DNA from: Aestuariivirga litoralis
Lineage (GTDB): Bacteria; Pseudomonadota; Alphaproteobacteria; Rhizobiales; Aestuariivirgaceae
DNA: 64,000 nt
Reading direction: 5' to 3'
Assembly (NCBI RefSeq): GCF_015714715.1
Contig: NZ_WAHS01000001.1
Location: 434,001-498,000 of the forward strand
The position numbers and the translations under genes are program-made. The notes below the pieces were generated by a model. That model ran no database searches. It had not been told where the DNA came from and worked only from the letters and a program-made list of their open reading frames with translations. Positions 1-64,000 of this stretch are shown piece by piece. How positions within the stretch are numbered: the first letter of the stretch is position 1; each line of letters begins with the position of its first letter.

Positions 1-1
1 T

Positions 2-295
2 CAGGATATCGTGATGACCATGCCGCCGTGGCAGCGCACATTCCGTGGCCGCGATGAGGTTGCGCGCTTCATGACCGGCGTGTGGCCGCGCTACGAAGCG
101 TTCCGAACGATCGCGCTCGTTGCCAATGGTCAACCAACCGTGGCGCTCTACGCCAAGCGCGATGGCGGCAAATTCCTGCCGCATTCCCTGCATGTGCTGG
201 GCGGGCGCGGCCCGGTTTCGGAGATCGTGCTCTACGCGCCGCCATTGGGTGCGCAGCTCATGGCCACGTTTGGATTGCCACCGGTTTACGAATAG
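2..295 (+). CDS. C-terminal part of a sigma-70/SnoaL-type protein (5' end outside window)
   Basis: The frame is open from base 2 without a clear start, so this is the last ~97 codons of a gene that begins upstream. The piece contains a DIVMTMPPW stretch followed by FRGRDEVARFM, the pattern of the SnoaL/NTF2-like C-terminal domain that follows sigma2/sigma4 in SigJ-like ECF sigma factors. In those proteins this domain modulates activity of the sigma factor; the sigma regions themselves cannot be seen here. A free-standing SnoaL-like protein is the alternative. The gene converges on the aldo/keto reductase gene with only 3 bp between the stop codons. Confidence 0.6.
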   Translation, partial: QDIVMTMPPWQRTFRGRDEVARFMTGVWPRYEAFRTIALVANGQPTVALYAKRDGGKFLPHSLHVLGGRGPVSEIVLYAPPLGAQLMATFGLPPVYE

Positions 296-298
296 GGA

Positions 299-1234
299 TC
301 ACGGAATTGTATAACCCGCCGTGCGGAACAGGCGGTACCATTCCTCGCGCGACAGGGTGACGCCTGCACCCGCCACGGCTTCGCGCACGCGCTCCGGCTT
401 GGTGGTGCCGAGGACGACCTGCATCTTGGCGGGATGCCTGGTGATCCACGCGGTGGCCACGCCAGTGGGGGTGATGCCATGGGCACTGGCGATTTCATCC
501 AGCGCTTTGTTGAGGTCCGGATAGGCCTTGCGGTCACCGACGAAGGACCCGTCGAACCAGGCCTTCTGATAGGGCGACCAGGCTTGCAGCGTCATGGCTT
601 CCTTGCGGCTGTAATCGAGCAGGCCGAGCGTGCGGTCCACTGACTGTTCGAGGCCGGCCATGTTGATGGCAACACCTTGCGCGATCAGCGGCGCATGGGT
701 GATCGACAGCTGCACCTGGTTGACGATCAGCGGCTGGCGCACGGAAGTTTTCAGCAGTTCGATCTGGCCGGGCGTCTGGTTGGAGACGCCGAAATTGCGC
801 ACCTTGCCGGCGGCGTGCAGCTTGTCGAAGGCGGCGGCGACTTCTCCGGGTTCCACCAAAGCATCGGGCCGGTGCAGCAACAGGATGTCCAGATAGTCTG
901 TCTTGAGCGCCTTCAGCGAGCCTTCAACTGCCTGCAGGATATGCGCTTCGGAGAAGTCGAAATACGGGCCTTCTTTCACGATGCCGGCTTTGGATTGGAT
1001 GACGATTTTTTCACGGTCAGCGGCGGAAAGCTTCATTGCTTCGCCGAAGCGTTTCTCACACTGATGGGTAGAGTCGCCGTAGATATCGGCGTGATCCAAC
1101 ATGTTGATGCCGGCGGCCATGGCTGCATCAATCAGTTTGCGGATTTCATCGTCCTTCATCGCGCCGATACGCATGAGGCCAAGGACGACGCTGGAGACGT
1201 TGAGGGTGCTGCGGGCAATTGCAATTTTCTTCAT
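299..1234 (-). CDS. Aldo/keto reductase (YdhF-like)
   Basis: Encodes 311 residues, the usual length for the family. These are (beta/alpha)8-barrel, NADPH-dependent oxidoreductases that reduce aldehydes and ketones in the cytoplasm. Visible marks are the active-site region around residue 50 (LDHADIYG, with the catalytic Asp and Tyr), a Lys in IQSKAGI, the LLHRPDAL segment (catalytic His) and KVRNFGVSN before the cofactor-binding end. The overall pattern, including EKRFGEAM after the tyrosine, is closest to the E. coli YdhF branch. An AAAGGA Shine-Dalgarno precedes the ATG. The TauE/SafE gene lies 11 bp upstream on the same strand, so the two are probably cotranscribed. Physiological substrate is unknown. 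Confidence 0.88.
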   Translation of the reverse strand: MKKIAIARSTLNVSSVVLGLMRIGAMKDDEIRKLIDAAMAAGINMLDHADIYGDSTHQCEKRFGEAMKLSAADREKIVIQSKAGIVKEGPYFDFSEAHILQAVEGSLKALKTDYLDILLLHRPDALVEPGEVAAAFDKLHAAGKVRNFGVSNQTPGQIELLKTSVRQPLIVNQVQLSITHAPLIAQGVAINMAGLEQSVDRTLGLLDYSRKEAMTLQAWSPYQKAWFDGSFVGDRKAYPDLNKALDEIASAHGITPTGVATAWITRHPAKMQVVLGTTKPERVREAVAGAGVTLSREEWYRLFRTAGYTIP

Positions 1235-1245
1235 GATTTATCCTT

Positions 1246-2007
1246 TCAAGAATAGCGCCAGAACGAAAAAGCGGTGAGGGCGATGGACCAGCACAGAATA
1301 CCGATGCGCACTTTGCCGGCGGGCACGCGCCGGGCGATCTTGGCCATGCCGTAGCCGCCCACCACTGCACCCGTCATCATCACCAGCGAGGGCAGCCAGC
1401 GGATCAGGCCGCCTTGGGCGAAGATGAAGATTGAAAAGAAAGTCATCAGGCCTATGGTTATATTGCGCAGCGCGTTCGCGTGATGCACGCTCATATGGCT
1501 GAAGATTGAATGGATGGCGAGCAGCATGATGCCCATGCCGAGGCCGAAATAGCCGCCATAGAGATAGACCAGGAATTCCAGCACGAAAGAAAGCCAGAGC
1601 CAGCGCGAGGCGTCAAAATCGCCATGGCTTTCCAGCCAGGTCTTAATGGTGGGGCCTAATGCAAAGGAAAGCGTAGCGAAGACCAGCAGCCAGGGAATGG
1701 CGCGGTGGAAATTGGCCTCGCCCAGATGCAGAAACAACAATGAACCGGCCACACCGCCGACCACAGCGATGACCAGGCGCAACACAAGGTTCTGGCGCAC
1801 CTCTTTCAGTTCTTTGGCATAGACCAATGTGCCCATCACATTGGCGGGCAGCAGGGCCACGAAATTGGCGGCATTGGCCTCCATTTCGGACAGGCCCGCC
1901 GCGATCAGCAGCGGGAAAGTCATGAAGCCCGCACCGCCTGCCATGACATTGATGCAACCCGCCAGAACGCCGCCGGCAAAGAGCAGGAGAAGGGACGTGA
2001 GGGACAT
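1246..2007 (-). CDS. Sulfite exporter TauE/SafE family permease
   Basis: About 253 residues if translation begins at the ATG directly before the first hydrophobic segment (MSLTSLLLLFAGG); an in-frame ATG at 2085 would add 26 polar, Arg/Pro-rich residues and is less likely. The protein is strongly hydrophobic with roughly seven to eight membrane spans and the duplicated glycine-rich pattern of the family (AGCINVMAGGAGF near the N-terminus, YGGYFGLGMGIM in the second half). Family members move sulfite, sulfoacetate or other organosulfur anions across the inner membrane. It sits upstream of the aldo/keto reductase and divergent from the molybdopterin oxidoreductase; transported compound cannot be inferred. 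Confidence 0.85.
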   Translation of the reverse strand: MSLTSLLLLFAGGVLAGCINVMAGGAGFMTFPLLIAAGLSEMEANAANFVALLPANVMGTLVYAKELKEVRQNLVLRLVIAVVGGVAGSLLFLHLGEANFHRAIPWLLVFATLSFALGPTIKTWLESHGDFDASRWLWLSFVLEFLVYLYGGYFGLGMGIMLLAIHSIFSHMSVHHANALRNITIGLMTFFSIFIFAQGGLIRWLPSLVMMTGAVVGGYGMAKIARRVPAGKVRIGILCWSIALTAFSFWRYS

Positions 2008-2132
2008 GGGGGGAGGGCGTTTCCGGATTGCTTTTTGTGCTGATAGCACGCCCGCCCGGCATTCCGCCACGCGTGTTTCTTGCATGGCGGGTCTGAGATG
2101 ACGAAGGCGTGGGGAGGTGATACACAGAGTCG

Positions 2133-4235
2133 ATGAACATCCACACTGACAAGAGCAACATCAAGATCGGGCGCAGCGTGTGCCCGCATGATTGCCCGTC
2201 CACCTGCGCGCTGGAAGTTGAGGTGCTGGATGACAATACGATTGGCCGGGTGCGCGGGGCGAAGGCGCAGCCTTATACAGCGGGCGTGATCTGCGAAAAG
2301 GTAGCGCGCTATGCTGAGCGCATCCACCATCCGGACCGGCTGCTTTATCCGATGAAGCGCGTAGGGCCGAAAGGCTCCGGCCAGTTTGAGCGGATCAGTT
2401 GGAATGAGGCGCTGGATTTGACGGCGGCGGCCTTCCTGAAGGCGGAAGCCGAGCATGGGCCGGAAAGCGTGTGGCCTTATTATTATGCAGGCACGATGGG
2501 CTATGTGATGCGTGATGGCATCGAGCGGCTCACCAATGTCAAAGGCTATTCGCAGATGTATGGCACCGTTTGCGTGGCGCTTTCCTTCCCCGGCTATCTG
2601 GCGGGGGCGGGGCGCCTGTCGGGCGCTGATTCACGCGAGATGCAGAAGTCTGACCTGATCGTGGTGTGGGGCGGCAACCCGGTGAACACCCAGGTCAATG
2701 TGATGACGCATGTGGGCATTGCCCGCAAAACGCGCGGGGCGAAGCTGGCCTGCATCGATATCTATGAAACCGGCACGATGAAGCAGGCCGATATCAAGCT
2801 GCTGATCAAGCCGGGCACTGATGGTGCTCTCGCGGCGGCGATCATGCATGTGCTGTTCCGCGATGGGCTGGCGAACTGGGATTACCTTAACAAGTATTCC
2901 GATGATCCTAAAGGGCTGGAAGCGCATCTGGCCGACAAGACGCCGGAATGGGCATCCTCCATCTGCGGCTGCCCGGTGGAAGCGATCACCGAGTTTGCTC
3001 ATCTGATCGGCAAGACGCCGCGCAGCTATTTCCGGCTCGGCTATGGCTTCACCCGCTCGCGCAATGGTGCCGCCAGCATGCATGCGGTGAATTGCATTCC
3101 GGTGGTGACGGGGGCCTGGCTGCATGAAGGCGGCGGGGCGCTGCATTCCAACAGTGGCATCTGGAAATTGAACAAGAATGTGATTGAAGCGCGTGATGCA
3201 CCGGGCAAGCGCGGACGCGTGATGGACCAGGGCCGCATTGGCGAGGTGCTGTGCGGCAACGCGCAAGACTTGCAGGGTGGGCCGCCGGTGAAGGCGCTGC
3301 TGATCCAGAACACCAATCCAGTTTCGATTGCACCTGACCAGAGCCGTGTGAAGGAAGGTTTCGCGCGTGAAGACCTGTTCACTTGCGTGCATGAGCAGTT
3401 CATCACCGAGACCGCGAAATATGCCGATGTGCTGATGCCGGCCACGATGTTCCTCGAACATGATGATCTTTACACCGGCAGCGGCCATACGCATCTGTCG
3501 GTGGGGCCGAAGCTGGTCAATGCGCCGGGCGAATGCCGCACCAATGATTTCGTGCACAAGGAACTGGCCAAGCGGCTGGGGGCCGAGCATGCCTCGTTCC
3601 ACAAGGAGCCGCGCGAGCTGATCGACGAGACGCTGCGGCTTTCGTCGCATCCGCGCCTCGACAGGTTTGACGCAGAGGCCTGGATTGATGTGGGGCCGGA
3701 TTTCGATACGGCGCATTTCATCAATGGCTTCGGGCACGAGGACAAGAAATTCCATTTCCGCGCCGACTGGAAGGCGGCGGCAAAGGCCGCCTCGAAGATC
3801 GGCGTGCTGGGCCCGATTGCCGACATGCCCGAATGGCCGGGCTATTATCCGGCGCATGAGCAGGCGGATGAGATCTATCCGTTCCGCCTCGCCACCAGCC
3901 CAGCGCGCACCTTCCTGAACTCGACCTTCAATGAAACCCCGTCCAGCCGCAAGCGCGAGGGCCGGCCCACGGTGTTTGTGCATCCGGAAGATCTGGCGGC
4001 GCTGGGTGTTGCCGATGGCGATAAAGTGAAACTCGGTTCGCGGCGCGGGCAGGTGACGTTGCATGCCAAGGCCTTTGAGGGCTTGCAGCGCGGTGTGCTG
4101 ATTGCTGAAGGCGTGTGGCACAACGACGCTTACGAAGACGGCAAGGGCATCAACACGCTGACGGGCTCAGACCAGCCTGCACCTGCGGGTGGTGGAACAT
4201 ATCATGACAATGCGGTGTGGATGAAAGCCGCGTAA
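2133..4235 (+). CDS. Molybdopterin-dependent oxidoreductase (DMSO reductase superfamily), single subunit
   Basis: 700 residues. The N-terminus carries four cysteines, Cys17-x3-Cys21-x3-Cys25 and Cys54, typical of the 4Fe-4S site that precedes the bis-MGD domain. Typical MGD-binding segments follow (VVWGGNPVNTQ; LIQNTNPVSIAPDQ), and the C-terminal ~120 residues have the molydop-binding barrel (VFVHPEDLAALGVADGDKV). A cysteine near residue 147 (GTVCVALSF) is a possible molybdenum ligand, but this is inference. No Tat signal is evident, so it is probably cytoplasmic. No electron-transfer subunit, membrane anchor or maturation gene is adjacent, so substrate (formate-, sulfur- or N-oxide-type) remains open. 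Confidence 0.85.
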   Translation: MNIHTDKSNIKIGRSVCPHDCPSTCALEVEVLDDNTIGRVRGAKAQPYTAGVICEKVARYAERIHHPDRLLYPMKRVGPKGSGQFERISWNEALDLTAAAFLKAEAEHGPESVWPYYYAGTMGYVMRDGIERLTNVKGYSQMYGTVCVALSFPGYLAGAGRLSGADSREMQKSDLIVVWGGNPVNTQVNVMTHVGIARKTRGAKLACIDIYETGTMKQADIKLLIKPGTDGALAAAIMHVLFRDGLANWDYLNKYSDDPKGLEAHLADKTPEWASSICGCPVEAITEFAHLIGKTPRSYFRLGYGFTRSRNGAASMHAVNCIPVVTGAWLHEGGGALHSNSGIWKLNKNVIEARDAPGKRGRVMDQGRIGEVLCGNAQDLQGGPPVKALLIQNTNPVSIAPDQSRVKEGFAREDLFTCVHEQFITETAKYADVLMPATMFLEHDDLYTGSGHTHLSVGPKLVNAPGECRTNDFVHKELAKRLGAEHASFHKEPRELIDETLRLSSHPRLDRFDAEAWIDVGPDFDTAHFINGFGHEDKKFHFRADWKAAAKAASKIGVLGPIADMPEWPGYYPAHEQADEIYPFRLATSPARTFLNSTFNETPSSRKREGRPTVFVHPEDLAALGVADGDKVKLGSRRGQVTLHAKAFEGLQRGVLIAEGVWHNDAYEDGKGINTLTGSDQPAPAGGGTYHDNAVWMKAA

Positions 4236-4336
4236 TTTTCCTTCTCCCCTCCGGGGAGGAGATATGAGTAATTTCGCAACGCAGCTTTGCGGAATGGTTA
4301 TTTGCAAGCGCGCGCCCAAGGGACCATCACCGCGCC

Positions 4337-5818
4337 ATGGATTCCTCACCCGCTCCCGCTTCGCCCACGCTTTCCCACCCTGAAGTTCTGCGGATCATTT
4401 TCGGCGTCATCGTCGCGATGATCCTGGCCACACTGGACCAGACCATCGTAGTCACCGCACTGCCCACCATCGGGCGCAATCTGGGCAATCCGGAATATCT
4501 GCCTTGGGTGGTCACCGCCTATCTGCTGTCCTCCACTGCGGTGACACCGCTTTACGGCAAGGTGTCGGACATTGTGGGCCGCCGCAAGACTCTGCTGTTT
4601 GCGATCACGGTTTTCATCCTGGGCTCACTGGCCTGCGCGCTGTCGCCCAATCTGCTGATCCTGATCATCGCCCGCGCCGTGCAAGGCCTCGGCGGCGGCG
4701 GACTCATTTCGCTGGCGCAGACCATCATTGCCGACATCGTCTCGCCGAAGGAACGCGCGCGTTACATGGTTTATATTTCCGGCGTCTATATGTTCGCCAG
4801 CATATCGGGCCCGCTGCTGGGCGGATATATGGCGCAACATCTGCACTGGTCGCTGATCTTCTGGATCAACCTGCCGATCGGCCTGCTGGCGCTGGCGATG
4901 ACCAATGGCCTGCTGAAGAAACTGCCGCGCCATGAAAAGCCGCACAAGCTGGATTTTCTGGGTGCTGCTTTGATGGCGGCGGCCAGCATTGCGCTGATGC
5001 TGGCGCTCAGCTGGGGCGGCATTCATTATCCGTGGATTTCGGTGCAGGTACTCGGCCTGCTGGCCGGATCAGTGGCGCTGTGGGCGGCCTTCATCTGGCG
5101 CTTAAGCGTGGCGCCCGAGCCTTTCATCCCGTCGGAGATTTTGAAGAACCGCGTGGTGGCGATGGGCACGGTGACGGCACTGCTGATCATGGGCACTTAT
5201 ATCGGCATCACCGCTTATCTGCCGATTTACATGGAGCTGAATTTCGGCCTCTCGGCCTCCCAGTCCGGCCTCAGCCTCATTCCCTTCATGTCGGGCACGG
5301 TGGTGGGTGCGGTGATCGCCGGGCGCTTCATGGCGCATGCGGTGAATTACAAAATGCCGGCCACTGTGGGTTTGGTTTTCTCGGTGGTGGGCCTGGGCCT
5401 CATCGCCGCATTCAAACACAATCTGGGCTTGGCCGTAGTGGAGGTGCTGATGGCGGGCCTCAGCATCGGCCTGGGCACGGTGTTCCCGATCACCACGGTG
5501 TCGATCCAGAACGCCGTGAGCCCGCACCAGATGGGCACGGCCACAGGCGTGATGGGCTTCTTCCGCTCATTGGGCGGTGCCCTCATCGTGGCGCTGTTCG
5601 GCGCCGTGCTGTTCTCGCAATTGCCAGACATCGCGTCGCTGGAAACCGGCGGCACCAAGCTGGCCGCCATGGGAGCCGATGAAATCCACATGGCTTTCCG
5701 GCCACTGTTTGCGCTGGCCGCCTTCGTGCTGGCCATCGCGCTGATCGCTTTCCAGCAAATGCCGCAGAAGGCGCTGCGGACGAGTGTGAGGGTGAGCGAC
5801 GCTGTGAGCATTGAATAG
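4337..5818 (+). CDS. MFS multidrug exporter, DHA2 (EmrB/QacA) family
   Basis: 493 residues and about 14 predicted membrane spans, the DHA2 arrangement. The first span contains the family signature LDQTIVVTALPTIGRNLG, and the loop between spans 2 and 3 has the MFS motif A form GKVSDIVGRRKTL. Motif C-like GVYMFASISGPLLGG is present in span 5. These proteins use the proton gradient to expel drugs, dyes or other amphiphiles. It is followed 9 bp later by the OsmC gene on the same strand, which suggests a stress/efflux pair. No membrane-fusion partner (EmrA-like) or TetR regulator is nearby. Confidence 0.9.
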   Translation: MDSSPAPASPTLSHPEVLRIIFGVIVAMILATLDQTIVVTALPTIGRNLGNPEYLPWVVTAYLLSSTAVTPLYGKVSDIVGRRKTLLFAITVFILGSLACALSPNLLILIIARAVQGLGGGGLISLAQTIIADIVSPKERARYMVYISGVYMFASISGPLLGGYMAQHLHWSLIFWINLPIGLLALAMTNGLLKKLPRHEKPHKLDFLGAALMAAASIALMLALSWGGIHYPWISVQVLGLLAGSVALWAAFIWRLSVAPEPFIPSEILKNRVVAMGTVTALLIMGTYIGITAYLPIYMELNFGLSASQSGLSLIPFMSGTVVGAVIAGRFMAHAVNYKMPATVGLVFSVVGLGLIAAFKHNLGLAVVEVLMAGLSIGLGTVFPITTVSIQNAVSPHQMGTATGVMGFFRSLGGALIVALFGAVLFSQLPDIASLETGGTKLAAMGADEIHMAFRPLFALAAFVLAIALIAFQQMPQKALRTSVRVSDAVSIE

Positions 5819-5827
5819 GGAACCGGC

Positions 5828-6226
5828 ATGCCGACGATCTCCATCGACTACGATACCATCGCAGGAACGGCCGCTTCGCTGGGCCGCCACGGTGTGCATA
5901 CTTTAATTGCCGACCGCGCCGAAGGCAAAGCAGGCGGGCAGGGGCTGGGCTTCGGCGGCGGGCCGCTGCTGGCTTTGGCGCTGGGCGGCTGCTTTTCCAA
6001 CACGGCCTATTTCACCGCCGAGAAAATGGGCGTGGTGATTGAGCGCCTGCAAATCCATGTGGAACTTGATCTCGAAGGCGAGCCCCTGGTGGCCAAGCGG
6101 GCAAGGCTGAAGTCAGAGTGCACGCTTAAGGGCGGAGGCGATCCGGCGGAGTTGCTGAAGGTTGCACGAGCAAATTGCATGGTGGCGAATACGCTGCTCG
6201 CGGGGGCGGGAGTGAGCTTCAGCTAA
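5828..6226 (+). CDS. OsmC family peroxiredoxin-like protein
   Basis: 132 residues, the size of small OsmC/YhfA-type proteins. The two redox cysteines expected for the family are visible: Cys55 in LGGCFSNTAYF and Cys117 in ARANCMVANTLL. Family members reduce organic hydroperoxides as cytoplasmic dimers with the active site at the dimer interface. It starts 9 bp after the DHA2 transporter stop and likely shares its transcript. Whether it is OsmC proper, Ohr or an uncharacterised subfamily cannot be decided by eye; the second cysteine lies in an atypical context. Confidence 0.82.
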   Translation: MPTISIDYDTIAGTAASLGRHGVHTLIADRAEGKAGGQGLGFGGGPLLALALGGCFSNTAYFTAEKMGVVIERLQIHVELDLEGEPLVAKRARLKSECTLKGGGDPAELLKVARANCMVANTLLAGAGVSFS

Positions 6227-6320
6227 AGTTCCTACCCGTCGGCATCCCGTCGTTCTTCCGCGCGACTCTCGCACAAGCTGAAGTTCATATATGGAACAAG
6301 CAGGGGTTACTTTTCCTCTG

Positions 6321-6335
6321 GAACAAACCAAGAAC
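6321..6335 (+). promoter_or_regulatory. LexA (SOS) box upstream of DUF5131-tcmP
   Basis: GAAC-AAACCAA-GAAC, an exact match to the alphaproteobacterial LexA site GAAC-N7-GAAC. It ends 18 bp before the DUF5131 start codon. It resembles the recA box of this same window, including the ATA that follows the second GAAC. An AGGA Shine-Dalgarno lies between the box and the ATG. The match is seen directly; LexA binding is inferred. Confidence 0.75.
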
Positions 6336-6353
6336 ATATGCTAGGATACAGTC

Positions 6354-7112
6354 ATGGCCCAGAACACCGAAATTGAATGGACCGACGCCACTTGGAACCC
6401 AGTTACCGGCTGCACCAAGATTGGACCGGGCTGTGACAATTGCTATGCGGCGCGTTTTGCGGAGCGCTGGAGAGGCATTGAGAACCATCCCTATGAGCAG
6501 GGTTTTGATCTGCGCCTTTGGCCCGAAAGATTGAAACAGCCGGCTCTTTGGAAAAAGCCACGCATGATCTTTGTGAATTCCATGAGCGATCTTTTTCATA
6601 AGGACATTGATCGCGCGTACATTGATCAGGTTTTCGAAACGATGGAAAACGCCAACTGGCATGTATTCCAAGTTCTCACCAAGCGAAGCTCTTTGATGAG
6701 GAACTATGTCAAGAAACGCTATGACGGTGGCAAGGTACCATCACACATCTGGTTGGGTGTTTCAGTGGAAGATGCGGCTCACAAAAGTCGTGTCGAACAT
6801 TTGCGCCAAATAAATTCTGAAGCGCGGTTCATTTCATTTGAGCCGCTGCTGGGTGCTATCGGCGAACTTGACTTGACTGGGATTGCCTGGGCAATCGTCG
6901 GCGGAGAAAGTGGGCCGAGAGCCCGATCGATGAAGCCTGAATGGGCAACCGAGCTTAAAGACGCGTGCAAAAAATTTGGCGTTGCTTTTTTCTTCAAGCA
7001 ATGGGGCGGCGCGCGACCCAAATCTGGCGGGCGGCTGCTTGAAGGTAAGGAATGGAACGGGTTTCCATGGACGATTGTGCCTGCTCCAATTATGGCGAAG
7101 CTGCGAACCTAG
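6354..7112 (+). CDS. Phage Gp37/Gp68 family protein (DUF5131), three-Cys protein
   Basis: 252 residues. The N-terminus holds the family hallmark: EWTDATWNPVTGC followed by Cys20-x6-Cys27-x2-Cys30 and YAARFAERW. Later conserved stretches are FVNSMSDLFH (about residue 75), VFQVLTKRS, IWLGVSVED, FISFEPLLG and VGGESGPRAR, and the C-terminus has FFFKQWGGARPK. The cysteine cluster suggests an Fe-S or metal site and the barrel-like strand pattern is reminiscent of radical SAM-type enzymes, but no activity is established to my knowledge. It forms a two-gene unit with tcmP 9 bp downstream, is preceded by a LexA-type box and is A+T-richer than its neighbours, suggesting horizontal acquisition. Confidence 0.88.
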   Translation: MAQNTEIEWTDATWNPVTGCTKIGPGCDNCYAARFAERWRGIENHPYEQGFDLRLWPERLKQPALWKKPRMIFVNSMSDLFHKDIDRAYIDQVFETMENANWHVFQVLTKRSSLMRNYVKKRYDGGKVPSHIWLGVSVEDAAHKSRVEHLRQINSEARFISFEPLLGAIGELDLTGIAWAIVGGESGPRARSMKPEWATELKDACKKFGVAFFFKQWGGARPKSGGRLLEGKEWNGFPWTIVPAPIMAKLRT

Positions 7113-7121
7113 GAGTTCTCA

Positions 7122-8267
7122 ATGGATTTGGACATTGGCCTATATGAGGAGCGTGAACAGTCCTATATCAAGCATAGGTTTTTGACCAAATATTTGGAAA
7201 GCGCTGCGTTTAAGACACTGCAAGGTCATTCGCCCGTTTTTAATTTTGTTGATGCGTTTGCTGGGCCGTGGAAAATTTCTGATGAAGCAAAATATTCTGA
7301 CGCTTCGTTTGACCAGGCGATTAACACCTTAGAAGCAGTTCGCGTGAAATTGCTGGAGATGGGCAAATCGAACATAAAAATCCGTTTTTTCTTTTGTGAA
7401 AAGCGGTCCAATCGCTTTCAAAAATTGAAGGAGTACGCAGAACAAAAGAAGAGCTTCGATATCAACTTATTTCAGGGGGCCTTCGAGGATAATCTCGACG
7501 CGATTTCGGCGGCCATTCCACAGGGCGGATTTACTTTTACATTCATCGATCCAACCGGATGGAAAATTCAGAATGCGAGAATTTTCGATTTTCTTAGGAA
7601 GCGCAAGGGAGAATTTCTTCTGAATTTCATGGCCGATCATATCAATCGCCATGCTGAGTATTCAAAAGTCGTCGAATCTTTTGGGCAATTTTTGGCCGAT
7701 CCCAATTGGGCCGATGAGTTTGCGAAAACTTCATCCGACTTGTCTAACGACGAACGAGTTCTACTATTGCTTAAGCGCAAAATGCTTGAAGCTGGGGTCG
7801 CGCGCTTTTTGCCAGTCTTTCCGATAATGGTTCCGCGAAAAGAGCGGGTCAAAATGAGGTTGATTTTGGGAACTCAAAGCGCCCATGGCCTCGAACTTTT
7901 CAGGGACATCCAATATAAAATTGAACGGGAAGAAATGGAAGTGCGCAGCGGACTTCGCACACCAGATGACGGTCAAACGTCTCTTTTCTCAGACGATTTT
8001 CTCGCGAAGATTAAGCAAGACGATGAAGGTGTCGGGAGTAAAAAATACAAACTAGAAGCCACGGCAATTGTGATGGAAGAGCTGGCAACTTTTGGTTCAG
8101 TAGTCTTTAAAGATATTGAATTGAAGCTTATGGATGCTGTTCCCATTAGATCTACGCAGATCAAAGAATTGATGAATGACCTTCGAGGCGCCGGTAAAAT
8201 TGCTTATCATTTGCCGCCGAGGATGCGCAAAGCACAGCCAGACACGATCATAAAGAAGGGTACATAG
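7122..8267 (+). CDS. tcmP: Three-Cys-motif partner protein TcmP
   Basis: 381 residues. It matches the TcmP pattern of a protein encoded beside the DUF5131/three-Cys protein: an N-terminal KHRFLTKYLE segment, VDAFAGPW at 43-50, FFFCEKR at 89-95 and FTFIDPTGW at about 139-147. These three stretches look like motif I, the acidic loop and the DPP(Y/W)-like motif IV of a Rossmann-fold S-adenosylmethionine methyltransferase; that reading is inference. The C-terminal ~110 residues are rich in charged residues and resemble a helical or winged-helix segment. The start follows AGGAG with 9 bp between the genes. Codon use is A+T-rich like its partner. Function is unknown; nucleic-acid modification or repair fits the SOS context. 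Confidence 0.85.
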   Translation: MDLDIGLYEEREQSYIKHRFLTKYLESAAFKTLQGHSPVFNFVDAFAGPWKISDEAKYSDASFDQAINTLEAVRVKLLEMGKSNIKIRFFFCEKRSNRFQKLKEYAEQKKSFDINLFQGAFEDNLDAISAAIPQGGFTFTFIDPTGWKIQNARIFDFLRKRKGEFLLNFMADHINRHAEYSKVVESFGQFLADPNWADEFAKTSSDLSNDERVLLLLKRKMLEAGVARFLPVFPIMVPRKERVKMRLILGTQSAHGLELFRDIQYKIEREEMEVRSGLRTPDDGQTSLFSDDFLAKIKQDDEGVGSKKYKLEATAIVMEELATFGSVVFKDIELKLMDAVPIRSTQIKELMNDLRGAGKIAYHLPPRMRKAQPDTIIKKGT

Positions 8268-8270
8268 AAA

Positions 8271-8292
8271 ATATTCCTTGACAAAGGAATAT
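8271..8292 (+). promoter_or_regulatory. Perfect palindrome overlapping a TTGACA element
   Basis: ATATTCCTT-GACA-AAGGAATAT is a perfect 9-bp inverted repeat around a 4-base centre, starting 3 bp after the tcmP stop codon. The centre forms a consensus -35 hexamer TTGACA at 8278-8283. A -10 is not obvious (TACTGC at 17 bp; TATGTA at 13 bp). The arrangement is what one expects of an operator over a promoter for a repressor-controlled gene; with no T-tract after it, it is a poor intrinsic terminator. Confidence 0.5.
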
Positions 8293-8710
8293 AAGTTATG
8301 TACTGCTCCGCCCGTCTTTTTCAAAGGAGGGGACGATGCTGATCACAGAGTTCCAACATTGTGAAGAAGAGTGCAGCGCCTGCAGGGTGAAGCCTAACTC
8401 ACTTCATGCCTCCGGGAGCTCCGGTTCTGGACCTTGGGCACTAAGACCCAAGCGCCTTCAATGGCTGACCAATATCAGCCCCGGATTTAAAATCGCTGCG
8501 TTTTGCCTTCGGGCTTCAGGCCTCTCGGCCATCTACAACTCCACACTCAGCATATGCGGGCTTGAAGCCAGGAGCGGGCATTCCCCTCCATTTTCCTTCG
8601 GCGGCGCCATGAGGTGACGCGGCCGGCACCCACCCTTCATCCCTTGCGCAGTGGCGCGAATGTCAGGGCAGGTGTCAGCTTAATTCAAACAGATTTGAAC
8701 TCAGGCAGGA
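8293..8710. other. Gene-poor accessory stretch with one doubtful short reading frame
   Basis: About 420 bp between tcmP and the small secreted-protein gene. A strong Shine-Dalgarno (AAAGGAGG, 5 bases before ATG 8336) opens a 93-codon frame to 8617, beginning MLITEFQHCEEECSACR. The remainder is Ser/Gly/Pro-rich without recognisable domain or convincing coding signature, so I do not call it a gene. It could be a leader peptide or a remnant. A small inverted repeat TTCAAA-CAGA-TTTGAA lies at 8684-8699, just beyond the 3' end of the gene on the opposite strand. Confidence 0.4.
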
Positions 8711-8941
8711 TCAGGGCTTGTGCACGAAGACGAACGCGTGGGCAGACCCGCCGTTCGAATTGGTCGTGGTCGGTGGTTGCGAGTAAACGACCTGGCCATT
8801 CGCCGTTACTGTGACCGAGGTGGTCGTTTGACCGTTGCTCGACGAGACAGACACAGATGTGCCACCCGATGCAGAAACAGTCTTGGCATCCGCAACATGC
8901 GCGGCCAGCACTACGAAACCCGCAATCATCACATATTTCAT
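8711..8941 (-). CDS. Small secreted Ser/Thr-rich protein
   Basis: About 76 residues starting at an ATG with GGAG eight bases upstream; a GTG three codons earlier is also in frame. The first ~18 residues form a signal peptide (MKYVMIAGFVVLAAHVADA, cleavage likely after ADA). The mature ~57 residues are rich in Ser, Thr, Val and Asn, with alternating VSASGGTSVSVSSS and TTTSVTVTANG patterns suggesting a beta-rich periplasmic or surface peptide. No family recognised. It stands alone, and its upstream region is shared with the region carrying the DnaA boxes before ndk. Confidence 0.6.
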   Translation of the reverse strand: MKYVMIAGFVVLAAHVADAKTVSASGGTSVSVSSSNGQTTTSVTVTANGQVVYSQPPTTTNSNGGSAHAFVFVHKP

Positions 8942-9021
8942 TGGGACCACTCCAATTCGCCGTTAACTTGCGCCCCAACTCTGGATGGCATTGAGCCTTG
9001 CGGAACAGCGTGAACTGGCAG

Positions 9022-9041
9022 TTATCCACAGGTTATGCACA
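9022..9041 (+). promoter_or_regulatory. Two tandem DnaA boxes
   Basis: TTATCCACA (9022-9030) and TTATGCACA (9033-9041) each match the DnaA consensus TTATNCACA exactly. They have the same orientation and are spaced 11 bp start to start, i.e. one helical turn. They lie about 125 bp before the ndk start and 81 bp before the start of the small secreted-protein gene on the other strand. No A+T-rich unwinding element or parAB/hemE context suggests an origin here, so regulation or titration of DnaA is more likely. Confidence 0.6.
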
Positions 9042-9104
9042 GGATCGGGTGCCCGGCTGCCTTGGTTGGGCTTTTTCGCTGAATTGCCTGCTCCCGGGCA
9101 GGTC

Positions 9105-9133
9105 TTGCGCTGCAACATCGGCCCCGCTATAGC
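9105..9133 (+). promoter_or_regulatory. Candidate ndk promoter
   Basis: TTGCGC (9105-9110) and TATAGC (9128-9133) are separated by 17 bp and end 32 bp before the ndk start codon. This is the best sigma-70-like pair in the intergenic region; no experimental support. Confidence 0.4.
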
Positions 9134-9165
9134 CCGGCCATTCATTCAAACCTTTGAGGAACACC

Positions 9166-9588
9166 ATGGCTATCGAACGCACTTTCTCCATCATCAAGCC
9201 GGATGCCACCAAGCGTAACCTGACCGGCGCCATCAATGCCGTGATCGAAAAGGCTGGCCTGCGCATCGTGGCGCAGAAGCGCGTGAAGTGGTCGAACGCC
9301 CAGGCCGAAGCCTTCTACGGCGTGCACAAGGAACGCCCCTTCTTCAAGGATCTCGTTTCGTTCATGATCTCCGGCCCGGTGGTCGTGCAGGTTCTGGAAG
9401 GTGAGAACGCCGTTGCCAAATACCGCGACGTGATGGGCGCCACCAATCCGGCCAATGCTGCGCCGGGCACCATCCGCAAGGAATTCGCTGAATCAATCGA
9501 AGCCAATTCGGTGCATGGTTCAGACAGTGCCGACAACGCCAAGATCGAAATCGGCCAGAACTTCACTGATGCAGAAATCGTAGGCTAA
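9166..9588 (+). CDS. ndk: Nucleoside diphosphate kinase
   Basis: 140 residues, the standard size. Transfers the gamma-phosphate of ATP to nucleoside diphosphates through a phospho-histidine, balancing (d)NTP pools in the cytoplasm. Visible: the start [25 protein letters not shown], the [16 protein letters not shown] segment, the [18 protein letters not shown] loop and the active-site His in [12 protein letters not shown]. The ATG at 9166 with GAGGAA upstream is chosen over one four codons earlier, because family proteins begin M-x-x-ERTF. Two DnaA boxes lie upstream, and a VUT transporter gene begins 3 bp after the stop. Confidence 0.97.
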
Positions 9589-9591
9589 GGC

Positions 9592-10131
9592 ATGAACAAG
9601 ATCGCGCGTGTCGTTCTCGCCGTGGGGGCTTACATCGCCTTCATCGTGCTGGTGAACCTGCTGTTCATTCCGCAGAATCTGATTGAGGGTGTGACGCAGT
9701 TCACCACCACCAGCTGGATGGGCACGCTGTATCTTGCCAATGTGATTGTGGGTTTCGTTTTCGTGCTGCGTGATTATGCGCAGCGCGAGATCGGCCACAA
9801 GGTGTTGATCGCCACGGCGCTGGCCGGCATTCCGGTCTGGTACTTTGCCGGGCCTGAACTGGCGGCGGCATCGCTGATCGCCTTCATGCTGTCTGAAATG
9901 ACCGACTGGGCGGTTTACACTTTCACCAAGCGCCCGCTGCAGAGCCGCATTTTCATCTCGGCGCTGTTTGCCGTGCCGGTGGATACGCTGGCCTTCCAGC
10001 ATCTGGCCGGTTACCTCACGCCTGCGGCTTTCGTGACAGAAGTTGTGTCGAAAGCGATTGGCGTTGTGGCGGTGTGGTATCTGCTGAAGCTGCGGGTGGG
10101 AAACGCTGAGGTTGCCGCGGCTGGCCATTAA
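9592..10131 (+). CDS. VUT family transporter (queuosine-precursor-transporter-like)
   Basis: 179 residues with about five to six hydrophobic segments. The strand of conserved features LLFIPQNLIEG, VLRDYAQREIGHKVL and LIAFMLSEMTDWAVYTFTKRP identifies the VUT/YhhQ family. Members import small heterocycles such as queuosine precursors (preQ0/preQ1) and are shorter here than the ~220-residue E. coli YhhQ. The gene starts 3 bp after ndk and is likely cotranscribed. The actual substrate is not established by context since no queuosine genes are nearby. Confidence 0.8.
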   Translation: MNKIARVVLAVGAYIAFIVLVNLLFIPQNLIEGVTQFTTTSWMGTLYLANVIVGFVFVLRDYAQREIGHKVLIATALAGIPVWYFAGPELAAASLIAFMLSEMTDWAVYTFTKRPLQSRIFISALFAVPVDTLAFQHLAGYLTPAAFVTEVVSKAIGVVAVWYLLKLRVGNAEVAAAGH

Positions 10132-10134
10132 GGC

Positions 10135-10995
10135 TTACCGCGCAAAGGACGATCGATACTGGCGGGGCGATAGGCCCCGTCTGCGTTTGAAGTGCCGGTT
10201 GAAATTCGCCAGCGAGGCATAGCCCACATCAGACGCGATATGCTGGATGGGCTGACTGGTTCCAGATAAACGCGCGCAGGCTTCGCCGATGCGCAAGCCG
10301 ATCAGATAATCCGAAATTGTCACCTGCATGTGTTTGAGGAACATGCGGTGCAGGCCTGAGACGCTCAAGGAAGCGATCTCAGCAAGTTCCTCAAGCCGCA
10401 CCACTTCATTGTGATGCTGGTGCAGATGCAGGAGCACGCGGTCAATGCGGCTGTTGCGGCTCTCCATCTCGCGCGGTGTGTTGATCGAAAGCGGTGTGGC
10501 CTCCGCCGCTGCCACGCGCAGCAGGATATTGATCAGGCCGATCAGCCGCTGTGCGGGATCACGGGTGTAGATGTCCTGGTACTCGCTCGCGAGTTCGAGG
10601 CCGAGTTTGGAGCCGAACGAAAGCCCGCTCATCCCGCGCGTGATCAGCCGCTCGATGGGGCGCAGCTCCACCGTGCTGGCGGTCAGACTTTCGATCCACT
10701 CCTTGCGGAACCAGAAGACGAGGGCCACATGCGGTTTCGCCTCGTCCTGCTTTTCGCGCGAGGCCCAGGTGTGGGGCAGGTTGGGCCCCACCAGCGCCAG
10801 GTCGCCATGTTCGTAATGGCCCACATGGTCGCCGATGAATCTCTGGCCGCGCGAGTTCAGCGTGAGGGTGAGTTCGAATTCCGGGTGGTGGTGCCACTGG
10901 AAGGGGATGGCGTCATCGAGCCGGCGATTCAGCATCGCCCAGGACGCATCCGGCGGCGGCTGCAATTGCTCCAGAAATGGCCGTTTGGGGCTCAT
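10135..10995 (-). CDS. AraC family transcriptional regulator
   Basis: 286 residues: an N-terminal cupin-type ligand-binding domain (FQWHHHPEFELTLTL and GDLALVGPNLPHTW) and a C-terminal double helix-turn-helix from about residue 185, ending in the AraC signature (DVGYASLANFNRHFKRR, GLSPRQYR). Such proteins usually activate a divergent or nearby operon on binding a small effector. It is transcribed away from the two PhyH dioxygenase genes with 122 bp between starts, so these are the most likely targets. The 3' end converges with the VUT gene, 3 bp apart. Confidence 0.9.
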   Translation of the reverse strand: MSPKRPFLEQLQPPPDASWAMLNRRLDDAIPFQWHHHPEFELTLTLNSRGQRFIGDHVGHYEHGDLALVGPNLPHTWASREKQDEAKPHVALVFWFRKEWIESLTASTVELRPIERLITRGMSGLSFGSKLGLELASEYQDIYTRDPAQRLIGLINILLRVAAAEATPLSINTPREMESRNSRIDRVLLHLHQHHNEVVRLEELAEIASLSVSGLHRMFLKHMQVTISDYLIGLRIGEACARLSGTSQPIQHIASDVGYASLANFNRHFKRRRGLSPRQYRSSFAR

Positions 10996-11117
10996 ATGCT
11001 CTCCAATACGCCAGAATAGTATCAGAATTCGCCCAAGGCCGACAACACGCGATTTTCGGCGTGGCTAATCTGCTCCCTATAAGCCCGCGCAACAGGAGCT
11101 GAAAATGGGAGTTCAAC

Positions 11118-12068
11118 ATGCAAGCCACTCAGACCATGGCCAATCCCACCAAAGTGGACAGCCATCCTATCTCCACCACAACAACCCAGCTGCGCGATAT
11201 CAAGAAGACCCTGCCGCTGCGCGTTCTGTCGCCGGCCGATTGGCAACACTGGATCACCAAGGGCTACGTGATTGTCCGGCAGGCGGTGCCTGTGGAAAAT
11301 GTGGAGCGCCTTGCCGAGCTGCTCTGGCGTTTTGACGAGAAGGACCCGAACGATCCTTCCACCTGGTATGCGCCGATGCGGCGCACCAACCCGATCAAGG
11401 AATTGAACAATGCCGGCATGGTGGAAATCTATAACCACCAGCTGCTCTGGGACAACCGGATGAACGCCCGCGTCTATGATGCGTTCGTGGATATCTGGGA
11501 CCAGGAAGACTTGTGGGTGGCGATTGACCGCGCCAATCTCAACCCGCCGAAAAAAACAAAGGGCAATCCGGAAGGTTTCATTCACTGGGACGTGGACACG
11601 TCGCTGTCGCCGCCGCCGGTGGGTGTGCAAGGCGTGCTGAGCCTCAAGAAGCAGGACGGCGATGTTGGCGGCTTTCAATGCGTGCCCTATCTGTTTGAAC
11701 ATTTCGAAGACTGGGTGAAAACGCAGCCGGCTGATCGTGATCCGCTGCATCCTGACATGACCGGCCTGACACGCGTCAATCTCGACATGGAGCCGGGCGA
11801 TTTGATGATTTTCAATTCGCTTCTGGCGCATGGCGTGCGGCCCAACCATTCCGACACCCGCGTGCGCATGGCGCAGTATATTTCGATGTTCCCCGCCAAC
11901 TGGGACGACGAAGAAACACGGCTGGAGCGGGTGCGCCTGTGGCGCGAGCTGGACCATCCGCAGCGGGATTCCATGCCGGGTGATCCGCGCGAATGGGAAA
12001 AGAAGAACGCCACCACAGCGAAGCTTACGCCCTTGGGCGAAAAGCTGCTGGGTTCGGCGCGCTGGTAA
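11118..12068 (+). CDS. Phytanoyl-CoA dioxygenase (PhyH) family protein, copy 1
   Basis: 316 residues. Fe(II)/2-oxoglutarate-dependent oxygenase fold: the HxD pair sits in IHWDVDTS (about residues 157-159) and the distal His and 2-oxoglutarate Arg in AHGVRPNHSDTRVRM (about 243-257). Other family features are VIVRQAVPVENVERL near residue 55 and DMEPGDLMIFNSLLAHG. Members hydroxylate small organic substrates using O2 and 2-oxoglutarate. Start chosen at the ATG with GGAG six bases upstream. A close paralogue follows after 15 bp and an AraC regulator is divergent. Substrate unknown. Confidence 0.87.
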   Translation: MQATQTMANPTKVDSHPISTTTTQLRDIKKTLPLRVLSPADWQHWITKGYVIVRQAVPVENVERLAELLWRFDEKDPNDPSTWYAPMRRTNPIKELNNAGMVEIYNHQLLWDNRMNARVYDAFVDIWDQEDLWVAIDRANLNPPKKTKGNPEGFIHWDVDTSLSPPPVGVQGVLSLKKQDGDVGGFQCVPYLFEHFEDWVKTQPADRDPLHPDMTGLTRVNLDMEPGDLMIFNSLLAHGVRPNHSDTRVRMAQYISMFPANWDDEETRLERVRLWRELDHPQRDSMPGDPREWEKKNATTAKLTPLGEKLLGSARW

Positions 12069-12083
12069 TTTCAGGAGAGAAAC

Positions 12084-13037
12084 ATGCAATCCAACACAGC
12101 CACTATGGGCCACGCCTTGAAGCGCGACGCGCACTGGACCTCATCATCCACCGTGCAGCTCAAGGACATCAAGAAGAAGCTGCCGCTGCGGGTGCTGTCG
12201 GAAGCGGATTGGAAGCAGTGGACGACCAAGGGCTATGTGATTGTGCGCCAAGCGGTGCCGGCGGCCAATGTCGAGCGGCTGGCCGATCTGCTCTGGAAAT
12301 TTGACGAGAAGGACCCGGCGGACAGCTCCACTTGGTATGCGCCGCAGCGCCGCGACCACATCATGAAGGAGCTGAACGGCACCGGCATGCTGGAAATCTA
12401 TAACCACCAATATCTCTGGGACAACCGGATGGAGAAGCGCGTCTATGATGCCTTCGTCGATATTTGGGACCGTGAGGATTTATGGGTGGCGATTGACCGC
12501 GCCAATCTCAACCCGCCCAAAAAGGTAAAAGGCAATGCCGATGGCTTCATCCATTGGGATGTGGACACCTCAATCACCCCGCCGCCAATTGGCGTGCAGG
12601 GCGTGCTGAGCCTGAAGAAGCAGGATGGCGATGTCGGTGGCTTCCAGAGCGTGCCTTATCTGTTTGAGCATTTCAATGAATGGGTGAAGACGCAGCCAGC
12701 CGACCGCGATCCGATGCATCCGGACATGACGGGGCTGAGCCGCGTCAATGTCGATATGGAGCCGGGCGATTTGATGATCTTCAATTCGCTGCTGGCGCAT
12801 GGCGTGCGGCCGAACCATTCTGATAACAGGGTGCGCATGGCGCAATACATCTCGATGTTCCCGGCTGATCCTGAAGATGCGGAAACACGTGCTGAGCGCG
12901 TCCGCCTGTGGCGCGAACTGGATCACCCCAAGCGTGATGCCTTCCCTGGCGATCCGCGCGGCTGGGAAGCGAAGAATGCGACTACGGCCAAGCTCAATCC
13001 ATTGGGTGAAAAACTGCTCGGCCTGACGGACTGGTAG
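12084..13037 (+). CDS. Phytanoyl-CoA dioxygenase (PhyH) family protein, copy 2
   Basis: 317 residues, aligned end to end with copy 1 without gaps of note and sharing most residues, including the IHWDVDTS metal site and the AHGVRPNHSDNRVRM segment. Differences cluster in the N-terminal ~30 residues, the region around residues 95-115 and the C-terminal 40 residues (PADPEDAETRAER here, PANWDDEETRLER in copy 1). This is a tandem duplication within one transcription unit, with an AGGAGA Shine-Dalgarno before the ATG. Both copies keep the catalytic residues, so both are probably active and may differ in substrate or act as a heteromer. Confidence 0.87.
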   Translation: MQSNTATMGHALKRDAHWTSSSTVQLKDIKKKLPLRVLSEADWKQWTTKGYVIVRQAVPAANVERLADLLWKFDEKDPADSSTWYAPQRRDHIMKELNGTGMLEIYNHQYLWDNRMEKRVYDAFVDIWDREDLWVAIDRANLNPPKKVKGNADGFIHWDVDTSITPPPIGVQGVLSLKKQDGDVGGFQSVPYLFEHFNEWVKTQPADRDPMHPDMTGLSRVNVDMEPGDLMIFNSLLAHGVRPNHSDNRVRMAQYISMFPADPEDAETRAERVRLWRELDHPKRDAFPGDPRGWEAKNATTAKLNPLGEKLLGLTDW

Positions 13038-13096
13038 GCGTTTGCAAATCGCCTTCTCTTGTCTATGTTGCTTTTCTGTAACGGGGGAAATCGAAC

Positions 13097-13678
13097 ATGG
13101 GCAAGGGCAGGCTTGAGGCCTTTTTTGATGCGGTGGTTGCTGTTGCCATCACTATCATGGTTTTGGAACTGAAGCCGCCACATGGCGCGGAACCCGCTGA
13201 GTTGCTGGGCGCGTTGCCCATTTTCCTCAGCTACATCCTGAGCTTCATCTATATCGGCATCTATTGGGTCAACCACCACCATTTCTATTACCTGGTTCAC
13301 AAGATCTCTGGTGGCATGCTGTGGGCCAACCTGCATTTGCTGTTCTGGCTTTCGCTCATTCCCTTCACGACGGGCTGGATGGGAGAGAACCATTTCGCCA
13401 TGTGGCCGGTTGTCGTTTACGCGTTGAACCTGCTGGCCTGCGCCATCGCCTACACGATCATGTCGTTCGTGGCTGTCGGCGTGCATGGTGCTGGTTCAGA
13501 CGTGGCCAAGGCGGTGGGCCGCGACAAGAAGGGCAAGATTTCGCTGGTGATCTATCTGCTCTCGTTGCCGCTTGCCTTCATCAATCCGATGCTGTCTTGC
13601 GCCTGTTTCGTTGCCGTGGCGCTGATCTGGTTCATTCCGGATCGCCGCATTGAACGCGTGATGGGCGCGGGCGTTTAG
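13097..13678 (+). CDS. TMEM175 family (DUF1211) membrane protein, putative potassium channel
   Basis: 193 residues with about six hydrophobic segments. The N-terminal RLEAFFDAVVAVAITIMVLE corresponds to the TMEM175 span-1 signature R-x3-FSD-x-V-x-AIAIT, with Phe in place of Ser in FSD. The following YIGIYWVNHHHFYYLV and ANLHLLFWLSLIPFTTGWMG segments are characteristic. Prokaryotic homologues form tetrameric K+ leak channels. The last 4 bp overlap the convergent EamA gene. The altered FSD is common in this subfamily, so the ion selectivity should not be taken for granted. Confidence 0.82.
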   Translation: MGKGRLEAFFDAVVAVAITIMVLELKPPHGAEPAELLGALPIFLSYILSFIYIGIYWVNHHHFYYLVHKISGGMLWANLHLLFWLSLIPFTTGWMGENHFAMWPVVVYALNLLACAIAYTIMSFVAVGVHGAGSDVAKAVGRDKKGKISLVIYLLSLPLAFINPMLSCACFVAVALIWFIPDRRIERVMGAGV

Positions 13679-14574
13679 ACGCGGCCGGGATCAATCATTT
13701 CCATCGCTGATCGCTTGCGCTCGTGGTTTGAAATCCACAACGCGCAGGCAATGAGGATTGCCACGCCCACGAAGGTAAAGACATCCGGGAAGTTGCCAAA
13801 GAAATACCAGCCGGCCAGAACGGCGTTGATCATTTCGGCATAGCCAAAGGGTGCGAGCAGCGAAGCTTCGCAATATTCAAAGGCGCGGATGACCAGATAG
13901 TTTGCGAAAGTGCCGATGGCGGAAAGACTGAACATCATGAGCCATTGTTCAATTGTGGGCCATTGCCACTGCGTGAGCATGATCACACTGGCAATCACAC
14001 CTCCAAGGAACGATGTGTAAAAAGTGTTGGCCAAGGCCGACGAATTGCCAGCCAGCTTGCGCGAAATAATCAGCACAAAAGCCGAAGCGCAGCCTGAGGC
14101 GAAGGCCAGCAGCGTGCCGGGATTGAATGCGACGAGGCCGGGGCGGATGATCACCAGCACACCAAGAAAGCCGATGGCCACGGCGATCCAGCGGCGCAGG
14201 TCCACCGTTTCTTTCAACAGGAAGGGCGCCAATGCCGTGAGCATGATGGGCTGGATGAAATAGATCGATAGTGTTTCGGCCACGCCCTGGAATTTCATCG
14301 CGGAGAAAAACAGGAAGGTGGTGGCGACGATGAAAATCGCACGGCCGCCATTCAGTTTAACATCGCGCAGTGCCAGCGCGCTCCGGCCTTCCAGCGCAAT
14401 CAGGATCGGCATAGTCATCAAGGCGCCCAGGAAGAGACGGGCCCACACGATCTCCATGATGGGCAAGCCTTGCTCGCCCAGCTTCTTGGCCATCACATCG
14501 AGGAACGGAAAGATCAGCATCGCGGTGAGCATATGCGCGATGCCGATCAGGGATTTGTTGATGGGCTTGCTCAT
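13675..14574 (-). CDS. EamA/DMT family transporter, copy 2 of a tandem pair
   Basis: 299 residues, ten predicted membrane spans in two EamA repeats. Typical features include IVWARLFLGALMTMPI in span 2, YFIQPIMLTALAPFLLKE at the end of the first repeat, and GYAEMINAVLAGWYFFGNFPD in the second. Drug/metabolite transporters export amino acids, nucleosides or other metabolites. The start overlaps the end of the upstream EamA gene by 4 bp (ATGA), so the two are translationally coupled. Substrate unknown. Confidence 0.88.
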   Translation of the reverse strand: MSKPINKSLIGIAHMLTAMLIFPFLDVMAKKLGEQGLPIMEIVWARLFLGALMTMPILIALEGRSALALRDVKLNGGRAIFIVATTFLFFSAMKFQGVAETLSIYFIQPIMLTALAPFLLKETVDLRRWIAVAIGFLGVLVIIRPGLVAFNPGTLLAFASGCASAFVLIISRKLAGNSSALANTFYTSFLGGVIASVIMLTQWQWPTIEQWLMMFSLSAIGTFANYLVIRAFEYCEASLLAPFGYAEMINAVLAGWYFFGNFPDVFTFVGVAILIACALWISNHERKRSAMEMIDPGRV

Positions 14575-15494
14575 GGATGCGCCGCCGCTTCGCTGGCTTC
14601 AGCGGCCATTTTGCGGCGCTCGTTCTGTGAGATGTAAATGGCGCAGGCAATCAGGATGGCGACACCGAGGAAGGTGTAGCGATCCGGAAAGTCGTTGAAA
14701 AACACCCAGCCCAGAATGACCGAAGTTACCATCTCGGAATAGTTCAGGGGCGAGAGCAGGGAAGCCTCGCCGTAATCATAGGCTTTGGTGATGAAATAGT
14801 GGCCGAGGATGGCAATGCCGCCCAAAGCCAAGAGCAACAGCCATTGCTGCGGCAGTGGCGGCAGCCAGTAGGTGGGTGCCAGTGCGGTGAGAGCCACAGC
14901 CCCGATGGCGCTGGTCTGGAAGGTGGTAATGATCGGATCGGCGCGGCCCTGCAACGCGCGGGTGATCAGGATGTAGAAGGCGGATGACAGGCCGGCGAGC
15001 AAGGCCAGGAAGTGACCGGCGCTGAATTCCTGAATGCCCGGCCGGATGATGATCAACACGCCGATGAAACCGGCAAAGACCACTGCCCAGCGGGTCAGGT
15101 CCACCTTCTCCTTCAACACGAAGGGTGAGAGAGCCACGATCAATACGGGCTGCACAAAATAGATCGACAGCGTATCGGCCACCGGCAGGTAATGCAAAGA
15201 CGCGAAGAAAAATGCTGTGCCCATGATCAGGCATAAAGCGCGCAAGCTGTTGAGCAGCGGGTTGACCGGATGCAGGGCCGCACGCCCCTTGCTGCGCAAT
15301 GCGAAAGGCAAAGTGAGGAGGGCACCAAAGAAAAACCTGGCCCAGACCAGCTCCGGCACGGGAATGCCTTGCCGACCGAGATGTTTGGCGATGACGTCAA
15401 TCATCGGCAGGATGGCCATGGCCGACAGGAGCAAGACGATGCTCAGAAGCGTCTTGTTGCGGGCAACGGGCGTAGCGGCGGCGGACATGGCCAT
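14571..15494 (-). CDS. EamA/DMT family transporter, copy 1 of a tandem pair
   Basis: 307 residues, ten predicted spans. Parallel to its neighbour: LVWARFFFGALLTLPFALR, YFVQPVLIVALSPFVLKEKV, FIGVLIIIRPGIQEF and NYSEMVTSVILGWVFFNDFPD. Sequence resemblance to the downstream copy is clear along the entire length, consistent with tandem duplication. The two could work as a heterodimer, though most EamA proteins act alone. The gene is 63 bp downstream of the dimethylglycine-dehydrogenase-like gene, on the same strand, and may export or import a related metabolite. Confidence 0.88.
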   Translation of the reverse strand: MAMSAAATPVARNKTLLSIVLLLSAMAILPMIDVIAKHLGRQGIPVPELVWARFFFGALLTLPFALRSKGRAALHPVNPLLNSLRALCLIMGTAFFFASLHYLPVADTLSIYFVQPVLIVALSPFVLKEKVDLTRWAVVFAGFIGVLIIIRPGIQEFSAGHFLALLAGLSSAFYILITRALQGRADPIITTFQTSAIGAVALTALAPTYWLPPLPQQWLLLLALGGIAILGHYFITKAYDYGEASLLSPLNYSEMVTSVILGWVFFNDFPDRYTFLGVAILIACAIYISQNERRKMAAEASEAAAHP

Positions 15495-15557
15495 CCGTTT
15501 ACCCGTGCGCCCAAGGCCAAACCACCCCCGGCCAGAAAGAATCCGGTTCTGGCCCTA

Positions 15558-17981
15558 CTAGGCTTTCAGGCGTTCGTTCTTCGGGTCCCAGATACTTTCG
15601 GCAATGATGCGGGCTTTGCGCTTTTCGCTGAAGATCATGACTTCGAACTCAGTCCCGATGGCGGTCAATTTCGGATCGACATAGGCGAAGGCCAGCGACT
15701 TTCCTACCGCGTGACCGAAGCCGCCTGATGTGGTGAGGCCGACGATGTTGCCTTGGTGATAGACGGGCTCGTTGCCCATGCAATCGCTGTCAGTGTTTTC
15801 GACTTCCATATAGACTAGCTGGATGCGGGGCCCACGCTGTTTGAGATTGAGCGAAGCCGCCTTGCCGGTGAAGCCTTCTTTCTCCAGGCGGATGAAGCGC
15901 GCCATCGAGGCTTCGAACATGTCGATTTCGGCGGTGAGTTCCGAGCCCCAGCCGCGATAGGATTTTTCCATGCGCAGGGAGTTCATTGCATAAGTGCCGA
16001 ACAGCTGGATGCCAAGCGGCTTTCCTGCCTCCATCAGCGTGTCATAGACTTTCGGCGCATCGGCCATCGGCACATGGATTTCCCAGCCGAGCTCGCCTAC
16101 ATAGTTCACGCGTACGAGGCGCACGCCTTTGATGCTGGCCACTTCTCCCACTTGCGCCGTGAGCCAAGGGAAGGCGGCGTTGGAGAGATCGGTCTTGGTG
16201 CAGGCGCTCAGAACATCGCGGGCGCGCGGGCCGGCGAGGACGAGGACGGCATAATCATCCGTCACATCCGTGACGGTGACTTTCTCGCCAGCGCGCAGAC
16301 GCCAGGACAATTGATCGAAATCATAGTCCTGTGCGGCGGCAGCGCTCAGCACATAGAAATGATCATCAGCCAAGCGTGTGATGGTCATTTCACTTTCGAT
16401 GAAGCCGTTGTCGTTCAGCAAGTGAGACAGCGCGAGGCCGCCATTTTTGGCGGGGATCTTGTTGGCATGAATGCGGTTCAGGAAGCTGAAGGCATCTGGC
16501 CCCTTCACTTCGAATTTGGCGAAGGTGGAAAGGTCCATCAAGCCCACACGCTCGCGCACGGCCATGGCTTCGGCCTTCACGGCTTCAAAGGCGTTGTTGC
16601 GGCGGAAGGAATAGGCTTCACCCTTGCCGGATTTGTCGAACCAGCGGGCACGCTCCCAGCCGAAGATCTGGGCGAATTGCGCGCCCTCATTCTTCAGTTT
16701 GTCATAGAGCGAGGATTTGCGCAGGCGGCGGCCCACTTCGTGCTGCTCGGCTGGCTTGTAGCAATAATACATGTGGTGATAGTCGGTGACGGAAACTTCC
16801 GCTGTGTAATCCTTGGAGGCCCAATTGCCGAAGCGGCGCGGATCGAATTCGCGCATGTTGATTTCGGCTTGGCCATGGACCATCCATTGTGCCAGATATT
16901 TTCCGGCACCGCCTCCTTGGCAGATGCCGATCGACGCGCCGCAATGCATCCAGTAATTCTTCGGGCCATGGGCGGGGCCTGAGAGATAAACACCATCCGG
17001 TGTGTGAGTGATGGCGCCAGAGATGACGGACTTGATACCAGCCTTGCCGAAGAGTGGGAAACGCTCCGTGGCTTTTTCCAGCCAGGGCATGATGCGGTCC
17101 ACTTCGTTAGGCTCCAGCTCGCTTTCATAGTCCCAGCGCGGCGGCTGGCCATCCCAGCAAGTATGGGCGGTGGCGGTTTCATAGGGGCCAATCAGCACGC
17201 CGTTGGTTTCCTCGCGCAGATAGGCGTGGGAGTAAGGGTCGCGCACCACGGGCAGTTCCTGCTTCAGGTCAATCAACTCCTGCAGCGGTTCAGTGATGAT
17301 ATATTGGTGCAGCATGTTGGCGATCGGCACATTGTGCGCGGTCCAAGAGCCCACCACGTCGCAGTATGAGCCGGCCGAATTCACCACATGCTCGCAATCG
17401 ATATTGCCTTGCTCGGTGAAGACGCGCCATTCGCCATTGGGTAGCAGCTTGATGTCGATCACCCGGTTGCGGCGGTAGATTTCAGCGCCCAGCTTGCGCG
17501 CGCCCGCGGCCATGGCATTGGTGATGTCAGCCGGGGCGACATGGCCATCGGTCACCGTGCGGAAGGCGGCTTTGATGCCGAAGGTTTCGAGATAGGGGTG
17601 ATATTGCTTGATCTCAGAGGGGCCGATGATTTCGCCCTCGTATCCTGCGAGTTTTGAAATGCCATAGACATATTTCAGCCAGTTCACTTCCTCGTCGGTG
17701 GTGGCGAGGCGAAGACCACCGCAGCCATGCCACGAGACGGCTTGCCCGGTGAGCTCTTCAAGCTTGGGATAAAGCTGGGTGCCATAGAGATGCACCTTGG
17801 TCATGTTCAGCGAGCCGTTGAAATGTGGGCATTGGCCAGCCGCGTGCCAGGTGGAGCCGGAGGTGAGCTCGCCCTTTTCGATCAGGGCAATATCGGTCCA
17901 GCCTTCGAGCGCCAGATGGTAGAGCAGGCCCACGCCCATGACTCCGCCACCAACAACAACAACTCGCGCATGAGATTTCAT
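15558..17981 (-). CDS. FAD-dependent dimethylglycine/sarcosine dehydrogenase-like protein (DAO + GcvT domains)
   Basis: 807 residues in two parts. Residues 1-~385 are a DAO-type FAD domain with VVVVGGGVMGVGLLYHLA at the start and GSTWHAAGQ near residue 45, where the His aligns with the one that carries covalent FAD in dimethylglycine dehydrogenase. From about 440 on is the GcvT/aminomethyltransferase-like part (RERVGLMDLSTFAKFEVKGP; GYVGELGWEIH-type segment VNYVGELGWEIHVPM; C-terminal barrel with GGFGHAVGKSLAFAYV). Such enzymes oxidatively demethylate N-methylated amino acids and pass the methylene to tetrahydrofolate. Exact substrate is open. Downstream EamA genes are probably in the same operon. 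Confidence 0.88.
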   Translation of the reverse strand: MKSHARVVVVGGGVMGVGLLYHLALEGWTDIALIEKGELTSGSTWHAAGQCPHFNGSLNMTKVHLYGTQLYPKLEELTGQAVSWHGCGGLRLATTDEEVNWLKYVYGISKLAGYEGEIIGPSEIKQYHPYLETFGIKAAFRTVTDGHVAPADITNAMAAGARKLGAEIYRRNRVIDIKLLPNGEWRVFTEQGNIDCEHVVNSAGSYCDVVGSWTAHNVPIANMLHQYIITEPLQELIDLKQELPVVRDPYSHAYLREETNGVLIGPYETATAHTCWDGQPPRWDYESELEPNEVDRIMPWLEKATERFPLFGKAGIKSVISGAITHTPDGVYLSGPAHGPKNYWMHCGASIGICQGGGAGKYLAQWMVHGQAEINMREFDPRRFGNWASKDYTAEVSVTDYHHMYYCYKPAEQHEVGRRLRKSSLYDKLKNEGAQFAQIFGWERARWFDKSGKGEAYSFRRNNAFEAVKAEAMAVRERVGLMDLSTFAKFEVKGPDAFSFLNRIHANKIPAKNGGLALSHLLNDNGFIESEMTITRLADDHFYVLSAAAAQDYDFDQLSWRLRAGEKVTVTDVTDDYAVLVLAGPRARDVLSACTKTDLSNAAFPWLTAQVGEVASIKGVRLVRVNYVGELGWEIHVPMADAPKVYDTLMEAGKPLGIQLFGTYAMNSLRMEKSYRGWGSELTAEIDMFEASMARFIRLEKEGFTGKAASLNLKQRGPRIQLVYMEVENTDSDCMGNEPVYHQGNIVGLTTSGGFGHAVGKSLAFAYVDPKLTAIGTEFEVMIFSEKRKARIIAESIWDPKNERLKA

Positions 17982-18190
17982 GATTCAACTCCAGTTGCGG
18001 GCAATTTCGCTGATGGCACGGGCTTGAACAAGCTCCAGATTTTGCAGGGTGGTGAATCCGGCTCATGGGGCCGGTACGAACTCAACCTGTGATGGATTGT
18101 TGCAAGATCTGAAATAAATCACTACTCCTGATTGCTTTTTTCCTGGAGTAAGGTTCGCTAACAAATAGTGAAGTTCGTACGGGGAATAAC

Positions 18191-19039
18191 ATGAATTTTG
18201 GGGCATATGTTGCGGGTTTGATTTTTGCTTTCGCAGTCGGTTGCGTTGGGACATCCTCAGTGGCGGCGGATATCACCTCCGGCCCATTGCCTGCGGTTTC
18301 CGGGATCAATGGCAAGATTGAGTTTGAGGGTGGCCCCTATGCGATTGATGCGTTCAACGGCAGCACTGAATGGAAGGGTGGTGCCTCCTTGTCCATTCCA
18401 TTGGGCGAGCGCTTTGGCCTGCAAGGTGACCTCGGGGTAGCGAATACAATTGCCGGCAGCAGCATCAGGGGTGGGGTTCTCCATTTTTATACGCGCGACC
18501 CCAGCGCCTATCTTTTGGGCGTGACAGGTGGCGGCTTCTGGACTGACAACGGCGACGCGCAGGCGATCGGGCCGGAAGTAGAACTCTATTCTGGTCGGTT
18601 TTCATTCCAGGCATGGGGTGGCTATCTGAATGCCAATTTCAACAATGTGAGCGGCGGCAAGTTTTTTGGCTTCGGGGATATTTCCTATTACGCGACCGAG
18701 AATTTTCGCCTGAATGTGGGCGTGCGTGACGTAGCCGACTTCAAGACGGCACATATTGGCGCCGAATATCTGCTGAGTGAAGAAACGCCTTTGGCGATCA
18801 CGCTAAATGGCAAGATTGGCGACGATAACTACCGTGCAGCGGACTTGGGCTTGCGCTTCTATTTTGGTCCGACAGCCAAGAGCCTGATGCACCGCCACCG
18901 CGAAGACGATCCGCCGAACCGTATTCTCGATGTGTTTGACAGTGTGGGAAGCCAGTTCGGGAAACCTTTGACAGGTCCTGACTCCTGCGTGCCGCCCGCG
19001 ACACATTGGAACGGTTCTTTCTGCGAGATTCCGGAATAA
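18191..19039 (+). CDS. Predicted outer-membrane beta-barrel-like protein of unknown function
   Basis: 282 residues. A signal peptide is evident (hydrophobic core AGLIFAFAVGCVG, cleavage likely after SSVAA near residue 26). The mature part alternates polar and aromatic/hydrophobic residues with many Gly and Phe/Tyr (LGVTGGGFWT, FSFQAWGGYLNANF, DLGLRFYFGP), a pattern of transmembrane beta-strands or porin-like proteins. The C-terminus contains two Cys pairs (DSCVPPATHWNGSFCEIPE) that may form a disulfide. No family assigned. It is monocistronic and followed by a strong terminator. The region 17982-18190 ahead of it holds only its presumed promoter. Confidence 0.65.
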   Translation: MNFGAYVAGLIFAFAVGCVGTSSVAADITSGPLPAVSGINGKIEFEGGPYAIDAFNGSTEWKGGASLSIPLGERFGLQGDLGVANTIAGSSIRGGVLHFYTRDPSAYLLGVTGGGFWTDNGDAQAIGPEVELYSGRFSFQAWGGYLNANFNNVSGGKFFGFGDISYYATENFRLNVGVRDVADFKTAHIGAEYLLSEETPLAITLNGKIGDDNYRAADLGLRFYFGPTAKSLMHRHREDDPPNRILDVFDSVGSQFGKPLTGPDSCVPPATHWNGSFCEIPE

Positions 19040-19060
19040 ATCGCCTCATATGGCGTGAAG

Positions 19061-19086
19061 GGCCGCTCTTTGGAGCGGCCTTTTTT
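19061..19086 (+). terminator. Rho-independent terminator
   Basis: Perfect 8-bp stem GGCCGCTC/GAGCGGCC with TTTG loop followed immediately by six T residues, starting 21 bp after the stop codon of the outer-membrane-like gene. Confidence 0.9.
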
Positions 19087-19819
19087 ATTTGGCAAGCTGA
19101 TAAAGCATCAGCGCGGCAGCTGCGCCCACATTAAGGCTTTCAACTCCGGCCTTCATCGGAATCCTGACCTTTGTCTTGCAAGCCTTTGAAACGGAATCAG
19201 AAAGGCCACGCGATTCGGAACCCAGGACCATCAATGTGGGCGCCTTGTAGCTTCGGCGGAAATCCTGTGATGCATCCATGCGCGTGGCCACGCTTTCGCC
19301 CGGCCAGCCGCCGAGGAAATCCACAAAACTCTGTTGCGGCATGCGGGTGAGCGGCAGCGCGAAGACCGAGCCCGTTGAGGCGCGCACGCATTCGCCCGCA
19401 TAGGGATCGCAGCAATCGCCGACCAGAATGATGCCCGCCATTTGTGCCGCATCGGCCGTACGGATGATGGTGCCGAGATTGCCGGGATCGCGGATTTCTT
19501 CCAGCGCCAGCCAGTTGCCTTCCTTGGAAGGATGCGGCTGCCAGCGCTGCGGGAAGGCGGCCAGCACATCATGCGGGTTATTCTGCGCGGAAAGTTCAGC
19601 CATCAGCTTTTCGGTGACAATGAAGGGCTTGATGTCGTCGAACATGTGGATGGGCTTGGTGGAGATCAAATAGGCGGGCTGCCAGCCCAAGGCTTCGGCA
19701 CGCTCCAGCATCTGCAGGCCTTCGGCCACGAACAGGCCGGCGTCACGGCGGCCCTTCTTGTCGGCAAGGGAGCGGATTAGCTTGATGGTGGGATTTTGGG
19801 CAGATGAAATCGGCAGCAT
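19085..19819 (-). CDS. TrmH/SpoU family RNA methyltransferase
   Basis: 244 residues: an N-terminal substrate-binding part (ISSAQNPTIKLIRSLADKKGRRD, FVAEGLQMLERA) and a C-terminal SPOUT knot with the three motifs: DPGNLGTIIRTADA (motif 1), LVLGSESRGLSD-type segment (MVLGSESRGLSD, motif 2) and IPMKAGVESLNVGAAAALML (motif 3). This family 2'-O-methylates ribose in rRNA or tRNA using S-adenosylmethionine. The N-terminal domain is the rRNA-type rather than TrmH proper. Target nucleotide unknown. The stop lies inside the T-tract of the convergent terminator. Confidence 0.9.
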   Translation of the reverse strand: MLPISSAQNPTIKLIRSLADKKGRRDAGLFVAEGLQMLERAEALGWQPAYLISTKPIHMFDDIKPFIVTEKLMAELSAQNNPHDVLAAFPQRWQPHPSKEGNWLALEEIRDPGNLGTIIRTADAAQMAGIILVGDCCDPYAGECVRASTGSVFALPLTRMPQQSFVDFLGGWPGESVATRMDASQDFRRSYKAPTLMVLGSESRGLSDSVSKACKTKVRIPMKAGVESLNVGAAAALMLYQLAK

Positions 19820-19922
19820 GATTCCTCATACCCACAGTCCCGCATGCGCACAATGCCGGGTGAGCGCTTCTCAGGTTTGGCATTCCATGCCAAGCTTTCA
19901 CAAAAGATTCTGGGAGTGAGTG

Positions 19923-21713
19923 ATGACATCGGCAAATGAAACAGTTTCAACCTGGCTGGTGCAATTTGATGCTGCGCTTAAGGCGCGAGACATCAGCGCC
20001 GCGACAACATTATTCGGCGAAGACTGTTTCTGGCGCGACCTGGTCAGCTTCACCTGGAACCACAAGACGATGGAAGGCCGCGCAGCGATTGCCGACATGC
20101 TGGCGGCAACACTCAAGGATGCAAAACCTTCACACTGGAAAATCGAGGGCGATGCCACCACAGACGGAGACTTGACCGAAAGCTGGATCACTTTCGAGAC
20201 GGCATCGGGCCGGGGCAGGGGCCGTCTGCGCCTCAAGGGCGGCAAGGCTTGGATTCTGCTGACCACACTGGTTGAGCTGAAAGGGCATGAAGAGAAGAAT
20301 GGCACGCGCCGCATCAAGGGCGCTGTTCATGGCGTGCACAAGAACCGTGAGACCTGGCTTGAATCGCGTGAGCGGGAAGAGCGTGAGCTGGGCCACAAAG
20401 TGCAGCCCTATTGCCTGATCATCGGCGGCGGGCAGGGCGGCATCATATTGGGCGCGCGGTTGCGCAAGCTGGGCGTGCCGACGATTATCATCGAAAAGAA
20501 CAAGAACCCCGGCGACAGCTGGCGCAAGCGCTACAAGTCGCTCTGCCTGCATGATCCAATCTGGTACGATCATTTGCCCTATATGCCATTCCCGGCGGAC
20601 TGGCCGATCTTCTCGCCCAAGGACAAGATCGCTGATTGGCTGGAAATGTATACCAAGGTGATGGAGCTGAATTACTGGGGCTCCACCACTTGTGAAAGCG
20701 CCAGATACGACGAAAAGAAAAAGGAATGGGTGGTGAAGGTGAAGCGGGCCGGCAAGGCCATTACCTTGAAGCCCAAGCAATTGGTGCTGGCCACCGGCCT
20801 TTCGGGTTTCCCCAACATGCCGAAATCAAAAGGTGAAGCCAGCTTCAAGGGCGACATCCACCACTCGTCGAAACATCCGGGCCCTGATGCCTACAAGGGC
20901 AAGAAGGCCGTCATCATCGGCTCGAACAATTCGGCGCATGATATTGCAGCGGCACTCTGGGAAAATGGATGTGACGTCACGATGGTGCAGCGGACCAGCA
21001 CGATGATCGCGCGCTCCGATACATTGATGGAGCTGGAGGCCGGGCCGCTGTTTTCGGAAGAGGCGGTGGCGCGCGGCATCGATGTGCACAAGGCTGATCT
21101 GCTCTATGCGGCCAATCCCTACAAGGAACAGGCCAAGGGTTTGATCCCGGTGACCAACGCAATCCGCGAGCGTGATGCAGAATTCTACAAGCGCCTGGAG
21201 AAAGCTGGCTTCATGCTGGACTTTGGCGATGATGGTTCGGGCCTGCATGTGAAATATATCCGCCGTGGCTCAGGCTATTACATTGACGTCGGCGCCTCGG
21301 AACTGATCGCGGACGGCAAAATAAAATTAAAGACCAAGGTATCGATTGCCGAGGTCAAGCCGAAATCGGTGGTGTTCACCGATGGCAGCGAGGTGAAGGC
21401 CGACCTGATCGTCTATGCCACCGGCTATGGCAACATGAACAACTGGGCAGCAAAGCTGATCTCGCAGGATGTTGCCGACAAGGTGGGCCGCTGCTGGGGT
21501 ATAGGCTCTAATACCATCAAGGATCCGGGCCCGTGGGAAGGTGAGCCGCGCAATATGTGGAAGCCGACGCAGCAGGAAGCGCTGTGGTTCCATGGCGGCA
21601 ATCTGCATCAGTCGCGCCACATGTCGCAATTCCTGTCACTACAGATCAAGGCGCGGATGGAAGGGATTGGTACGCCGGTTTACGGATTGCAGGAAGTGCA
21701 TCACAAGGCGTGA
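19923..21713 (+). CDS. Flavin-containing monooxygenase with N-terminal NTF2-like domain
   Basis: 596 residues from the ATG at 19923 (GGGAG six bases upstream; a GTG one codon earlier is also possible). Residues ~1-150 look like a SnoaL/NTF2-like domain. The FAD motif IGGGQGGIILGARLRK lies near residue 165, the NADPH motif IIGSNNSAHDIAAALWENG near 340, and the FMO fingerprint F-x-G-x3-H appears as FKGDIHHSS near 315. Such enzymes insert oxygen at N or S atoms or in Baeyer-Villiger reactions; several bacterial relatives are annotated as putative flavoprotein K+ transporters. Substrate unknown. The 3' end faces the giant repeat gene with 7 bp between them. Confidence 0.85.
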   Translation: MTSANETVSTWLVQFDAALKARDISAATTLFGEDCFWRDLVSFTWNHKTMEGRAAIADMLAATLKDAKPSHWKIEGDATTDGDLTESWITFETASGRGRGRLRLKGGKAWILLTTLVELKGHEEKNGTRRIKGAVHGVHKNRETWLESREREERELGHKVQPYCLIIGGGQGGIILGARLRKLGVPTIIIEKNKNPGDSWRKRYKSLCLHDPIWYDHLPYMPFPADWPIFSPKDKIADWLEMYTKVMELNYWGSTTCESARYDEKKKEWVVKVKRAGKAITLKPKQLVLATGLSGFPNMPKSKGEASFKGDIHHSSKHPGPDAYKGKKAVIIGSNNSAHDIAAALWENGCDVTMVQRTSTMIARSDTLMELEAGPLFSEEAVARGIDVHKADLLYAANPYKEQAKGLIPVTNAIRERDAEFYKRLEKAGFMLDFGDDGSGLHVKYIRRGSGYYIDVGASELIADGKIKLKTKVSIAEVKPKSVVFTDGSEVKADLIVYATGYGNMNNWAAKLISQDVADKVGRCWGIGSNTIKDPGPWEGEPRNMWKPTQQEALWFHGGNLHQSRHMSQFLSLQIKARMEGIGTPVYGLQEVHHKA

Positions 21714-21720
21714 AGTAGCT

Positions 21721-24700
21721 CTACTGCAGGTAATCCACGTCGTGTTGCGAGACGACGTAAGTGGCGGTGAAGCGCACCACATCGCCGGGGCCCAGCGCTG
21801 ACCAGATGCCATCGTTGGTGGTAGCATCATTGGAAACGCCGCTGGTGCTGGTGGTCAGCGTCTCGCCGTACGGGCCGGTGAAAACGCCGGTGCCGTTATG
21901 ATTGTCGCTGATGGTGATGTTGGTCATCGTCACATTGCCGGTGTTGGTGACGCTGTAGGTATAAGTCAGTGTTTGGCCGACAGCGACCGGGCCTGTCGGC
22001 GAAACGGTTTTGGACACTGTGAGGCCAGGGGCACCCTTGGTATCGGTGATGATGCAGGTGAAATCGGAACCCGCTTTCACATTCGCACTGGCAAGGGTGA
22101 GCGTGTTGCCTGACATCGTGCCCAGCGTGCCGGTGTTTCCGGTGACCGCGCCATTGGCGTCGGTGCAACTGCCGGCTGACACGAACCAGCCGCCGAGGGC
22201 TGCTTCGCTGAGGGTGACGGCGCTGCCAATTGTGGTCACATTGATCGGCGTGGGCGAGGCCGGTGTAGCGGTTGAGGCTGCCGTGGTCGTGATGGATGCC
22301 GGTGTAGATGCGAGATTGGTTTGACTGAAGGTGAATGCGCCACCTGCTCCACCAAGCGTGATCTTCTGCAAGGTGAGGCGCGAGCGGAAGTCCGTCAGCA
22401 CGCAAGTGATGTCTGCGCCGGCGACGATCTTGGCGGCTGTCACGGTGACGATATTGCCGGCAAAGGTGCCGAAGGTTCCGGTATTGCCCGTCACCGCACT
22501 GTTGGCATCCGTGCAACTGGCGGCGGTGAGTGCGTAGCCGGCAACGGGGGTCTGCTGCAGGCTGACATCGGTGCCGATGGCCAATACCTTGGAGAGCGTG
22601 GGCGAGGAAGGGGTTGCCGTTCCAGCGCTGGTGGTTGTGATGTTGGCCGGCGTGAAGGCCAGGTTGGACTGGGAGAAGCTGAAGGGACCATCGAAGCCGG
22701 CCATGGTGAGAAGCTGCAGCTTGAAGGTTGGCGTCTTGTTGTCGGTGACGGTGCAGGCGATGGCATTGCCCGGGGCCGTGGCGCTGGCGTCGAAAAGCAT
22801 CGCACCGGTCGCGTAAGTGGGCGTGACGGTGCCTGAGCCAAGGCCGGTGCAGGTGACGGTGCTGAATTGATAGCCCGTCGGAATGCCTTGGGTGATGGTG
22901 GAGGCGGTCGAAGCCGCAGTCAAAGTTTGTGTCGCTCCGGCAAGGCCGGTGCCCGGCGTGACGGTGGTGATGGTTTGGCTGGACCAGCCGTTGGTGCCAG
23001 TGAAAGTGAAGCTGGTTACGCTGCCATTGCTCTTCATAGTGAGCGTGACCGTTGGCAATTTGTTTGAGGTGAGCACGCAGGCAAAGTCTGCACCCGCCAC
23101 CACGTTGGCTGACGCCAGTGTCATCACGCCAGAAGCGATGGACCCGAAGGTGCCGGTATTGCCGGTGATGCTGCTGTTGGTATCAGTGCAGCTTGCCGCG
23201 TTCAGATCAAAGCCCGCTGGTCCCGTGCCGGTCACCGTGATTGCAGTGCCGATGGTTGCGACATTGATGGCAGTGGGGGAAGACGGCGTGGCAGTGGAGG
23301 CGGCCGTGGTGGTGATGTTGCCCGGCGTAGATGCCAGATTGGTCTGCGCGAAAGTGAACGGCCCGCTATAACCGCCCATCGTGGTGACTTGCAGTTTGAA
23401 GGTAGGCGTTTTGATATCGCTGAGCGCGCAGGTGAAATCAGCACCCGCCACGACTTTCGAGGCGGCCACTGTCAGGACATTGCTGGCGACCGTTCCGAAG
23501 CTCCCGGTATTGCCGGTGACGCTGCTATTGGCATCGGTGCAGCTGACGCTGCCGAATGTGTAGCCTGAAGCCGGTGTTTGGGTGAGCTGCACTTGGGTGC
23601 CGATGGTCGTCACATTGATGCCAGTGGGCGAGGCAGGTGTTGCGGTATTCACTGCCGTGGTGGTGATCGAGCTTGGCGTGCTGGCCAGATTGGCAGGGGC
23701 AGAGAAGGTGAAGGGACCGCCAAAATTACCTGCGGTGGAAACTTGGACCTTGAAGGTGGGCGTCTTGTCATCGGTCACCGTGCAGGCGACTGCATTGCCG
23801 GGCGCTGTTGCCAAGGCATCTAGCGCGATCGCACCCGAAGCGTAGGTGGGTGTGGCAGTGCCTGAACCCATGCCAGTGCAGGACAGAACCGAGAACTGAT
23901 AGGCGATGGGGATGGTTTGGGTGACCGTCGTGGCAGTGGAAACCGCGCTCAAGGTCTGCGTTGCGCCGGCGACGCCGGTGCCTGGCGTCACGGTAGTGAT
24001 GGTTTGCGATGACCAGCCATTGGTGCCGGTGAAGGTGAAGCCGGTGACGCCGCCATTGCTCTTCATGGTCAGCGTCAGCGTGGCCAGCTTGTTGGATGAA
24101 AGCACGCAGGTGAAATCTGCACCGGCAACAACTTTGGCTGAAGCGACAGTCAACACGTTGCTGGCGAAGCTGCCGAATGTGCCGGTGTTGCCAGTGACCG
24201 AGCTGTTGGCGTCAGTGCAGGCTACGGCATTGAGATCAAAGCCTGCGGGCGATGTTGCGGTGACCGTCACAGCAGTCGTGAATGCACTGACATTTATGGC
24301 CGTGGGCGAGGCAGGCGTTGCGGTGGCCGCCGCAGTGGTGGTGATGTTGCCCGGGGCCGAGGCCAAGTTGGTTTGAGCGAATGAGAACGGACCGCCATAG
24401 CCGCCGGTGGTGGAGACCTGCAGTTTGAAGGTTGGCGTCTTGTCGTCCGTCACCGTGCAGGCGATGGCATTGCCTGCCGCCGTGGCGCTGGCGTTGAAGA
24501 TCATGGCACCGCTGGCCAAAGTAGGCGTGACTGTGCCAGAGCCCAGACCAGTGCAGGAAACCGATGCGAATTGATACGCGCCGGGAATCGTCTGCGTGAC
24601 GGTGGTTGCGGTGGAAACTGCGCTTAAGATCTGTGTGGCGCCTGCCACGCCTGTCCCCGGTGTGACGGTGGTGATGGTCTGGCTGGTCCAGCCATTGGTA

Positions 24701-27700
24701 CCGGTGAAGGTAAAGCCGGTGACGCCACCGTTCGACTTCATGGTCAATGTCAGGGTCGGCAGCTTGGTTGCCGTGAACTGGCAATTGAAATCGGCACCCG
24801 GCACATTGTTGGCCGCCGGGATTGTCAAAGTGTTGGAAGCGAGCGAGATGAATGTCCCGGTGTTGCCGGTCATGCCGCTGTTGGCATCGGTGCAAACTAC
24901 CGCCGTGAGCGCGAAGCCTGAGGGGTTCGCCTGAGTGACAGTAATGGCTGTTCCCGGGTTGTAGGAATTGAGTGTGGTAAGTCCCGATGTGGGAGAAGGG
25001 GTGCTGGCTGCCGTTGTGGTGATGCTGGGGGGTGTCCCCGACAGATTTGTCTGGCTGTAGGTGAAGGCTCCGCCCATTCCGCCTAAAGTCTGCAGCTGCA
25101 TGACATAGTTTGGCATTTTGCTGGCTGTTGCCACGCAGGTGAGGGCCGCACCGGCAACCACATTGGCCGCAGGCAGTGTCACTGTGCCCGATGTATAGCT
25201 GCCGAAGGTGCCGGTATTGCCGGTCGCGGCCGCATTGGCGTCCGTACAGCTGAAGCCGGTTGTGAGCCATACGCCCGCCGGTCCGGAAGAACCCGTGATC
25301 ACGACGCTGGTGCCCATGGCCGAAATCATGATGCTGGCGGGGGAGGCCGGTGTGGCGGTGTTTGCCGCGGTCGTGGTGATCGGCGCAGGTGTCGAGGCCA
25401 AGTTGGAGCTTGAGTAGCTGAACGCGCCATAACCGCCGAGACTTTTCACCTGAAAGGCAAAGTTGGCGAATGCATCTGTCAGTTGGCAGATGAAATCTGC
25501 GCCCGCGACAACGTTGGCAGACGGCACGGTCAAGACGTTGCCGGTGAATGTTCCGAAACTTCCGGTATTGCCGGTGACGCTGCTGTTGGCGTCGGTACAT
25601 GTGGCTGTCATTAGCAAAGCGCTTGGTGGCGGCGTCTGTGTGATCGTGACGGCTGTTCCGATTGTGGAGACATTGATGGCGCTGGGCGATGCGGGGGTTG
25701 CCGTCGCGGCGGCTGTCGTGGTGATGTTGGCGGGTGCCGAGACGAGATTGGTTTGAGTGAAGCTGAAGGCGCCACCATAACCACCGGTGGTGGTGACTTG
25801 CAGTTTGAATGTAGGCGTCTTGGTATGGCGGTAGGTGCAGGCCAGAGTAGCTCCCGAGGCGACAGCCGTGCTGTCGAAAACCACCGTGCCTGCACCCGTG
25901 TTAGGCGTGTAGGTTCCTGAGCCCTGGCCGGTGCAGGTAATCGAGGTGATTGTATAGCCTGAGGGAATGGCATGGCTGATCGTCGTGGCTGTGGAAACGG
26001 CGCTGAGATACTGGGTCGCTCCTGCCACACCGGTGCCCGATGTCACCGTCGTGATCGTCTGGCTTGACCACCCATTGGTCCCGGTGAAGGTAAACCCGCC
26101 CACATTGCCTGTGCTCACTTCCGTCAGGGTGAGGGATGCCAGCTTCGTGTTGGTGAACATGCATTGGAAGTCGGCCCCGGCCACCACATTGGCTCCGGGG
26201 ATCGTCAGCTGGGTGCTGGAAACAGAAATGAACGTGCCGGTGTTACCGGTGACGGCGCTGTTGGAGTCGGTGCAGGTCACGCCGGTCAGGGCAAAGCCGG
26301 TGGCTGCGGTTTGGTTGACGGTTATGGCGGTGCCAAATCCATAGGAGAAAATGGTTGTCAGGCTGGTGGGTACAGCCGTGTTGGCGGCTGTCGTCGTGTA
26401 TGGGCCCAGGCCCATCGTGAGATTGGTCTGGCTATAATAAAACGGGCCGCCAAAGCCACCCACCGTTTGCATCTGGAAGGTAAAAGCCGGAACGCGCGTT
26501 TCTGTTGCGACGCAGGTGATTGTTGCTCCACCCACGACATTGGCAGCAGGAACGGTGACCATGTAGCCAATGAAAGTTCCGAAGCTGCCGGTGTTGCCGG
26601 TAATCGCCGCATTGGCGTCAGTGCATGTCAATGAGGTGTAATACCAGGCGCCTGCGCCCTGGTTATTGTTTGAAATCGTCACATCAGTGCCAGCCGTGGG
26701 GATGGCAACGGCAGCGGGCGAGACGGGGGTTGCCGTATTCACCGCCGTGGTGGTGATGCTCGGCGTGCTGGCAATGTTGGATGTGTAAAAAGTGAAGCTG
26801 GTGTAGCCGCCCAGGCTCTTGACCTGGAAAGCGACGCTTGCTGCGGTCTCTGTCAGAATGCAATTGAATGCCGCCCCAGCTACGACTTTGGCAGACGGCA
26901 CCGTAAGCACTGTTCCGGCAAAGCTACCGAAACTGCCGGTGTTGCCCGTCACGCCGCTGTTGGAATCCGTGCAGGTCACCGCTGTGAGTGCATAGCCCGA
27001 GGGTGCCGGTGTCGTCAGGGTAACGGCTGTGCCGATTGTGGTCACATTGACGACTGTCGGCGACACGGGAGCCGGTGTGCCCGACGTCACGGTTGTGACG
27101 GCACCTGGTGTTGAGGCAAGATTGGTACTGGCCGAGGGTGTGAAGGTTGATGTGCTGGCAAGTGATGTGACCTGTAGAGCGAAGGTGGGTGCCTTGGTGA
27201 ACGTGAAGACGCAGGTAATGGTGGAGCCTGCCACGACATTGCCCGATGCGAGGGTGAGAACGCCGGCGGAGAAGCTCCCGAAAGAGCCGGTGTTGCCGGT
27301 GAGAGATGCATTAGCATCGGTGCAACTGCCTCCCGTCGTGTAGTACCCGGTCGCTGGGCTGCCCGTGATTGTCGTTGCTGTGGCCATGGCCGAGATGATG
27401 TTTGCGGTAGGGCTGACCGGTGCGGCCGTGTTGATCGCGGTGGTCGTGGCGCTAGCTGGGGTGGAGTTCAAATTTGATTTTGTGAAGGTGAAGGGGCCAC
27501 CGAAGCCGCCGGCGGTCGTGGCCTGAACTCTTACCGTTGCCTGCGTGGCCGTTATCACGCAGGTGATATCTGCACCAGCACGCGCGTTGAGCGCAGGCAC
27601 TGTAAGCAATGTGGATGTTACTGTACCAAAGCTGCCGCTGTTGCCGCTCACCGCCGCATTGGAATCCGTGCAGGAGACGGAGGTTGGGCCGAGGCCGATC

Positions 27701-29931
27701 GTTGGAGCCAAGGTTAGGGTTGCCGCCGTGCTCACCGCGTTCATATTGATAGCAGTGGGAGAGGCTGGTGTTGCTGTGTTGGTGGCAATTGTGGAAATGG
27801 CAGACGGCGTCGATGCCAAATTGACGGGACTGCTGAATGTGATGCCCCCCGTTCCGTCAATGGTCGTCACCTGCACCTTGAATGTGGGCAGCCTGCTGTT
27901 GGTGAAAACGCAAGTGATATAGGAACCCGCCTTCACATTGCCTGCGGGGATTGTGCCCGTGAGCGTGGCGAAGCTGCCGAAACTGCCGGAGTTGCCCGTT
28001 ACAGCTCCATTCGCGTCGGTGCAGGTAAAGCCGGTCAGTACATAATTTGTCGTCGCCGACTCTGTCACTGTCACGGCTGTGCCCGCATTGCTCACATTGA
28101 TTGCAGTGGGGCTTGCCGGTGTTGCAGTATTGACGGCCGTGGTGGTGATCGAGCCCGGCGTGCTGGCGAGATTGCTGTTGCTGGCAAAGGAAAAGCTGGT
28201 GAAGCCACCCAGGGATATTTTCTGGAACAGCACAGAGGCTTTAGTTTCTGTCGCGACGCATGTGATGTTCGCGCCGTAGTCGGAATAGGCGGCAGGTAGT
28301 GTCAGCACCTGCCCGGAAACTGTACCGAAAGTTCCCGTGTTGCCGGTAATGGCACTGTTGGCGTCTGTGCAGCTCACTGCTGTCATGGCCCAGTTCGCTG
28401 TGGGTACCGGAATCGAGACCGTAGCATCCGTGGCAGCGGTCGTTACGTAGATGGCGGTGGGCGATACGGGGGCGGCAGTTCCGGCGGTGACGGTGGTGAT
28501 GACACCTGGCGTTGAGGCAAGGTTGCTGCTTGCTGAGGGGGTAAAGCTTGCCGTACCACCAATTGAAGTGACCTGCAGCTTGAAGGTTGGGGCCTTGTTA
28601 AGCGTTGCCGTACAGGCAATGTCATTGGCGGCGGCCGTGGCCGTTGTATTGAGCACCAGAGTGCCGGTCTGCACAGACGCCGATGGCGTCGGCTTGTAGG
28701 TCGGCGTCATCGATCCGGCGCCCATGCCGGTGCAGGAGGCAGCTGTGAACGTGTAGCCTACGGGGACTGAGACGCTGATTGTCGTGGCTGTTCCTGCGGC
28801 TGTCAGTACGTCCTGGGTACCCGCAACAGCCAAACCGGGAGTGGCGGTGGTGATGCTGTCACCGGCGTAGCCGTTGGTGCCGGTGAAGGTGAAAGTGCCG
28901 GTCGCACCGTTTGACACCACCGACATGGTGACTGTTGGCATGTGATACTGGACGACAATTTCGCCGTTGCCACCGGTGCTAAAGCATGAGCCCTGGCCGA
29001 TGCCCGACGTATACTGTGAATCCGCCGAACCACCGGGGCTGGCTGTGCCTGAACAAGCACCGCCGGCATAAGGGAAGTTACTGCCGTTGCTCAGGCTAGC
29101 GCTGGTGACGGAACCCGCCAAGAAGCCTGAACCGCCGCCGCCAGGGCCATTGGGATTGTTGCCGCTGTATTGGCAGTTGCCGCCGCCGCCGCCGAAATAC
29201 CCGCCGCCACCGCCGCCGCCGCCTTCAATGCCGGAGTTCAAGCCGTCGCCGCCGCCATCGCCACCATTGCCGACGGCACCGTCGGCCGGCTGCGCGAACG
29301 TGCCGCAGTTTTTGTTGGTTGAAGCCGCGCCGCCCGCAGATTGCGTGCCCCCGCGGCCTGAACGATCCGCGTTTCCATCTTGACCACCTGTGGTGCCACC
29401 GCCGCCGCCCGCGGCAGGGTTGCCTGCATCAGCTCCGGGCGAGGCGCCGCCGCCGCCGCCTGCCACCACCAAAGCGTTCGCCTGGGTATATGAGGTCGAA
29501 GAAAAAACGCCAGAATAGCCACCGCCGCTTGCCCCGCGATGATTGGAGCTCAGCGAACCACCGCCGGCGCCGCCCGAACCATAGGTTTGCGATGTGGAAT
29601 TGACCACACCGCCTTGGCCCACGACGATGCCCATGACCTGGCCGCCGGAAACGGTCAGGGTTCCCTTGCCGTAGCCGCCCGCGCCACCGCCGCTCTGATT
29701 GCTGTAAAAACTGCTGTTGGCGCCGCCGCCGGCTGCACCCCAAACACGGGTTTCAACCGAGGTGACGCCACTGGGGACAGTGAAAGACTGATTGCCGCCC
29801 GAATACGTGAAACGATAGCAGGTGTTGAACCCTGCAGTCGGGGTGCAAGCGACCTGTCCTGCAGTCGAAGGTTGTATTGTTGAGTAGAGGAGGAGGAAGG
29901 CGAAGGCGATGAGCCCTCCGCATCTGATCAT
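21721..29931 (-). CDS. Giant secreted repeat protein: Gly-rich head, ~20 prealbumin-like repeats, DUF11 tail
   Basis: 2736 residues. Residues 1-25 are a signal peptide ending in PSTAG. Residues ~30-330 form a glycine-rich domain (FTVPSGVTSVETRVWGAAGG followed by many G-runs), as in glycine-rich surface proteins. From ~331 to ~2635 come about 20 tandem units of 105-125 residues in two types (see repeat entry), each with two conserved cysteines. The last ~100 residues are a DUF11 domain (SKTVSPTGPVAVGQTLTYTY; SVTNTGNVTMTNITISDNHNG) ending abruptly at VVSQHDVDYLQ. No LPxTG, autotransporter barrel or RTX motif is seen, so it is probably secreted or loosely surface-attached, perhaps an adhesin or matrix protein. 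No dedicated secretion genes are adjacent. Confidence 0.8.
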   Translation of the reverse strand: MIRCGGLIAFAFLLLYSTIQPSTAGQVACTPTAGFNTCYRFTYSGGNQSFTVPSGVTSVETRVWGAAGGGANSSFYSNQSGGGAGGYGKGTLTVSGGQVMGIVVGQGGVVNSTSQTYGSGGAGGGSLSSNHRGASGGGYSGVFSSTSYTQANALVVAGGGGGASPGADAGNPAAGGGGGTTGGQDGNADRSGRGGTQSAGGAASTNKNCGTFAQPADGAVGNGGDGGGDGLNSGIEGGGGGGGGYFGGGGGNCQYSGNNPNGPGGGGSGFLAGSVTSASLSNGSNFPYAGGACSGTASPGGSADSQYTSGIGQGSCFSTGGNGEIVVQYHMPTVTMSVVSNGATGTFTFTGTNGYAGDSITTATPGLAVAGTQDVLTAAGTATTISVSVPVGYTFTAASCTGMGAGSMTPTYKPTPSASVQTGTLVLNTTATAAANDIACTATLNKAPTFKLQVTSIGGTASFTPSASSNLASTPGVITTVTAGTAAPVSPTAIYVTTAATDATVSIPVPTANWAMTAVSCTDANSAITGNTGTFGTVSGQVLTLPAAYSDYGANITCVATETKASVLFQKISLGGFTSFSFASNSNLASTPGSITTTAVNTATPASPTAINVSNAGTAVTVTESATTNYVLTGFTCTDANGAVTGNSGSFGSFATLTGTIPAGNVKAGSYITCVFTNSRLPTFKVQVTTIDGTGGITFSSPVNLASTPSAISTIATNTATPASPTAINMNAVSTAATLTLAPTIGLGPTSVSCTDSNAAVSGNSGSFGTVTSTLLTVPALNARAGADITCVITATQATVRVQATTAGGFGGPFTFTKSNLNSTPASATTTAINTAAPVSPTANIISAMATATTITGSPATGYYTTGGSCTDANASLTGNTGSFGSFSAGVLTLASGNVVAGSTITCVFTFTKAPTFALQVTSLASTSTFTPSASTNLASTPGAVTTVTSGTPAPVSPTVVNVTTIGTAVTLTTPAPSGYALTAVTCTDSNSGVTGNTGSFGSFAGTVLTVPSAKVVAGAAFNCILTETAASVAFQVKSLGGYTSFTFYTSNIASTPSITTTAVNTATPVSPAAVAIPTAGTDVTISNNNQGAGAWYYTSLTCTDANAAITGNTGSFGTFIGYMVTVPAANVVGGATITCVATETRVPAFTFQMQTVGGFGGPFYYSQTNLTMGLGPYTTTAANTAVPTSLTTIFSYGFGTAITVNQTAATGFALTGVTCTDSNSAVTGNTGTFISVSSTQLTIPGANVVAGADFQCMFTNTKLASLTLTEVSTGNVGGFTFTGTNGWSSQTITTVTSGTGVAGATQYLSAVSTATTISHAIPSGYTITSITCTGQGSGTYTPNTGAGTVVFDSTAVASGATLACTYRHTKTPTFKLQVTTTGGYGGAFSFTQTNLVSAPANITTTAAATATPASPSAINVSTIGTAVTITQTPPPSALLMTATCTDANSSVTGNTGSFGTFTGNVLTVPSANVVAGADFICQLTDAFANFAFQVKSLGGYGAFSYSSSNLASTPAPITTTAANTATPASPASIMISAMGTSVVITGSSGPAGVWLTTGFSCTDANAAATGNTGTFGSYTSGTVTLPAANVVAGAALTCVATASKMPNYVMQLQTLGGMGGAFTYSQTNLSGTPPSITTTAASTPSPTSGLTTLNSYNPGTAITVTQANPSGFALTAVVCTDANSGMTGNTGTFISLASNTLTIPAANNVPGADFNCQFTATKLPTLTLTMKSNGGVTGFTFTGTNGWTSQTITTVTPGTGVAGATQILSAVSTATTVTQTIPGAYQFASVSCTGLGSGTVTPTLASGAMIFNASATAAGNAIACTVTDDKTPTFKLQVSTTGGYGGPFSFAQTNLASAPGNITTTAAATATPASPTAINVSAFTTAVTVTATSPAGFDLNAVACTDANSSVTGNTGTFGSFASNVLTVASAKVVAGADFTCVLSSNKLATLTLTMKSNGGVTGFTFTGTNGWSSQTITTVTPGTGVAGATQTLSAVSTATTVTQTIPIAYQFSVLSCTGMGSGTATPTYASGAIALDALATAPGNAVACTVTDDKTPTFKVQVSTAGNFGGPFTFSAPANLASTPSSITTTAVNTATPASPTGINVTTIGTQVQLTQTPASGYTFGSVSCTDANSSVTGNTGSFGTVASNVLTVAASKVVAGADFTCALSDIKTPTFKLQVTTMGGYSGPFTFAQTNLASTPGNITTTAASTATPSSPTAINVATIGTAITVTGTGPAGFDLNAASCTDTNSSITGNTGTFGSIASGVMTLASANVVAGADFACVLTSNKLPTVTLTMKSNGSVTSFTFTGTNGWSSQTITTVTPGTGLAGATQTLTAASTASTITQGIPTGYQFSTVTCTGLGSGTVTPTYATGAMLFDASATAPGNAIACTVTDNKTPTFKLQLLTMAGFDGPFSFSQSNLAFTPANITTTSAGTATPSSPTLSKVLAIGTDVSLQQTPVAGYALTAASCTDANSAVTGNTGTFGTFAGNIVTVTAAKIVAGADITCVLTDFRSRLTLQKITLGGAGGAFTFSQTNLASTPASITTTAASTATPASPTPINVTTIGSAVTLSEAALGGWFVSAGSCTDANGAVTGNTGTLGTMSGNTLTLASANVKAGSDFTCIITDTKGAPGLTVSKTVSPTGPVAVGQTLTYTYSVTNTGNVTMTNITISDNHNGTGVFTGPYGETLTTSTSGVSNDATTNDGIWSALGPGDVVRFTATYVVSQHDVDYLQ
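22030..28938 (-). repeat. Tandem ~330-bp coding repeats (about 20 units, two types)
   Basis: Type A units (about 15) read roughly PTFKLQVTTxGGxxGPFxF - QTNLASTP - ITTTAAxTATPASPTAINV - SCTDANSxVTGNTGxFG - ADFTCVLTxxK. Type B units (5; numbers 1, 9, 13, 15 and 18 from the N-terminus) read TLTLTMKSNGGVTGFTFTGTNGW - SQTITTVTPGTGVAGATQ - SCTGxGSGTxTP - AIACTVTDDKT. Nearly every unit has one Cys in the middle and one near the end, suggesting an intradomain disulfide after secretion. Near-identical neighbouring units (13 and 15; 14 and 17) point to recent internal duplication. Unit boundaries are by eye. Confidence 0.75.
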
Positions 29932-30079
29932 TGCGCTTACGCGCGCCGTCAGAACCTCACTCCAATCAATTCAGACCCCCAAGTCTCGATGGAACGCACC
30001 CATGCCGGAACGATTCGTCCCGCAGCATTCTAGCAACCTGTTTGGGCAGAGAAACTGGTGTGGGGCTTGAGCTTACGGG

Positions 30080-31015
30080 CTAAAGTTCATCGTACCAATA
30101 GGCACCGGTCCAGGCCTTTTTGCCGGCATTGTCGATGACCGCCACCCGGAACCAGGGCGAGGCCTTGGTGAGGAGCCAGCCTTCCTTGGGTTCCAGCTTG
30201 CGCAGGTCCAAAGTGGCGCCGGTGATGGCGCGACCGGTTTTCACCACGGTGCGGGAATTGCCGCAGATCACGGTGATGGAATCCACCGGCGTGCAGGAAA
30301 CAATGATCTCCTTGCCATTGACCTCGACGCCGTGAATCTCAGGGCCTTGCGAGGCATAGAAATGCCCAGCTTTGAGGGCGGTGAGCAGCGCATCAGGATC
30401 GAGGCTCTCGGACTTCACATGCACCCAGCCGCCGAAATGATCCGGCGTTTTGAAATGCGCGTCATCGGTGGCGATGGCACTGAGGTGGCGGCCTTCATTG
30501 GTGAGCTGGTCGTAGAGATACCAGCCATAGCCCAGATCATTCTCAGTCTCGCAGCCGTGGTTATAGATTTCCACGGCATGGGCCATATCAAGTGCACGGC
30601 CATCTTCGATCGTGTAGCGCGACCAGGACGGATGCGCGATGGCAATGAAGGCCCCGGCATCACGCGCGCGGCGCGCGAGTTGCGGCCCTGTTTCGTCTTT
30701 GGTCGGCGGTTTGAAATCCAGCGGCAAGCCGGCGCAGACGATGTGCCACATCTCGCCCACGCTGGTGACGGGGGCGTGCAGCTCCACGCCCAGGATGGTG
30801 GTGAAATCATTGCCGCGGAATGAACGCGTGTCGGCAATCGGGAAGCCATAGATATCGAGATAGTGTTCCGACATCATCAGGAAGTCGTAGCCGACATTCT
30901 TGTAGGCGGCGACAACCTCTGCCAGCGGCAACTTGCCGTCTGACAGATTGGAATGGGTGTGGAGGTTGCCGCGCCAGAAACGGCCGGGGGTGGAGAAGGG
31001 CTTGAGGAGGGGCAT
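30080..31015 (-). CDS. PHP domain metal-dependent phosphoesterase (CehA/McbA-like)
   Basis: 311 residues. The PHP metal motifs are visible: RGNLHTHSNLSDGKLPLAE near residue 17, MMSEHYLDIYG near 48, FIAIAHPSWSRYT near 118 and ATDDAHF near 175. PHP proteins are Zn/Mn-dependent phosphoesterases; this group is annotated CehA/McbA-related hydrolases. The C-terminal ~90 residues form a beta-rich extension (GPEIHGVEVNGKEIIVSC...). The start codon overlaps the stop of the upstream kup gene (TGATG), so the two are translationally coupled. Substrate unknown. Confidence 0.83.
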   Translation of the reverse strand: MPLLKPFSTPGRFWRGNLHTHSNLSDGKLPLAEVVAAYKNVGYDFLMMSEHYLDIYGFPIADTRSFRGNDFTTILGVELHAPVTSVGEMWHIVCAGLPLDFKPPTKDETGPQLARRARDAGAFIAIAHPSWSRYTIEDGRALDMAHAVEIYNHGCETENDLGYGWYLYDQLTNEGRHLSAIATDDAHFKTPDHFGGWVHVKSESLDPDALLTALKAGHFYASQGPEIHGVEVNGKEIIVSCTPVDSITVICGNSRTVVKTGRAITGATLDLRKLEPKEGWLLTKASPWFRVAVIDNAGKKAWTGAYWYDEL

Positions 31016-32901
31016 CAGACACTCATTTGCATGCCAAGTTCCACCACGCGGTCGGGTGGAATCCGGAAGAAGTCTATAGCACGCGCCGATTGGTTGGCCA
31101 GCATGATGAAGATGCGCTGCTGCCAGAGCGGCATTTTCGCATGGGCAGATGTCTTGATGACGCGGCGGCCCAGGAAATACGAGGCCTGGCGCGGATCAAC
31201 CTCCAGCCCATGCGCTGCGCAGGCGCGCAAGGCGGCCCGCACGTCCGGCTGCTCCATATAGCCGAAGCGGGCTTCGACGATCCATGAGCCGAGCGGGCCC
31301 TGGGTGACGACCACGCGATCATCCTCCCAGCGCGGCTGCGGCATGGTCTTCACCGCGATGAAGATCAGCCGGTCATGCAGCACGCGGTTATGCTTCAGAT
31401 TGTGCATGAGGGCCGAGGGGGCAAATTTGTTATCTGTCTGCATGAAGACGGCAGCACCAGCCACACGGGCAGGTGGGTGGCGCTCCAGGCTTTCGAGCAC
31501 ACCCTTCAGCTCCAGCGTTTCACGCTGTAGCTTGGCGAGAAGCAGCCTGATGCCTTTGCGCCAGATCAGCATGGTCATGATGATGGCCAGGCCAATCAAG
31601 ATGGGCAGGTAGCCGCCATTGGCGATCTTCAACCCATTGGCGGCCAGGAAGGTGAATTCCAACAGGGAAATGAAGATGAGGGCGGAGACAAGAATCCAGC
31701 GCTTGTTGTGTTCGGCCTTCCAGAAATAGATGATGCCGAGCAGGGTGTTGACCAGCATGGCCACGTTGACGGCGATGCCGTAAGCCGAGGCCAGGCCATC
31801 CGAGCTCCGGAACACCAGCACGAGCATGATGACGCCGAACATCACCATCCAGTTGATCTGCGAGACATAGATCTGGCCGCTCTCGGTTTCCGATGTGTGG
31901 GTCACATTCATGCGCGGGATCAGGCCCAGCGCAATGGCCTGCTGGCCGATGGAAAAGGCACCGGTAATGACGGCCTGACTGGCAATCACGGTGACAACAG
32001 TGGTGAGGAGCACCAGCGGCACCAAGGCCCAGGACGGCGTCATCAGGAAGAACGGATTGGAGACGGCTTCGGGATGCGCCATCACGAAAGCACCCTGGCC
32101 CAGATAGTTCAGCGCAAGGCCGGGAAACACCACGGCAAGCCAAGCCAGACGGATCGGGTTTTTGCCCAGATGGCCCATGTCGGCATAGAGCGCTTCACCG
32201 CCGGTCACCGCGAGGAATACGCCGCCAGTGACCAGCAGAGCAAGGCCCGGCTGGCGCCACAGCATGTTGATGCCGTAGAGCGGGTTCAGCGCCTGAAACA
32301 CCGAGAGGTTATCGCTCAGGTGCCAGAGGCCGAGAGCGGCGAGAACCAGAAACCAGATGAAGGTGATGGGTGCAAAATATTTGGCCACCAGGTCAGTGCC
32401 CTTGAACTGGATGAGAAACAGCCCGACCAGAATGGCCAGCGTGAGCGGCAAGATGAAGGGTGTGAAGAGATCGGCATTAATGACTTGCAAGCCTTCGACG
32501 GCGGAGAGCACCGAGATCGCCGGTGTGATCATCGCATCACCGAAGAAGAAGGCGGCACCGATCATTCCGAGGGCCAGGATGTAGCCGCTCTTTTTGCCGA
32601 CGAGATTTTCGACGAGCACCACTTCCGAGAGGATGCCGCCTTCACCGTGATTATCGGCGCGCATGATGATGATCACATATTTCAAGGTGACGATCAGGAT
32701 TAGCGCCCAGATCAAAAGCGAGACCACGCCGTAAGTGGCAGACGCCACATCGACGCCAGCACCGGTGACTGGCTTCAGCGCCTCGCGCATGGTGTAGATC
32801 GGACTCGTTCCGATATCACCGAAGACCACGCCAATCGATGCGAAGGCGAGTTTGAGCTGCGGTTTTGAAAGCAATGACTGCTGCGCGGAGGTGGAAGACA
32901 T
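31015..32901 (-). CDS. kup: KUP family low-affinity potassium transporter, copy 1
   Basis: 628 residues: about twelve membrane spans (residues ~15-450) and a cytoplasmic C-terminal domain. Signature stretches are IGVVFGDIGTSPIYTMREAL (span 1), FFFGDAMITPAISVLSAVEGL and TGGEALYADMGHLGKNPIR. Kup proteins are proton-coupled potassium uptake systems of the inner membrane. The closest relative is the adjacent copy 2, same strand, 93 bp upstream; the two C-termini are nearly identical (PPDRVVELGMQ near the end). The downstream PHP gene is coupled by a 1-bp overlap. Confidence 0.96.
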   Translation of the reverse strand: MSSTSAQQSLLSKPQLKLAFASIGVVFGDIGTSPIYTMREALKPVTGAGVDVASATYGVVSLLIWALILIVTLKYVIIIMRADNHGEGGILSEVVLVENLVGKKSGYILALGMIGAAFFFGDAMITPAISVLSAVEGLQVINADLFTPFILPLTLAILVGLFLIQFKGTDLVAKYFAPITFIWFLVLAALGLWHLSDNLSVFQALNPLYGINMLWRQPGLALLVTGGVFLAVTGGEALYADMGHLGKNPIRLAWLAVVFPGLALNYLGQGAFVMAHPEAVSNPFFLMTPSWALVPLVLLTTVVTVIASQAVITGAFSIGQQAIALGLIPRMNVTHTSETESGQIYVSQINWMVMFGVIMLVLVFRSSDGLASAYGIAVNVAMLVNTLLGIIYFWKAEHNKRWILVSALIFISLLEFTFLAANGLKIANGGYLPILIGLAIIMTMLIWRKGIRLLLAKLQRETLELKGVLESLERHPPARVAGAAVFMQTDNKFAPSALMHNLKHNRVLHDRLIFIAVKTMPQPRWEDDRVVVTQGPLGSWIVEARFGYMEQPDVRAALRACAAHGLEVDPRQASYFLGRRVIKTSAHAKMPLWQQRIFIMLANQSARAIDFFRIPPDRVVELGMQMSV

Positions 32902-32994
32902 GGCTTAGGCTTTGCGTGGAGAATGGCGCATGAAGGGCGCGATTTAAACTCTTAGACGTAGAGGGGCCAGTAAAGTTTCCGTAAAGTTTTTGCG

Positions 32995-34878
32995 TCAGAC
33001 GCTGAGCTGCATGCCCAACTCCACCACCCTGTCCGGAGGCAGGCGGAAAAACTCAATCGCGCGCGCCGATTGGTTGGCGAGCATGATGAACAATCTTTGC
33101 TGCCAAAAGGGCATGGCGGAGCGCGCCGAGGGGCGGATGACGCGGCGGCCCAGGAAGTAAGAGGCCTGGCGCGGATCAACCTCAAGCCCATGCGCTGCAC
33201 AGGCACGCAGGGCGGCGGGCACATCAGGCTGTTCCATATAGCCGAAGGTGGCTTCCACGATCCATGCGCCCATCGGGCCGTTGCGCACGCTCACACGGTC
33301 TTCGTACCAGCGCGGCTGGCTGGCCGTCTTCACGGCGATGAAGATCAGTTTGTCGTGCAGCACGCGGTTGTGCTTCAGATTATGCATCAGCGCCGAGGGG
33401 GCGTATTTGTTATCGGTCTGCAGGAACACGGCGGCACCGGCCACGCGAGCAGGCGGGCGGCGCTCCAGGCTTTCGAGCAGGCTGTCCAGCTCAATCGATT
33501 CCTTGCGCAGCTTGTTGGAGAGCAGGCTGACGCCGCGCAACCAGGTCATCATCAATACCACCGCCACGCCGCCGATCAGCACGGGCATGTAACCACCATG
33601 GGGAATTTTCAGGAGGTTGGCGGCATAGAAGGTGGCCTCAACCACGAAGATGAATACAAGCGCCGGAATGGCGACGGAACGCGGCCAGGAGCGCGTCTGC
33701 CAGAAGAACACGATGCCGAGTGCGGTATCCACCAGCATGGATGTGTTGACGGCGAGGCCATAGGCGGACGCCAGATTGTCGGAGGTCTTGAACACCAGCA
33801 CCAGGAAGATCACGCCCACCATGATCATCCAATTGATCTGGCCGATATAGATCTGGCCGCTTTCGCTTTCGGAAGTGTGGGTGATGTACATGCGCGGGAA
33901 AATACCAAGCGCAATCGCCTGCTGGGCAATCGAGAAGGCACCAGTGATGACGGCCTGGCTGGCGATCACGGTCACCATAGTGGCGAGGATCACCAGGGGC
34001 ACCAGGCCCCATTGCGGGATCATCAGGAAGAAGGGGTTATGCGCCGCTTCGGGATGGGAAATCACGAACGCGCCCTGGCCCAGATAGTTGCAGATCAGTG
34101 ATGGCAGCACGACACAAGTCCAAGCCATGCGGATGGGCTTGCGGCCGAAATGGCCCATATCGGCATAAAGTGCTTCGCCACCGGTCACCGCGAGGAAAAC
34201 GCCACCGAAGACCAGCAGCGCGAGGCCCGGATGGGCAATCAGCATGGCCACGCCATGCAGCGGATTGAGGGCCGAGAAGATTTCGAAATCATCAGCGATA
34301 TGGCTGAGGCCGATCACCGCCAGCAGGATGAACCAGATCATCGTCACGGGCGCGAAGATGGCGGCCACACCGCTGGTACCTTTGTATTGAAACAGGAACA
34401 GCGTGAACAACACGCCCAGCGTGATCGGCACCACGAAAGGATCAAAGGCCGGGTTGATGATGCGCAGGCCCTCGATGGCCGAAAGCACCGACATGGCGGG
34501 AGTGATCATCGCATCACCAAAGAAGAAGGCCGCACCCACAATGCCGAGCGCCAGGATAAGCCCGCTTTTTTTCTTCAGCGTGGTCTGCACCAGCACGACG
34601 AGCGAGAGGATGCCGCCTTCGCCGCGATTATCGGCGCGCATCAGCATCACCACATATTTGAGGGTGACGACGATGAACAAGGCCCAGAGCAGCAGCGAGA
34701 CGACGCCCAGCACAGAGCTGCGCAAATCACCACCCGCGGCGATCACGTGATGCAGCGCTTCGCGCATCGCATAGAGAGGGCTGGTGCCGATGTCGCCGAA
34801 GACAACGCCAAGCGAGGCAAAGGCCAGCTTCGCCGAACTGCCTGAAAATGCCGAATTGGATGTCTGAGCGTGGCTCAT
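32995..34878 (-). CDS. kup: KUP family low-affinity potassium transporter, copy 2
   Basis: 627 residues from ATG 34878, which has GGAG four bases upstream; a TTG five codons earlier would add MPRSR. Same architecture as copy 1: LGVVFGDIGTSPLYAMREAL, FFFGDAMITPAMSVLSAIEGL, TGGEALYADMGHFGRKPIR and the C-terminal PPDRVVELGMQLSV. Tandem kup genes are known in rhizobia, where they can differ in pH optimum or affinity. Copy-specific differences concentrate in the first ~20 residues, the 55-75 region and the cytoplasmic C-terminal domain. Confidence 0.95.
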   Translation of the reverse strand: MSHAQTSNSAFSGSSAKLAFASLGVVFGDIGTSPLYAMREALHHVIAAGGDLRSSVLGVVSLLLWALFIVVTLKYVVMLMRADNRGEGGILSLVVLVQTTLKKKSGLILALGIVGAAFFFGDAMITPAMSVLSAIEGLRIINPAFDPFVVPITLGVLFTLFLFQYKGTSGVAAIFAPVTMIWFILLAVIGLSHIADDFEIFSALNPLHGVAMLIAHPGLALLVFGGVFLAVTGGEALYADMGHFGRKPIRMAWTCVVLPSLICNYLGQGAFVISHPEAAHNPFFLMIPQWGLVPLVILATMVTVIASQAVITGAFSIAQQAIALGIFPRMYITHTSESESGQIYIGQINWMIMVGVIFLVLVFKTSDNLASAYGLAVNTSMLVDTALGIVFFWQTRSWPRSVAIPALVFIFVVEATFYAANLLKIPHGGYMPVLIGGVAVVLMMTWLRGVSLLSNKLRKESIELDSLLESLERRPPARVAGAAVFLQTDNKYAPSALMHNLKHNRVLHDKLIFIAVKTASQPRWYEDRVSVRNGPMGAWIVEATFGYMEQPDVPAALRACAAHGLEVDPRQASYFLGRRVIRPSARSAMPFWQQRLFIMLANQSARAIEFFRLPPDRVVELGMQLSV

Positions 34879-34945
34879 TCTGCTCCGGGGCAACGAATGC
34901 CCTGCACAACTTTTTGGCCAAGAACCTCAAGCACTTCTTGATGCT

Positions 34946-36028
34946 TCAGGGAGCCGCGATCACGGCGCGGCATTCAGCAGGTAGGGAGGCGAGAGTCAAG
35001 GGGGGCGGCGGTGGCTTGGGCGGGCCGGGAGGGGCCGGATGTTTCTTCCATGGCTGGTCCGACATCCAATAGGCCAGTTCCTTGCCGCAGCCGGTGCCGT
35101 CATCGGGCTTTGGCGTGCCCTGCGACTTGCAAGTGGTCATGCCCTCGGGGCATTTCATGCGGATGTGGAAATGGAATGTGTGGCCATAGAGCGGGCGCAT
35201 CTTGGAGAGCCAACTATGATCACCGGGCTGGGTTTGGGCCCAGCGGCACATCTCGGCCTTGATGGGCGGATGCATAAAGATGCGCTCCACCTTCGGGTCC
35301 TGCGCGACTGTTTGTAGCAACTTGGCGCGGCTCTCGGACCAGTTGGCGCGGTTCAGCGTCTTGTGGTCGATCACCATTTCAAGCGGCGCCATGGTCTCGC
35401 GCTCTTTGTTGCTCAGCTCTTTGTCTGGCATCGGCGTGAACCACACATCGGCATCAAGGCCGATCTGGTGGCTGGCATGGCCGGTCTTCATCGGGCCGCC
35501 GCGCGGCTGGGCCATGTCACCGACCAGCAATCCGTTCCAGCCGGCTTTCACTTTAGCTTCAGCAGAAAGCCTCTCGATTTCGGCGATGAGTTGCGGCGTG
35601 CCCCAGTTGCGGTTGCGTGAAGGTCGCATGATCTGCCAAGTCGGCCCGGTGCGGGGCAAAGCTTGCGCGCCGGCCATGCAGCCCAAAGCGTAGCCGCCAA
35701 TGGCGGCGGGTGGCAATTGGGCGGGCAGCTTCTGCATGCCGAACAATTGTTTTGCGGGCATCTTGAGAATGCCGACTGGTGCTGTGGAAACCGGCGCGAC
35801 CGTAGCCTGTGCATCAGGATCCGGATCATCGGCTGTATCGGGGGCAGGTGCCATAGGCTGAGGTGGTGCTGCTGCAGCTTGCGGCGCAGGAGGCACGAGA
35901 ACGGTGCCCGCTGTGCCATAGAGATCCAGAATGGGATTCGGCTTAGTGTTTTTCGCGATGGCTATGACCGGCAGAGTGACGGCGACAACCAGCAAGCTTG
36001 CGATCAGTTTATTTTTTACGGAAGGCAT
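34946..36028 (-). CDS. mepA: Penicillin-insensitive murein endopeptidase MepA (peptidase M74)
   Basis: 360 residues from the ATG before the signal anchor (MPSVKNKLIASLLVVAVTLP); an upstream in-frame ATG would add 57 Lys/Pro-rich residues coded antiparallel to nothing sensible and overlapping sspB. The periplasmic enzyme cleaves D-Ala-meso-DAP crosslinks in peptidoglycan. Zn ligands fit GHASHQIGLDADVW (H-x6-D pattern) and GHTFHFHIRM; HPPIKAEMCRWAQTQ is also typical. An Ala/Pro-rich linker separates anchor and catalytic domain, and the C-terminus is a Pro-rich tail. The gene begins inside the end of sspB (20 bp overlap) and is likely expressed with it. Confidence 0.9.
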   Translation of the reverse strand: MPSVKNKLIASLLVVAVTLPVIAIAKNTKPNPILDLYGTAGTVLVPPAPQAAAAPPQPMAPAPDTADDPDPDAQATVAPVSTAPVGILKMPAKQLFGMQKLPAQLPPAAIGGYALGCMAGAQALPRTGPTWQIMRPSRNRNWGTPQLIAEIERLSAEAKVKAGWNGLLVGDMAQPRGGPMKTGHASHQIGLDADVWFTPMPDKELSNKERETMAPLEMVIDHKTLNRANWSESRAKLLQTVAQDPKVERIFMHPPIKAEMCRWAQTQPGDHSWLSKMRPLYGHTFHFHIRMKCPEGMTTCKSQGTPKPDDGTGCGKELAYWMSDQPWKKHPAPPGPPKPPPPPLTLASLPAECRAVIAAP

Positions 36029-36542
36029 CGAGAGAAACCACTTTCTGTTCTTCGGAAGCAGGCTCGGTTTCAGTTTCACCCTCGGGCTTGGCCTCGCTGG
36101 CGGTTGCATCTTTGTCTTTGGCTGCCTCGGATTTGGCGGCGCGCTTGGTGGTGGCTTTTTCTTCGGCCGCGGGTTTTTCGGCTTCTTCGACCACTTCAAA
36201 TTGCAGGCCGAACTGCACCGCAGGATCGAGGAAGCCCTTCACCGAGGCGAAGGGAATGATCAGCTTTTCGGGAATGTTGTCGAAGGAAAGCTCGACTTCG
36301 AAACGGTCATCATAGACTGCGAGATTGTAATATTGATGTTGAAGGACAACCGTCATCTCACGCGGATATTTGGCATGCAGGCGCTCGCCGATCGACACGC
36401 CGGCAAAGCGCGTGTTGAACTGGATGAAGAAGTGATGCTCGCCCGGAAGGCCCGATCTTTCAACCTTGCGCAAAGCGTCACGCACGACACCGCGCAAGGC
36501 ATTCTGCGCCAGCTGGTCGTAACGCATCAGGTCTTCAGGCAT
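36009..36542 (-). CDS. sspB: SspB family ClpXP adaptor (alpha type)
   Basis: 177 residues. The folded domain spans residues 1-~115 (LRYDQLAQNALRGVVRDAL region; FFIQFNTRFAGVSIGERL; LQHQYYNLAVYDDRFEVELSF), followed by an acidic/Ala-Lys linker and a short C-terminal tail (VVSLDAFRKK) that should bind the ClpX zinc domain. Alphaproteobacterial SspB delivers ssrA-tagged proteins to ClpXP, which fits the ssrA gene located about 150 bp upstream on the same strand. The linker is rich in Glu/Lys/Ala repeats. It overlaps mepA by 20 bp at its end. Confidence 0.92.
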   Translation of the reverse strand: MPEDLMRYDQLAQNALRGVVRDALRKVERSGLPGEHHFFIQFNTRFAGVSIGERLHAKYPREMTVVLQHQYYNLAVYDDRFEVELSFDNIPEKLIIPFASVKGFLDPAVQFGLQFEVVEEAEKPAAEEKATTKRAAKSEAAKDKDATASEAKPEGETETEPASEEQKVVSLDAFRKK

Positions 36543-36689
36543 TGCGGCTCCATAAACTTAGCTGGCGCGTGCTGCGCCGGAATCAAGGGCGCAAAATAGC
36601 TGCGGAATGAAATGAAATCCATGGGCCATGTTTCGTTGCGGCGATAAAACCCAGCAAGGCGCAAGATCGGGGCAGGCCAGCACTTGAAA

Positions 36690-37100
36690 ATGGAAGTGCC
36701 GGCTTCTGTTGCCAGGTGCCGGCGGACCCCGCCTCAAACGGCTAAGCTTGAGGGCTTGATTTCGGTATTTCGCACTGCTTACGCAGCGAGAGCAACCGGA
36801 GCATAGTTGTCATTGGCAACTATAAGAATGACCCGATAACGTCGGTATCATCACGGGCAAAAAACCCACCTTTACACCCTCGTCGATCCTGTTTCGCCCC
36901 CATCAAAGACGATTGCACTACCAGCAATCGGCACCACGAGCTGGAGCTTGTGGTGGCCCTATCGCGGATTTAAGCAAATCCGCTTTCGGGCTTGGCCGAT
37001 TGCTATCGCAATCGTCTTTGGTGGAGGCGCCGGGTACTGCCCCCGGGTCCGAATGGCTTATTGCGCGAGCCGTTTATCACCATAGTCTGCCGCCTTGCAG
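36690..37100 (-). ncRNA. ssrA: tmRNA (ssrA), circularly permuted two-piece form
   Basis: On the minus strand the order is acceptor piece, CCA, intervening segment, coding piece, as in alphaproteobacteria. The acceptor piece (about 37095-37019) ends GGCGCCTCCACCA, the CCA falling at 37021-37019. The mature coding piece begins at about 36901 with GGGGGCGAAACAGGATCGAC, which pairs with the acceptor end. The tag frame occupies 36817-36779 and encodes ANDNYAPVALAA then TAA. The intervening segment (36902-37018) contains an inverted repeat (CAAAGACGATTGC / GCAATCGTCTTTG) that brings the pieces together for processing. A -10-like TATATT lies just upstream (37120-37115). Outer ends are approximate. 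It supplies ClpXP with tagged proteins, with sspB next door. Confidence 0.93.
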
Positions 37101-37268
37101 CGACGAGCAGGACCAATATAGGTGCAAGCTGTGGCAAAAGAAAGCCCACGGACTAAAGCGGGAAAATGATTGCAAAAACGGCCCTTGCACGCAGCAATGG
37201 CAATGCTAGTGTTCATTAACCGTTACCGAGGCCGGTGGCGGATTAATCCTTTTGGGGGGACCGTTTAA

Positions 37269-37580
37269 ATGTCCGACTACGCAGCCGATATCAAGAAATA
37301 TACGTCCAATGTAAACCAAGCCGCCGTTGATGCCATCGTGAAATATTGCGGCATCGCGCTCAAGGGCAAGGACTCGCAATATGTGGCCACCAAAGACCCG
37401 GCAGAAGTGAAGCGCGTGGTCGATGGCTTTGCCGCCAAGAAGCTGGGCCTTGATGCCAAGGCTGCCGAAGCGGCCGTCAAGGCTGCTGGCGAAAAGATGG
37501 GCCAAGACAAGACCAAGAGCCGTGTCACCGTCTATTATCTCATGGCTGAAAGCACCAAGACTTTGGGGAAGCTGGTGTAA
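37269..37580 (+). CDS. DUF2853 family protein
   Basis: 103 residues, highly charged and helical, starting [16 protein letters not shown] and ending [10 protein letters not shown]. This is a small conserved cytoplasmic family of unknown function common in Bacteroidetes and alphaproteobacteria. GGGGGA stands eight bases ahead of the ATG. It is divergent from ssrA and is closed by a strong terminator, so it is monocistronic. No motif suggests an enzymatic role. Confidence 0.85.
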
Positions 37581-37604
37581 TCTCTGTATCCAAGAATTTT
37601 TAAG

Positions 37605-37632
37605 AGGGCAGGCCGAAAGCCTGCCCTTTTTA
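37605..37632 (+). terminator. Rho-independent terminator
   Basis: AGGGCAGGC-CGAAA-GCCTGCCCT with a perfect 9-bp stem, followed by TTTTATT. It lies 24 bp after the DUF2853 stop and separates it from thyA. Confidence 0.9.
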
Positions 37633-37662
37633 TTGGGCCGGAATCGTTTAAAAGCCACCGCC

Positions 37663-38457
37663 ATGCAGCAATATCTTGATCTGATGCGCCATGTGCGCGC
37701 GCACGGCGCGGTGAAAACCGACCGCACGGGAACCGGCACGCTTTCTGTCTTCGGCCATCAAATGCGCTTTGACCTGGCGCAGGGTTTTCCGCTGGTCACC
37801 ACCAAGAAGCTCCATCTGCGCTCGATCATCTATGAGCTGCTGTGGTTCATCCGTGGCGAGACCAACATCAAATATCTGCACGACAACAAAGTGACCATCT
37901 GGGATGAGTGGGCCGACAAGAACGGCGATCTCGGCCCTGTCTATGGCGCACAGTGGCGCTCATGGCCGGCGCGCGATGGTTCGACGATTGATCAACTCGC
38001 CAATGTGATCCAGATGATCAAGACCAAGCCGGATTCACGCCGGTTGATGGTCACCGCATGGAACCCGTCTGACGTAGACAAGATGGCGCTGCCGCCGTGC
38101 CACTGCCTGTTCCAGTTCTATGTGGCGGATGGCAAATTGTCGTGCCAGCTGTACCAGCGCTCGGCTGATATCTTCCTCGGTGTTCCCTTCAACATTGCGT
38201 CCTATGCACTGCTGACCCATATGGTGGCGCATGTGACCGGGCTGAAGGCTGGAGATTTCGTGCACACATTGGGAGACGCGCATATTTACTCCAACCATAT
38301 GGAGCAGGCTGAATTGCAGTTGTCGCGTGATCCGCGGCCCTTGCCCAAGCTGGTGATCAAGCGCCAGGTGGAGCGGATCGAAGATTTCCAGTTCGATGAT
38401 TTCGCCTTCCTGGATTATACGCCGCATGCCGCCATTGCCGCCGAGGTTGCAGTTTGA
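37663..38457 (+). CDS. thyA: Thymidylate synthase
   Basis: 264 residues, exactly the length of E. coli ThyA. Converts dUMP and methylenetetrahydrofolate to dTMP and dihydrofolate. Visible: [17 protein letters not shown] at the start, [27 protein letters not shown], the catalytic Cys146 in [12 protein letters not shown] and [18 protein letters not shown]. The start is the ATG beginning MQQYLDLM; longer reading frames upstream would run through the DUF2853 gene. First gene of a tightly packed set ending with folA, which recycles the dihydrofolate it makes. Confidence 0.98.
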
Positions 38458-38459
38458 GC

Positions 38460-39326
38460 ATGCTGGGTGAGGATTTTACCAAGGCCCGTTCAAGCTGGCT
38501 TTATCCGCGCGAACCGCAGCAGAATTTCTGGCGGGCCTTGCTGATCGGCGTTGGCGTGTTTGTGGCCTACCAACTCCTGCAAGGTGTGTTGGCACTGGCG
38601 ATCTATCTGGTGGCTTTTCACGGCGGCTTGGGTGAGCTTTCGGGCATGGTGGGATCTGGCAATTCCACCACCACATCACCGACGCAGGCGTTGATGTACA
38701 AGTCCGGGCTTCTCAGCATTTTCCCGAGCGGCGTGATTGTTGCGGCACTGGTGCTTTATCTTTCGCAATTCGGGTTGCCTGGGCGGATGGGCAAGCTTCC
38801 GGTGGAATGGCCGAAGATCAATTTCCTCGGCTGGGCGCTAATCGTGGTCGGCTTCATCCTGGTCATGCTGTTTGCTGCCTCGGGCGTGTTTCAAGCATTG
38901 GGGCTTGATCCCAGCGCTTATGAAGTCAGCAGCAAAGGCCTCTCCGACACCGCCAGCAAAGCAGGCATCATCGAGAAGACGCTGGCGGACATGGCGAACG
39001 ACCCGCTGCTACTGGGGTTCGGCGCGCTGAGTGCCATTATCGGCGCACCACTCGCCGAGGAATTCCTGTTTCGCGGCCTGCTGTTCGCGGGCATTGCCAA
39101 GACGCGGGCGGGCTGGCCGGGCGCTGTGCTCATCTCGGCGGGAACCTGGGCTGTGGCACATGCCTTCGGTGCGCCCTGGATTTTCGTCGGCGTGATTTTC
39201 GGCATGGGGCTCATTCTGGGCCTGCTGATGCTGCGCTTTGGTTCGCTCTGGGTCACCATTGCCTGTCACACGGCGTGGAATGTTCTGGTCACTCTGCCGA
39301 TGTTTTCGCTGGGCTCGCATACGTGA
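38460..39326 (+). CDS. CPBP family intramembrane metalloprotease
   Basis: 288 residues (290 if the TTG at 38454 is used, which would overlap thyA by 4 bp). About eight hydrophobic segments. The CPBP/Abi motifs are present: EEFLFRGLLFAG (EE-x3-R) near residue 198, WAVAHAFG near 226 and HTAWNVLV (H-x3-N) near 272. Bacterial CPBP proteases cleave within the membrane; some mature bacteriocins or peptides, most lack a known target. Its place between thyA and folA is unexpected, but the overlaps on both sides show it belongs to this operon. Confidence 0.85.
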   Translation: MLGEDFTKARSSWLYPREPQQNFWRALLIGVGVFVAYQLLQGVLALAIYLVAFHGGLGELSGMVGSGNSTTTSPTQALMYKSGLLSIFPSGVIVAALVLYLSQFGLPGRMGKLPVEWPKINFLGWALIVVGFILVMLFAASGVFQALGLDPSAYEVSSKGLSDTASKAGIIEKTLADMANDPLLLGFGALSAIIGAPLAEEFLFRGLLFAGIAKTRAGWPGAVLISAGTWAVAHAFGAPWIFVGVIFGMGLILGLLMLRFGSLWVTIACHTAWNVLVTLPMFSLGSHT

Positions 39327-39802
39327 TCAGTGTGCGGTTGGCACAGAAAGGCGATGGCCAGATCATCCTGGACATGACGCGGGTGCTGGCGCTGCATCAT
39401 GGCTGGCCAGAACGGGTGACCGCCACCGCTGAAGATTTCGAGCGGCATTTGTTTGGCGACAACCCGATTATCAATGCGCTCATCGCAATGGTTGATGGCC
39501 AGCCAGCGGGGGCTGCGATCTGGCACCGCAGCTTTTCCACCAATCGCGGTGCCGAGATTGCCTATCTGGAAGACCTGACGGTGCTGCCGGATTTTCGCAA
39601 GCGCGGTGTGGGCAAAGCGCTAATGCAAGCTGTTGCGCGGGCGGTAAGCGAGCGCGGCATTCCTGCCATCTGGTGGCAGGCCGAAGGCTGGAACGAGAAT
39701 GCCCTGAAATTCTATGAAGGGCTGGGCGCTGAGGGCCATGGCAATGTGGTGGTCTGGAGCCTCAAGGGCGACGAGCTACAGAAGCTGGGCGGTGAGGCAT
39801 GA
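39323..39802 (+). CDS. GNAT family N-acetyltransferase
   Basis: 159 residues from GTG 39323, which overlaps the CPBP stop (GTGA). The acetyl-CoA-binding motif A is visible as VLPDFRKRGVGKALMQAVA, with AYLEDLTV before it and ENALKFYEGLGAEGH after it, a normal GNAT order. Substrate (amine, ribosomal protein or antibiotic) cannot be deduced. Its last 4 bp overlap the folA start (ATGA), implying coupled translation. Confidence 0.87.
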   Translation: MISVRLAQKGDGQIILDMTRVLALHHGWPERVTATAEDFERHLFGDNPIINALIAMVDGQPAGAAIWHRSFSTNRGAEIAYLEDLTVLPDFRKRGVGKALMQAVARAVSERGIPAIWWQAEGWNENALKFYEGLGAEGHGNVVVWSLKGDELQKLGGEA

Positions 39803-40296
39803 GTGGCATCATCGCACTTGTTTACGCGGTTTCGCGCAATGGGGTGATCGGGCTTGATGGCGGCCTGCCGTGGCGCCTGCCGTCTGACCTCAAGCATTTC
39901 AAAGCCGTCACCTTGGGAAAGCCGGTGATCATGGGCCGCAAGACCTGGGACAGTTTGCCGAAAAAGCCGTTGCCGGGGCGGGCGAATATCGTGATCACCA
40001 GGGCGCGCGGCTGGCAGGCCGAGGGCGCTTTGGTGGCGCATGACGCGGATCAGGCCGTGGCGCTCGCGGGCGATGCGCCCGAGATCTGCGTGATCGGCGG
40101 CGCTGAGATTTTCAAAGTTTTCCTGCCTCTGGCAAACCGGATCTACCTCACGCGCGTATTTGATGATGTGGCGGGTGACACATTCATGCCTGAAATTGAC
40201 GGCAAGCATTGGGTGGAGCTGGAAACCAGGCGTTTTGAAAAAGGCCCGAATGACTCGGCCGCATTTGAAACCGTAACCTATGAGCGGCGCACTTGA
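39799..40296 (+). CDS. folA: Dihydrofolate reductase
   Basis: 165 residues. Reduces dihydrofolate to tetrahydrofolate with NADPH. Visible: ALVYAVSRNGVIGLDGGLPW (with the active-site loop), RLPSDLKHFKAVTLGKPV, IMGRKTWDSLPKKPLPGR, VITRARGW and ICVIGGAEIFKVFLPLANR. The substrate-binding Asp sits in PSDLKHF. Last of the thyA-CPBP-GNAT-folA set, so supply and recycling of folate for dTMP synthesis are likely coregulated. In many rhizobia hflK and hflC follow; here degP follows directly. Confidence 0.97.
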   Translation: MSGIIALVYAVSRNGVIGLDGGLPWRLPSDLKHFKAVTLGKPVIMGRKTWDSLPKKPLPGRANIVITRARGWQAEGALVAHDADQAVALAGDAPEICVIGGAEIFKVFLPLANRIYLTRVFDDVAGDTFMPEIDGKHWVELETRRFEKGPNDSAAFETVTYERRT

Positions 40297-40364
40297 AATT
40301 TGCAGTCGGCTGGTTTGGTTCTCGTGATAGAAGTTGGATGTACTTTTTGGTTTGGAGATCAGCA

Positions 40365-41972
40365 ATGCGGATGAGAACAATGGCAATGGTATCGCTTGCA
40401 GCGCTGATGCTGGCGGCAGTTCCCATGAGCTTCACACCCGCGCGCGCCCAGAGTGCGACAACCGTGCAGATGCTGCCTGATGTTGCCGATCTGGTAGACA
40501 AGCTGCTGCCCAGCGTTGTTGAAATTTCTGTGCAGTCGAAAGACCCGGACAAGGCGGGCGGCGAAGCGGCACCTGACAATAACCCATTCAAGGATTTCTT
40601 CGATGAATTCCTGAAGCGCAAGAAGGGTGCACCTGATCAGGGCCAGAGTGACAAGGATGCCAAGCCCGATGACCAGGGCAAAGCGCCGGATGGCAGTGAG
40701 AAAAAGGAAGACGACAAGCAGGGCGACGCGAAGCCTGACGACAAAAAAGACAGCGACAAGGATAGCATTCTGCCGGACAGCCTTGTCAGCTCGATGGGCT
40801 CTGGGTTCATCATCGATCCGCAGGGACTCATCGTGACCAACAACCACGTGATTGCCGATGCCGTGAATATCCGCGTTCACCTGCAGGACGGCACGCTGTT
40901 GAAGGCCGAGCTCGTTGGCCATGACGCGAAGACGGATATTGCTGTGATCCGGGTGAAGCCCGATCACGAGCTGCCCGCAGTCACCTTTGCTGACAGTGAG
41001 AAGGCCCGCATCGGACAATGGGTGATGGCGATCGGCAATCCATTCGGGCTGGGCGGCTCGGTTTCGCTCGGCATCATTTCGGCGCGCGGGCGTAATATCA
41101 ACCAGGGCCCCTATGACGATTATTTCCAGACGGATGCGGCCATCAACAAGGGCAATTCCGGCGGACCATTGTTCGACATGCAAGGCAATGTGGTGGGCGT
41201 GAACACCGCAATCTTCTCGCCTTCGGGTGGCTCGGTCGGCATCGGTTTTTCGGTGCCTGCCAATGAGGTCAAGAATGTTGCCGACCAGCTGATCAAGTTT
41301 GGTGAAACCCGCCGCGGCTGGCTGGGCGTGAAGTTGCAGACGCTGACGCCGGACGTGGCCGAGGGCCTGGGCGATGCCAAGGCCAAGGGCGCTCTGGTGG
41401 CGGATATCACCGTGGGGGGACCTGCGGAAAAGTCAGGCCTGAAGGCCGGTGATCTGATCGAGAGCTTTGATGGGCACGATGTGAAGGACAATCGCAGCCT
41501 GCAGCGCATGGTGGGGCAAACCGCTGTGGGCAAAGAGGTTGATGTAACCGTGCTGCGGCAAGGCAAGCAGGAGCAGCTCAAGGTGACGCTGGGCCGTTTG
41601 GAGGAGGGCGAGAAGATGGCCGCCGCCCAGGAGAAGACTCCTCCGGCTGGCCCCGCTGCAGCACCCCAGCAATTGCTGGGTATGTCAGTCTCTGATCTCT
41701 CGGCAGACCTGCGCAGCAAGTTCAAGATTGATGACAAGGTGAAGGGTGCCCTGGTCACCGAGGTGACGGCCGATGGCGCCGCATCGGAGAAGGGTGTTGC
41801 CGCCGGTGATGTGATCAAGGAGATCGCAGGTCAGCCGGTCACCACTGCACAGGACGTGGCCGATGCGGTTGATGCCGCCAGCAAGGCGGGCAAGAACATC
41901 GTGATGATGCTGGTGTCACATGCCGGGCAAGACAGCGATGCGCGCTACGTGGCCTTGAAGCTGAAGAAGTAG
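40365..41972 (+). CDS. DegP/HtrA-type periplasmic serine endoprotease (Do family)
   Basis: 535 residues. The start is the ATG with GGAG seven bases upstream. A signal peptide runs to ARAQ near residue 29. The trypsin-like domain has the triad His161 (TNNHVIADA), Asp191 (TDIAVIRV) and Ser265 (GNSGGPLF). Two PDZ domains follow (RGWLGVKLQTLTPDVAEGL near 320; LLGMSVSDLSADLRSKF near 435). A strongly charged insert of about 50 residues, rich in Asp/Lys/Gly (residues ~85-140), interrupts the N-terminal part before the protease core. It degrades and chaperones misfolded periplasmic proteins. Confidence 0.93.
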   Translation: MRMRTMAMVSLAALMLAAVPMSFTPARAQSATTVQMLPDVADLVDKLLPSVVEISVQSKDPDKAGGEAAPDNNPFKDFFDEFLKRKKGAPDQGQSDKDAKPDDQGKAPDGSEKKEDDKQGDAKPDDKKDSDKDSILPDSLVSSMGSGFIIDPQGLIVTNNHVIADAVNIRVHLQDGTLLKAELVGHDAKTDIAVIRVKPDHELPAVTFADSEKARIGQWVMAIGNPFGLGGSVSLGIISARGRNINQGPYDDYFQTDAAINKGNSGGPLFDMQGNVVGVNTAIFSPSGGSVGIGFSVPANEVKNVADQLIKFGETRRGWLGVKLQTLTPDVAEGLGDAKAKGALVADITVGGPAEKSGLKAGDLIESFDGHDVKDNRSLQRMVGQTAVGKEVDVTVLRQGKQEQLKVTLGRLEEGEKMAAAQEKTPPAGPAAAPQQLLGMSVSDLSADLRSKFKIDDKVKGALVTEVTADGAASEKGVAAGDVIKEIAGQPVTTAQDVADAVDAASKAGKNIVMMLVSHAGQDSDARYVALKLKK

Positions 41973-41977
41973 CTCTA

Positions 41978-42007
41978 GTTCAGCGGCACCATCACTGGTG
42001 CCGTTGA
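41978..42007. terminator. Hairpin between convergent degP-like and fliO genes
   Basis: TTCAGCGGCACCA-TCAC-TGGTGCCGTTGAA forms a 13-bp stem with one G.T pair. No T-tract follows on either strand, so it may act with Rho or only protect the 3' ends. It lies directly between two convergent stop codons. Confidence 0.45.
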
Positions 42008-42015
42008 AAGAAAGT

Positions 42016-42423
42016 TCAAGCCGGGGTGGGCTCGTCGTCCATCTGCGGGGGAACGGCTTGCAGCGGCGGTTTCTTGGCACCGAATACTGGCGCGCGCGGC
42101 GCACGCAGGGGCACCACGTCATCCTTGCCGTGCGGCACCATATGGGCGGGCAGGTCGCGCCGCACATGATCCGTAATGCCGCTTTCAACGACGATGTCAT
42201 GGGCGCCGCCGATCAGGATGAGATGCTCCACACCGTCACGGCGCACAAGCACCAGGCGGCGCGTCTGGTCCACCTCATGATATTCGACAATGCCCAGGCG
42301 GTGGCCCTTGCGGCCGCGGCCACGGGTATTGATTTGCTTCAGCAGGAAGACGAGGATCAGCAAAGCTGCAACAACGGCTGCGGCCGCAATGATAAAGTTA
42401 TAATAGGGCTGCAGGTCTGGCAT
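42016..42423 (-). CDS. fliO: FliO-like flagellar biosynthesis protein
   Basis: 135 residues from the ATG preceded by GAGGAG six bases upstream; a longer frame would add 23 residues with no SD. One membrane span near residues 10-28 (YNFIIAAAAVVAALLILVFL), then a cytoplasmic part with the family pattern RLGIVEYHEVDQTRRLVLVR and RDGVEHLILIGGAHDIVVE. FliO helps assemble the FliPQR export gate of the flagellar secretion apparatus. No other flagellar gene is in the window; its upstream region is shared with cckA, transcribed in the opposite direction. Confidence 0.8.
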   Translation of the reverse strand: MPDLQPYYNFIIAAAAVVAALLILVFLLKQINTRGRGRKGHRLGIVEYHEVDQTRRLVLVRRDGVEHLILIGGAHDIVVESGITDHVRRDLPAHMVPHGKDDVVPLRAPRAPVFGAKKPPLQAVPPQMDDEPTPA

Positions 42424-42568
42424 CTGATACTCCTCGGCCACCGGTTGCACATGTAAGGGTTGTGAATCTAGCATAAATATCTGTGTGAACAACCAGCAGG
42501 TTGCGCTCTCGAAACTTTACCGGGGGAAGCCTTGTCTGGCCTATATTCACTGCGATTCGGGGAGCGCG

Positions 42569-45058
42569 ATGGCTGAGGCAAATAGTACAGAGAGAAGCGG
42601 CGGGGTTTCGCCGCTCAAATATATTCTGCCTTTCGTGCTTGCCGGGCTGGTGGTTACAGGCCTCGTTGTAGGTTTTGAGCAGGACCTCATCAAGCTCACG
42701 GATGAGCAATGGAAGTACGGGTTGTGGGCTGCAGGTTCCCTTGGCCTCGTTTGGTTGTTCTCGGTTTTGCTGGCACCGTTTTTCCGTGCCGCACCTGATG
42801 CCGAAAAGCAGTTCTGCGATGCGCTGGCTGATGCAGTCCAGGACCCTTCGGTTGTCGTCGATGACAAGGGCAGGGCGGTTTATGCCAATGGGCCGTTCCT
42901 GAAGCTGGCATCGCGTGCCGGGGTCTCGCGGCTCACCGGTTTTGATGTTCTCTATGCAGGTTATCCGGATTTCGTTGAGCCGATCTATCAACTGGGACAA
43001 GCCGCGCATGATGGCAAGATTGCCGCGCGCGATCTGCGCCTGCAGCCCGGATCGTCAGCCCCCTTTGCCGAGGCTGACAAGGCGAAGTGGCTGCGCCTGA
43101 CGGTTTCACCTTTGCCGCGCAATGCCAAGGGCGGGACGACGCTGTGGCGGCTCATCGACATTACCGAAGACCGGGCGCGGCAGGAGCAGGCTTTTGCGCG
43201 GTTGCAATTCATCATTTCCTATCTGGACCAGGCGCCCGTCGGGTTCTTCTCCACGCTGCCCAGTGGGTCAGTGGACTACGTGAATGCCACGCTGGCTTCG
43301 TGGCTGGGGCTGGACCTGGCGGATACGCAATCCAATGCCATGCCGATGCAGGAATTGCTGGGCGATGAGGCCACCAAGGTGCTGGGCGCCGTGACACCGG
43401 TGCAGGGCGACCACCGCATCGACAAGTTCACGCTGCCGATCAAGAAGCGCAACGGGCAGGTGGAGATTTTCAATTTCATCAACCGTGCCGATTTCGACGC
43501 CGAGGGCAAGCCCTTGCCGACGCGCTGCATGGTGATGCGCAAGGAGCCGGGCAGCATGGAAGCCGCCGACCTTGCGGCCAGCAAGGCGCAGCTGATGGCC
43601 ACTGTGCCGATCGGCATGGCCGAGATCGACAACAAGGGCCGCCTGCAGAATGCCAATGGGCAGTTCCTGAATTTCTCGACGTCCCTAGCGCGCGGCGTGG
43701 TGCTGACTGACTTGGTGGATAATGAAAGTGCCACGCGCATCGGCAAGTTCATGCAGGAATCCGGTGGAAAGGCAGCCGAGAACTTCCAACTGGATTGCAA
43801 TTTCAAGGGCGACGGCCAGCGCAGCGCGCATCTGACCCTGAGCCGCACAGTGGAAGGCTATTCGGTTTTCGCCATCGACAAGACCGAAAGCAAATTGTTG
43901 GAAGCGCAACTGGCGCAGAGCCAGAAGATGCAGGCCATCGGGCAGTTGTCATCCGGACTGGCGCATGACTTCAACAACATGCTGACCCCGATCATCGGGT
44001 TTGCCGATATACTCTTGACCAAGCTGCGACCGACCGATCCGTCCTTCCAGGATGTGATGAGCATCAAGCAGAATGCCATCCGTGCCGCTGGCCTGGTGCG
44101 CCAGTTGCTGGCTTTCTCGCGCAAGCAAACCATGCAGCCCAAGGTCTATGATCTTTCGGATTCCATGGCAGATCTGCACGTGCTGCTGAGACGCGTAGTG
44201 GGCGACAAGGTGGACCTTTCGCTCAACCATGGCCGCGACCTGTGGCCGGTCTATGTTGATATCCACCAGATGGAACAGGTGGTGGTGAACCTGGCGAGCA
44301 ATGCGCGCGATGCCATGCCGCAAGGCGGCAAGATGACATTGTCTACCTACAATCTGCCTGCCGACCAGTCGCAGACGATCGGCCATGTTCTGCCGGTGGC
44401 GGATTACGTGGTGGTGCAATCGACCGACACGGGCCAGGGCATTCCCAGCGACGTGTTGAACAAGATCTTTGACCCGTTCTTCACCACCAAGGATGTAGGC
44501 AAGGGCACGGGCCTTGGCCTTTCGATGGTCTATGGCTTCGTCAAGCAATCCGGCGGTTTCATTTACTGCGACAGTGAAGTCGGCAAGGGCACAACGTTCC
44601 GCATTTTCCTGCCGCGCGTCGAGCCGCAGGTGGCGGCACAGGCCGAAGCGCAAAAGCCAGTCGAAGTCGAAGCCAAGCGTGAGGACTTCTCGGGCCGTGG
44701 CCGCATCCTGATCGTGGAAGACGAAGATTCGGTGCGCGCCTTTGCGGCCCGTGCACTCACGTCACGCGGCTATACGGTGATCGAAGCTTCGAGCGGCGAG
44801 ATGGGGCTGGAAATCATCGATGCCGACAAGGATGGCTTTGAGCTGATTCTGTCGGACGTGGTGATGCCGGAAATGGATGGGCCCACCATGCTGAAGGAAT
44901 TGCGCAAGCGTGAATATGGCGCGAAGTTCATCTTCATGTCCGGCTATGCTGAAGACGCTTTCGAAAAGAACCTGGATGGAGCCAATGATTTCGGCTTTAT
45001 CCAGAAGCCTTTCACGCTGAAACAGCTGGTGGAAAAAGTGAAAGGCGAGATGGGCTGA
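42569..45058 (+). CDS. cckA: Cell-cycle hybrid histidine kinase CckA
   Basis: 829 residues from the ATG reading [10 protein letters not shown]; 28 extra upstream codons are not supported. Two membrane spans near residues 20-40 and 53-72, two PAS-like domains (~100-360), then HisKA with His466 in [20 protein letters not shown]. The HATPase part has [12 protein letters not shown] and [18 protein letters not shown]. The C-terminal receiver ([10 protein letters not shown]..., [19 protein letters not shown]) has phospho-acceptor Asp763 in [13 protein letters not shown]. CckA feeds phosphate through ChpT to CtrA and thereby controls cell cycle, division and motility genes in alphaproteobacteria. 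The neighbouring fliO is a plausible member of the same network. Confidence 0.94.
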
Positions 45059-45135
45059 GGCCCGCCGTTTTCCGGAACCAAAGCTAGGCCACAACGTTGT
45101 TCTGCAAGCCAAGAAGCATCGCTTGCAGGAGCATC

Positions 45136-45642
45136 ATGACAGATACGATTTTTGAAGCGAGGCGGCATCCTCGCGAGAGCATGGAAGCTGTACGCGCGTC
45201 CTATTTGCCCGTTCCGCAACGCAGCGCGATTGCGGTTTATCTTTCGGGTCTGCTGCTTGCCGCACCGTTGGTATGTTTCACCGGCGCGTTGCTGGCGGAT
45301 ATCGCCTATGTCAAAACATTCGATATTGAGTGGTCGAATTTCGCGGCCTGGCCTCTGGCTTTCGGCATGGTGTTTCTGGCTGTATTGCTCCTAGCAGGCG
45401 TTGTACGGTTTCTGATCAGCCTGCGGCGGCGCAAGCGCATGTCGCGCTGGCTCTACGCGATTGCCATTCTTGCGGCAGCTGCGGTCGGCCTGTTCGACAA
45501 TTTCATTCACACACATGATGGCTGGACTTCGGTGTGGCCTACGGGGATCGCTCTTTCAGCGGCCACCGTAGCACTGCTGGTGCTGGCGCTCATGTTCAAG
45601 CTTGCGTCTCTGTTCAGAAATTCCGTGGGAGTTGCGTCATGA
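45136..45642 (+). CDS. DUF2231-like membrane protein
   Basis: 168 residues with four hydrophobic segments (AIAVYLSGLLLAAPLVCF, WPLAFGMVFLAVLLLAGVV, WLYAIAILAAAAVGLF and ALSAATVALLVLALMF). The pattern, with HTHDGWTSVWP in the loop before the last span, fits the DUF2231 group that is typically encoded next to L-sorbosone dehydrogenase-like genes. GGAG precedes the ATG by four bases. The stop overlaps the following dehydrogenase start (ATGA). It may anchor or electronically couple the secreted dehydrogenase; that is inference from context. Confidence 0.65.
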   Translation: MTDTIFEARRHPRESMEAVRASYLPVPQRSAIAVYLSGLLLAAPLVCFTGALLADIAYVKTFDIEWSNFAAWPLAFGMVFLAVLLLAGVVRFLISLRRRKRMSRWLYAIAILAAAAVGLFDNFIHTHDGWTSVWPTGIALSAATVALLVLALMFKLASLFRNSVGVAS

Positions 45643-46931
45643 ATTTCCCCACGCTCAAGATTGCGACTTTCTCTGCGGCGCTGTTGGTGCTTTCGCCGCT
45701 TCACGCTGAGACGTTCGACCGTTCATCACAAATGGGGCCTAATCCATTTCTGCCAGAGCCGAACTCCTATCTCATACCACCGATGAAAGTGGCCAAGCCC
45801 ATTGGCTGGCAAAATGGCGAGACGCCTTCGGTGCCCGATGGATTTAAGATTGAGGCGCTGGGTTCCGGCCTCGTGCATCCGCGCCAACCCTATGTGCTGC
45901 CCAATGGCGATATCCTGGTGGTGGAATCCAATGGGCCTGGCCTCGAAAAAATAAAGCGTCCCAAGACGGTTGTAATGGGGCTGGTCATGGGATCGGCCGG
46001 TGCCAAAGAGAAAACCGAAAACCGCATCAGCATCATTCATGACGGCAAGGCTTCGGTTTTCCTCAATGGGCTGTACTCACCCTTCGGCGTGGTGCTGGTG
46101 GGCAATGATCTCTATGTGGCCAACACTGATGCCATCATGCGCTATGCCTATCGCGATGGTGACCTGCGCATTACCGAGCAGGGCCAAAAGCTGACCGATT
46201 TGCCGGGCGGCCCCATCGACCATCACTGGACCAAAAGCCTCACCGCCAGTCCTGATGGCAGCAAGCTCTATGTCGGCATCGGCTCCAACAGCAATGTGAT
46301 GGAGAATGGTGCCGGCGCTGAGCTTGACCGTGCACAGATCTGGGAAGTGGATCGCGCCACTGGTGCGCACCGCACCTTCGCCTCCGGCCTGCGCAATCCC
46401 AACGGCCTCACCTTCTATCCCGGCTCGCAAACGCTTTGGGCGGTGATCAATGAGCGCGACGAGCTGGGGCCGGATCTGGTGCCGGACTATATGACCTCGG
46501 TGAAGGAGGGGGCGTTCTACGGCTGGCCCTACAGCTATTACGGTCAGCATGTTGATCCACGCGTAATGCCCCAGAAGCCGGAGCTTGTCGCTTCCGCCAT
46601 TCCACCCGACTATGCGCTGAGCTCACATGTGGCGCCGCTGGGCTTGGCCTTTGATCCGGGCGGCAACTTCCCCGACAGATATAAAGGCGGTGCCTTTGTC
46701 GGAGAACACGGCAGCTGGGACCGTGATGAGTTCAATGGCTATCAAGTGGGCTTCATTGCATTTGAGAGCGGCAAGCCCACAGGCAAGGTGGAACCCTTCG
46801 TCACCGGTTTCTTGAATGATGCCCAGGAGGCACGTGGCAGACCGGTGGGCGTAGCCTTCGACAAGAGTGGCGCACTAATTATTGCCGATGATCTGGGCAA
46901 CAAGGTGTGGCGGGTGAGTGCTGGGAAGTGA
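45639..46931 (+). CDS. Sorbosone dehydrogenase-like PQQ-dependent sugar dehydrogenase family protein
   Basis: 430 residues with a signal peptide (IATFSAALLVLSPLHA, cleavage about residue 22). A six-bladed propeller of the soluble glucose/sorbosone dehydrogenase type follows: GFKIEALGSGLVHPRQPYVL, LYVGIGSNSNVMENG, ASGLRNPNGLTFYPGSQ, AVINERDELGPDLVPDY and FVGEHGSWDRDEFNGY. Such periplasmic enzymes oxidise sugars or aldehydes with PQQ. No pqq biosynthesis genes are present in this window, so the cofactor would have to come from elsewhere. Translationally coupled to the upstream DUF2231-like gene. Confidence 0.88.
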   Translation: MNFPTLKIATFSAALLVLSPLHAETFDRSSQMGPNPFLPEPNSYLIPPMKVAKPIGWQNGETPSVPDGFKIEALGSGLVHPRQPYVLPNGDILVVESNGPGLEKIKRPKTVVMGLVMGSAGAKEKTENRISIIHDGKASVFLNGLYSPFGVVLVGNDLYVANTDAIMRYAYRDGDLRITEQGQKLTDLPGGPIDHHWTKSLTASPDGSKLYVGIGSNSNVMENGAGAELDRAQIWEVDRATGAHRTFASGLRNPNGLTFYPGSQTLWAVINERDELGPDLVPDYMTSVKEGAFYGWPYSYYGQHVDPRVMPQKPELVASAIPPDYALSSHVAPLGLAFDPGGNFPDRYKGGAFVGEHGSWDRDEFNGYQVGFIAFESGKPTGKVEPFVTGFLNDAQEARGRPVGVAFDKSGALIIADDLGNKVWRVSAGK

Positions 46932-47918
46932 TTAGCTGTTGGAGGTGAGCGCCTTTTGACGGCGCAATTCCCGCCAGGAATTCCATATCCCCTTCACGCA
47001 GCGCGGCACGGATGAGAAATGGCCCTGGCCCAGCTCGAGGGTGAGCGCCATGACATATTTCCGGAAGACCAGATTGCAGATGCGCAGCTCGCGCTCGCCA
47101 CTGGTTTTCACGCCAGCGGGGCGGTTGGCCAAGGTCTCGCTGAACACTTCGGCCCAGAGGATTTCCCAGTCACGGTGGCGCCGGTGCAAATGCGGCTCCT
47201 GGCTGGGCAGCGTCTTCATGAACTGGACGCGGAAAGTGACGGGATCGCCCTTGAGGTGAAGCCAGGCCCCGCCATAGGAGAGCGCTGCGAACAGGCCCAC
47301 ATCATGGCCGGTGGCAATGTGTTCCGGAAAACCACCTGAGGCCGCGAAGGCCGGCGCGCGGATCACGCTGGAAGACGCAATGCCCGCACCATTGCGCAGG
47401 AAATACCAAAGCGGATCTTGCTCCAGATCGGCGGTGGAATTGAGCTGGGTCTTGCCGCTGTCCATGAGTTCAAATTTCCGGTCGGCGGTGGCGACGACTG
47501 CGCCGGGATGGGCCTGAAGGCCGGCTATGGCGCGGGCCAGGAAATCGGTGGGCCAGAGATCATCTGAATCGAGAAAGGTGACGAAATCAGCCTTGGTCTT
47601 CTGTTGTGCGAAGCCGAAATTGCGCGCGGCGGCGGCACCTTTGTTGGGAACGCTGATCAGGCGGGCGGGCAGGGCCGCGTGGCCCTTGAGCCATTCAGCA
47701 ATGGCAGCAGGGGTGGAATCAGTCGATCCATCATCGATGATGATGATTTCATCCGGCTGGCGGCTCTGGTTGCGGACAGATTCAAGCGTCTCAATGACAA
47801 GCTGAGACCGGTTGAACACCGGCATGACCAGCAGGACACGAGCGTGTGCCTTGTTTGCGATTTTCTTTATCAAAGATTTCCCCAGCCCCGGGCGTGACTT
47901 AGGCGGTTTAGCCCGCAT
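46932..47918 (-). CDS. Family 2 glycosyltransferase
   Basis: 328 residues. The GT-A fold is clear: VLLVMPVFNRSQLVIETLES near residue 30, IIIDDGSTDSTPAAI near 58, the AAAARNFGF motif near 92 and the DxD-like TFLDSDDLWPTDFL near 112. GT2 enzymes transfer sugars from NDP-sugars in polysaccharide, LPS or glycoprotein synthesis. A Lys/Arg-rich N-terminus precedes the domain. No other polysaccharide genes surround it. The stop directly abuts the convergent sorbosone dehydrogenase stop. Confidence 0.9.
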   Translation of the reverse strand: MRAKPPKSRPGLGKSLIKKIANKAHARVLLVMPVFNRSQLVIETLESVRNQSRQPDEIIIIDDGSTDSTPAAIAEWLKGHAALPARLISVPNKGAAAARNFGFAQQKTKADFVTFLDSDDLWPTDFLARAIAGLQAHPGAVVATADRKFELMDSGKTQLNSTADLEQDPLWYFLRNGAGIASSSVIRAPAFAASGGFPEHIATGHDVGLFAALSYGGAWLHLKGDPVTFRVQFMKTLPSQEPHLHRRHRDWEILWAEVFSETLANRPAGVKTSGERELRICNLVFRKYVMALTLELGQGHFSSVPRCVKGIWNSWRELRRQKALTSNS

Positions 47919-48056
47919 TGCTCCGTTTGGCCCGCCAAAAATTGATGCAGGTTATGCCGGGCAGAAACGGAGAGCCGCATGCAGTAGTTCAACTTATGAA
48001 TTCAACATGCTGATGTTATAGGCGAAATATAATTTTTGAAGACGTTGTTGACTTCA

Positions 48057-48071
48057 GAACTAAACTAGAAC
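48057..48071 (+). promoter_or_regulatory. LexA (SOS) box of recA
   Basis: GAAC-TAAACTA-GAAC, an exact GAAC-N7-GAAC alphaproteobacterial LexA site, 84 bp ahead of recA. It lies between a -35-like TTGACT (48048-48053) and a -10-like ATACAA (48072-48077, 18 bp spacing), where bound LexA would block RNA polymerase. Confidence 0.85.
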
Positions 48072-48082
48072 ATACAAGCAAC

Positions 48083-48109
48083 AGAACGGAACTTTCAACA
48101 ATCCGTTCT
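48083..48109 (+). promoter_or_regulatory. Hairpin in the recA leader
   Basis: AGAACGGA and TCCGTTCT form a perfect 8-bp stem with an 11-base loop, lying just after the presumed recA promoter. Its role is unknown; it could affect leader stability or bind a regulator. No T-tract follows. Confidence 0.4.
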
Positions 48110-48154
48110 TCCGGTTCACAGTCCGGACATTTGTGGGATAAGAGGAGAAGCGAA

Positions 48155-49228
<1,074 letters not shown>

Positions 49229-49320
49229 GGTTTAGCCCTCCACATAACATACCCTTTCCGGCCCCTGTTGGGCCGGGTCCCTGGCAGGATTGCCCCACAA
49301 CCCATCCCTGCCTGACTGTG

Positions 49321-49357
49321 AAGCCGTCATGCCCAGTTGGCATGACGGCTTATTTTT
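49321..49357 (+). terminator. Strong rho-independent terminator after recA
   Basis: AAGCCGTCATGCC-CAGTT-GGCATGACGGCTT, a perfect 13-bp stem followed by ATTTTT. It lies about 92 bp after the recA stop and separates recA from alaS. Confidence 0.93.
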
Positions 49358-49447
49358 GGCTGGCACTCCCGTCACATAGAATCTGGACGTTTGGGATTTC
49401 AGGCTTTAAGAGGACGCAACCTCACATTCAGCCTGCTTAGAGTTCCC

Positions 49448-52101
<2,654 letters not shown>

Positions 52102-52105
<4 letters not shown>

Positions 52106-52560
52106 GTTTTGTGATCGGGATGCTGGCGCGATACGAGGCGTGCCAATTCTTCCGCTGGCCGGCTTTCGTCGGTGCGGTGTTCCGGCAGCTCATGCAGGTG
52201 CGCGAACCAGGGCAGGCGGCTTTCCACGCCGACTTGAGCGGTGAAGACCAGCACCGATGGATCGTCCAGCGTGCCGGCGGCCAGTTCGATCTGGGGATCG
52301 CCGTCTTCCCACATGAACATCGGCGTGCCGCATTTTCTGCAAAAACCGCGCTGCACGGGCGGTGAAGACCGGAAGACCGAAGGCTGGCCCATAGTCCATT
52401 CAAACCGTGCCACATCCACGCCAAACAAGGCCGCACCAAAGTTGCCGAACGCCTTCTGGCACATGCGGCAATGGCAGATTTCGGCACTTCCCGGTTTACC
52501 TTCAAAGGCATAGCGCAGGGCACCGCACTGGCAGCCGCCGGTTGTTTTCGGGTCAGGCAT
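52102..52560 (-). CDS. GFA family protein (glutathione-dependent formaldehyde-activating enzyme-like)
   Basis: 152 residues. The zinc-binding cysteines of the GFA fold are visible: [14 protein letters not shown] near residue 9, [12 protein letters not shown] near 29 and [14 protein letters not shown] near 86. Founding members speed up S-hydroxymethylglutathione formation; most homologues lack a tested function. GGAGA precedes the start. The C-terminal portion ([18 protein letters not shown]) is typical. It has no operon partners and overlaps alaS by 4 bp at its 3' end. Confidence 0.87.
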
Positions 52561-52648
52561 CAGGGTTCTCCGTTAGGGCGAAATTTACCACTTTTTCAGA
52601 TAGTCGTCGCGATCAAATCGGCCCCTTAAATCACAGGAATATCGCGCG

Positions 52649-54433
52649 ATGCATGCCTCCCGGATGGCGGGTTTCAGACTTTTGTGGATCATCGTGCTGC
52701 TGCTCGTGCCAGTATCCTATCTTGGCAGCCAGCTCACATTCGACCGCTGGGCCATGGCCAAGGCCACCCGCGCGCATCTCGACGGCGTGGCGTTGATGGA
52801 CATCACCTTGCAGGTGATGCTTGATCTTTCACGCGGCGAGAACCCTTCTGGCCAGCAACCCGATCTCGAAAAGAGCGGGCCCAATCTGGCGGCCAGCAGT
52901 GGTGTGACGCCTGAGCTTGATCAATTTCTGAAAATCCTGAACGACACCAACAAGGACCGCGCCGCCAAACTTGATGCAGCGAGTGCGCTCATGTCATCGA
53001 TCGGCGCATCCGTGAGTGCGGCGCAATCGGGTGATCATGAAGCACATATCCTGGCCAACCTGGCATCGGAAAAATTGCCCAAGCTGATCGATGATTACGC
53101 GGCCCTGATCGAGCATGTGGACCAGCGGGTGAGTGACGGTGTGGTTTCCGACGCACAGCTTTACACCATGCAGTGGGAAATCGCCGATCTGGAATTCGAA
53201 GCGCGCGATACATCAAACGGCGTGCATCGTGCGCGCCTGGCCAGTGATGACAGGGGCGCCTTCAGTCCGCTTCTTCAGCCTTCATGGTGGGTACTGTTTG
53301 ATACGGCGAATTTCCGCACCATTCTCAGTGACCGCACCACTGAGCCGCATGCGCTGCTGACCAAGCTGCAAGTGGCGACTTCCGAAACCGCGCCCAAATG
53401 GAATGATAGTTTGCGCCAGATCTGGGCAGGACTGCATGAGCGCCTGCAAACCATCGGCCGCACACGGCATGCTGAATTCCTCGCCTGGGCCTCGCGCAGC
53501 ATGGCGATCTCAGCCGGTGCTGTGTTGCTGGGCCTCGGCGTTGCCATATCGATGTTCCGCCGCACGTTGCGCAAGCTTGATGAAGTTGAACTGGCGCGGC
53601 GCGAAGCCATCATGGCACGTTCGGAAGCTGAATCGAGTGCGGATGAATTGGCTGAGCTTAATATTCATATGAGCCAGAATTTGAAGGCTTTGAAAGCGGC
53701 GCAGGATCTTCTGGTGAAGAAGGGCCGCATGGAGCAGCTGGGCCAGCTGATTGCAATCATCGCGCATGAGTTGCGCAACCCATTGGGCACGGTGCGTACG
53801 TCGGCCTTCCTGCTGGAGCGCAAGACCAAGGGGCTGGGGCTTGGCATCGAGGGTCAGCTGCAGCGCATCAACAATGGCATTACGCGCTGCGATGAAATCA
53901 TTACGCAGCTTCTGGATTTCTCGCGCAACAAGCAGATCGTGGCGTCTTCAGAGGATCTTGATCAATGGCTGGAAGGCGCTGTCTCTGAAGAGGCGCAACG
54001 CCTGCCTGCCGCCGTGTCGATCTCCTGCGTGCTGGGGCTTGAAGGCCTGAAGGTGCCGTTCGATCCGAAACGCATGCACCGCGCCATCGGCAACCTTCTC
54101 TCTAATGCATCGGAAGCGATGGTGGGCAATGGCGAAGATGCCAGCCGCTTTGCTGTTCAGAATCCGCAGATCGTGATTTCAACGCGGCGCGAGGGCGACC
54201 AGATATGCATCGAAGTGCGCGACAATGGCCCAGGCATCAAGGGCGATGTGATGGCACGCATCCGCGAACCGCTGTTCACCACCAAGAGCTTCGGCACGGG
54301 ATTGGGGCTGCCGGCGGTGGAGCAGATCTTGGCGCAGCATCACGGCAGTCTGCAGGTTGATTCAGAGCTTGGGAAGTTTGCAAGCTTCTGCATGCGTCTG
54401 CCGCTGACGGTGGTGCACGAGGAAGCGGCCTAA
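52649..54433 (+). CDS. Membrane-bound sensor histidine kinase
   Basis: 594 residues. First span at about residues 8-28 (LLWIIVLLLVPVSYLG), a periplasmic sensor region of ~245 residues without recognisable domain, second span near 285-305 (MAISAGAVLLGLGVAISMF), a short coiled coil, then HisKA with His373 in AIIAHELRNPLGTVR. The HATPase part shows NLLSNASEAM (N box), DNGPGIKGD (G1) and GTGLGLPAVEQIL (G2). No response-regulator gene is adjacent, so the partner is unknown. Its 3' end faces icd. Confidence 0.9.
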   Translation: MHASRMAGFRLLWIIVLLLVPVSYLGSQLTFDRWAMAKATRAHLDGVALMDITLQVMLDLSRGENPSGQQPDLEKSGPNLAASSGVTPELDQFLKILNDTNKDRAAKLDAASALMSSIGASVSAAQSGDHEAHILANLASEKLPKLIDDYAALIEHVDQRVSDGVVSDAQLYTMQWEIADLEFEARDTSNGVHRARLASDDRGAFSPLLQPSWWVLFDTANFRTILSDRTTEPHALLTKLQVATSETAPKWNDSLRQIWAGLHERLQTIGRTRHAEFLAWASRSMAISAGAVLLGLGVAISMFRRTLRKLDEVELARREAIMARSEAESSADELAELNIHMSQNLKALKAAQDLLVKKGRMEQLGQLIAIIAHELRNPLGTVRTSAFLLERKTKGLGLGIEGQLQRINNGITRCDEIITQLLDFSRNKQIVASSEDLDQWLEGAVSEEAQRLPAAVSISCVLGLEGLKVPFDPKRMHRAIGNLLSNASEAMVGNGEDASRFAVQNPQIVISTRREGDQICIEVRDNGPGIKGDVMARIREPLFTTKSFGTGLGLPAVEQILAQHHGSLQVDSELGKFASFCMRLPLTVVHEEAA

Positions 54434-54437
54434 TCTG

Positions 54438-54457
54438 GCCCCGGCATTCGCCGGGGC
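54438..54457. terminator. Symmetric hairpin between convergent kinase and icd genes
   Basis: GCCCCGGC-ATTC-GCCGGGGC, a perfect 8-bp G+C stem between two convergent stop codons. No T-tract. Similar CCCCGG...CCGGGG hairpins are common as intergenic elements in alphaproteobacteria, so it may be a dispersed repeat rather than a dedicated terminator. Confidence 0.45.
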
Positions 54458-54472
54458 GACGACCTAAAGGGA

Positions 54473-55684
54473 TTAACCCAGCGCCTTCGCCAGGTTCTTG
54501 TCCACCGCGTCGATGAAGCCTTCGGTGGTGAGCCACTTTTGATCGGGGCCGACCAGAACAGCGAGGTCCTTGGTCATCTTGCCTTCTTCGATGGTGGCGA
54601 CGGTGACCTTTTCCATCTGCTCGGCGAAATGCTTCAGACGGTCATTGCCATCGAGCTTGGCGCGGTGCTTGAGGCCACCGGTCCAGGCGAAGATCGATGC
54701 GGCGGAATTGGTCGAGGTGGCCTTGCCTTCCTGATGCAGGCGGTAATGGCGCGTCACTGTGCCGTGCGCAGCCTCGGCTTCCACCGTCTTGCCATCGGGC
54801 GTCATCAACACAGAAGTCATCAGGCCGAGCGAGCCGTAGCCCTGCGCCACCAGATCTGACTGCACGTCGCCATCATAGTTCTTGCAGGCCCAGACATAAC
54901 CGCCGGTCCATTTCATCGCGCTGGCCACCATGTCGTCGATCAGGCGGTGTTCATAGGTGATGCCGGCCTTTTCGAATTGCGGCTTGAATTCCGCATCGAA
55001 AATCTGCTGGAAAATATCCTTGAAGCGGCCGTCATAGGCCTTGAGGATGGTGTTCTTGGTGGAAAGATAAACCGGCACATTGCGGTTGAGGCCGTAATTC
55101 AGCGAAGCGCGGGCAAATTCCTTGATGCTCTCATCAAGATTATACATTGCCATGGCCACACCGGAGCCGGGCGCCTTGAACACTTCCTTTTCGATCACCT
55201 TGCCGTCTTTGCCGGTAAATTTGATGGTCAGCGTGCCTTCGCCGGGGAAGGTGAAATCGGTGGCGCGGTATTGATCGCCAAAGGCGTGACGGCCGATGAT
55301 GATTGGCTTGGTCCAGCCGGGAACCAGGCGTGGCACGTTGGAGCAGATGATCGGTTCACGGAAAATCACGCCACCCAGAATGTTGCGGATCGTGCCGTTC
55401 GGTGATTTCCACATCTGCTTCAGGTTGAATTCCTTCACGCGGCCTTCATCCGGCGTGATGGTGGCGCATTTCACGCCCACACCATATTTCTTGATGGCAT
55501 TGGCGCTGTCGATCGTCACTTGGTCATCCGTCTTGTCGCGGTTTTCAACCGAGAGATCGTAGTAGTGCAAGTCAATATCGAGATAGGGCAGAACAAGCTT
55601 TTTCTTGATCAGGTCCCAGATGATGCGCGTCATCTCATCGCCGTCGAGTTCAACAACGGGGTTGGCAACCTTGATCTTGTCCAT
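54473..55684 (-). CDS. icd: NADP-dependent isocitrate dehydrogenase (homodimeric, type II)
   Basis: 403 residues from the ATG reading [20 protein letters not shown]; an in-frame ATG far upstream would add 69 unrelated residues. Converts isocitrate to 2-oxoglutarate in the citric-acid cycle. Visible: [15 protein letters not shown]-type region ([19 protein letters not shown]), the [12 protein letters not shown] segment that binds isocitrate, [33 protein letters not shown] and [15 protein letters not shown]. These place it with the eukaryote-like type II IDHs rather than the E. coli type. Monocistronic. Confidence 0.97.
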
Positions 55685-55871
55685 TTGGGGCCCTTCAGGA
55701 AATTGATTGGGCCGGGTTCTAGCAGTTGAAATTGTAGGCCGCAATTGACCTTCGTGGCCCCCGGCGAATGCGGCACATGAGCCACATGCATGAAAGATTT
55801 GCCACTTGCCAGCGTTGGCACTGAAGCCTACGGCAGTCTCATGTAACAAACACACGCCACAGGAGGCCGCC

Positions 55872-57155
55872 ATGACGCAGCAGAACGCCATGACAGAGAA
55901 ACCAGCAAAAATCGGCTTCCTGCGCAGTCAATTGAACAAGCTTGGGCCTGGCCTTATCGCCGGGGCTGCCGATGATGATCCATCGGGCATAGCCACCTAT
56001 TCGGTGGCCGGGGCGCAGTTCGGCCTTGGCCTTTTGTGGCTGTCCTGGTTCTCCTGGCCGCTGATGGCTTTTGTGCAGATGATGTGCGCACGGATCGGCA
56101 TGGTGACGGGGGTCGGGCTGGCCGGTGCCTTGCGGCAGCGCTTCCCCAGGCCAGTGCTTATTGTGGCCTGCTTTGCGCTTCTCGCGGCCAACAGCATCAA
56201 TGTGGGGGCCGATCTTTCGGGCATGGCCGATGCGGCGGAGCTTCTCACGGGCATCAGCTCGCATGTCTATGTGGTGCTGCTGGGCGGGTTGATCAGTTAT
56301 GCCGTCATCCGCTTCCGCTATCATCATGTGGCCAATGTGTTGAAGTGGCTGGCGTTGACGCTGGTGGCCTATATTGTAACGGGCTTTCTGGTGAAGCCTC
56401 AATGGGGCGCCGTGTTCAGCGCCTTTGCGCATATCAGCATCCCCGCCAATGGCGGGTTTGGCATGGTTGTGGCGATCCTGGGCACCACAATCAGCCCTTA
56501 TCTCTTCTTCTGGCAGGCGGCGCAGGAAGTGGAAGAGCAGAAGGCGATGGGCCGGCGCATGCTGAAAAGCCGGCAGCATGCCACCACCAAAGAGATCAAA
56601 GACCGGGTGTTTGATGTGGCCTTCGGCACGCTGAGTTCCAATGTGGTGATGTTCTTTGTGATCCTGTGCACGGCGTTGACCTTGAATGCCAATGGCATGA
56701 CGACGATTACCAGTTCCAAGGAAGTGGCCGAAGCCCTGAGGCCACTCGCAGGCAATGGCGCAATGCTGCTTTATACGGTGGGCATTGTGGGCGTGGGATT
56801 GCTGGCCATCCCGACGCTGACCGGATCGGCAGCCTATGCTTTTTCCGAAACCTTTCACTGGCGCGGCGGGCTGGATGAAAAGTGGCGCCGCGCGCGGGCC
56901 TTTTACGGCATCATCATTTTCTCGACGCTGATCGGCATTGCGATGGATTGGCTCAGCATAAATCCGGTGGCAGCGCTTTACTGGACGGCGGTGATCAATG
57001 GCGTGCTGGCACCGTTCCTGCTGGTGGGCATCCTGATGGTGGCGCGCGACCAGAAGATCATGCTGGGCCAGCCGAGTTCAATCGTGTCGCAGGTGGTTGT
57101 CGGCATTACGATCATCCTGATGTTCGGCGCTGCGGTGGCGATGTTCCTGACCTGA
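55872..57155 (+). CDS. NRAMP-related metal ion transporter
   Basis: 427 residues from the ATG with GGAGG five bases upstream. Eleven predicted spans of the LeuT-like NRAMP fold: [20 protein letters not shown] in span 1 and [20 protein letters not shown] in span 6. In classical Mn/Fe transporters these positions read DPGN and MPH; here the Asn and Met ligands are replaced, as is the His. That substitution is known for NRAMP-related proteins that transport Mg2+ or other ions, so assignment as an Mn/Fe uptake system would be unsafe. The region upstream (55685-55871) shows no recognisable riboswitch. Confidence 0.85.
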
Positions 57156-57220
57156 CCTCATTCGCGGGCCTTGGGGCAGGGCTTTGACTTGCAGCCGCAT
57201 GCATGGCACATGGCGGTCCC

Positions 57221-58468
57221 ATGCAAAACCCTTTGAGCCCCGCTTCGCCGTCACCTTCGGCCAATGCCTTTCACTACCCCGCTTATCTGTTCTATTTCAT
57301 CAGCCGGGTGTTCAACGGCTTTGCGCTGCAGATCGTGGCGACCGCCGTGGGCTGGCAGGTTTATGCGCTGACGCATAATCCAATTTATCTGGCCTATATC
57401 GGCCTAGTTGTCTTCCTGCCGGTGCTGCTTCTGGTGCTGCCTTCGGGCTATGCGGCGGATCACTATAACCGCCGGGTGACCTCCATCATCTGCTTCGTGC
57501 TGGAGGCCGTTTGTGCAGGTGGGCTGGTCATCTTCTCGCTGGGCGACCAGCAGGTGGTATGGCCGGTTTATGTTTATCTGGCCTTGCTGGGTGTGGCTTC
57601 CGCTTTCGGCAACCCGGCGGCCAGCGCCATGGTGCCCAATATTCTGACCAAGGAAGCGCTGCCGCACGGCATTTCGCTCAACGCCTTGTCGTGGCAATCG
57701 GCCGCCATTCTGGGGCCAGTGGTGGGTGGTTTGCTCTATGGCTTTGGGCCGGTGGTGGCTTACGGCGTTTCATTTGCCTTTGTTCTGCTGGGCATCGTGA
57801 TGGTTTTCCTTATGGGGCATGTGAACCAGCATCAGAACGAGCAGAGCGAGGGCGGGTTGATGACCTTGCTGGCTGGCTTCCGCTTCATCTGGAGCGAGCC
57901 TATTGTTTTGGGTGCGATCTCGCTCGATCTCTTTGCCGTGCTGCTGGGCGGGGCCGTGGCGCTACTGCCGGTCTATGCCAGTGACATCCTGCATGTGGAT
58001 GCGCTCGGGCTTGGGCTGTTGCGCTCAGCGCCTGGCATTGGCGCCGTCCTCGTGGCGCTATGGCTCTCCAAATTCGGCATCAAGGATTATGCCGGCTATG
58101 TATTGTTTGTGGCCATTGCGCTGTCTGGCCTTTCCATCGTGGTGTTCGGTTATTCGCTGTTGCCCTGGCTCTCGATCCTGGCGCTGGGCTGCTATGGCGG
58201 CTTCGACATGATTAGCGTTTATGTGCGCGAGATTTTGATGCAGCTCTGGATTCCCGATCATGTGCGTGGCCGCGTGAATGCCGTGAACAACGTGTTCATT
58301 GGCGCGTCTAACCAATTGGGCGAGGCGCGCGCCGGTTTTGTTGCGGCCGCATTGGGTGCCGTTCATGCCGTGGTGATTGGTGGCGTTGGCACGATTATCG
58401 TGGCCGGGTTCTGGGCCTATATGTTCCCCAAGCTGCGCGAAGCACGCGAACTTTCCGGCGGGGTGTGA
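57221..58468 (+). CDS. MFS transporter (MFS_3/EntS-like)
   Basis: About 415 residues from ATG 57221; another ATG at 57203 is in frame and neither has a clear Shine-Dalgarno. Twelve predicted spans; FYFISRVFNGFALQIVATAV and LVLPSGYAADHYNRRVTSII (motif A-like) mark the first half, and GNPAASAMVPNILTKEALPH with ALSWQSAAILGPVVGGLLYG is typical of the group that contains enterobactin and macrolide exporters. It is the first gene of a run joined by very short overlaps (TGATG with trmJ). Substrate unknown. Confidence 0.87.
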   Translation: MQNPLSPASPSPSANAFHYPAYLFYFISRVFNGFALQIVATAVGWQVYALTHNPIYLAYIGLVVFLPVLLLVLPSGYAADHYNRRVTSIICFVLEAVCAGGLVIFSLGDQQVVWPVYVYLALLGVASAFGNPAASAMVPNILTKEALPHGISLNALSWQSAAILGPVVGGLLYGFGPVVAYGVSFAFVLLGIVMVFLMGHVNQHQNEQSEGGLMTLLAGFRFIWSEPIVLGAISLDLFAVLLGGAVALLPVYASDILHVDALGLGLLRSAPGIGAVLVALWLSKFGIKDYAGYVLFVAIALSGLSIVVFGYSLLPWLSILALGCYGGFDMISVYVREILMQLWIPDHVRGRVNAVNNVFIGASNQLGEARAGFVAAALGAVHAVVIGGVGTIIVAGFWAYMFPKLREARELSGGV

Positions 58469-59301
58469 TGGCGGGCACCGACCACCGGCAGAAGAAGGAT
58501 CTAGGCCCGGCACCATCCGTAGTGCTGGTCAACCCGCAGCTCGGTGAGAATATCGGCATGGCGGCGCGGGCCATGGCGAATTTCGGGTTGACGGATTTGA
58601 TGCTGGTTGATCCGCGCACCGACTGGGACAAGGAAAAGGCGTTGGCTACGGCTTCAGGTGCTGCCGATACGGTAGCCCGAGCCCGCGTTGAACCTGTGTT
58701 GGCCGATGCGCTGAAACCCTATCATTATGTCTATGCCACCACAGCGCGGCCGCGCGGCATGACCAAGGATGTGATGACGCCGGAACAGGCAGCGGTCGAC
58801 ATGCATAAACGCATCGCCAATGGCGAAAAGCTGGGCATTCTTTTCGGGCGCGAAAGGTATGGCTTAACCAATGACGAAGTATCCTTGGCGGACATGATCA
58901 TCACCGCCCCCGTGAACCCGGCCTATGCCTCGCTCAATATTGCGCAGGCGGTGCTGCTGGTTGGTTATGAATGGTTCAAGCCGATTGCCACCACGCTGGG
59001 CATGGAGACGCAGGAGCTGCCGGCACTTGAAGGGCCGGGGCTGCATATGCCCGGTACCCAGCCTGCCACCAAGGAAGAGCTTTACGGTTTTCTTGATCAT
59101 CTGGAAGGCGAGCTTGCCACGGCGGGTTTCTTCAAGACGGACGACAAGCGCCCCGGCATGGTCCGCAACATGCGCAACCTGTTTGCGCGCGCGCAGCCTT
59201 CCGAGCAGGAAGTGCGCTCGCTGCGTGGCATCGTGTCGTCGCTCACCCGCGTGCATGAATTGCGGAAAGAGAAGTTAGAGAAAGAGAAGCAGGGCAAATG
59301 A
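58468..59301 (+). CDS. trmJ: tRNA (cytidine/uridine-2'-O)-methyltransferase TrmJ
   Basis: 277 residues. SPOUT methyltransferase of TrmH group 1: VVLVNPQLGENIGMAARAMA at the start (knot motif 1), the ILFGRERYGLTNDEVSLAD segment (motif 2) and NPAYASLNIAQAVLLVGYEW (motif 3). It 2'-O-methylates position 32 in the anticodon loop. The last ~100 residues are the family's extension (MVRNMRNLFARAQPSEQEV; LRGIVSSLTRVHELRKEKL). Starts within the MFS stop (1-bp overlap) and its end overlaps murI by 4 bp. Confidence 0.93.
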   Translation: MAGTDHRQKKDLGPAPSVVLVNPQLGENIGMAARAMANFGLTDLMLVDPRTDWDKEKALATASGAADTVARARVEPVLADALKPYHYVYATTARPRGMTKDVMTPEQAAVDMHKRIANGEKLGILFGRERYGLTNDEVSLADMIITAPVNPAYASLNIAQAVLLVGYEWFKPIATTLGMETQELPALEGPGLHMPGTQPATKEELYGFLDHLEGELATAGFFKTDDKRPGMVRNMRNLFARAQPSEQEVRSLRGIVSSLTRVHELRKEKLEKEKQGK

Positions 59302-60116
59302 CCAAGCCGCGCATTCTGCTGTTTGATAGCGGCATGGGCGGCCTGACGGTGGCGCGCGCGGTGGCGAAGCAAATTCCTGACGCGCATCTGATTTACTCAG
59401 CCGACAATGCCGGCTTTCCCTATGGCGCGTGGAAGGAAAAGCCGCTGGTCGAGCGCATCCGCCGCGTGGTGGGCGCACTGGTCAACCGGGCCAAGCCCGA
59501 TGTGGTGGTGGTGGCGTGCAACACGGCATCGACCATTGCAATCGCCGATCTGCGGGCGTCATTCGAGGTGCCGTTTGTCGGCACGGTGCCGGCGATCAAG
59601 CCGGCGGCAGCGCAGACCAAGAGCGGCATTATCGGTGTTCTCGCTACGCCCGGCACGGTGAACCGCGAATATACCCATTCGCTGATCCATACTTACGCCT
59701 ATCACTGCAAGGTGTTCCTGCATGGAGCGCCGAGGCTGGCGGAAATTGCCGAGCAGAAATTGCGCGGGCATCCGGTGAACATGGCGGAGCTGGCCGATGA
59801 AGTGGCGCCGGTGTTCCGCAAACGTGACGGCGGGCGCACCGATGTCGTGGTGCTGGGCTGCACGCATTACCCGTTGCTGACCGAAGAGATTTCCAAGGTG
59901 GCGCCTTGGGACGTGACATTCATTGACCCGTCGCCCGCCATTGCAAGGCGGGTGGCCGATGTGGCCGAAGAGACCGTGCTTAAAGGGCCGGATGCCAACG
60001 CCCCGGCGCATGGCACGGTGCTATTGACGGCGGCGCGCAGCGAGTCTTCCGAAACGCTGGCCGCCTATGCCAGCATGGGATTTCCCAAACACGAGATCAT
60101 TGACCTTCCGGTGTGA
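59298..60116 (+). CDS. murI: Glutamate racemase
   Basis: 272 residues. Makes D-glutamate for peptidoglycan. The two catalytic cysteines are Cys74 in [14 protein letters not shown] and Cys188 in [25 protein letters not shown] and the [13 protein letters not shown] loop complete the family pattern. Overlaps trmJ at the start (ATGA) and possibly the next gene at its end (GTGA). The trmJ-murI pairing is widespread in rhizobia. Confidence 0.97.
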
Positions 60117-60154
60117 CGGCAGCACGCTTGGGGCCGAAAGGTGAAAGCGCAGCA

Positions 60155-61753
60155 ATGCTGGATGCGGATTATGTGATCGTGGGGGCAGGGCCCGCAGGCT
60201 GTGCGCTGGCGGCACGGCTGGCATTAAGTCCGGGCAAACCCAGCATCGCGCTGATCGAGGCGGGCAGGGCCAAGCCTTCTTTCCTTTCGACATTGCCTGT
60301 TGGCGTGGCGGCACTTGTGCCGCTTAAGACCACATACAACTACGCCTTCAAGGCCGTGGCGCAACCGGGGCTGGGCGGAAGGCGGGGCTATGTTCCGCGC
60401 GGGCGTGGCGTGGGCGGTTCCAGTCTCATCAACGCGATGATCTATATGCGCGGCCAGCCTCAAGATTACGATGATTGGGCGGCGGCGGGTTGCGCTGGGT
60501 GGAGTTGGCGCGATGTGCTGCCACTGTTCAAACGCGCGGAACGTAATGCCCGTGGTGCTGATGATTGGCACGGCGACACGGGGCCGTTGGAAGTGGCAGA
60601 TCTGGTTTCACCAAGTCCGGTATCGCTGGCCTTCGTGAAGGCGGCACAAGAGGCGGGCTATGCGTTCAATCCCGATTTCAATGGAGCGCAACAGGAAGGT
60701 GTGGGGCTCTATCAGGTATTCCAGCGCGACGGAGCGAGGCTGGATGCGGGCTCCGCCTATCTGGCCGATGCGGGTCAATGGCCGAACCTGACGATTGTGA
60801 GCCGGCGCCGCGCGATGCGTGTGGTGTTCGAGGGCAAACGCGCAATTGGTGTCGAGGTCGTGGGATCGGGCGGGCGGCAGATCATCAAGGCGCGGCGTGA
60901 GGTCATCCTATCGGCGGGGGCCATTGGGTCGCCGCAGCTTCTGATGCTGTCGGGCATCGGGCCGTCGGCGCATCTGGCACTGCACGGCTTGCCGGTGTTG
61001 GTGGATGCCGCCGAAGTAGGGCAGAATCTTCAGGACCATCTGGATTACACCGCTCATCTGCGGATGAAGGCCCCGGGCCTGCTGGGCTATGGGCCTTCTG
61101 CCGTGTTGCGGGCGGCGGCGGCCTTTCCGGCTTACCTTCGCGGGCAGGGCATGTTGACGAGCAATGTGGCCGAGGCGGGGGGCTTTGTGAAAAGTGATGC
61201 CGCGCTTTCGCGGCCTGATCTGCAGTTTCACTTTTGTACCGCGATTGTGGACCAGCATGCACGGCGGCCGCATCTGTCTACGGGTGTGACCTTGCATGTT
61301 TGTGCGCTGCGGCCGCAGAGCAGGGGTGAGATTACGCTGGCCTCGGCTGATCCTGCCGCTGCGCCACTGATTGATCCGAAGTTCCTGTCAGCACCTGCTG
61401 ATCTTGACGTGTTGCTCAAAGGCGCACGCGCGGTTCACCGCATCTTGCGGTCGGTGCCATTGGCGCGATTTGGTGGAAAATTTATTTATGGCAGTTCTGA
61501 TCCTTCGGACGAAGAATTGCTGACGCTGATCCGCGATCATTCCGATACGATCTATCATCCGGTGGGTACCTGCCGGATGGGCAGCGATGCCCGCGCCGTG
61601 GTGACGCCGCAATTGAAGGTGCAAGGTGTGGAGGGCCTGCGCGTTGCCGATGCCTCGATCATGCCGCATCTGGTGAGTGGTAATACGCAAGCGCCCAGTG
61701 CGATGATTGGTGAAAAGGCGGCTGACATGATTCTGGAAGGGCTAGCGGTTTGA
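60155..61753 (+). CDS. GMC family oxidoreductase (choline/alcohol dehydrogenase-like)
   Basis: 532 residues from ATG 60155, which puts the FAD motif [20 protein letters not shown] at the usual distance; a GTG at 60113 would add 14 residues and overlap murI by 4 bp. GMC signatures are [19 protein letters not shown] (motif 1), [19 protein letters not shown] (motif 2) and the C-terminal [10 protein letters not shown] with the active-site His, plus [17 protein letters not shown]. The enzymes oxidise alcohols to aldehydes using FAD. The next gene encodes an aldehyde dehydrogenase and overlaps it by 4 bp, suggesting a two-step alcohol to acid path. Confidence 0.92.
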
Positions 61754-63144
61754 CGATAGAAAATCTCCATCCGGTTTTTGACGTGCTGCATCAGGCTTCC
61801 CGCGCGCAGCCCGCACCTGATGTCGAAGCTCGCCGTGAGTCACTGGGGCGGTTGGCCACTTTGGTGAAAGCCAATGCAGATGCTTTCGCGCAAGCAATCA
61901 GCGCGGATTTCGGCGGGCGCTCGCCTGATGAAACGCAGATGCTGGAGCTTGTGCCGGTGATGAATAGCATTCGCCATGCCAGGCGCCATGTGGGGCGGTG
62001 GATGCGCGATGAGCGGCGTGGGGTCTCGCTTGTGTTCCAGCCGGCACATTCATGGGTGCGATATGAACCACTGGGCGTGATTGGCATTATCTCGCCGTGG
62101 AATTATCCGCTGCTGCTTTCGCTTTCGCCACTGGTGGATGCTTTGGCGGCAGGCAACCGCGCGATGCTGAAGCCCTCGGAATTGACGCCGCGCTTTTCGG
62201 AATTGCTGGCGCGTGTCATTGCTGCACATTTCCCGACGGAGCAAGTAACCGTGGCGACAGGCGGCGTAGATGTGGCCGAAGCATTTGCGAGTTTGCCCTT
62301 CGATCACCTTGTCTTTACGGGTTCAACCGCTGTGGGTCGAAAGGTCATGCGCGCGGCGGCGGAGAATTTGACGCCGGTGACGCTGGAACTGGGCGGCAAG
62401 TCGCCTGCCATCGTGACGCCGGATTATCCGATTGAGAAGGCGGCTGCTTCGATCTCTTTCGGCAAGTTCGTGAATGCGGGGCAGACTTGCATCGCGCCGG
62501 ATTATGCTCTCGTCCCGCAAGAGCAAGTCGAAGGCTTTGCGGTGGCGGTAATGAATGCCGCACGCAAAGCCTATCCCAGCATTGCGGGCAATGATGATTA
62601 CAGCGCGATCATCACGCCGCGCCACCGCGAGCGTCTGCGCGCCGCAATTGAAGAGGCGCGCGGGGCAGGGGCCAAGGTGCTGACCTATGGCGAGGCGGGC
62701 AATGACCCGGCCAAGATTTCACCCACTGTTGTGTTGAACCCGTCGCCCGATGGGCTGCTGATGCGCGAGGAAATCTTCGGGCCTGTACTCCCGGTCATCG
62801 GCTACCGCGCGCTGAGCGAAGGCATCGCCTTCGCCGCCGCCCGTGCGCGGCCACTGGCGCTCTATTGCTTCAGCAACGACCGCACCACGCAGAACCAGGT
62901 GCTGAATGGCGTCACCTCGGGCGGCGTCACGCTCAATGGCACGCTAATGCATATCGCTCAGGATGGGCTGCCCTTCGGCGGTATCGGACCATCTGGGATG
63001 GGTGCCTATCACGGGAAAGACGGCTTCCGCCGCTTCAGCCATGCGCGCGGCGTGCACAAGATCGGGGCGATCAATGTCTTCGAACGCCTGGGCCCGCCTT
63101 GGGGGCGCCTGAGCCGGTTGGTGGGCCGTTTCCTGTCGCGGTAA
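61750..63144 (+). CDS. calB: Coniferyl aldehyde dehydrogenase
   Basis: 464 residues starting at TTG 61750, which overlaps the GMC stop (TTGA); no nearby ATG fits. Class 3-like ALDH without N-terminal extension: [40 protein letters not shown], the general base Glu213 in [12 protein letters not shown], the nucleophile Cys247 in [13 protein letters not shown] and [13 protein letters not shown]. The C-terminus ([29 protein letters not shown]) matches coniferyl aldehyde dehydrogenases. It would oxidise aldehydes formed by the preceding GMC enzyme; the true substrate may be any aromatic or aliphatic aldehyde. Confidence 0.88.
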
Positions 63145-63286
63145 GCCCGATTGTCTGAGTTCAAATACAAATGAGACTGTTGCGTAATCGTGGCCAGGGG
63201 CACCCCCACGGCCTCCGCCGCAGCCTGGGCCGAAAGAGCCCGGCCACATGCTTGCCGGTTTTCTGGAACTCCGCTAGGCTCGCGCT

Positions 63287-64000
63287 ATGCGCACTGCGTT
63301 CATGGAAATGTTGGGCTTGTCGGCACCCATTCTGCAAGCGCCCATTGGCAGTTGCGCGACCCCCGCTCTTGCAGTGGCAGTTGGGCGTGCAGGCGGCATG
63401 GGCTCCATGTCCATGGCATGGACGGACAAGGAAACGGGCCTGCAGCAGCTTGCATCGCTCAAGGCGCAAACCCAATCCTTCTTCTTCAATTTTGTTCTGC
63501 GCTTTGGAGCGGAAGCACCACCCTGGTACATCGGCTCTGGCTTGCCAGCCGTCACTTTCTCTTGGGGCCTTGATGCCCCACTCATCGCCGCTTTTAAGAA
63601 ACATGGCACCCGCGTCGGCGTTCAGGTGGGATCATCAGAAGGCGCACGCCTTGCTATTGCTGCGGGGGCCGACTTCATCATCGCGCAGGGCATGGAGGCG
63701 GGCGGTCATGTGCAGTCCACAACGCCGCTGGACTTGCTATTGAAGACCGTGATCGCTGCTGCCGGTCAGGTGCCTGTTGTGGCAACGGGCGGCATCGCAA
63801 CTGCAGAAGATATCGTCAGGGTGATGAAGGCAGGGGCACAAGCCGTGATGATGGGCACGCGTTTTGTCGCCACCGCAGAGTCCGGCGCCCATGATCTCTA
63901 CAAGCAGGCGCTGGTTGCAGCGAAGCGTGAAGACCAAGCCTACACCCATTGTTTTGATATTGACTGGCCCTACGCCATGCACGGCGTACTTCGCAATTCC
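63287..64000 (+). CDS. Nitronate monooxygenase-family protein (3' end outside window)
   Basis: Open from ATG 63287 to the last base without a stop: 238 residues of an expected ~310-320. FMN-dependent barrel of the nitronate monooxygenase/2-nitropropane dioxygenase family. Visible: LSAPILQAPIGSCATPALAV at the start, RVGVQVGSSEGARLAIAAG, the conserved FIIAQGMEAGGHV (with the catalytic-region His), PVVATGGIATAEDIV and AVMMGTRFVATAES. Oxidises alkyl nitronates to carbonyl and nitrite. The 142 bp before it show no gene I can support. Confidence 0.88.
   Translation, partial: MRTAFMEMLGLSAPILQAPIGSCATPALAVAVGRAGGMGSMSMAWTDKETGLQQLASLKAQTQSFFFNFVLRFGAEAPPWYIGSGLPAVTFSWGLDAPLIAAFKKHGTRVGVQVGSSEGARLAIAAGADFIIAQGMEAGGHVQSTTPLDLLLKTVIAAAGQVPVVATGGIATAEDIVRVMKAGAQAVMMGTRFVATAESGAHDLYKQALVAAKREDQAYTHCFDIDWPYAMHGVLRNS

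What the first reader, a model, noticed from the sequence alone, without database searches (positions are those of the whole stretch)
6321..8267. LexA-type box in front of a DUF5131 (three-Cys)-TcmP gene pair
The sequence GAAC-AAACCAA-GAAC lies 18 bp before the DUF5131 start. It has the same GAAC-N7-GAAC form as the box at recA in this window (48057-48071), and both are followed by ATA. A DNA-damage-induced pair of a cysteine-motif protein and a methyltransferase-like partner would link a functionally unassigned family to repair or defence. The box and gene order are seen; LexA control is inference. Published LexA regulons of alphaproteobacteria should be searched first, as the link may already be listed.
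Basis: partly seen in the sequence, partly recalled or inferred. Interest (0 to 1): 0.8.

Follow-up and report, generated by a model that had tools for sequence, protein, structure and literature searches.

The report
SOS-box radical-SAM and methyltransferase-like gene pair
A mobile pair of uncharacterised genes, one resembling a DNA-repair radical enzyme and one a methyltransferase, carries the bacterial DNA-damage switch in front of it in many alphaproteobacteria, so it is probably turned on when DNA is damaged.

Summary
The box and gene order are as described: GAACAAACCAAGAAC at 6321-6335, 18 bp before DUF5131 (6354-7112), then tcmP (7122-8267). One GAAC-N7-GAAC match proves nothing in this genome (68 matches against 112 for the reversed pattern). 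Comparison decides for LexA. In alphaproteobacteria an exact box lies before 27 of 46 window-type DUF5131-TcmP pairs, and before 8 of 16 pairs in the reversed order TcmP-DUF5131, where it sits before tcmP. Outside, 0 of 69 have it. Background is about 0.005 per window. Conservation is confined to the box, its spacer and nearest flanks.

Best reading: an accessory, LexA-repressed nucleic-acid repair or defence pair. LexA binding, induction and the reaction are untested. The exact box is absent from the other same-genus window-type pair and from six named Rhodobacterales loci.

The parts
6321..6335 (+). LexA (SOS) box GAAC-N7-GAAC, GAACAAACCAAGAAC
   Evidence: ranks 12th of 68 by spacer-aware matrix; an exact box is found in this region in 27 of 46 alphaproteobacterial window-type pairs, 25 of them within 100 nt of the anchor
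6354..7112 (+). DUF5131 (phage Gp37/Gp68 family) gene, 252 aa; predicted radical-SAM-type fold
6411..6443 (+). Codons of C20, C27, C30: CX6CX2C motif, invariant in 79 DUF5131 sequences; likely [4Fe-4S] ligands (inference)
7122..8267 (+). tcmP (three-Cys-motif partner), 381 aa; predicted class I SAM methyltransferase fold
7251..7253 (+). TcmP D44 in VDxFAGP, invariant in 76 sequences; likely SAM-binding motif I (inference)
7548..7550 (+). TcmP D143 in DPxG, invariant in 76 sequences; stands where N6-adenine methyltransferases carry DPPY (family motif recalled)
48057..48071 (+). Reference box before recA

Best explanation
The pair is an accessory operon of the alphaproteobacterial SOS regulon. 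LexA bound at 6321-6335 blocks transcription; RecA-stimulated LexA cleavage releases it after DNA damage (LexA control is inferred from conservation, not from binding or expression). The products most likely act together on nucleic acid. DUF5131 would use S-adenosylmethionine and an Fe-S cluster held by C20/C27/C30 for radical chemistry on a base, as spore photoproduct lyase does. TcmP would bind S-adenosylmethionine and methylate or recognise the same target (both inferred from fold and invariant residues). The role is most likely repair or editing of damaged DNA, or defence against invading DNA; the evidence does not separate these.
For: LexA control. An exact box stands before 27/46 window-type DUF-Tcm pairs and 8/16 Tcm-DUF pairs of alphaproteobacteria, so it moves to the front of whichever gene comes first. 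It is found in 0/69 loci outside alphaproteobacteria, and the background in the rest of the alphaproteobacterial loci is 0-0.009 per window. After clustering at 80% protein identity, 22 of 36 and 6 of 14 clusters hold a box. Spacer and nearest flanks are conserved though not part of the search pattern, while further flanks are not (28 representatives). lexA, recA, ssb, ruvA, a comM-like, a dinB-type and a splB-like gene of this genome carry boxes of the same kind. In one convergent pair (L063) the box stands before tcmP. Function. The fold of DUF5131 is nearest to spore photoproduct lyase; the fold of TcmP is that of class I methyltransferases, RlmJ first. The pair matches the PADLOC candidates PDC-M30/M41. 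Independent lineage, from papers seen in passages only: BCG_2748c carries a TcmP domain and recX is BCG_2749c (PMC7387457). The gene after recX, Rv2735c, is co-transcribed with recA-recX (PMC3062782). Rv2734, Rv2735c, recX and recA form one cluster of genes responding to mitomycin C (PMC5057432).
Against: No binding or expression data for an alphaproteobacterial copy were found. 19 of 46 window-type pairs lack an exact box, among them the same-genus copy L287 and the Rhodobacterales loci L105, L106, L110, L111, L112; a sixth, L115, scored below the window-type threshold, also lacks it. The second same-genus pair L290, of the other subfamily, shows none either, but its TcmP start was poorly placed. 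With one mismatch allowed, 8 of 69 loci outside also match, so those weak sites count little. DUF5131 without a same-strand TcmP, which includes convergent pairs, has the box in only 2 of 22. The canonical radical-SAM motif CX3CX2C is absent. A shared fold does not show a reaction. The genus carries the gene sporadically (a DUF5131 match at E <= 1e-60 in 3 of 13 same-genus genomes, the own included), so it is no core repair gene.
Confidence: 0.72

Rival explanations
1. SOS-inducible anti-phage defence pair: damage or phage replication relieves LexA, and the two enzymes modify or disable invading nucleic acid. Same regulation, but the selected role is defence and not repair.
For: PADLOC PDC-M30/M41, a guilt-by-embedding candidate without experiment; PDC-M30 was predicted in 32 of 100 P. 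aeruginosa strains, of which 68.8% were resistant (PMC10855318, passages). Neighbours include two Abi-type genes on the Leisingera plasmid, a type ISP restriction gene on the Leptospira plasmid, integrase and HTH genes in a Gordonia phage, the defence gene hna two locus tags from a TcmP gene in S. meliloti (PMC12445080, passage), and a type IIG enzyme, AbiEi and AbiLi near other pairs. Sporadic and plasmid-borne.
Against: No test of protection was found in the papers searched. In the tubercle bacillus complex the TcmP gene appears to lie in the recA operon, a repair setting. The nearest fold of DUF5131 is a DNA-repair enzyme.
Confidence: 0.4
2. Dedicated lesion-reversal or DNA-editing enzyme: DUF5131 is a divergent relative in function of spore photoproduct lyase, and TcmP is its DNA-binding or methylating partner.
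Confidence: 0.3
3. The box before this copy is a chance or relic match and the pair is not SOS-controlled here, although relatives are.
For: 68 genome-wide matches, fewer than the reversed pattern; the same-genus copy lacks it; the orientation (GAAC on the coding strand) differs from most relatives, which read GTTC-N7-GTTC.
Against: Spacer-aware rank 12 of 68; place and spacing as in box-bearing relatives; the box reads as the same site on the other strand.
Confidence: 0.1
4. Another regulator shares the GTTC-N7-GTTC site, for example a plasmid- or phage-type repressor.
For: A Comamonas plasmid carries an S24-type peptidase gene overlapping the start of DUF5131-TcmP, so other wiring exists.
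Against: The same kind of site stands before lexA and recA in this genome, and GTTC-N7-GTTC is the published Caulobacter LexA motif (PMC12700426, passage).
Confidence: 0.08

Closest known systems
Alphaproteobacterial LexA regulon (GTTC-N7-GTTC)
   Same: Box sequence and spacing, place before the first gene, same box type before recA and lexA of this genome
   Different: The targets are an accessory, mobile pair of unassigned function, which I did not find in the passages of regulon papers that I saw
PADLOC phage-defence candidate PDC-M30/M41
   Same: Both proteins match the A and B models (B: 2.1e-100 and 2.4e-101; A: 1.6e-11 and 6.6e-5)
   Different: No SOS link in the passages I read; the A match is weak; protection untested
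Spore photoproduct lyase (SplB), radical-SAM DNA-repair enzyme
   Different: 10-12% identity, CX6CX2C in place of CX3CX2C, invariant C205, different partner, substrate unknown
RlmJ, 23S rRNA A2030 N6-methyltransferase
   Different: 10-11% identity, tied in Z with a plant N-methyltransferase (14.1); DPxG where DPPY is expected; 381 residues against 271-280; no Pfam match over cut-off

Membership tests
DUF5131 (PF07505) | Score over Pfam's gathering cut-off | tested here: met
   318.5 bits against 28.9
TcmP (TIGR04474) | Score over NCBIfam's cut-off | tested here: met
   102.6 bits against 53
Alphaproteobacterial LexA regulon | GTTC-N7-GTTC box in the promoter | tested here: met
   6321-6335; conserved in relatives
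Alphaproteobacterial LexA regulon | LexA in the genome with the same box before its own gene | tested here: met
   One LexA match; GAACTTAACCGGAAC with 43 bp to its ATG
Alphaproteobacterial LexA regulon | LexA binding and damage induction | not testable with these tools
   No experiment here
Radical SAM superfamily | Canonical CX3CX2C cluster motif | tested here: not met
   CX6CX2C, invariant in 79 sequences
Radical SAM superfamily | Radical-SAM barrel fold | tested here: met
   Top six chains spore photoproduct lyase, then viperin-like, SuiB, RlmN; TIGR04471 8.1e-25, below its cut-off
Radical SAM superfamily | [4Fe-4S] cluster and SAM cleavage | not testable with these tools
   Needs purified protein
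Spore photoproduct lyase | Sequence-level kinship | tested here: inconclusive
   No PDB sequence match at E <= 1 with the 79-row profile; fold match only
RlmJ | DPPY-type catalytic motif (recalled) | tested here: not met
   DPxG at D143 (and the sequence); no Pfam match over cut-off
PDC-M30 phage-defence candidate | Adjacent A and B components matching the models | tested here: met
   PADLOC's own thresholds were not applied
PDC-M30 phage-defence candidate | Protection against phage | not tested
   No experiment found in the passages read

The most novel reading that the evidence does not exclude
DUF5131-TcmP is a new two-enzyme nucleic-acid repair or immunity system: an atypical (CX6CX2C) radical-SAM enzyme of spore-photoproduct-lyase fold working with a methyltransferase-fold partner. 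It has come under SOS control in at least three ways: alphaproteobacterial LexA boxes in front of either gene order, insertion of tcmP into the recA-recX operon in the tubercle bacillus complex, and possibly an S24-peptidase repressor in its own operon on a betaproteobacterial plasmid.
Probability: 0.4. Interest if true: 0.85.

Novelty: new member of a known kind. Interest (0 to 1): 0.64.

Why it matters
DUF5131 is spread over many phyla, plasmids and phages (404 plasmid and 161 phage records). No function was found for it or for TcmP in the papers searched. SOS control gives a cheap, specific test (mitomycin C, UV, phage) and a substrate class to look for. If the pair is immune, it would be a defence module timed by the DNA-damage response. 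If it repairs, it would add a radical-SAM repair enzyme beside SplB.

Tried and rejected
Box by motif count alone: rejected as evidence. Verrucomicrobial link: TGTTCAAGTGAACA stands 10 bp before DUF5131 in one Opitutaceae genome (L180), and a second lexA-like gene of that genome has a TGTTC-N4-GAACA site. None of four relatives with 67% identity or more has it, and among the loci scanned only the same genome's copy (L223) has it. I do not use it. That this is the published verrucomicrobial LexA motif is recalled. Clade-specific boxes (CTGT-N8-ACAG, GAAC-N4-GTTC, TTTG-N5-CAAA) before pairs on named beta-, gammaproteobacterial, streptomycete and leptospiral plasmids and in a Gordonia phage: none within 1 kb upstream of the start tested (a GAAC-N7-GAAC lies inside the Methylobacter DUF5131 gene). 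A shared ACTnATGTKCAGT-like word before lexA and DUF5131 in two Latescibacterota genomes was not tested further. Rv2734 as DUF5131: not verified, no sequence seen; one paper calls it a conserved hypothetical protein (PMC5393005, passage). Defence neighbours by PADLOC: 68 families matched among 102 neighbours of pairs against 27 among 109 control ORFs of the own genome at E <= 1e-10. These are counts of families, not of genes, and the controls were chosen at GAAC-N7-GAAC sites, so I claim no statistic. Streptomyces venezuelae regulon paper (PMC9380542, passages): Gp37, three-Cys, TcmP and DUF5131 not in the main text; one LexA-regulated 'Radical SAM protein' (vnz_31145) is listed, its family unknown to me. 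Dinoroseobacter paper (PMC6473078, passages): Gp37 and three-Cys not in the main text.

Rows dropped before the count (recounted): 36 loci (no or low-scoring DUF5131, or upstream cut off; one of them, L088, has a box 143 bp upstream) and 17 duplicates, nine of them alphaproteobacterial. L056 has an exact box 128 bp before its start, just outside the 150-bp window, and counts as a miss. Not examined: 9 of the 59 matches (one of them, the own second copy, was looked at as L041), 17 of the 47 matches, and the 500 relatives beyond the best 80. Grouping loci by record title: 25 alphaproteobacterial, 5 ambiguous (2 of 5 with a box), 50 others (one cut). 'Window-type' means over 400 bits to the profile of A1; the truncated Rhodobacteraceae locus L115 falls below it.

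Full report
Observation. The window holds GAACAAACCAAGAAC at 6321-6335, 18 bp before the ATG of a 252-aa DUF5131 gene (6354-7112). A 381-aa tcmP gene follows after 9 bp (7122-8267). The families are certain: PF07505 at 318.5 bits and TIGR04474 at 102.6 bits. The recA box at 48057-48071 is as described. The motif alone is no evidence: 43 of 100 shuffles of the window reach two matches, and the genome holds 68 matches against 112 for the reversed pattern.

This genome's SOS boxes. The window lies in a 3.33-Mb genome of four contigs. Its one LexA match has GAACTTAACCGGAAC with 43 bp to the ATG. Exact boxes with a similar AT-rich spacer stand before recA, ssb, ruvA, a comM-like gene and a dinB-type polymerase gene on contig 3. 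Another stands just before a canonical radical-SAM gene that I read as splB; the name is mine, Pfam gives Radical_SAM. A matrix from six of these boxes, without the DUF5131 box, puts the DUF5131 box 12th of 68, just above lexA's own.

Kinship. The genomes of the whole-genome searches are unnamed. That the own order is Hyphomicrobiales and the class Alphaproteobacteria is inferred: two loci of the own order (L278, L276) encode DUF5131 proteins identical over the compared stretch to those of named Rhabdaerophilum and Methylobacterium records (L109, L121), which are Hyphomicrobiales.

Conservation. I collected DUF5131 loci from 385 genomes of the class (54 with a match), from named public genomes (the best 80 of 580 relatives) and from 397 genomes of the own order (47 with a match at E <= 1e-60). 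TcmP loci came from 398 genomes of the own phylum (24 over the cut-off) and 337 of the phylum of an Opitutaceae genome (25 over the cut-off). For each I took the 150 bp before an anchor at the first gene of the pair and counted exact boxes on either strand (recounted). Alphaproteobacteria: window-type in order DUF5131-TcmP, 27 of 46 (25 within 100 nt of the anchor, two at 135); lower-scoring DUF5131 in the same order, 3 of 11; order TcmP-DUF5131, 8 of 16; DUF5131 without a same-strand TcmP, 2 of 22. Outside: 0 of 49 named non-alphaproteobacterial loci, 0 of 6 others of the own phylum, 0 of 14 Verrucomicrobiota; ambiguous record titles, 2 of 5. Background in the rest of the alphaproteobacterial loci is 0-0.009 per window. 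With one mismatch the window-type figure is 36 of 46, but 8 of 69 outside also match, so I rely on exact boxes. Of ten distinct alphaproteobacterial convergent pairs, one (L063) has the box before tcmP and one (L299) before DUF5131; eight have none.

The change of gene order is the strongest point: the box follows the front of the operon, whichever gene is there. Clustering at 80% identity leaves 22 of 36 and 6 of 14 clusters with a box in any member. At 70% it is 3 of 6 and 4 of 9, so the number of deep independent lineages is modest. Across 28 representatives the columns that were not part of the search pattern are conserved in the 3' half of the spacer (1.43, 1.11, 1.70 bits) and at the nearest flanks (0.83, 0.90). 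Apart from one more flank column at 0.46, no flank column exceeds 0.30. The consensus is GTTCTTGTTTTGTTC. GTTC-N7-GTTC is the published Caulobacter LexA motif (PMC12700426, passage).

Results against. The same-genus window-type copy (L287) has no box, and 10 of 13 same-genus genomes have no DUF5131 match at E <= 1e-60. None of six named Rhodobacteraceae or Rhodobacterales loci has an exact box, one has a site with one mismatch. Plasmid copies from Leisingera and Acetobacter (81-82% identical) keep only a half-decayed site by eye, with two mismatches, and the Sulfitobacter copy shows none. The pair is accessory and its regulation is gained and lost.

Known links. PADLOC matches the pair as PDC-M30/M41, phage-defence candidates. 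A paper describes PDC systems as putative, not experimentally validated, found by guilt-by-embedding, and reports PDC-M30 in 32 of 100 P. aeruginosa strains (PMC10855318, passages). A TcmP gene (SMa2243) is listed with the defence gene hna (SMa2245) in S. meliloti (PMC12445080, passage). On plasmids the pair is annotated in both orders and convergently. On one Comamonas plasmid an S24-family peptidase gene overlaps its start. In the tubercle bacillus complex BCG_2748c has a three-Cys-motif partner domain and recX is BCG_2749c (PMC7387457, passages). Rv2735c follows recX and is co-transcribed with recA-recX (PMC3062782, passages). Rv2734, Rv2735c, recX and recA are one cluster among genes changed by mitomycin C, of which 128 rose and only rrs and two non-coding RNAs fell (PMC5057432, passages). 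I infer that Rv2735c is TcmP; no sequence was checked. splB is a predicted SOS gene of alpha- and betaproteobacteria (PMC3323433, passage), and SplB-like enzymes occur with other SOS components (PMC3765255, passages).

Literature. 'DUF5131' with 'LexA' gave no paper. DUF5131, PF07505, TIGR04474 and variants gave none. 'Gp37Gp68' gave one phage paper, seen as a listing. 'three-Cys-motif partner' gave three, seen in passages. Erill 2004 is not held, and I did not look up the Caulobacter regulon paper of 2008, so I cannot say that the link is unlisted there.

Verdict. LexA control of this kind of pair in alphaproteobacteria is well supported by comparison (my estimate 0.9; for this copy 0.85). 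That the two proteins act on nucleic acid by radical-SAM and methyltransferase chemistry is likely by fold (about 0.6). Repair or defence remains open.

Noticed in passing
window 8330-8600: A repeat just downstream of tcmP has 10 matches in the genome, itself included (74-100% identity). One lies beside the SOS-boxed DNA methylase gene (C1:673513) and one about 0.7 kb after the SOS-boxed HD-domain gene (C1:807506); it may mark insertion sites of accessory genes.
   Followed up: partly
window 8260-8303: Inverted repeat of two 20-nt arms, 80% complementary, 4 nt apart, at the tcmP stop codon; possible terminator.
   Followed up: no
G000:C1:805413, L020: GAACAAAACAAGAAC 14 bp before a 469-aa HD-domain gene (PF01966, HD_assoc_2); a further candidate SOS-controlled accessory gene.
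   Followed up: partly
G000:C1:673282, L019: GAACATAATAAGAAC 113 bp before an N6/N4 DNA methylase gene.
   Followed up: partly
G000:C1:1018173, L026: GAACAAAGCAAGAAC 24 bp before a 222-aa ORF without a Pfam match.
   Followed up: no
G000:C2:33371-34225, L041: A second, more distant DUF5131 copy without a box in the 300 bp before it and without a recognised TcmP.
   Followed up: partly
L317 (Comamonas sp. C11 plasmid) 1866-4257: S24 peptidase, DUF5131 and TcmP genes in a row, the first two overlapping: a possible self-contained damage-sensing repressor for the pair.
   Followed up: no
L180 / L305, Opitutaceae: TGTTCAAGTGAACA 10 bp before a DUF5131-TcmP pair and a similar site before a lexA-like gene of that genome; absent in four relatives.
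   Followed up: yes
L133, L137 with L187, L192 (Latescibacterota): A similar ACTnATGTKCAGT-like word before lexA and before DUF5131, seen by eye.
   Followed up: no
phages collection: 161 phage records hold a DUF5131 relative, 51 under Mycobacterium and 49 under Gordonia names; three of the 40 listed are annotated RNA methyltransferase. In one Gordonia phage it lies near an integrase gene and an HTH gene.
   Followed up: partly
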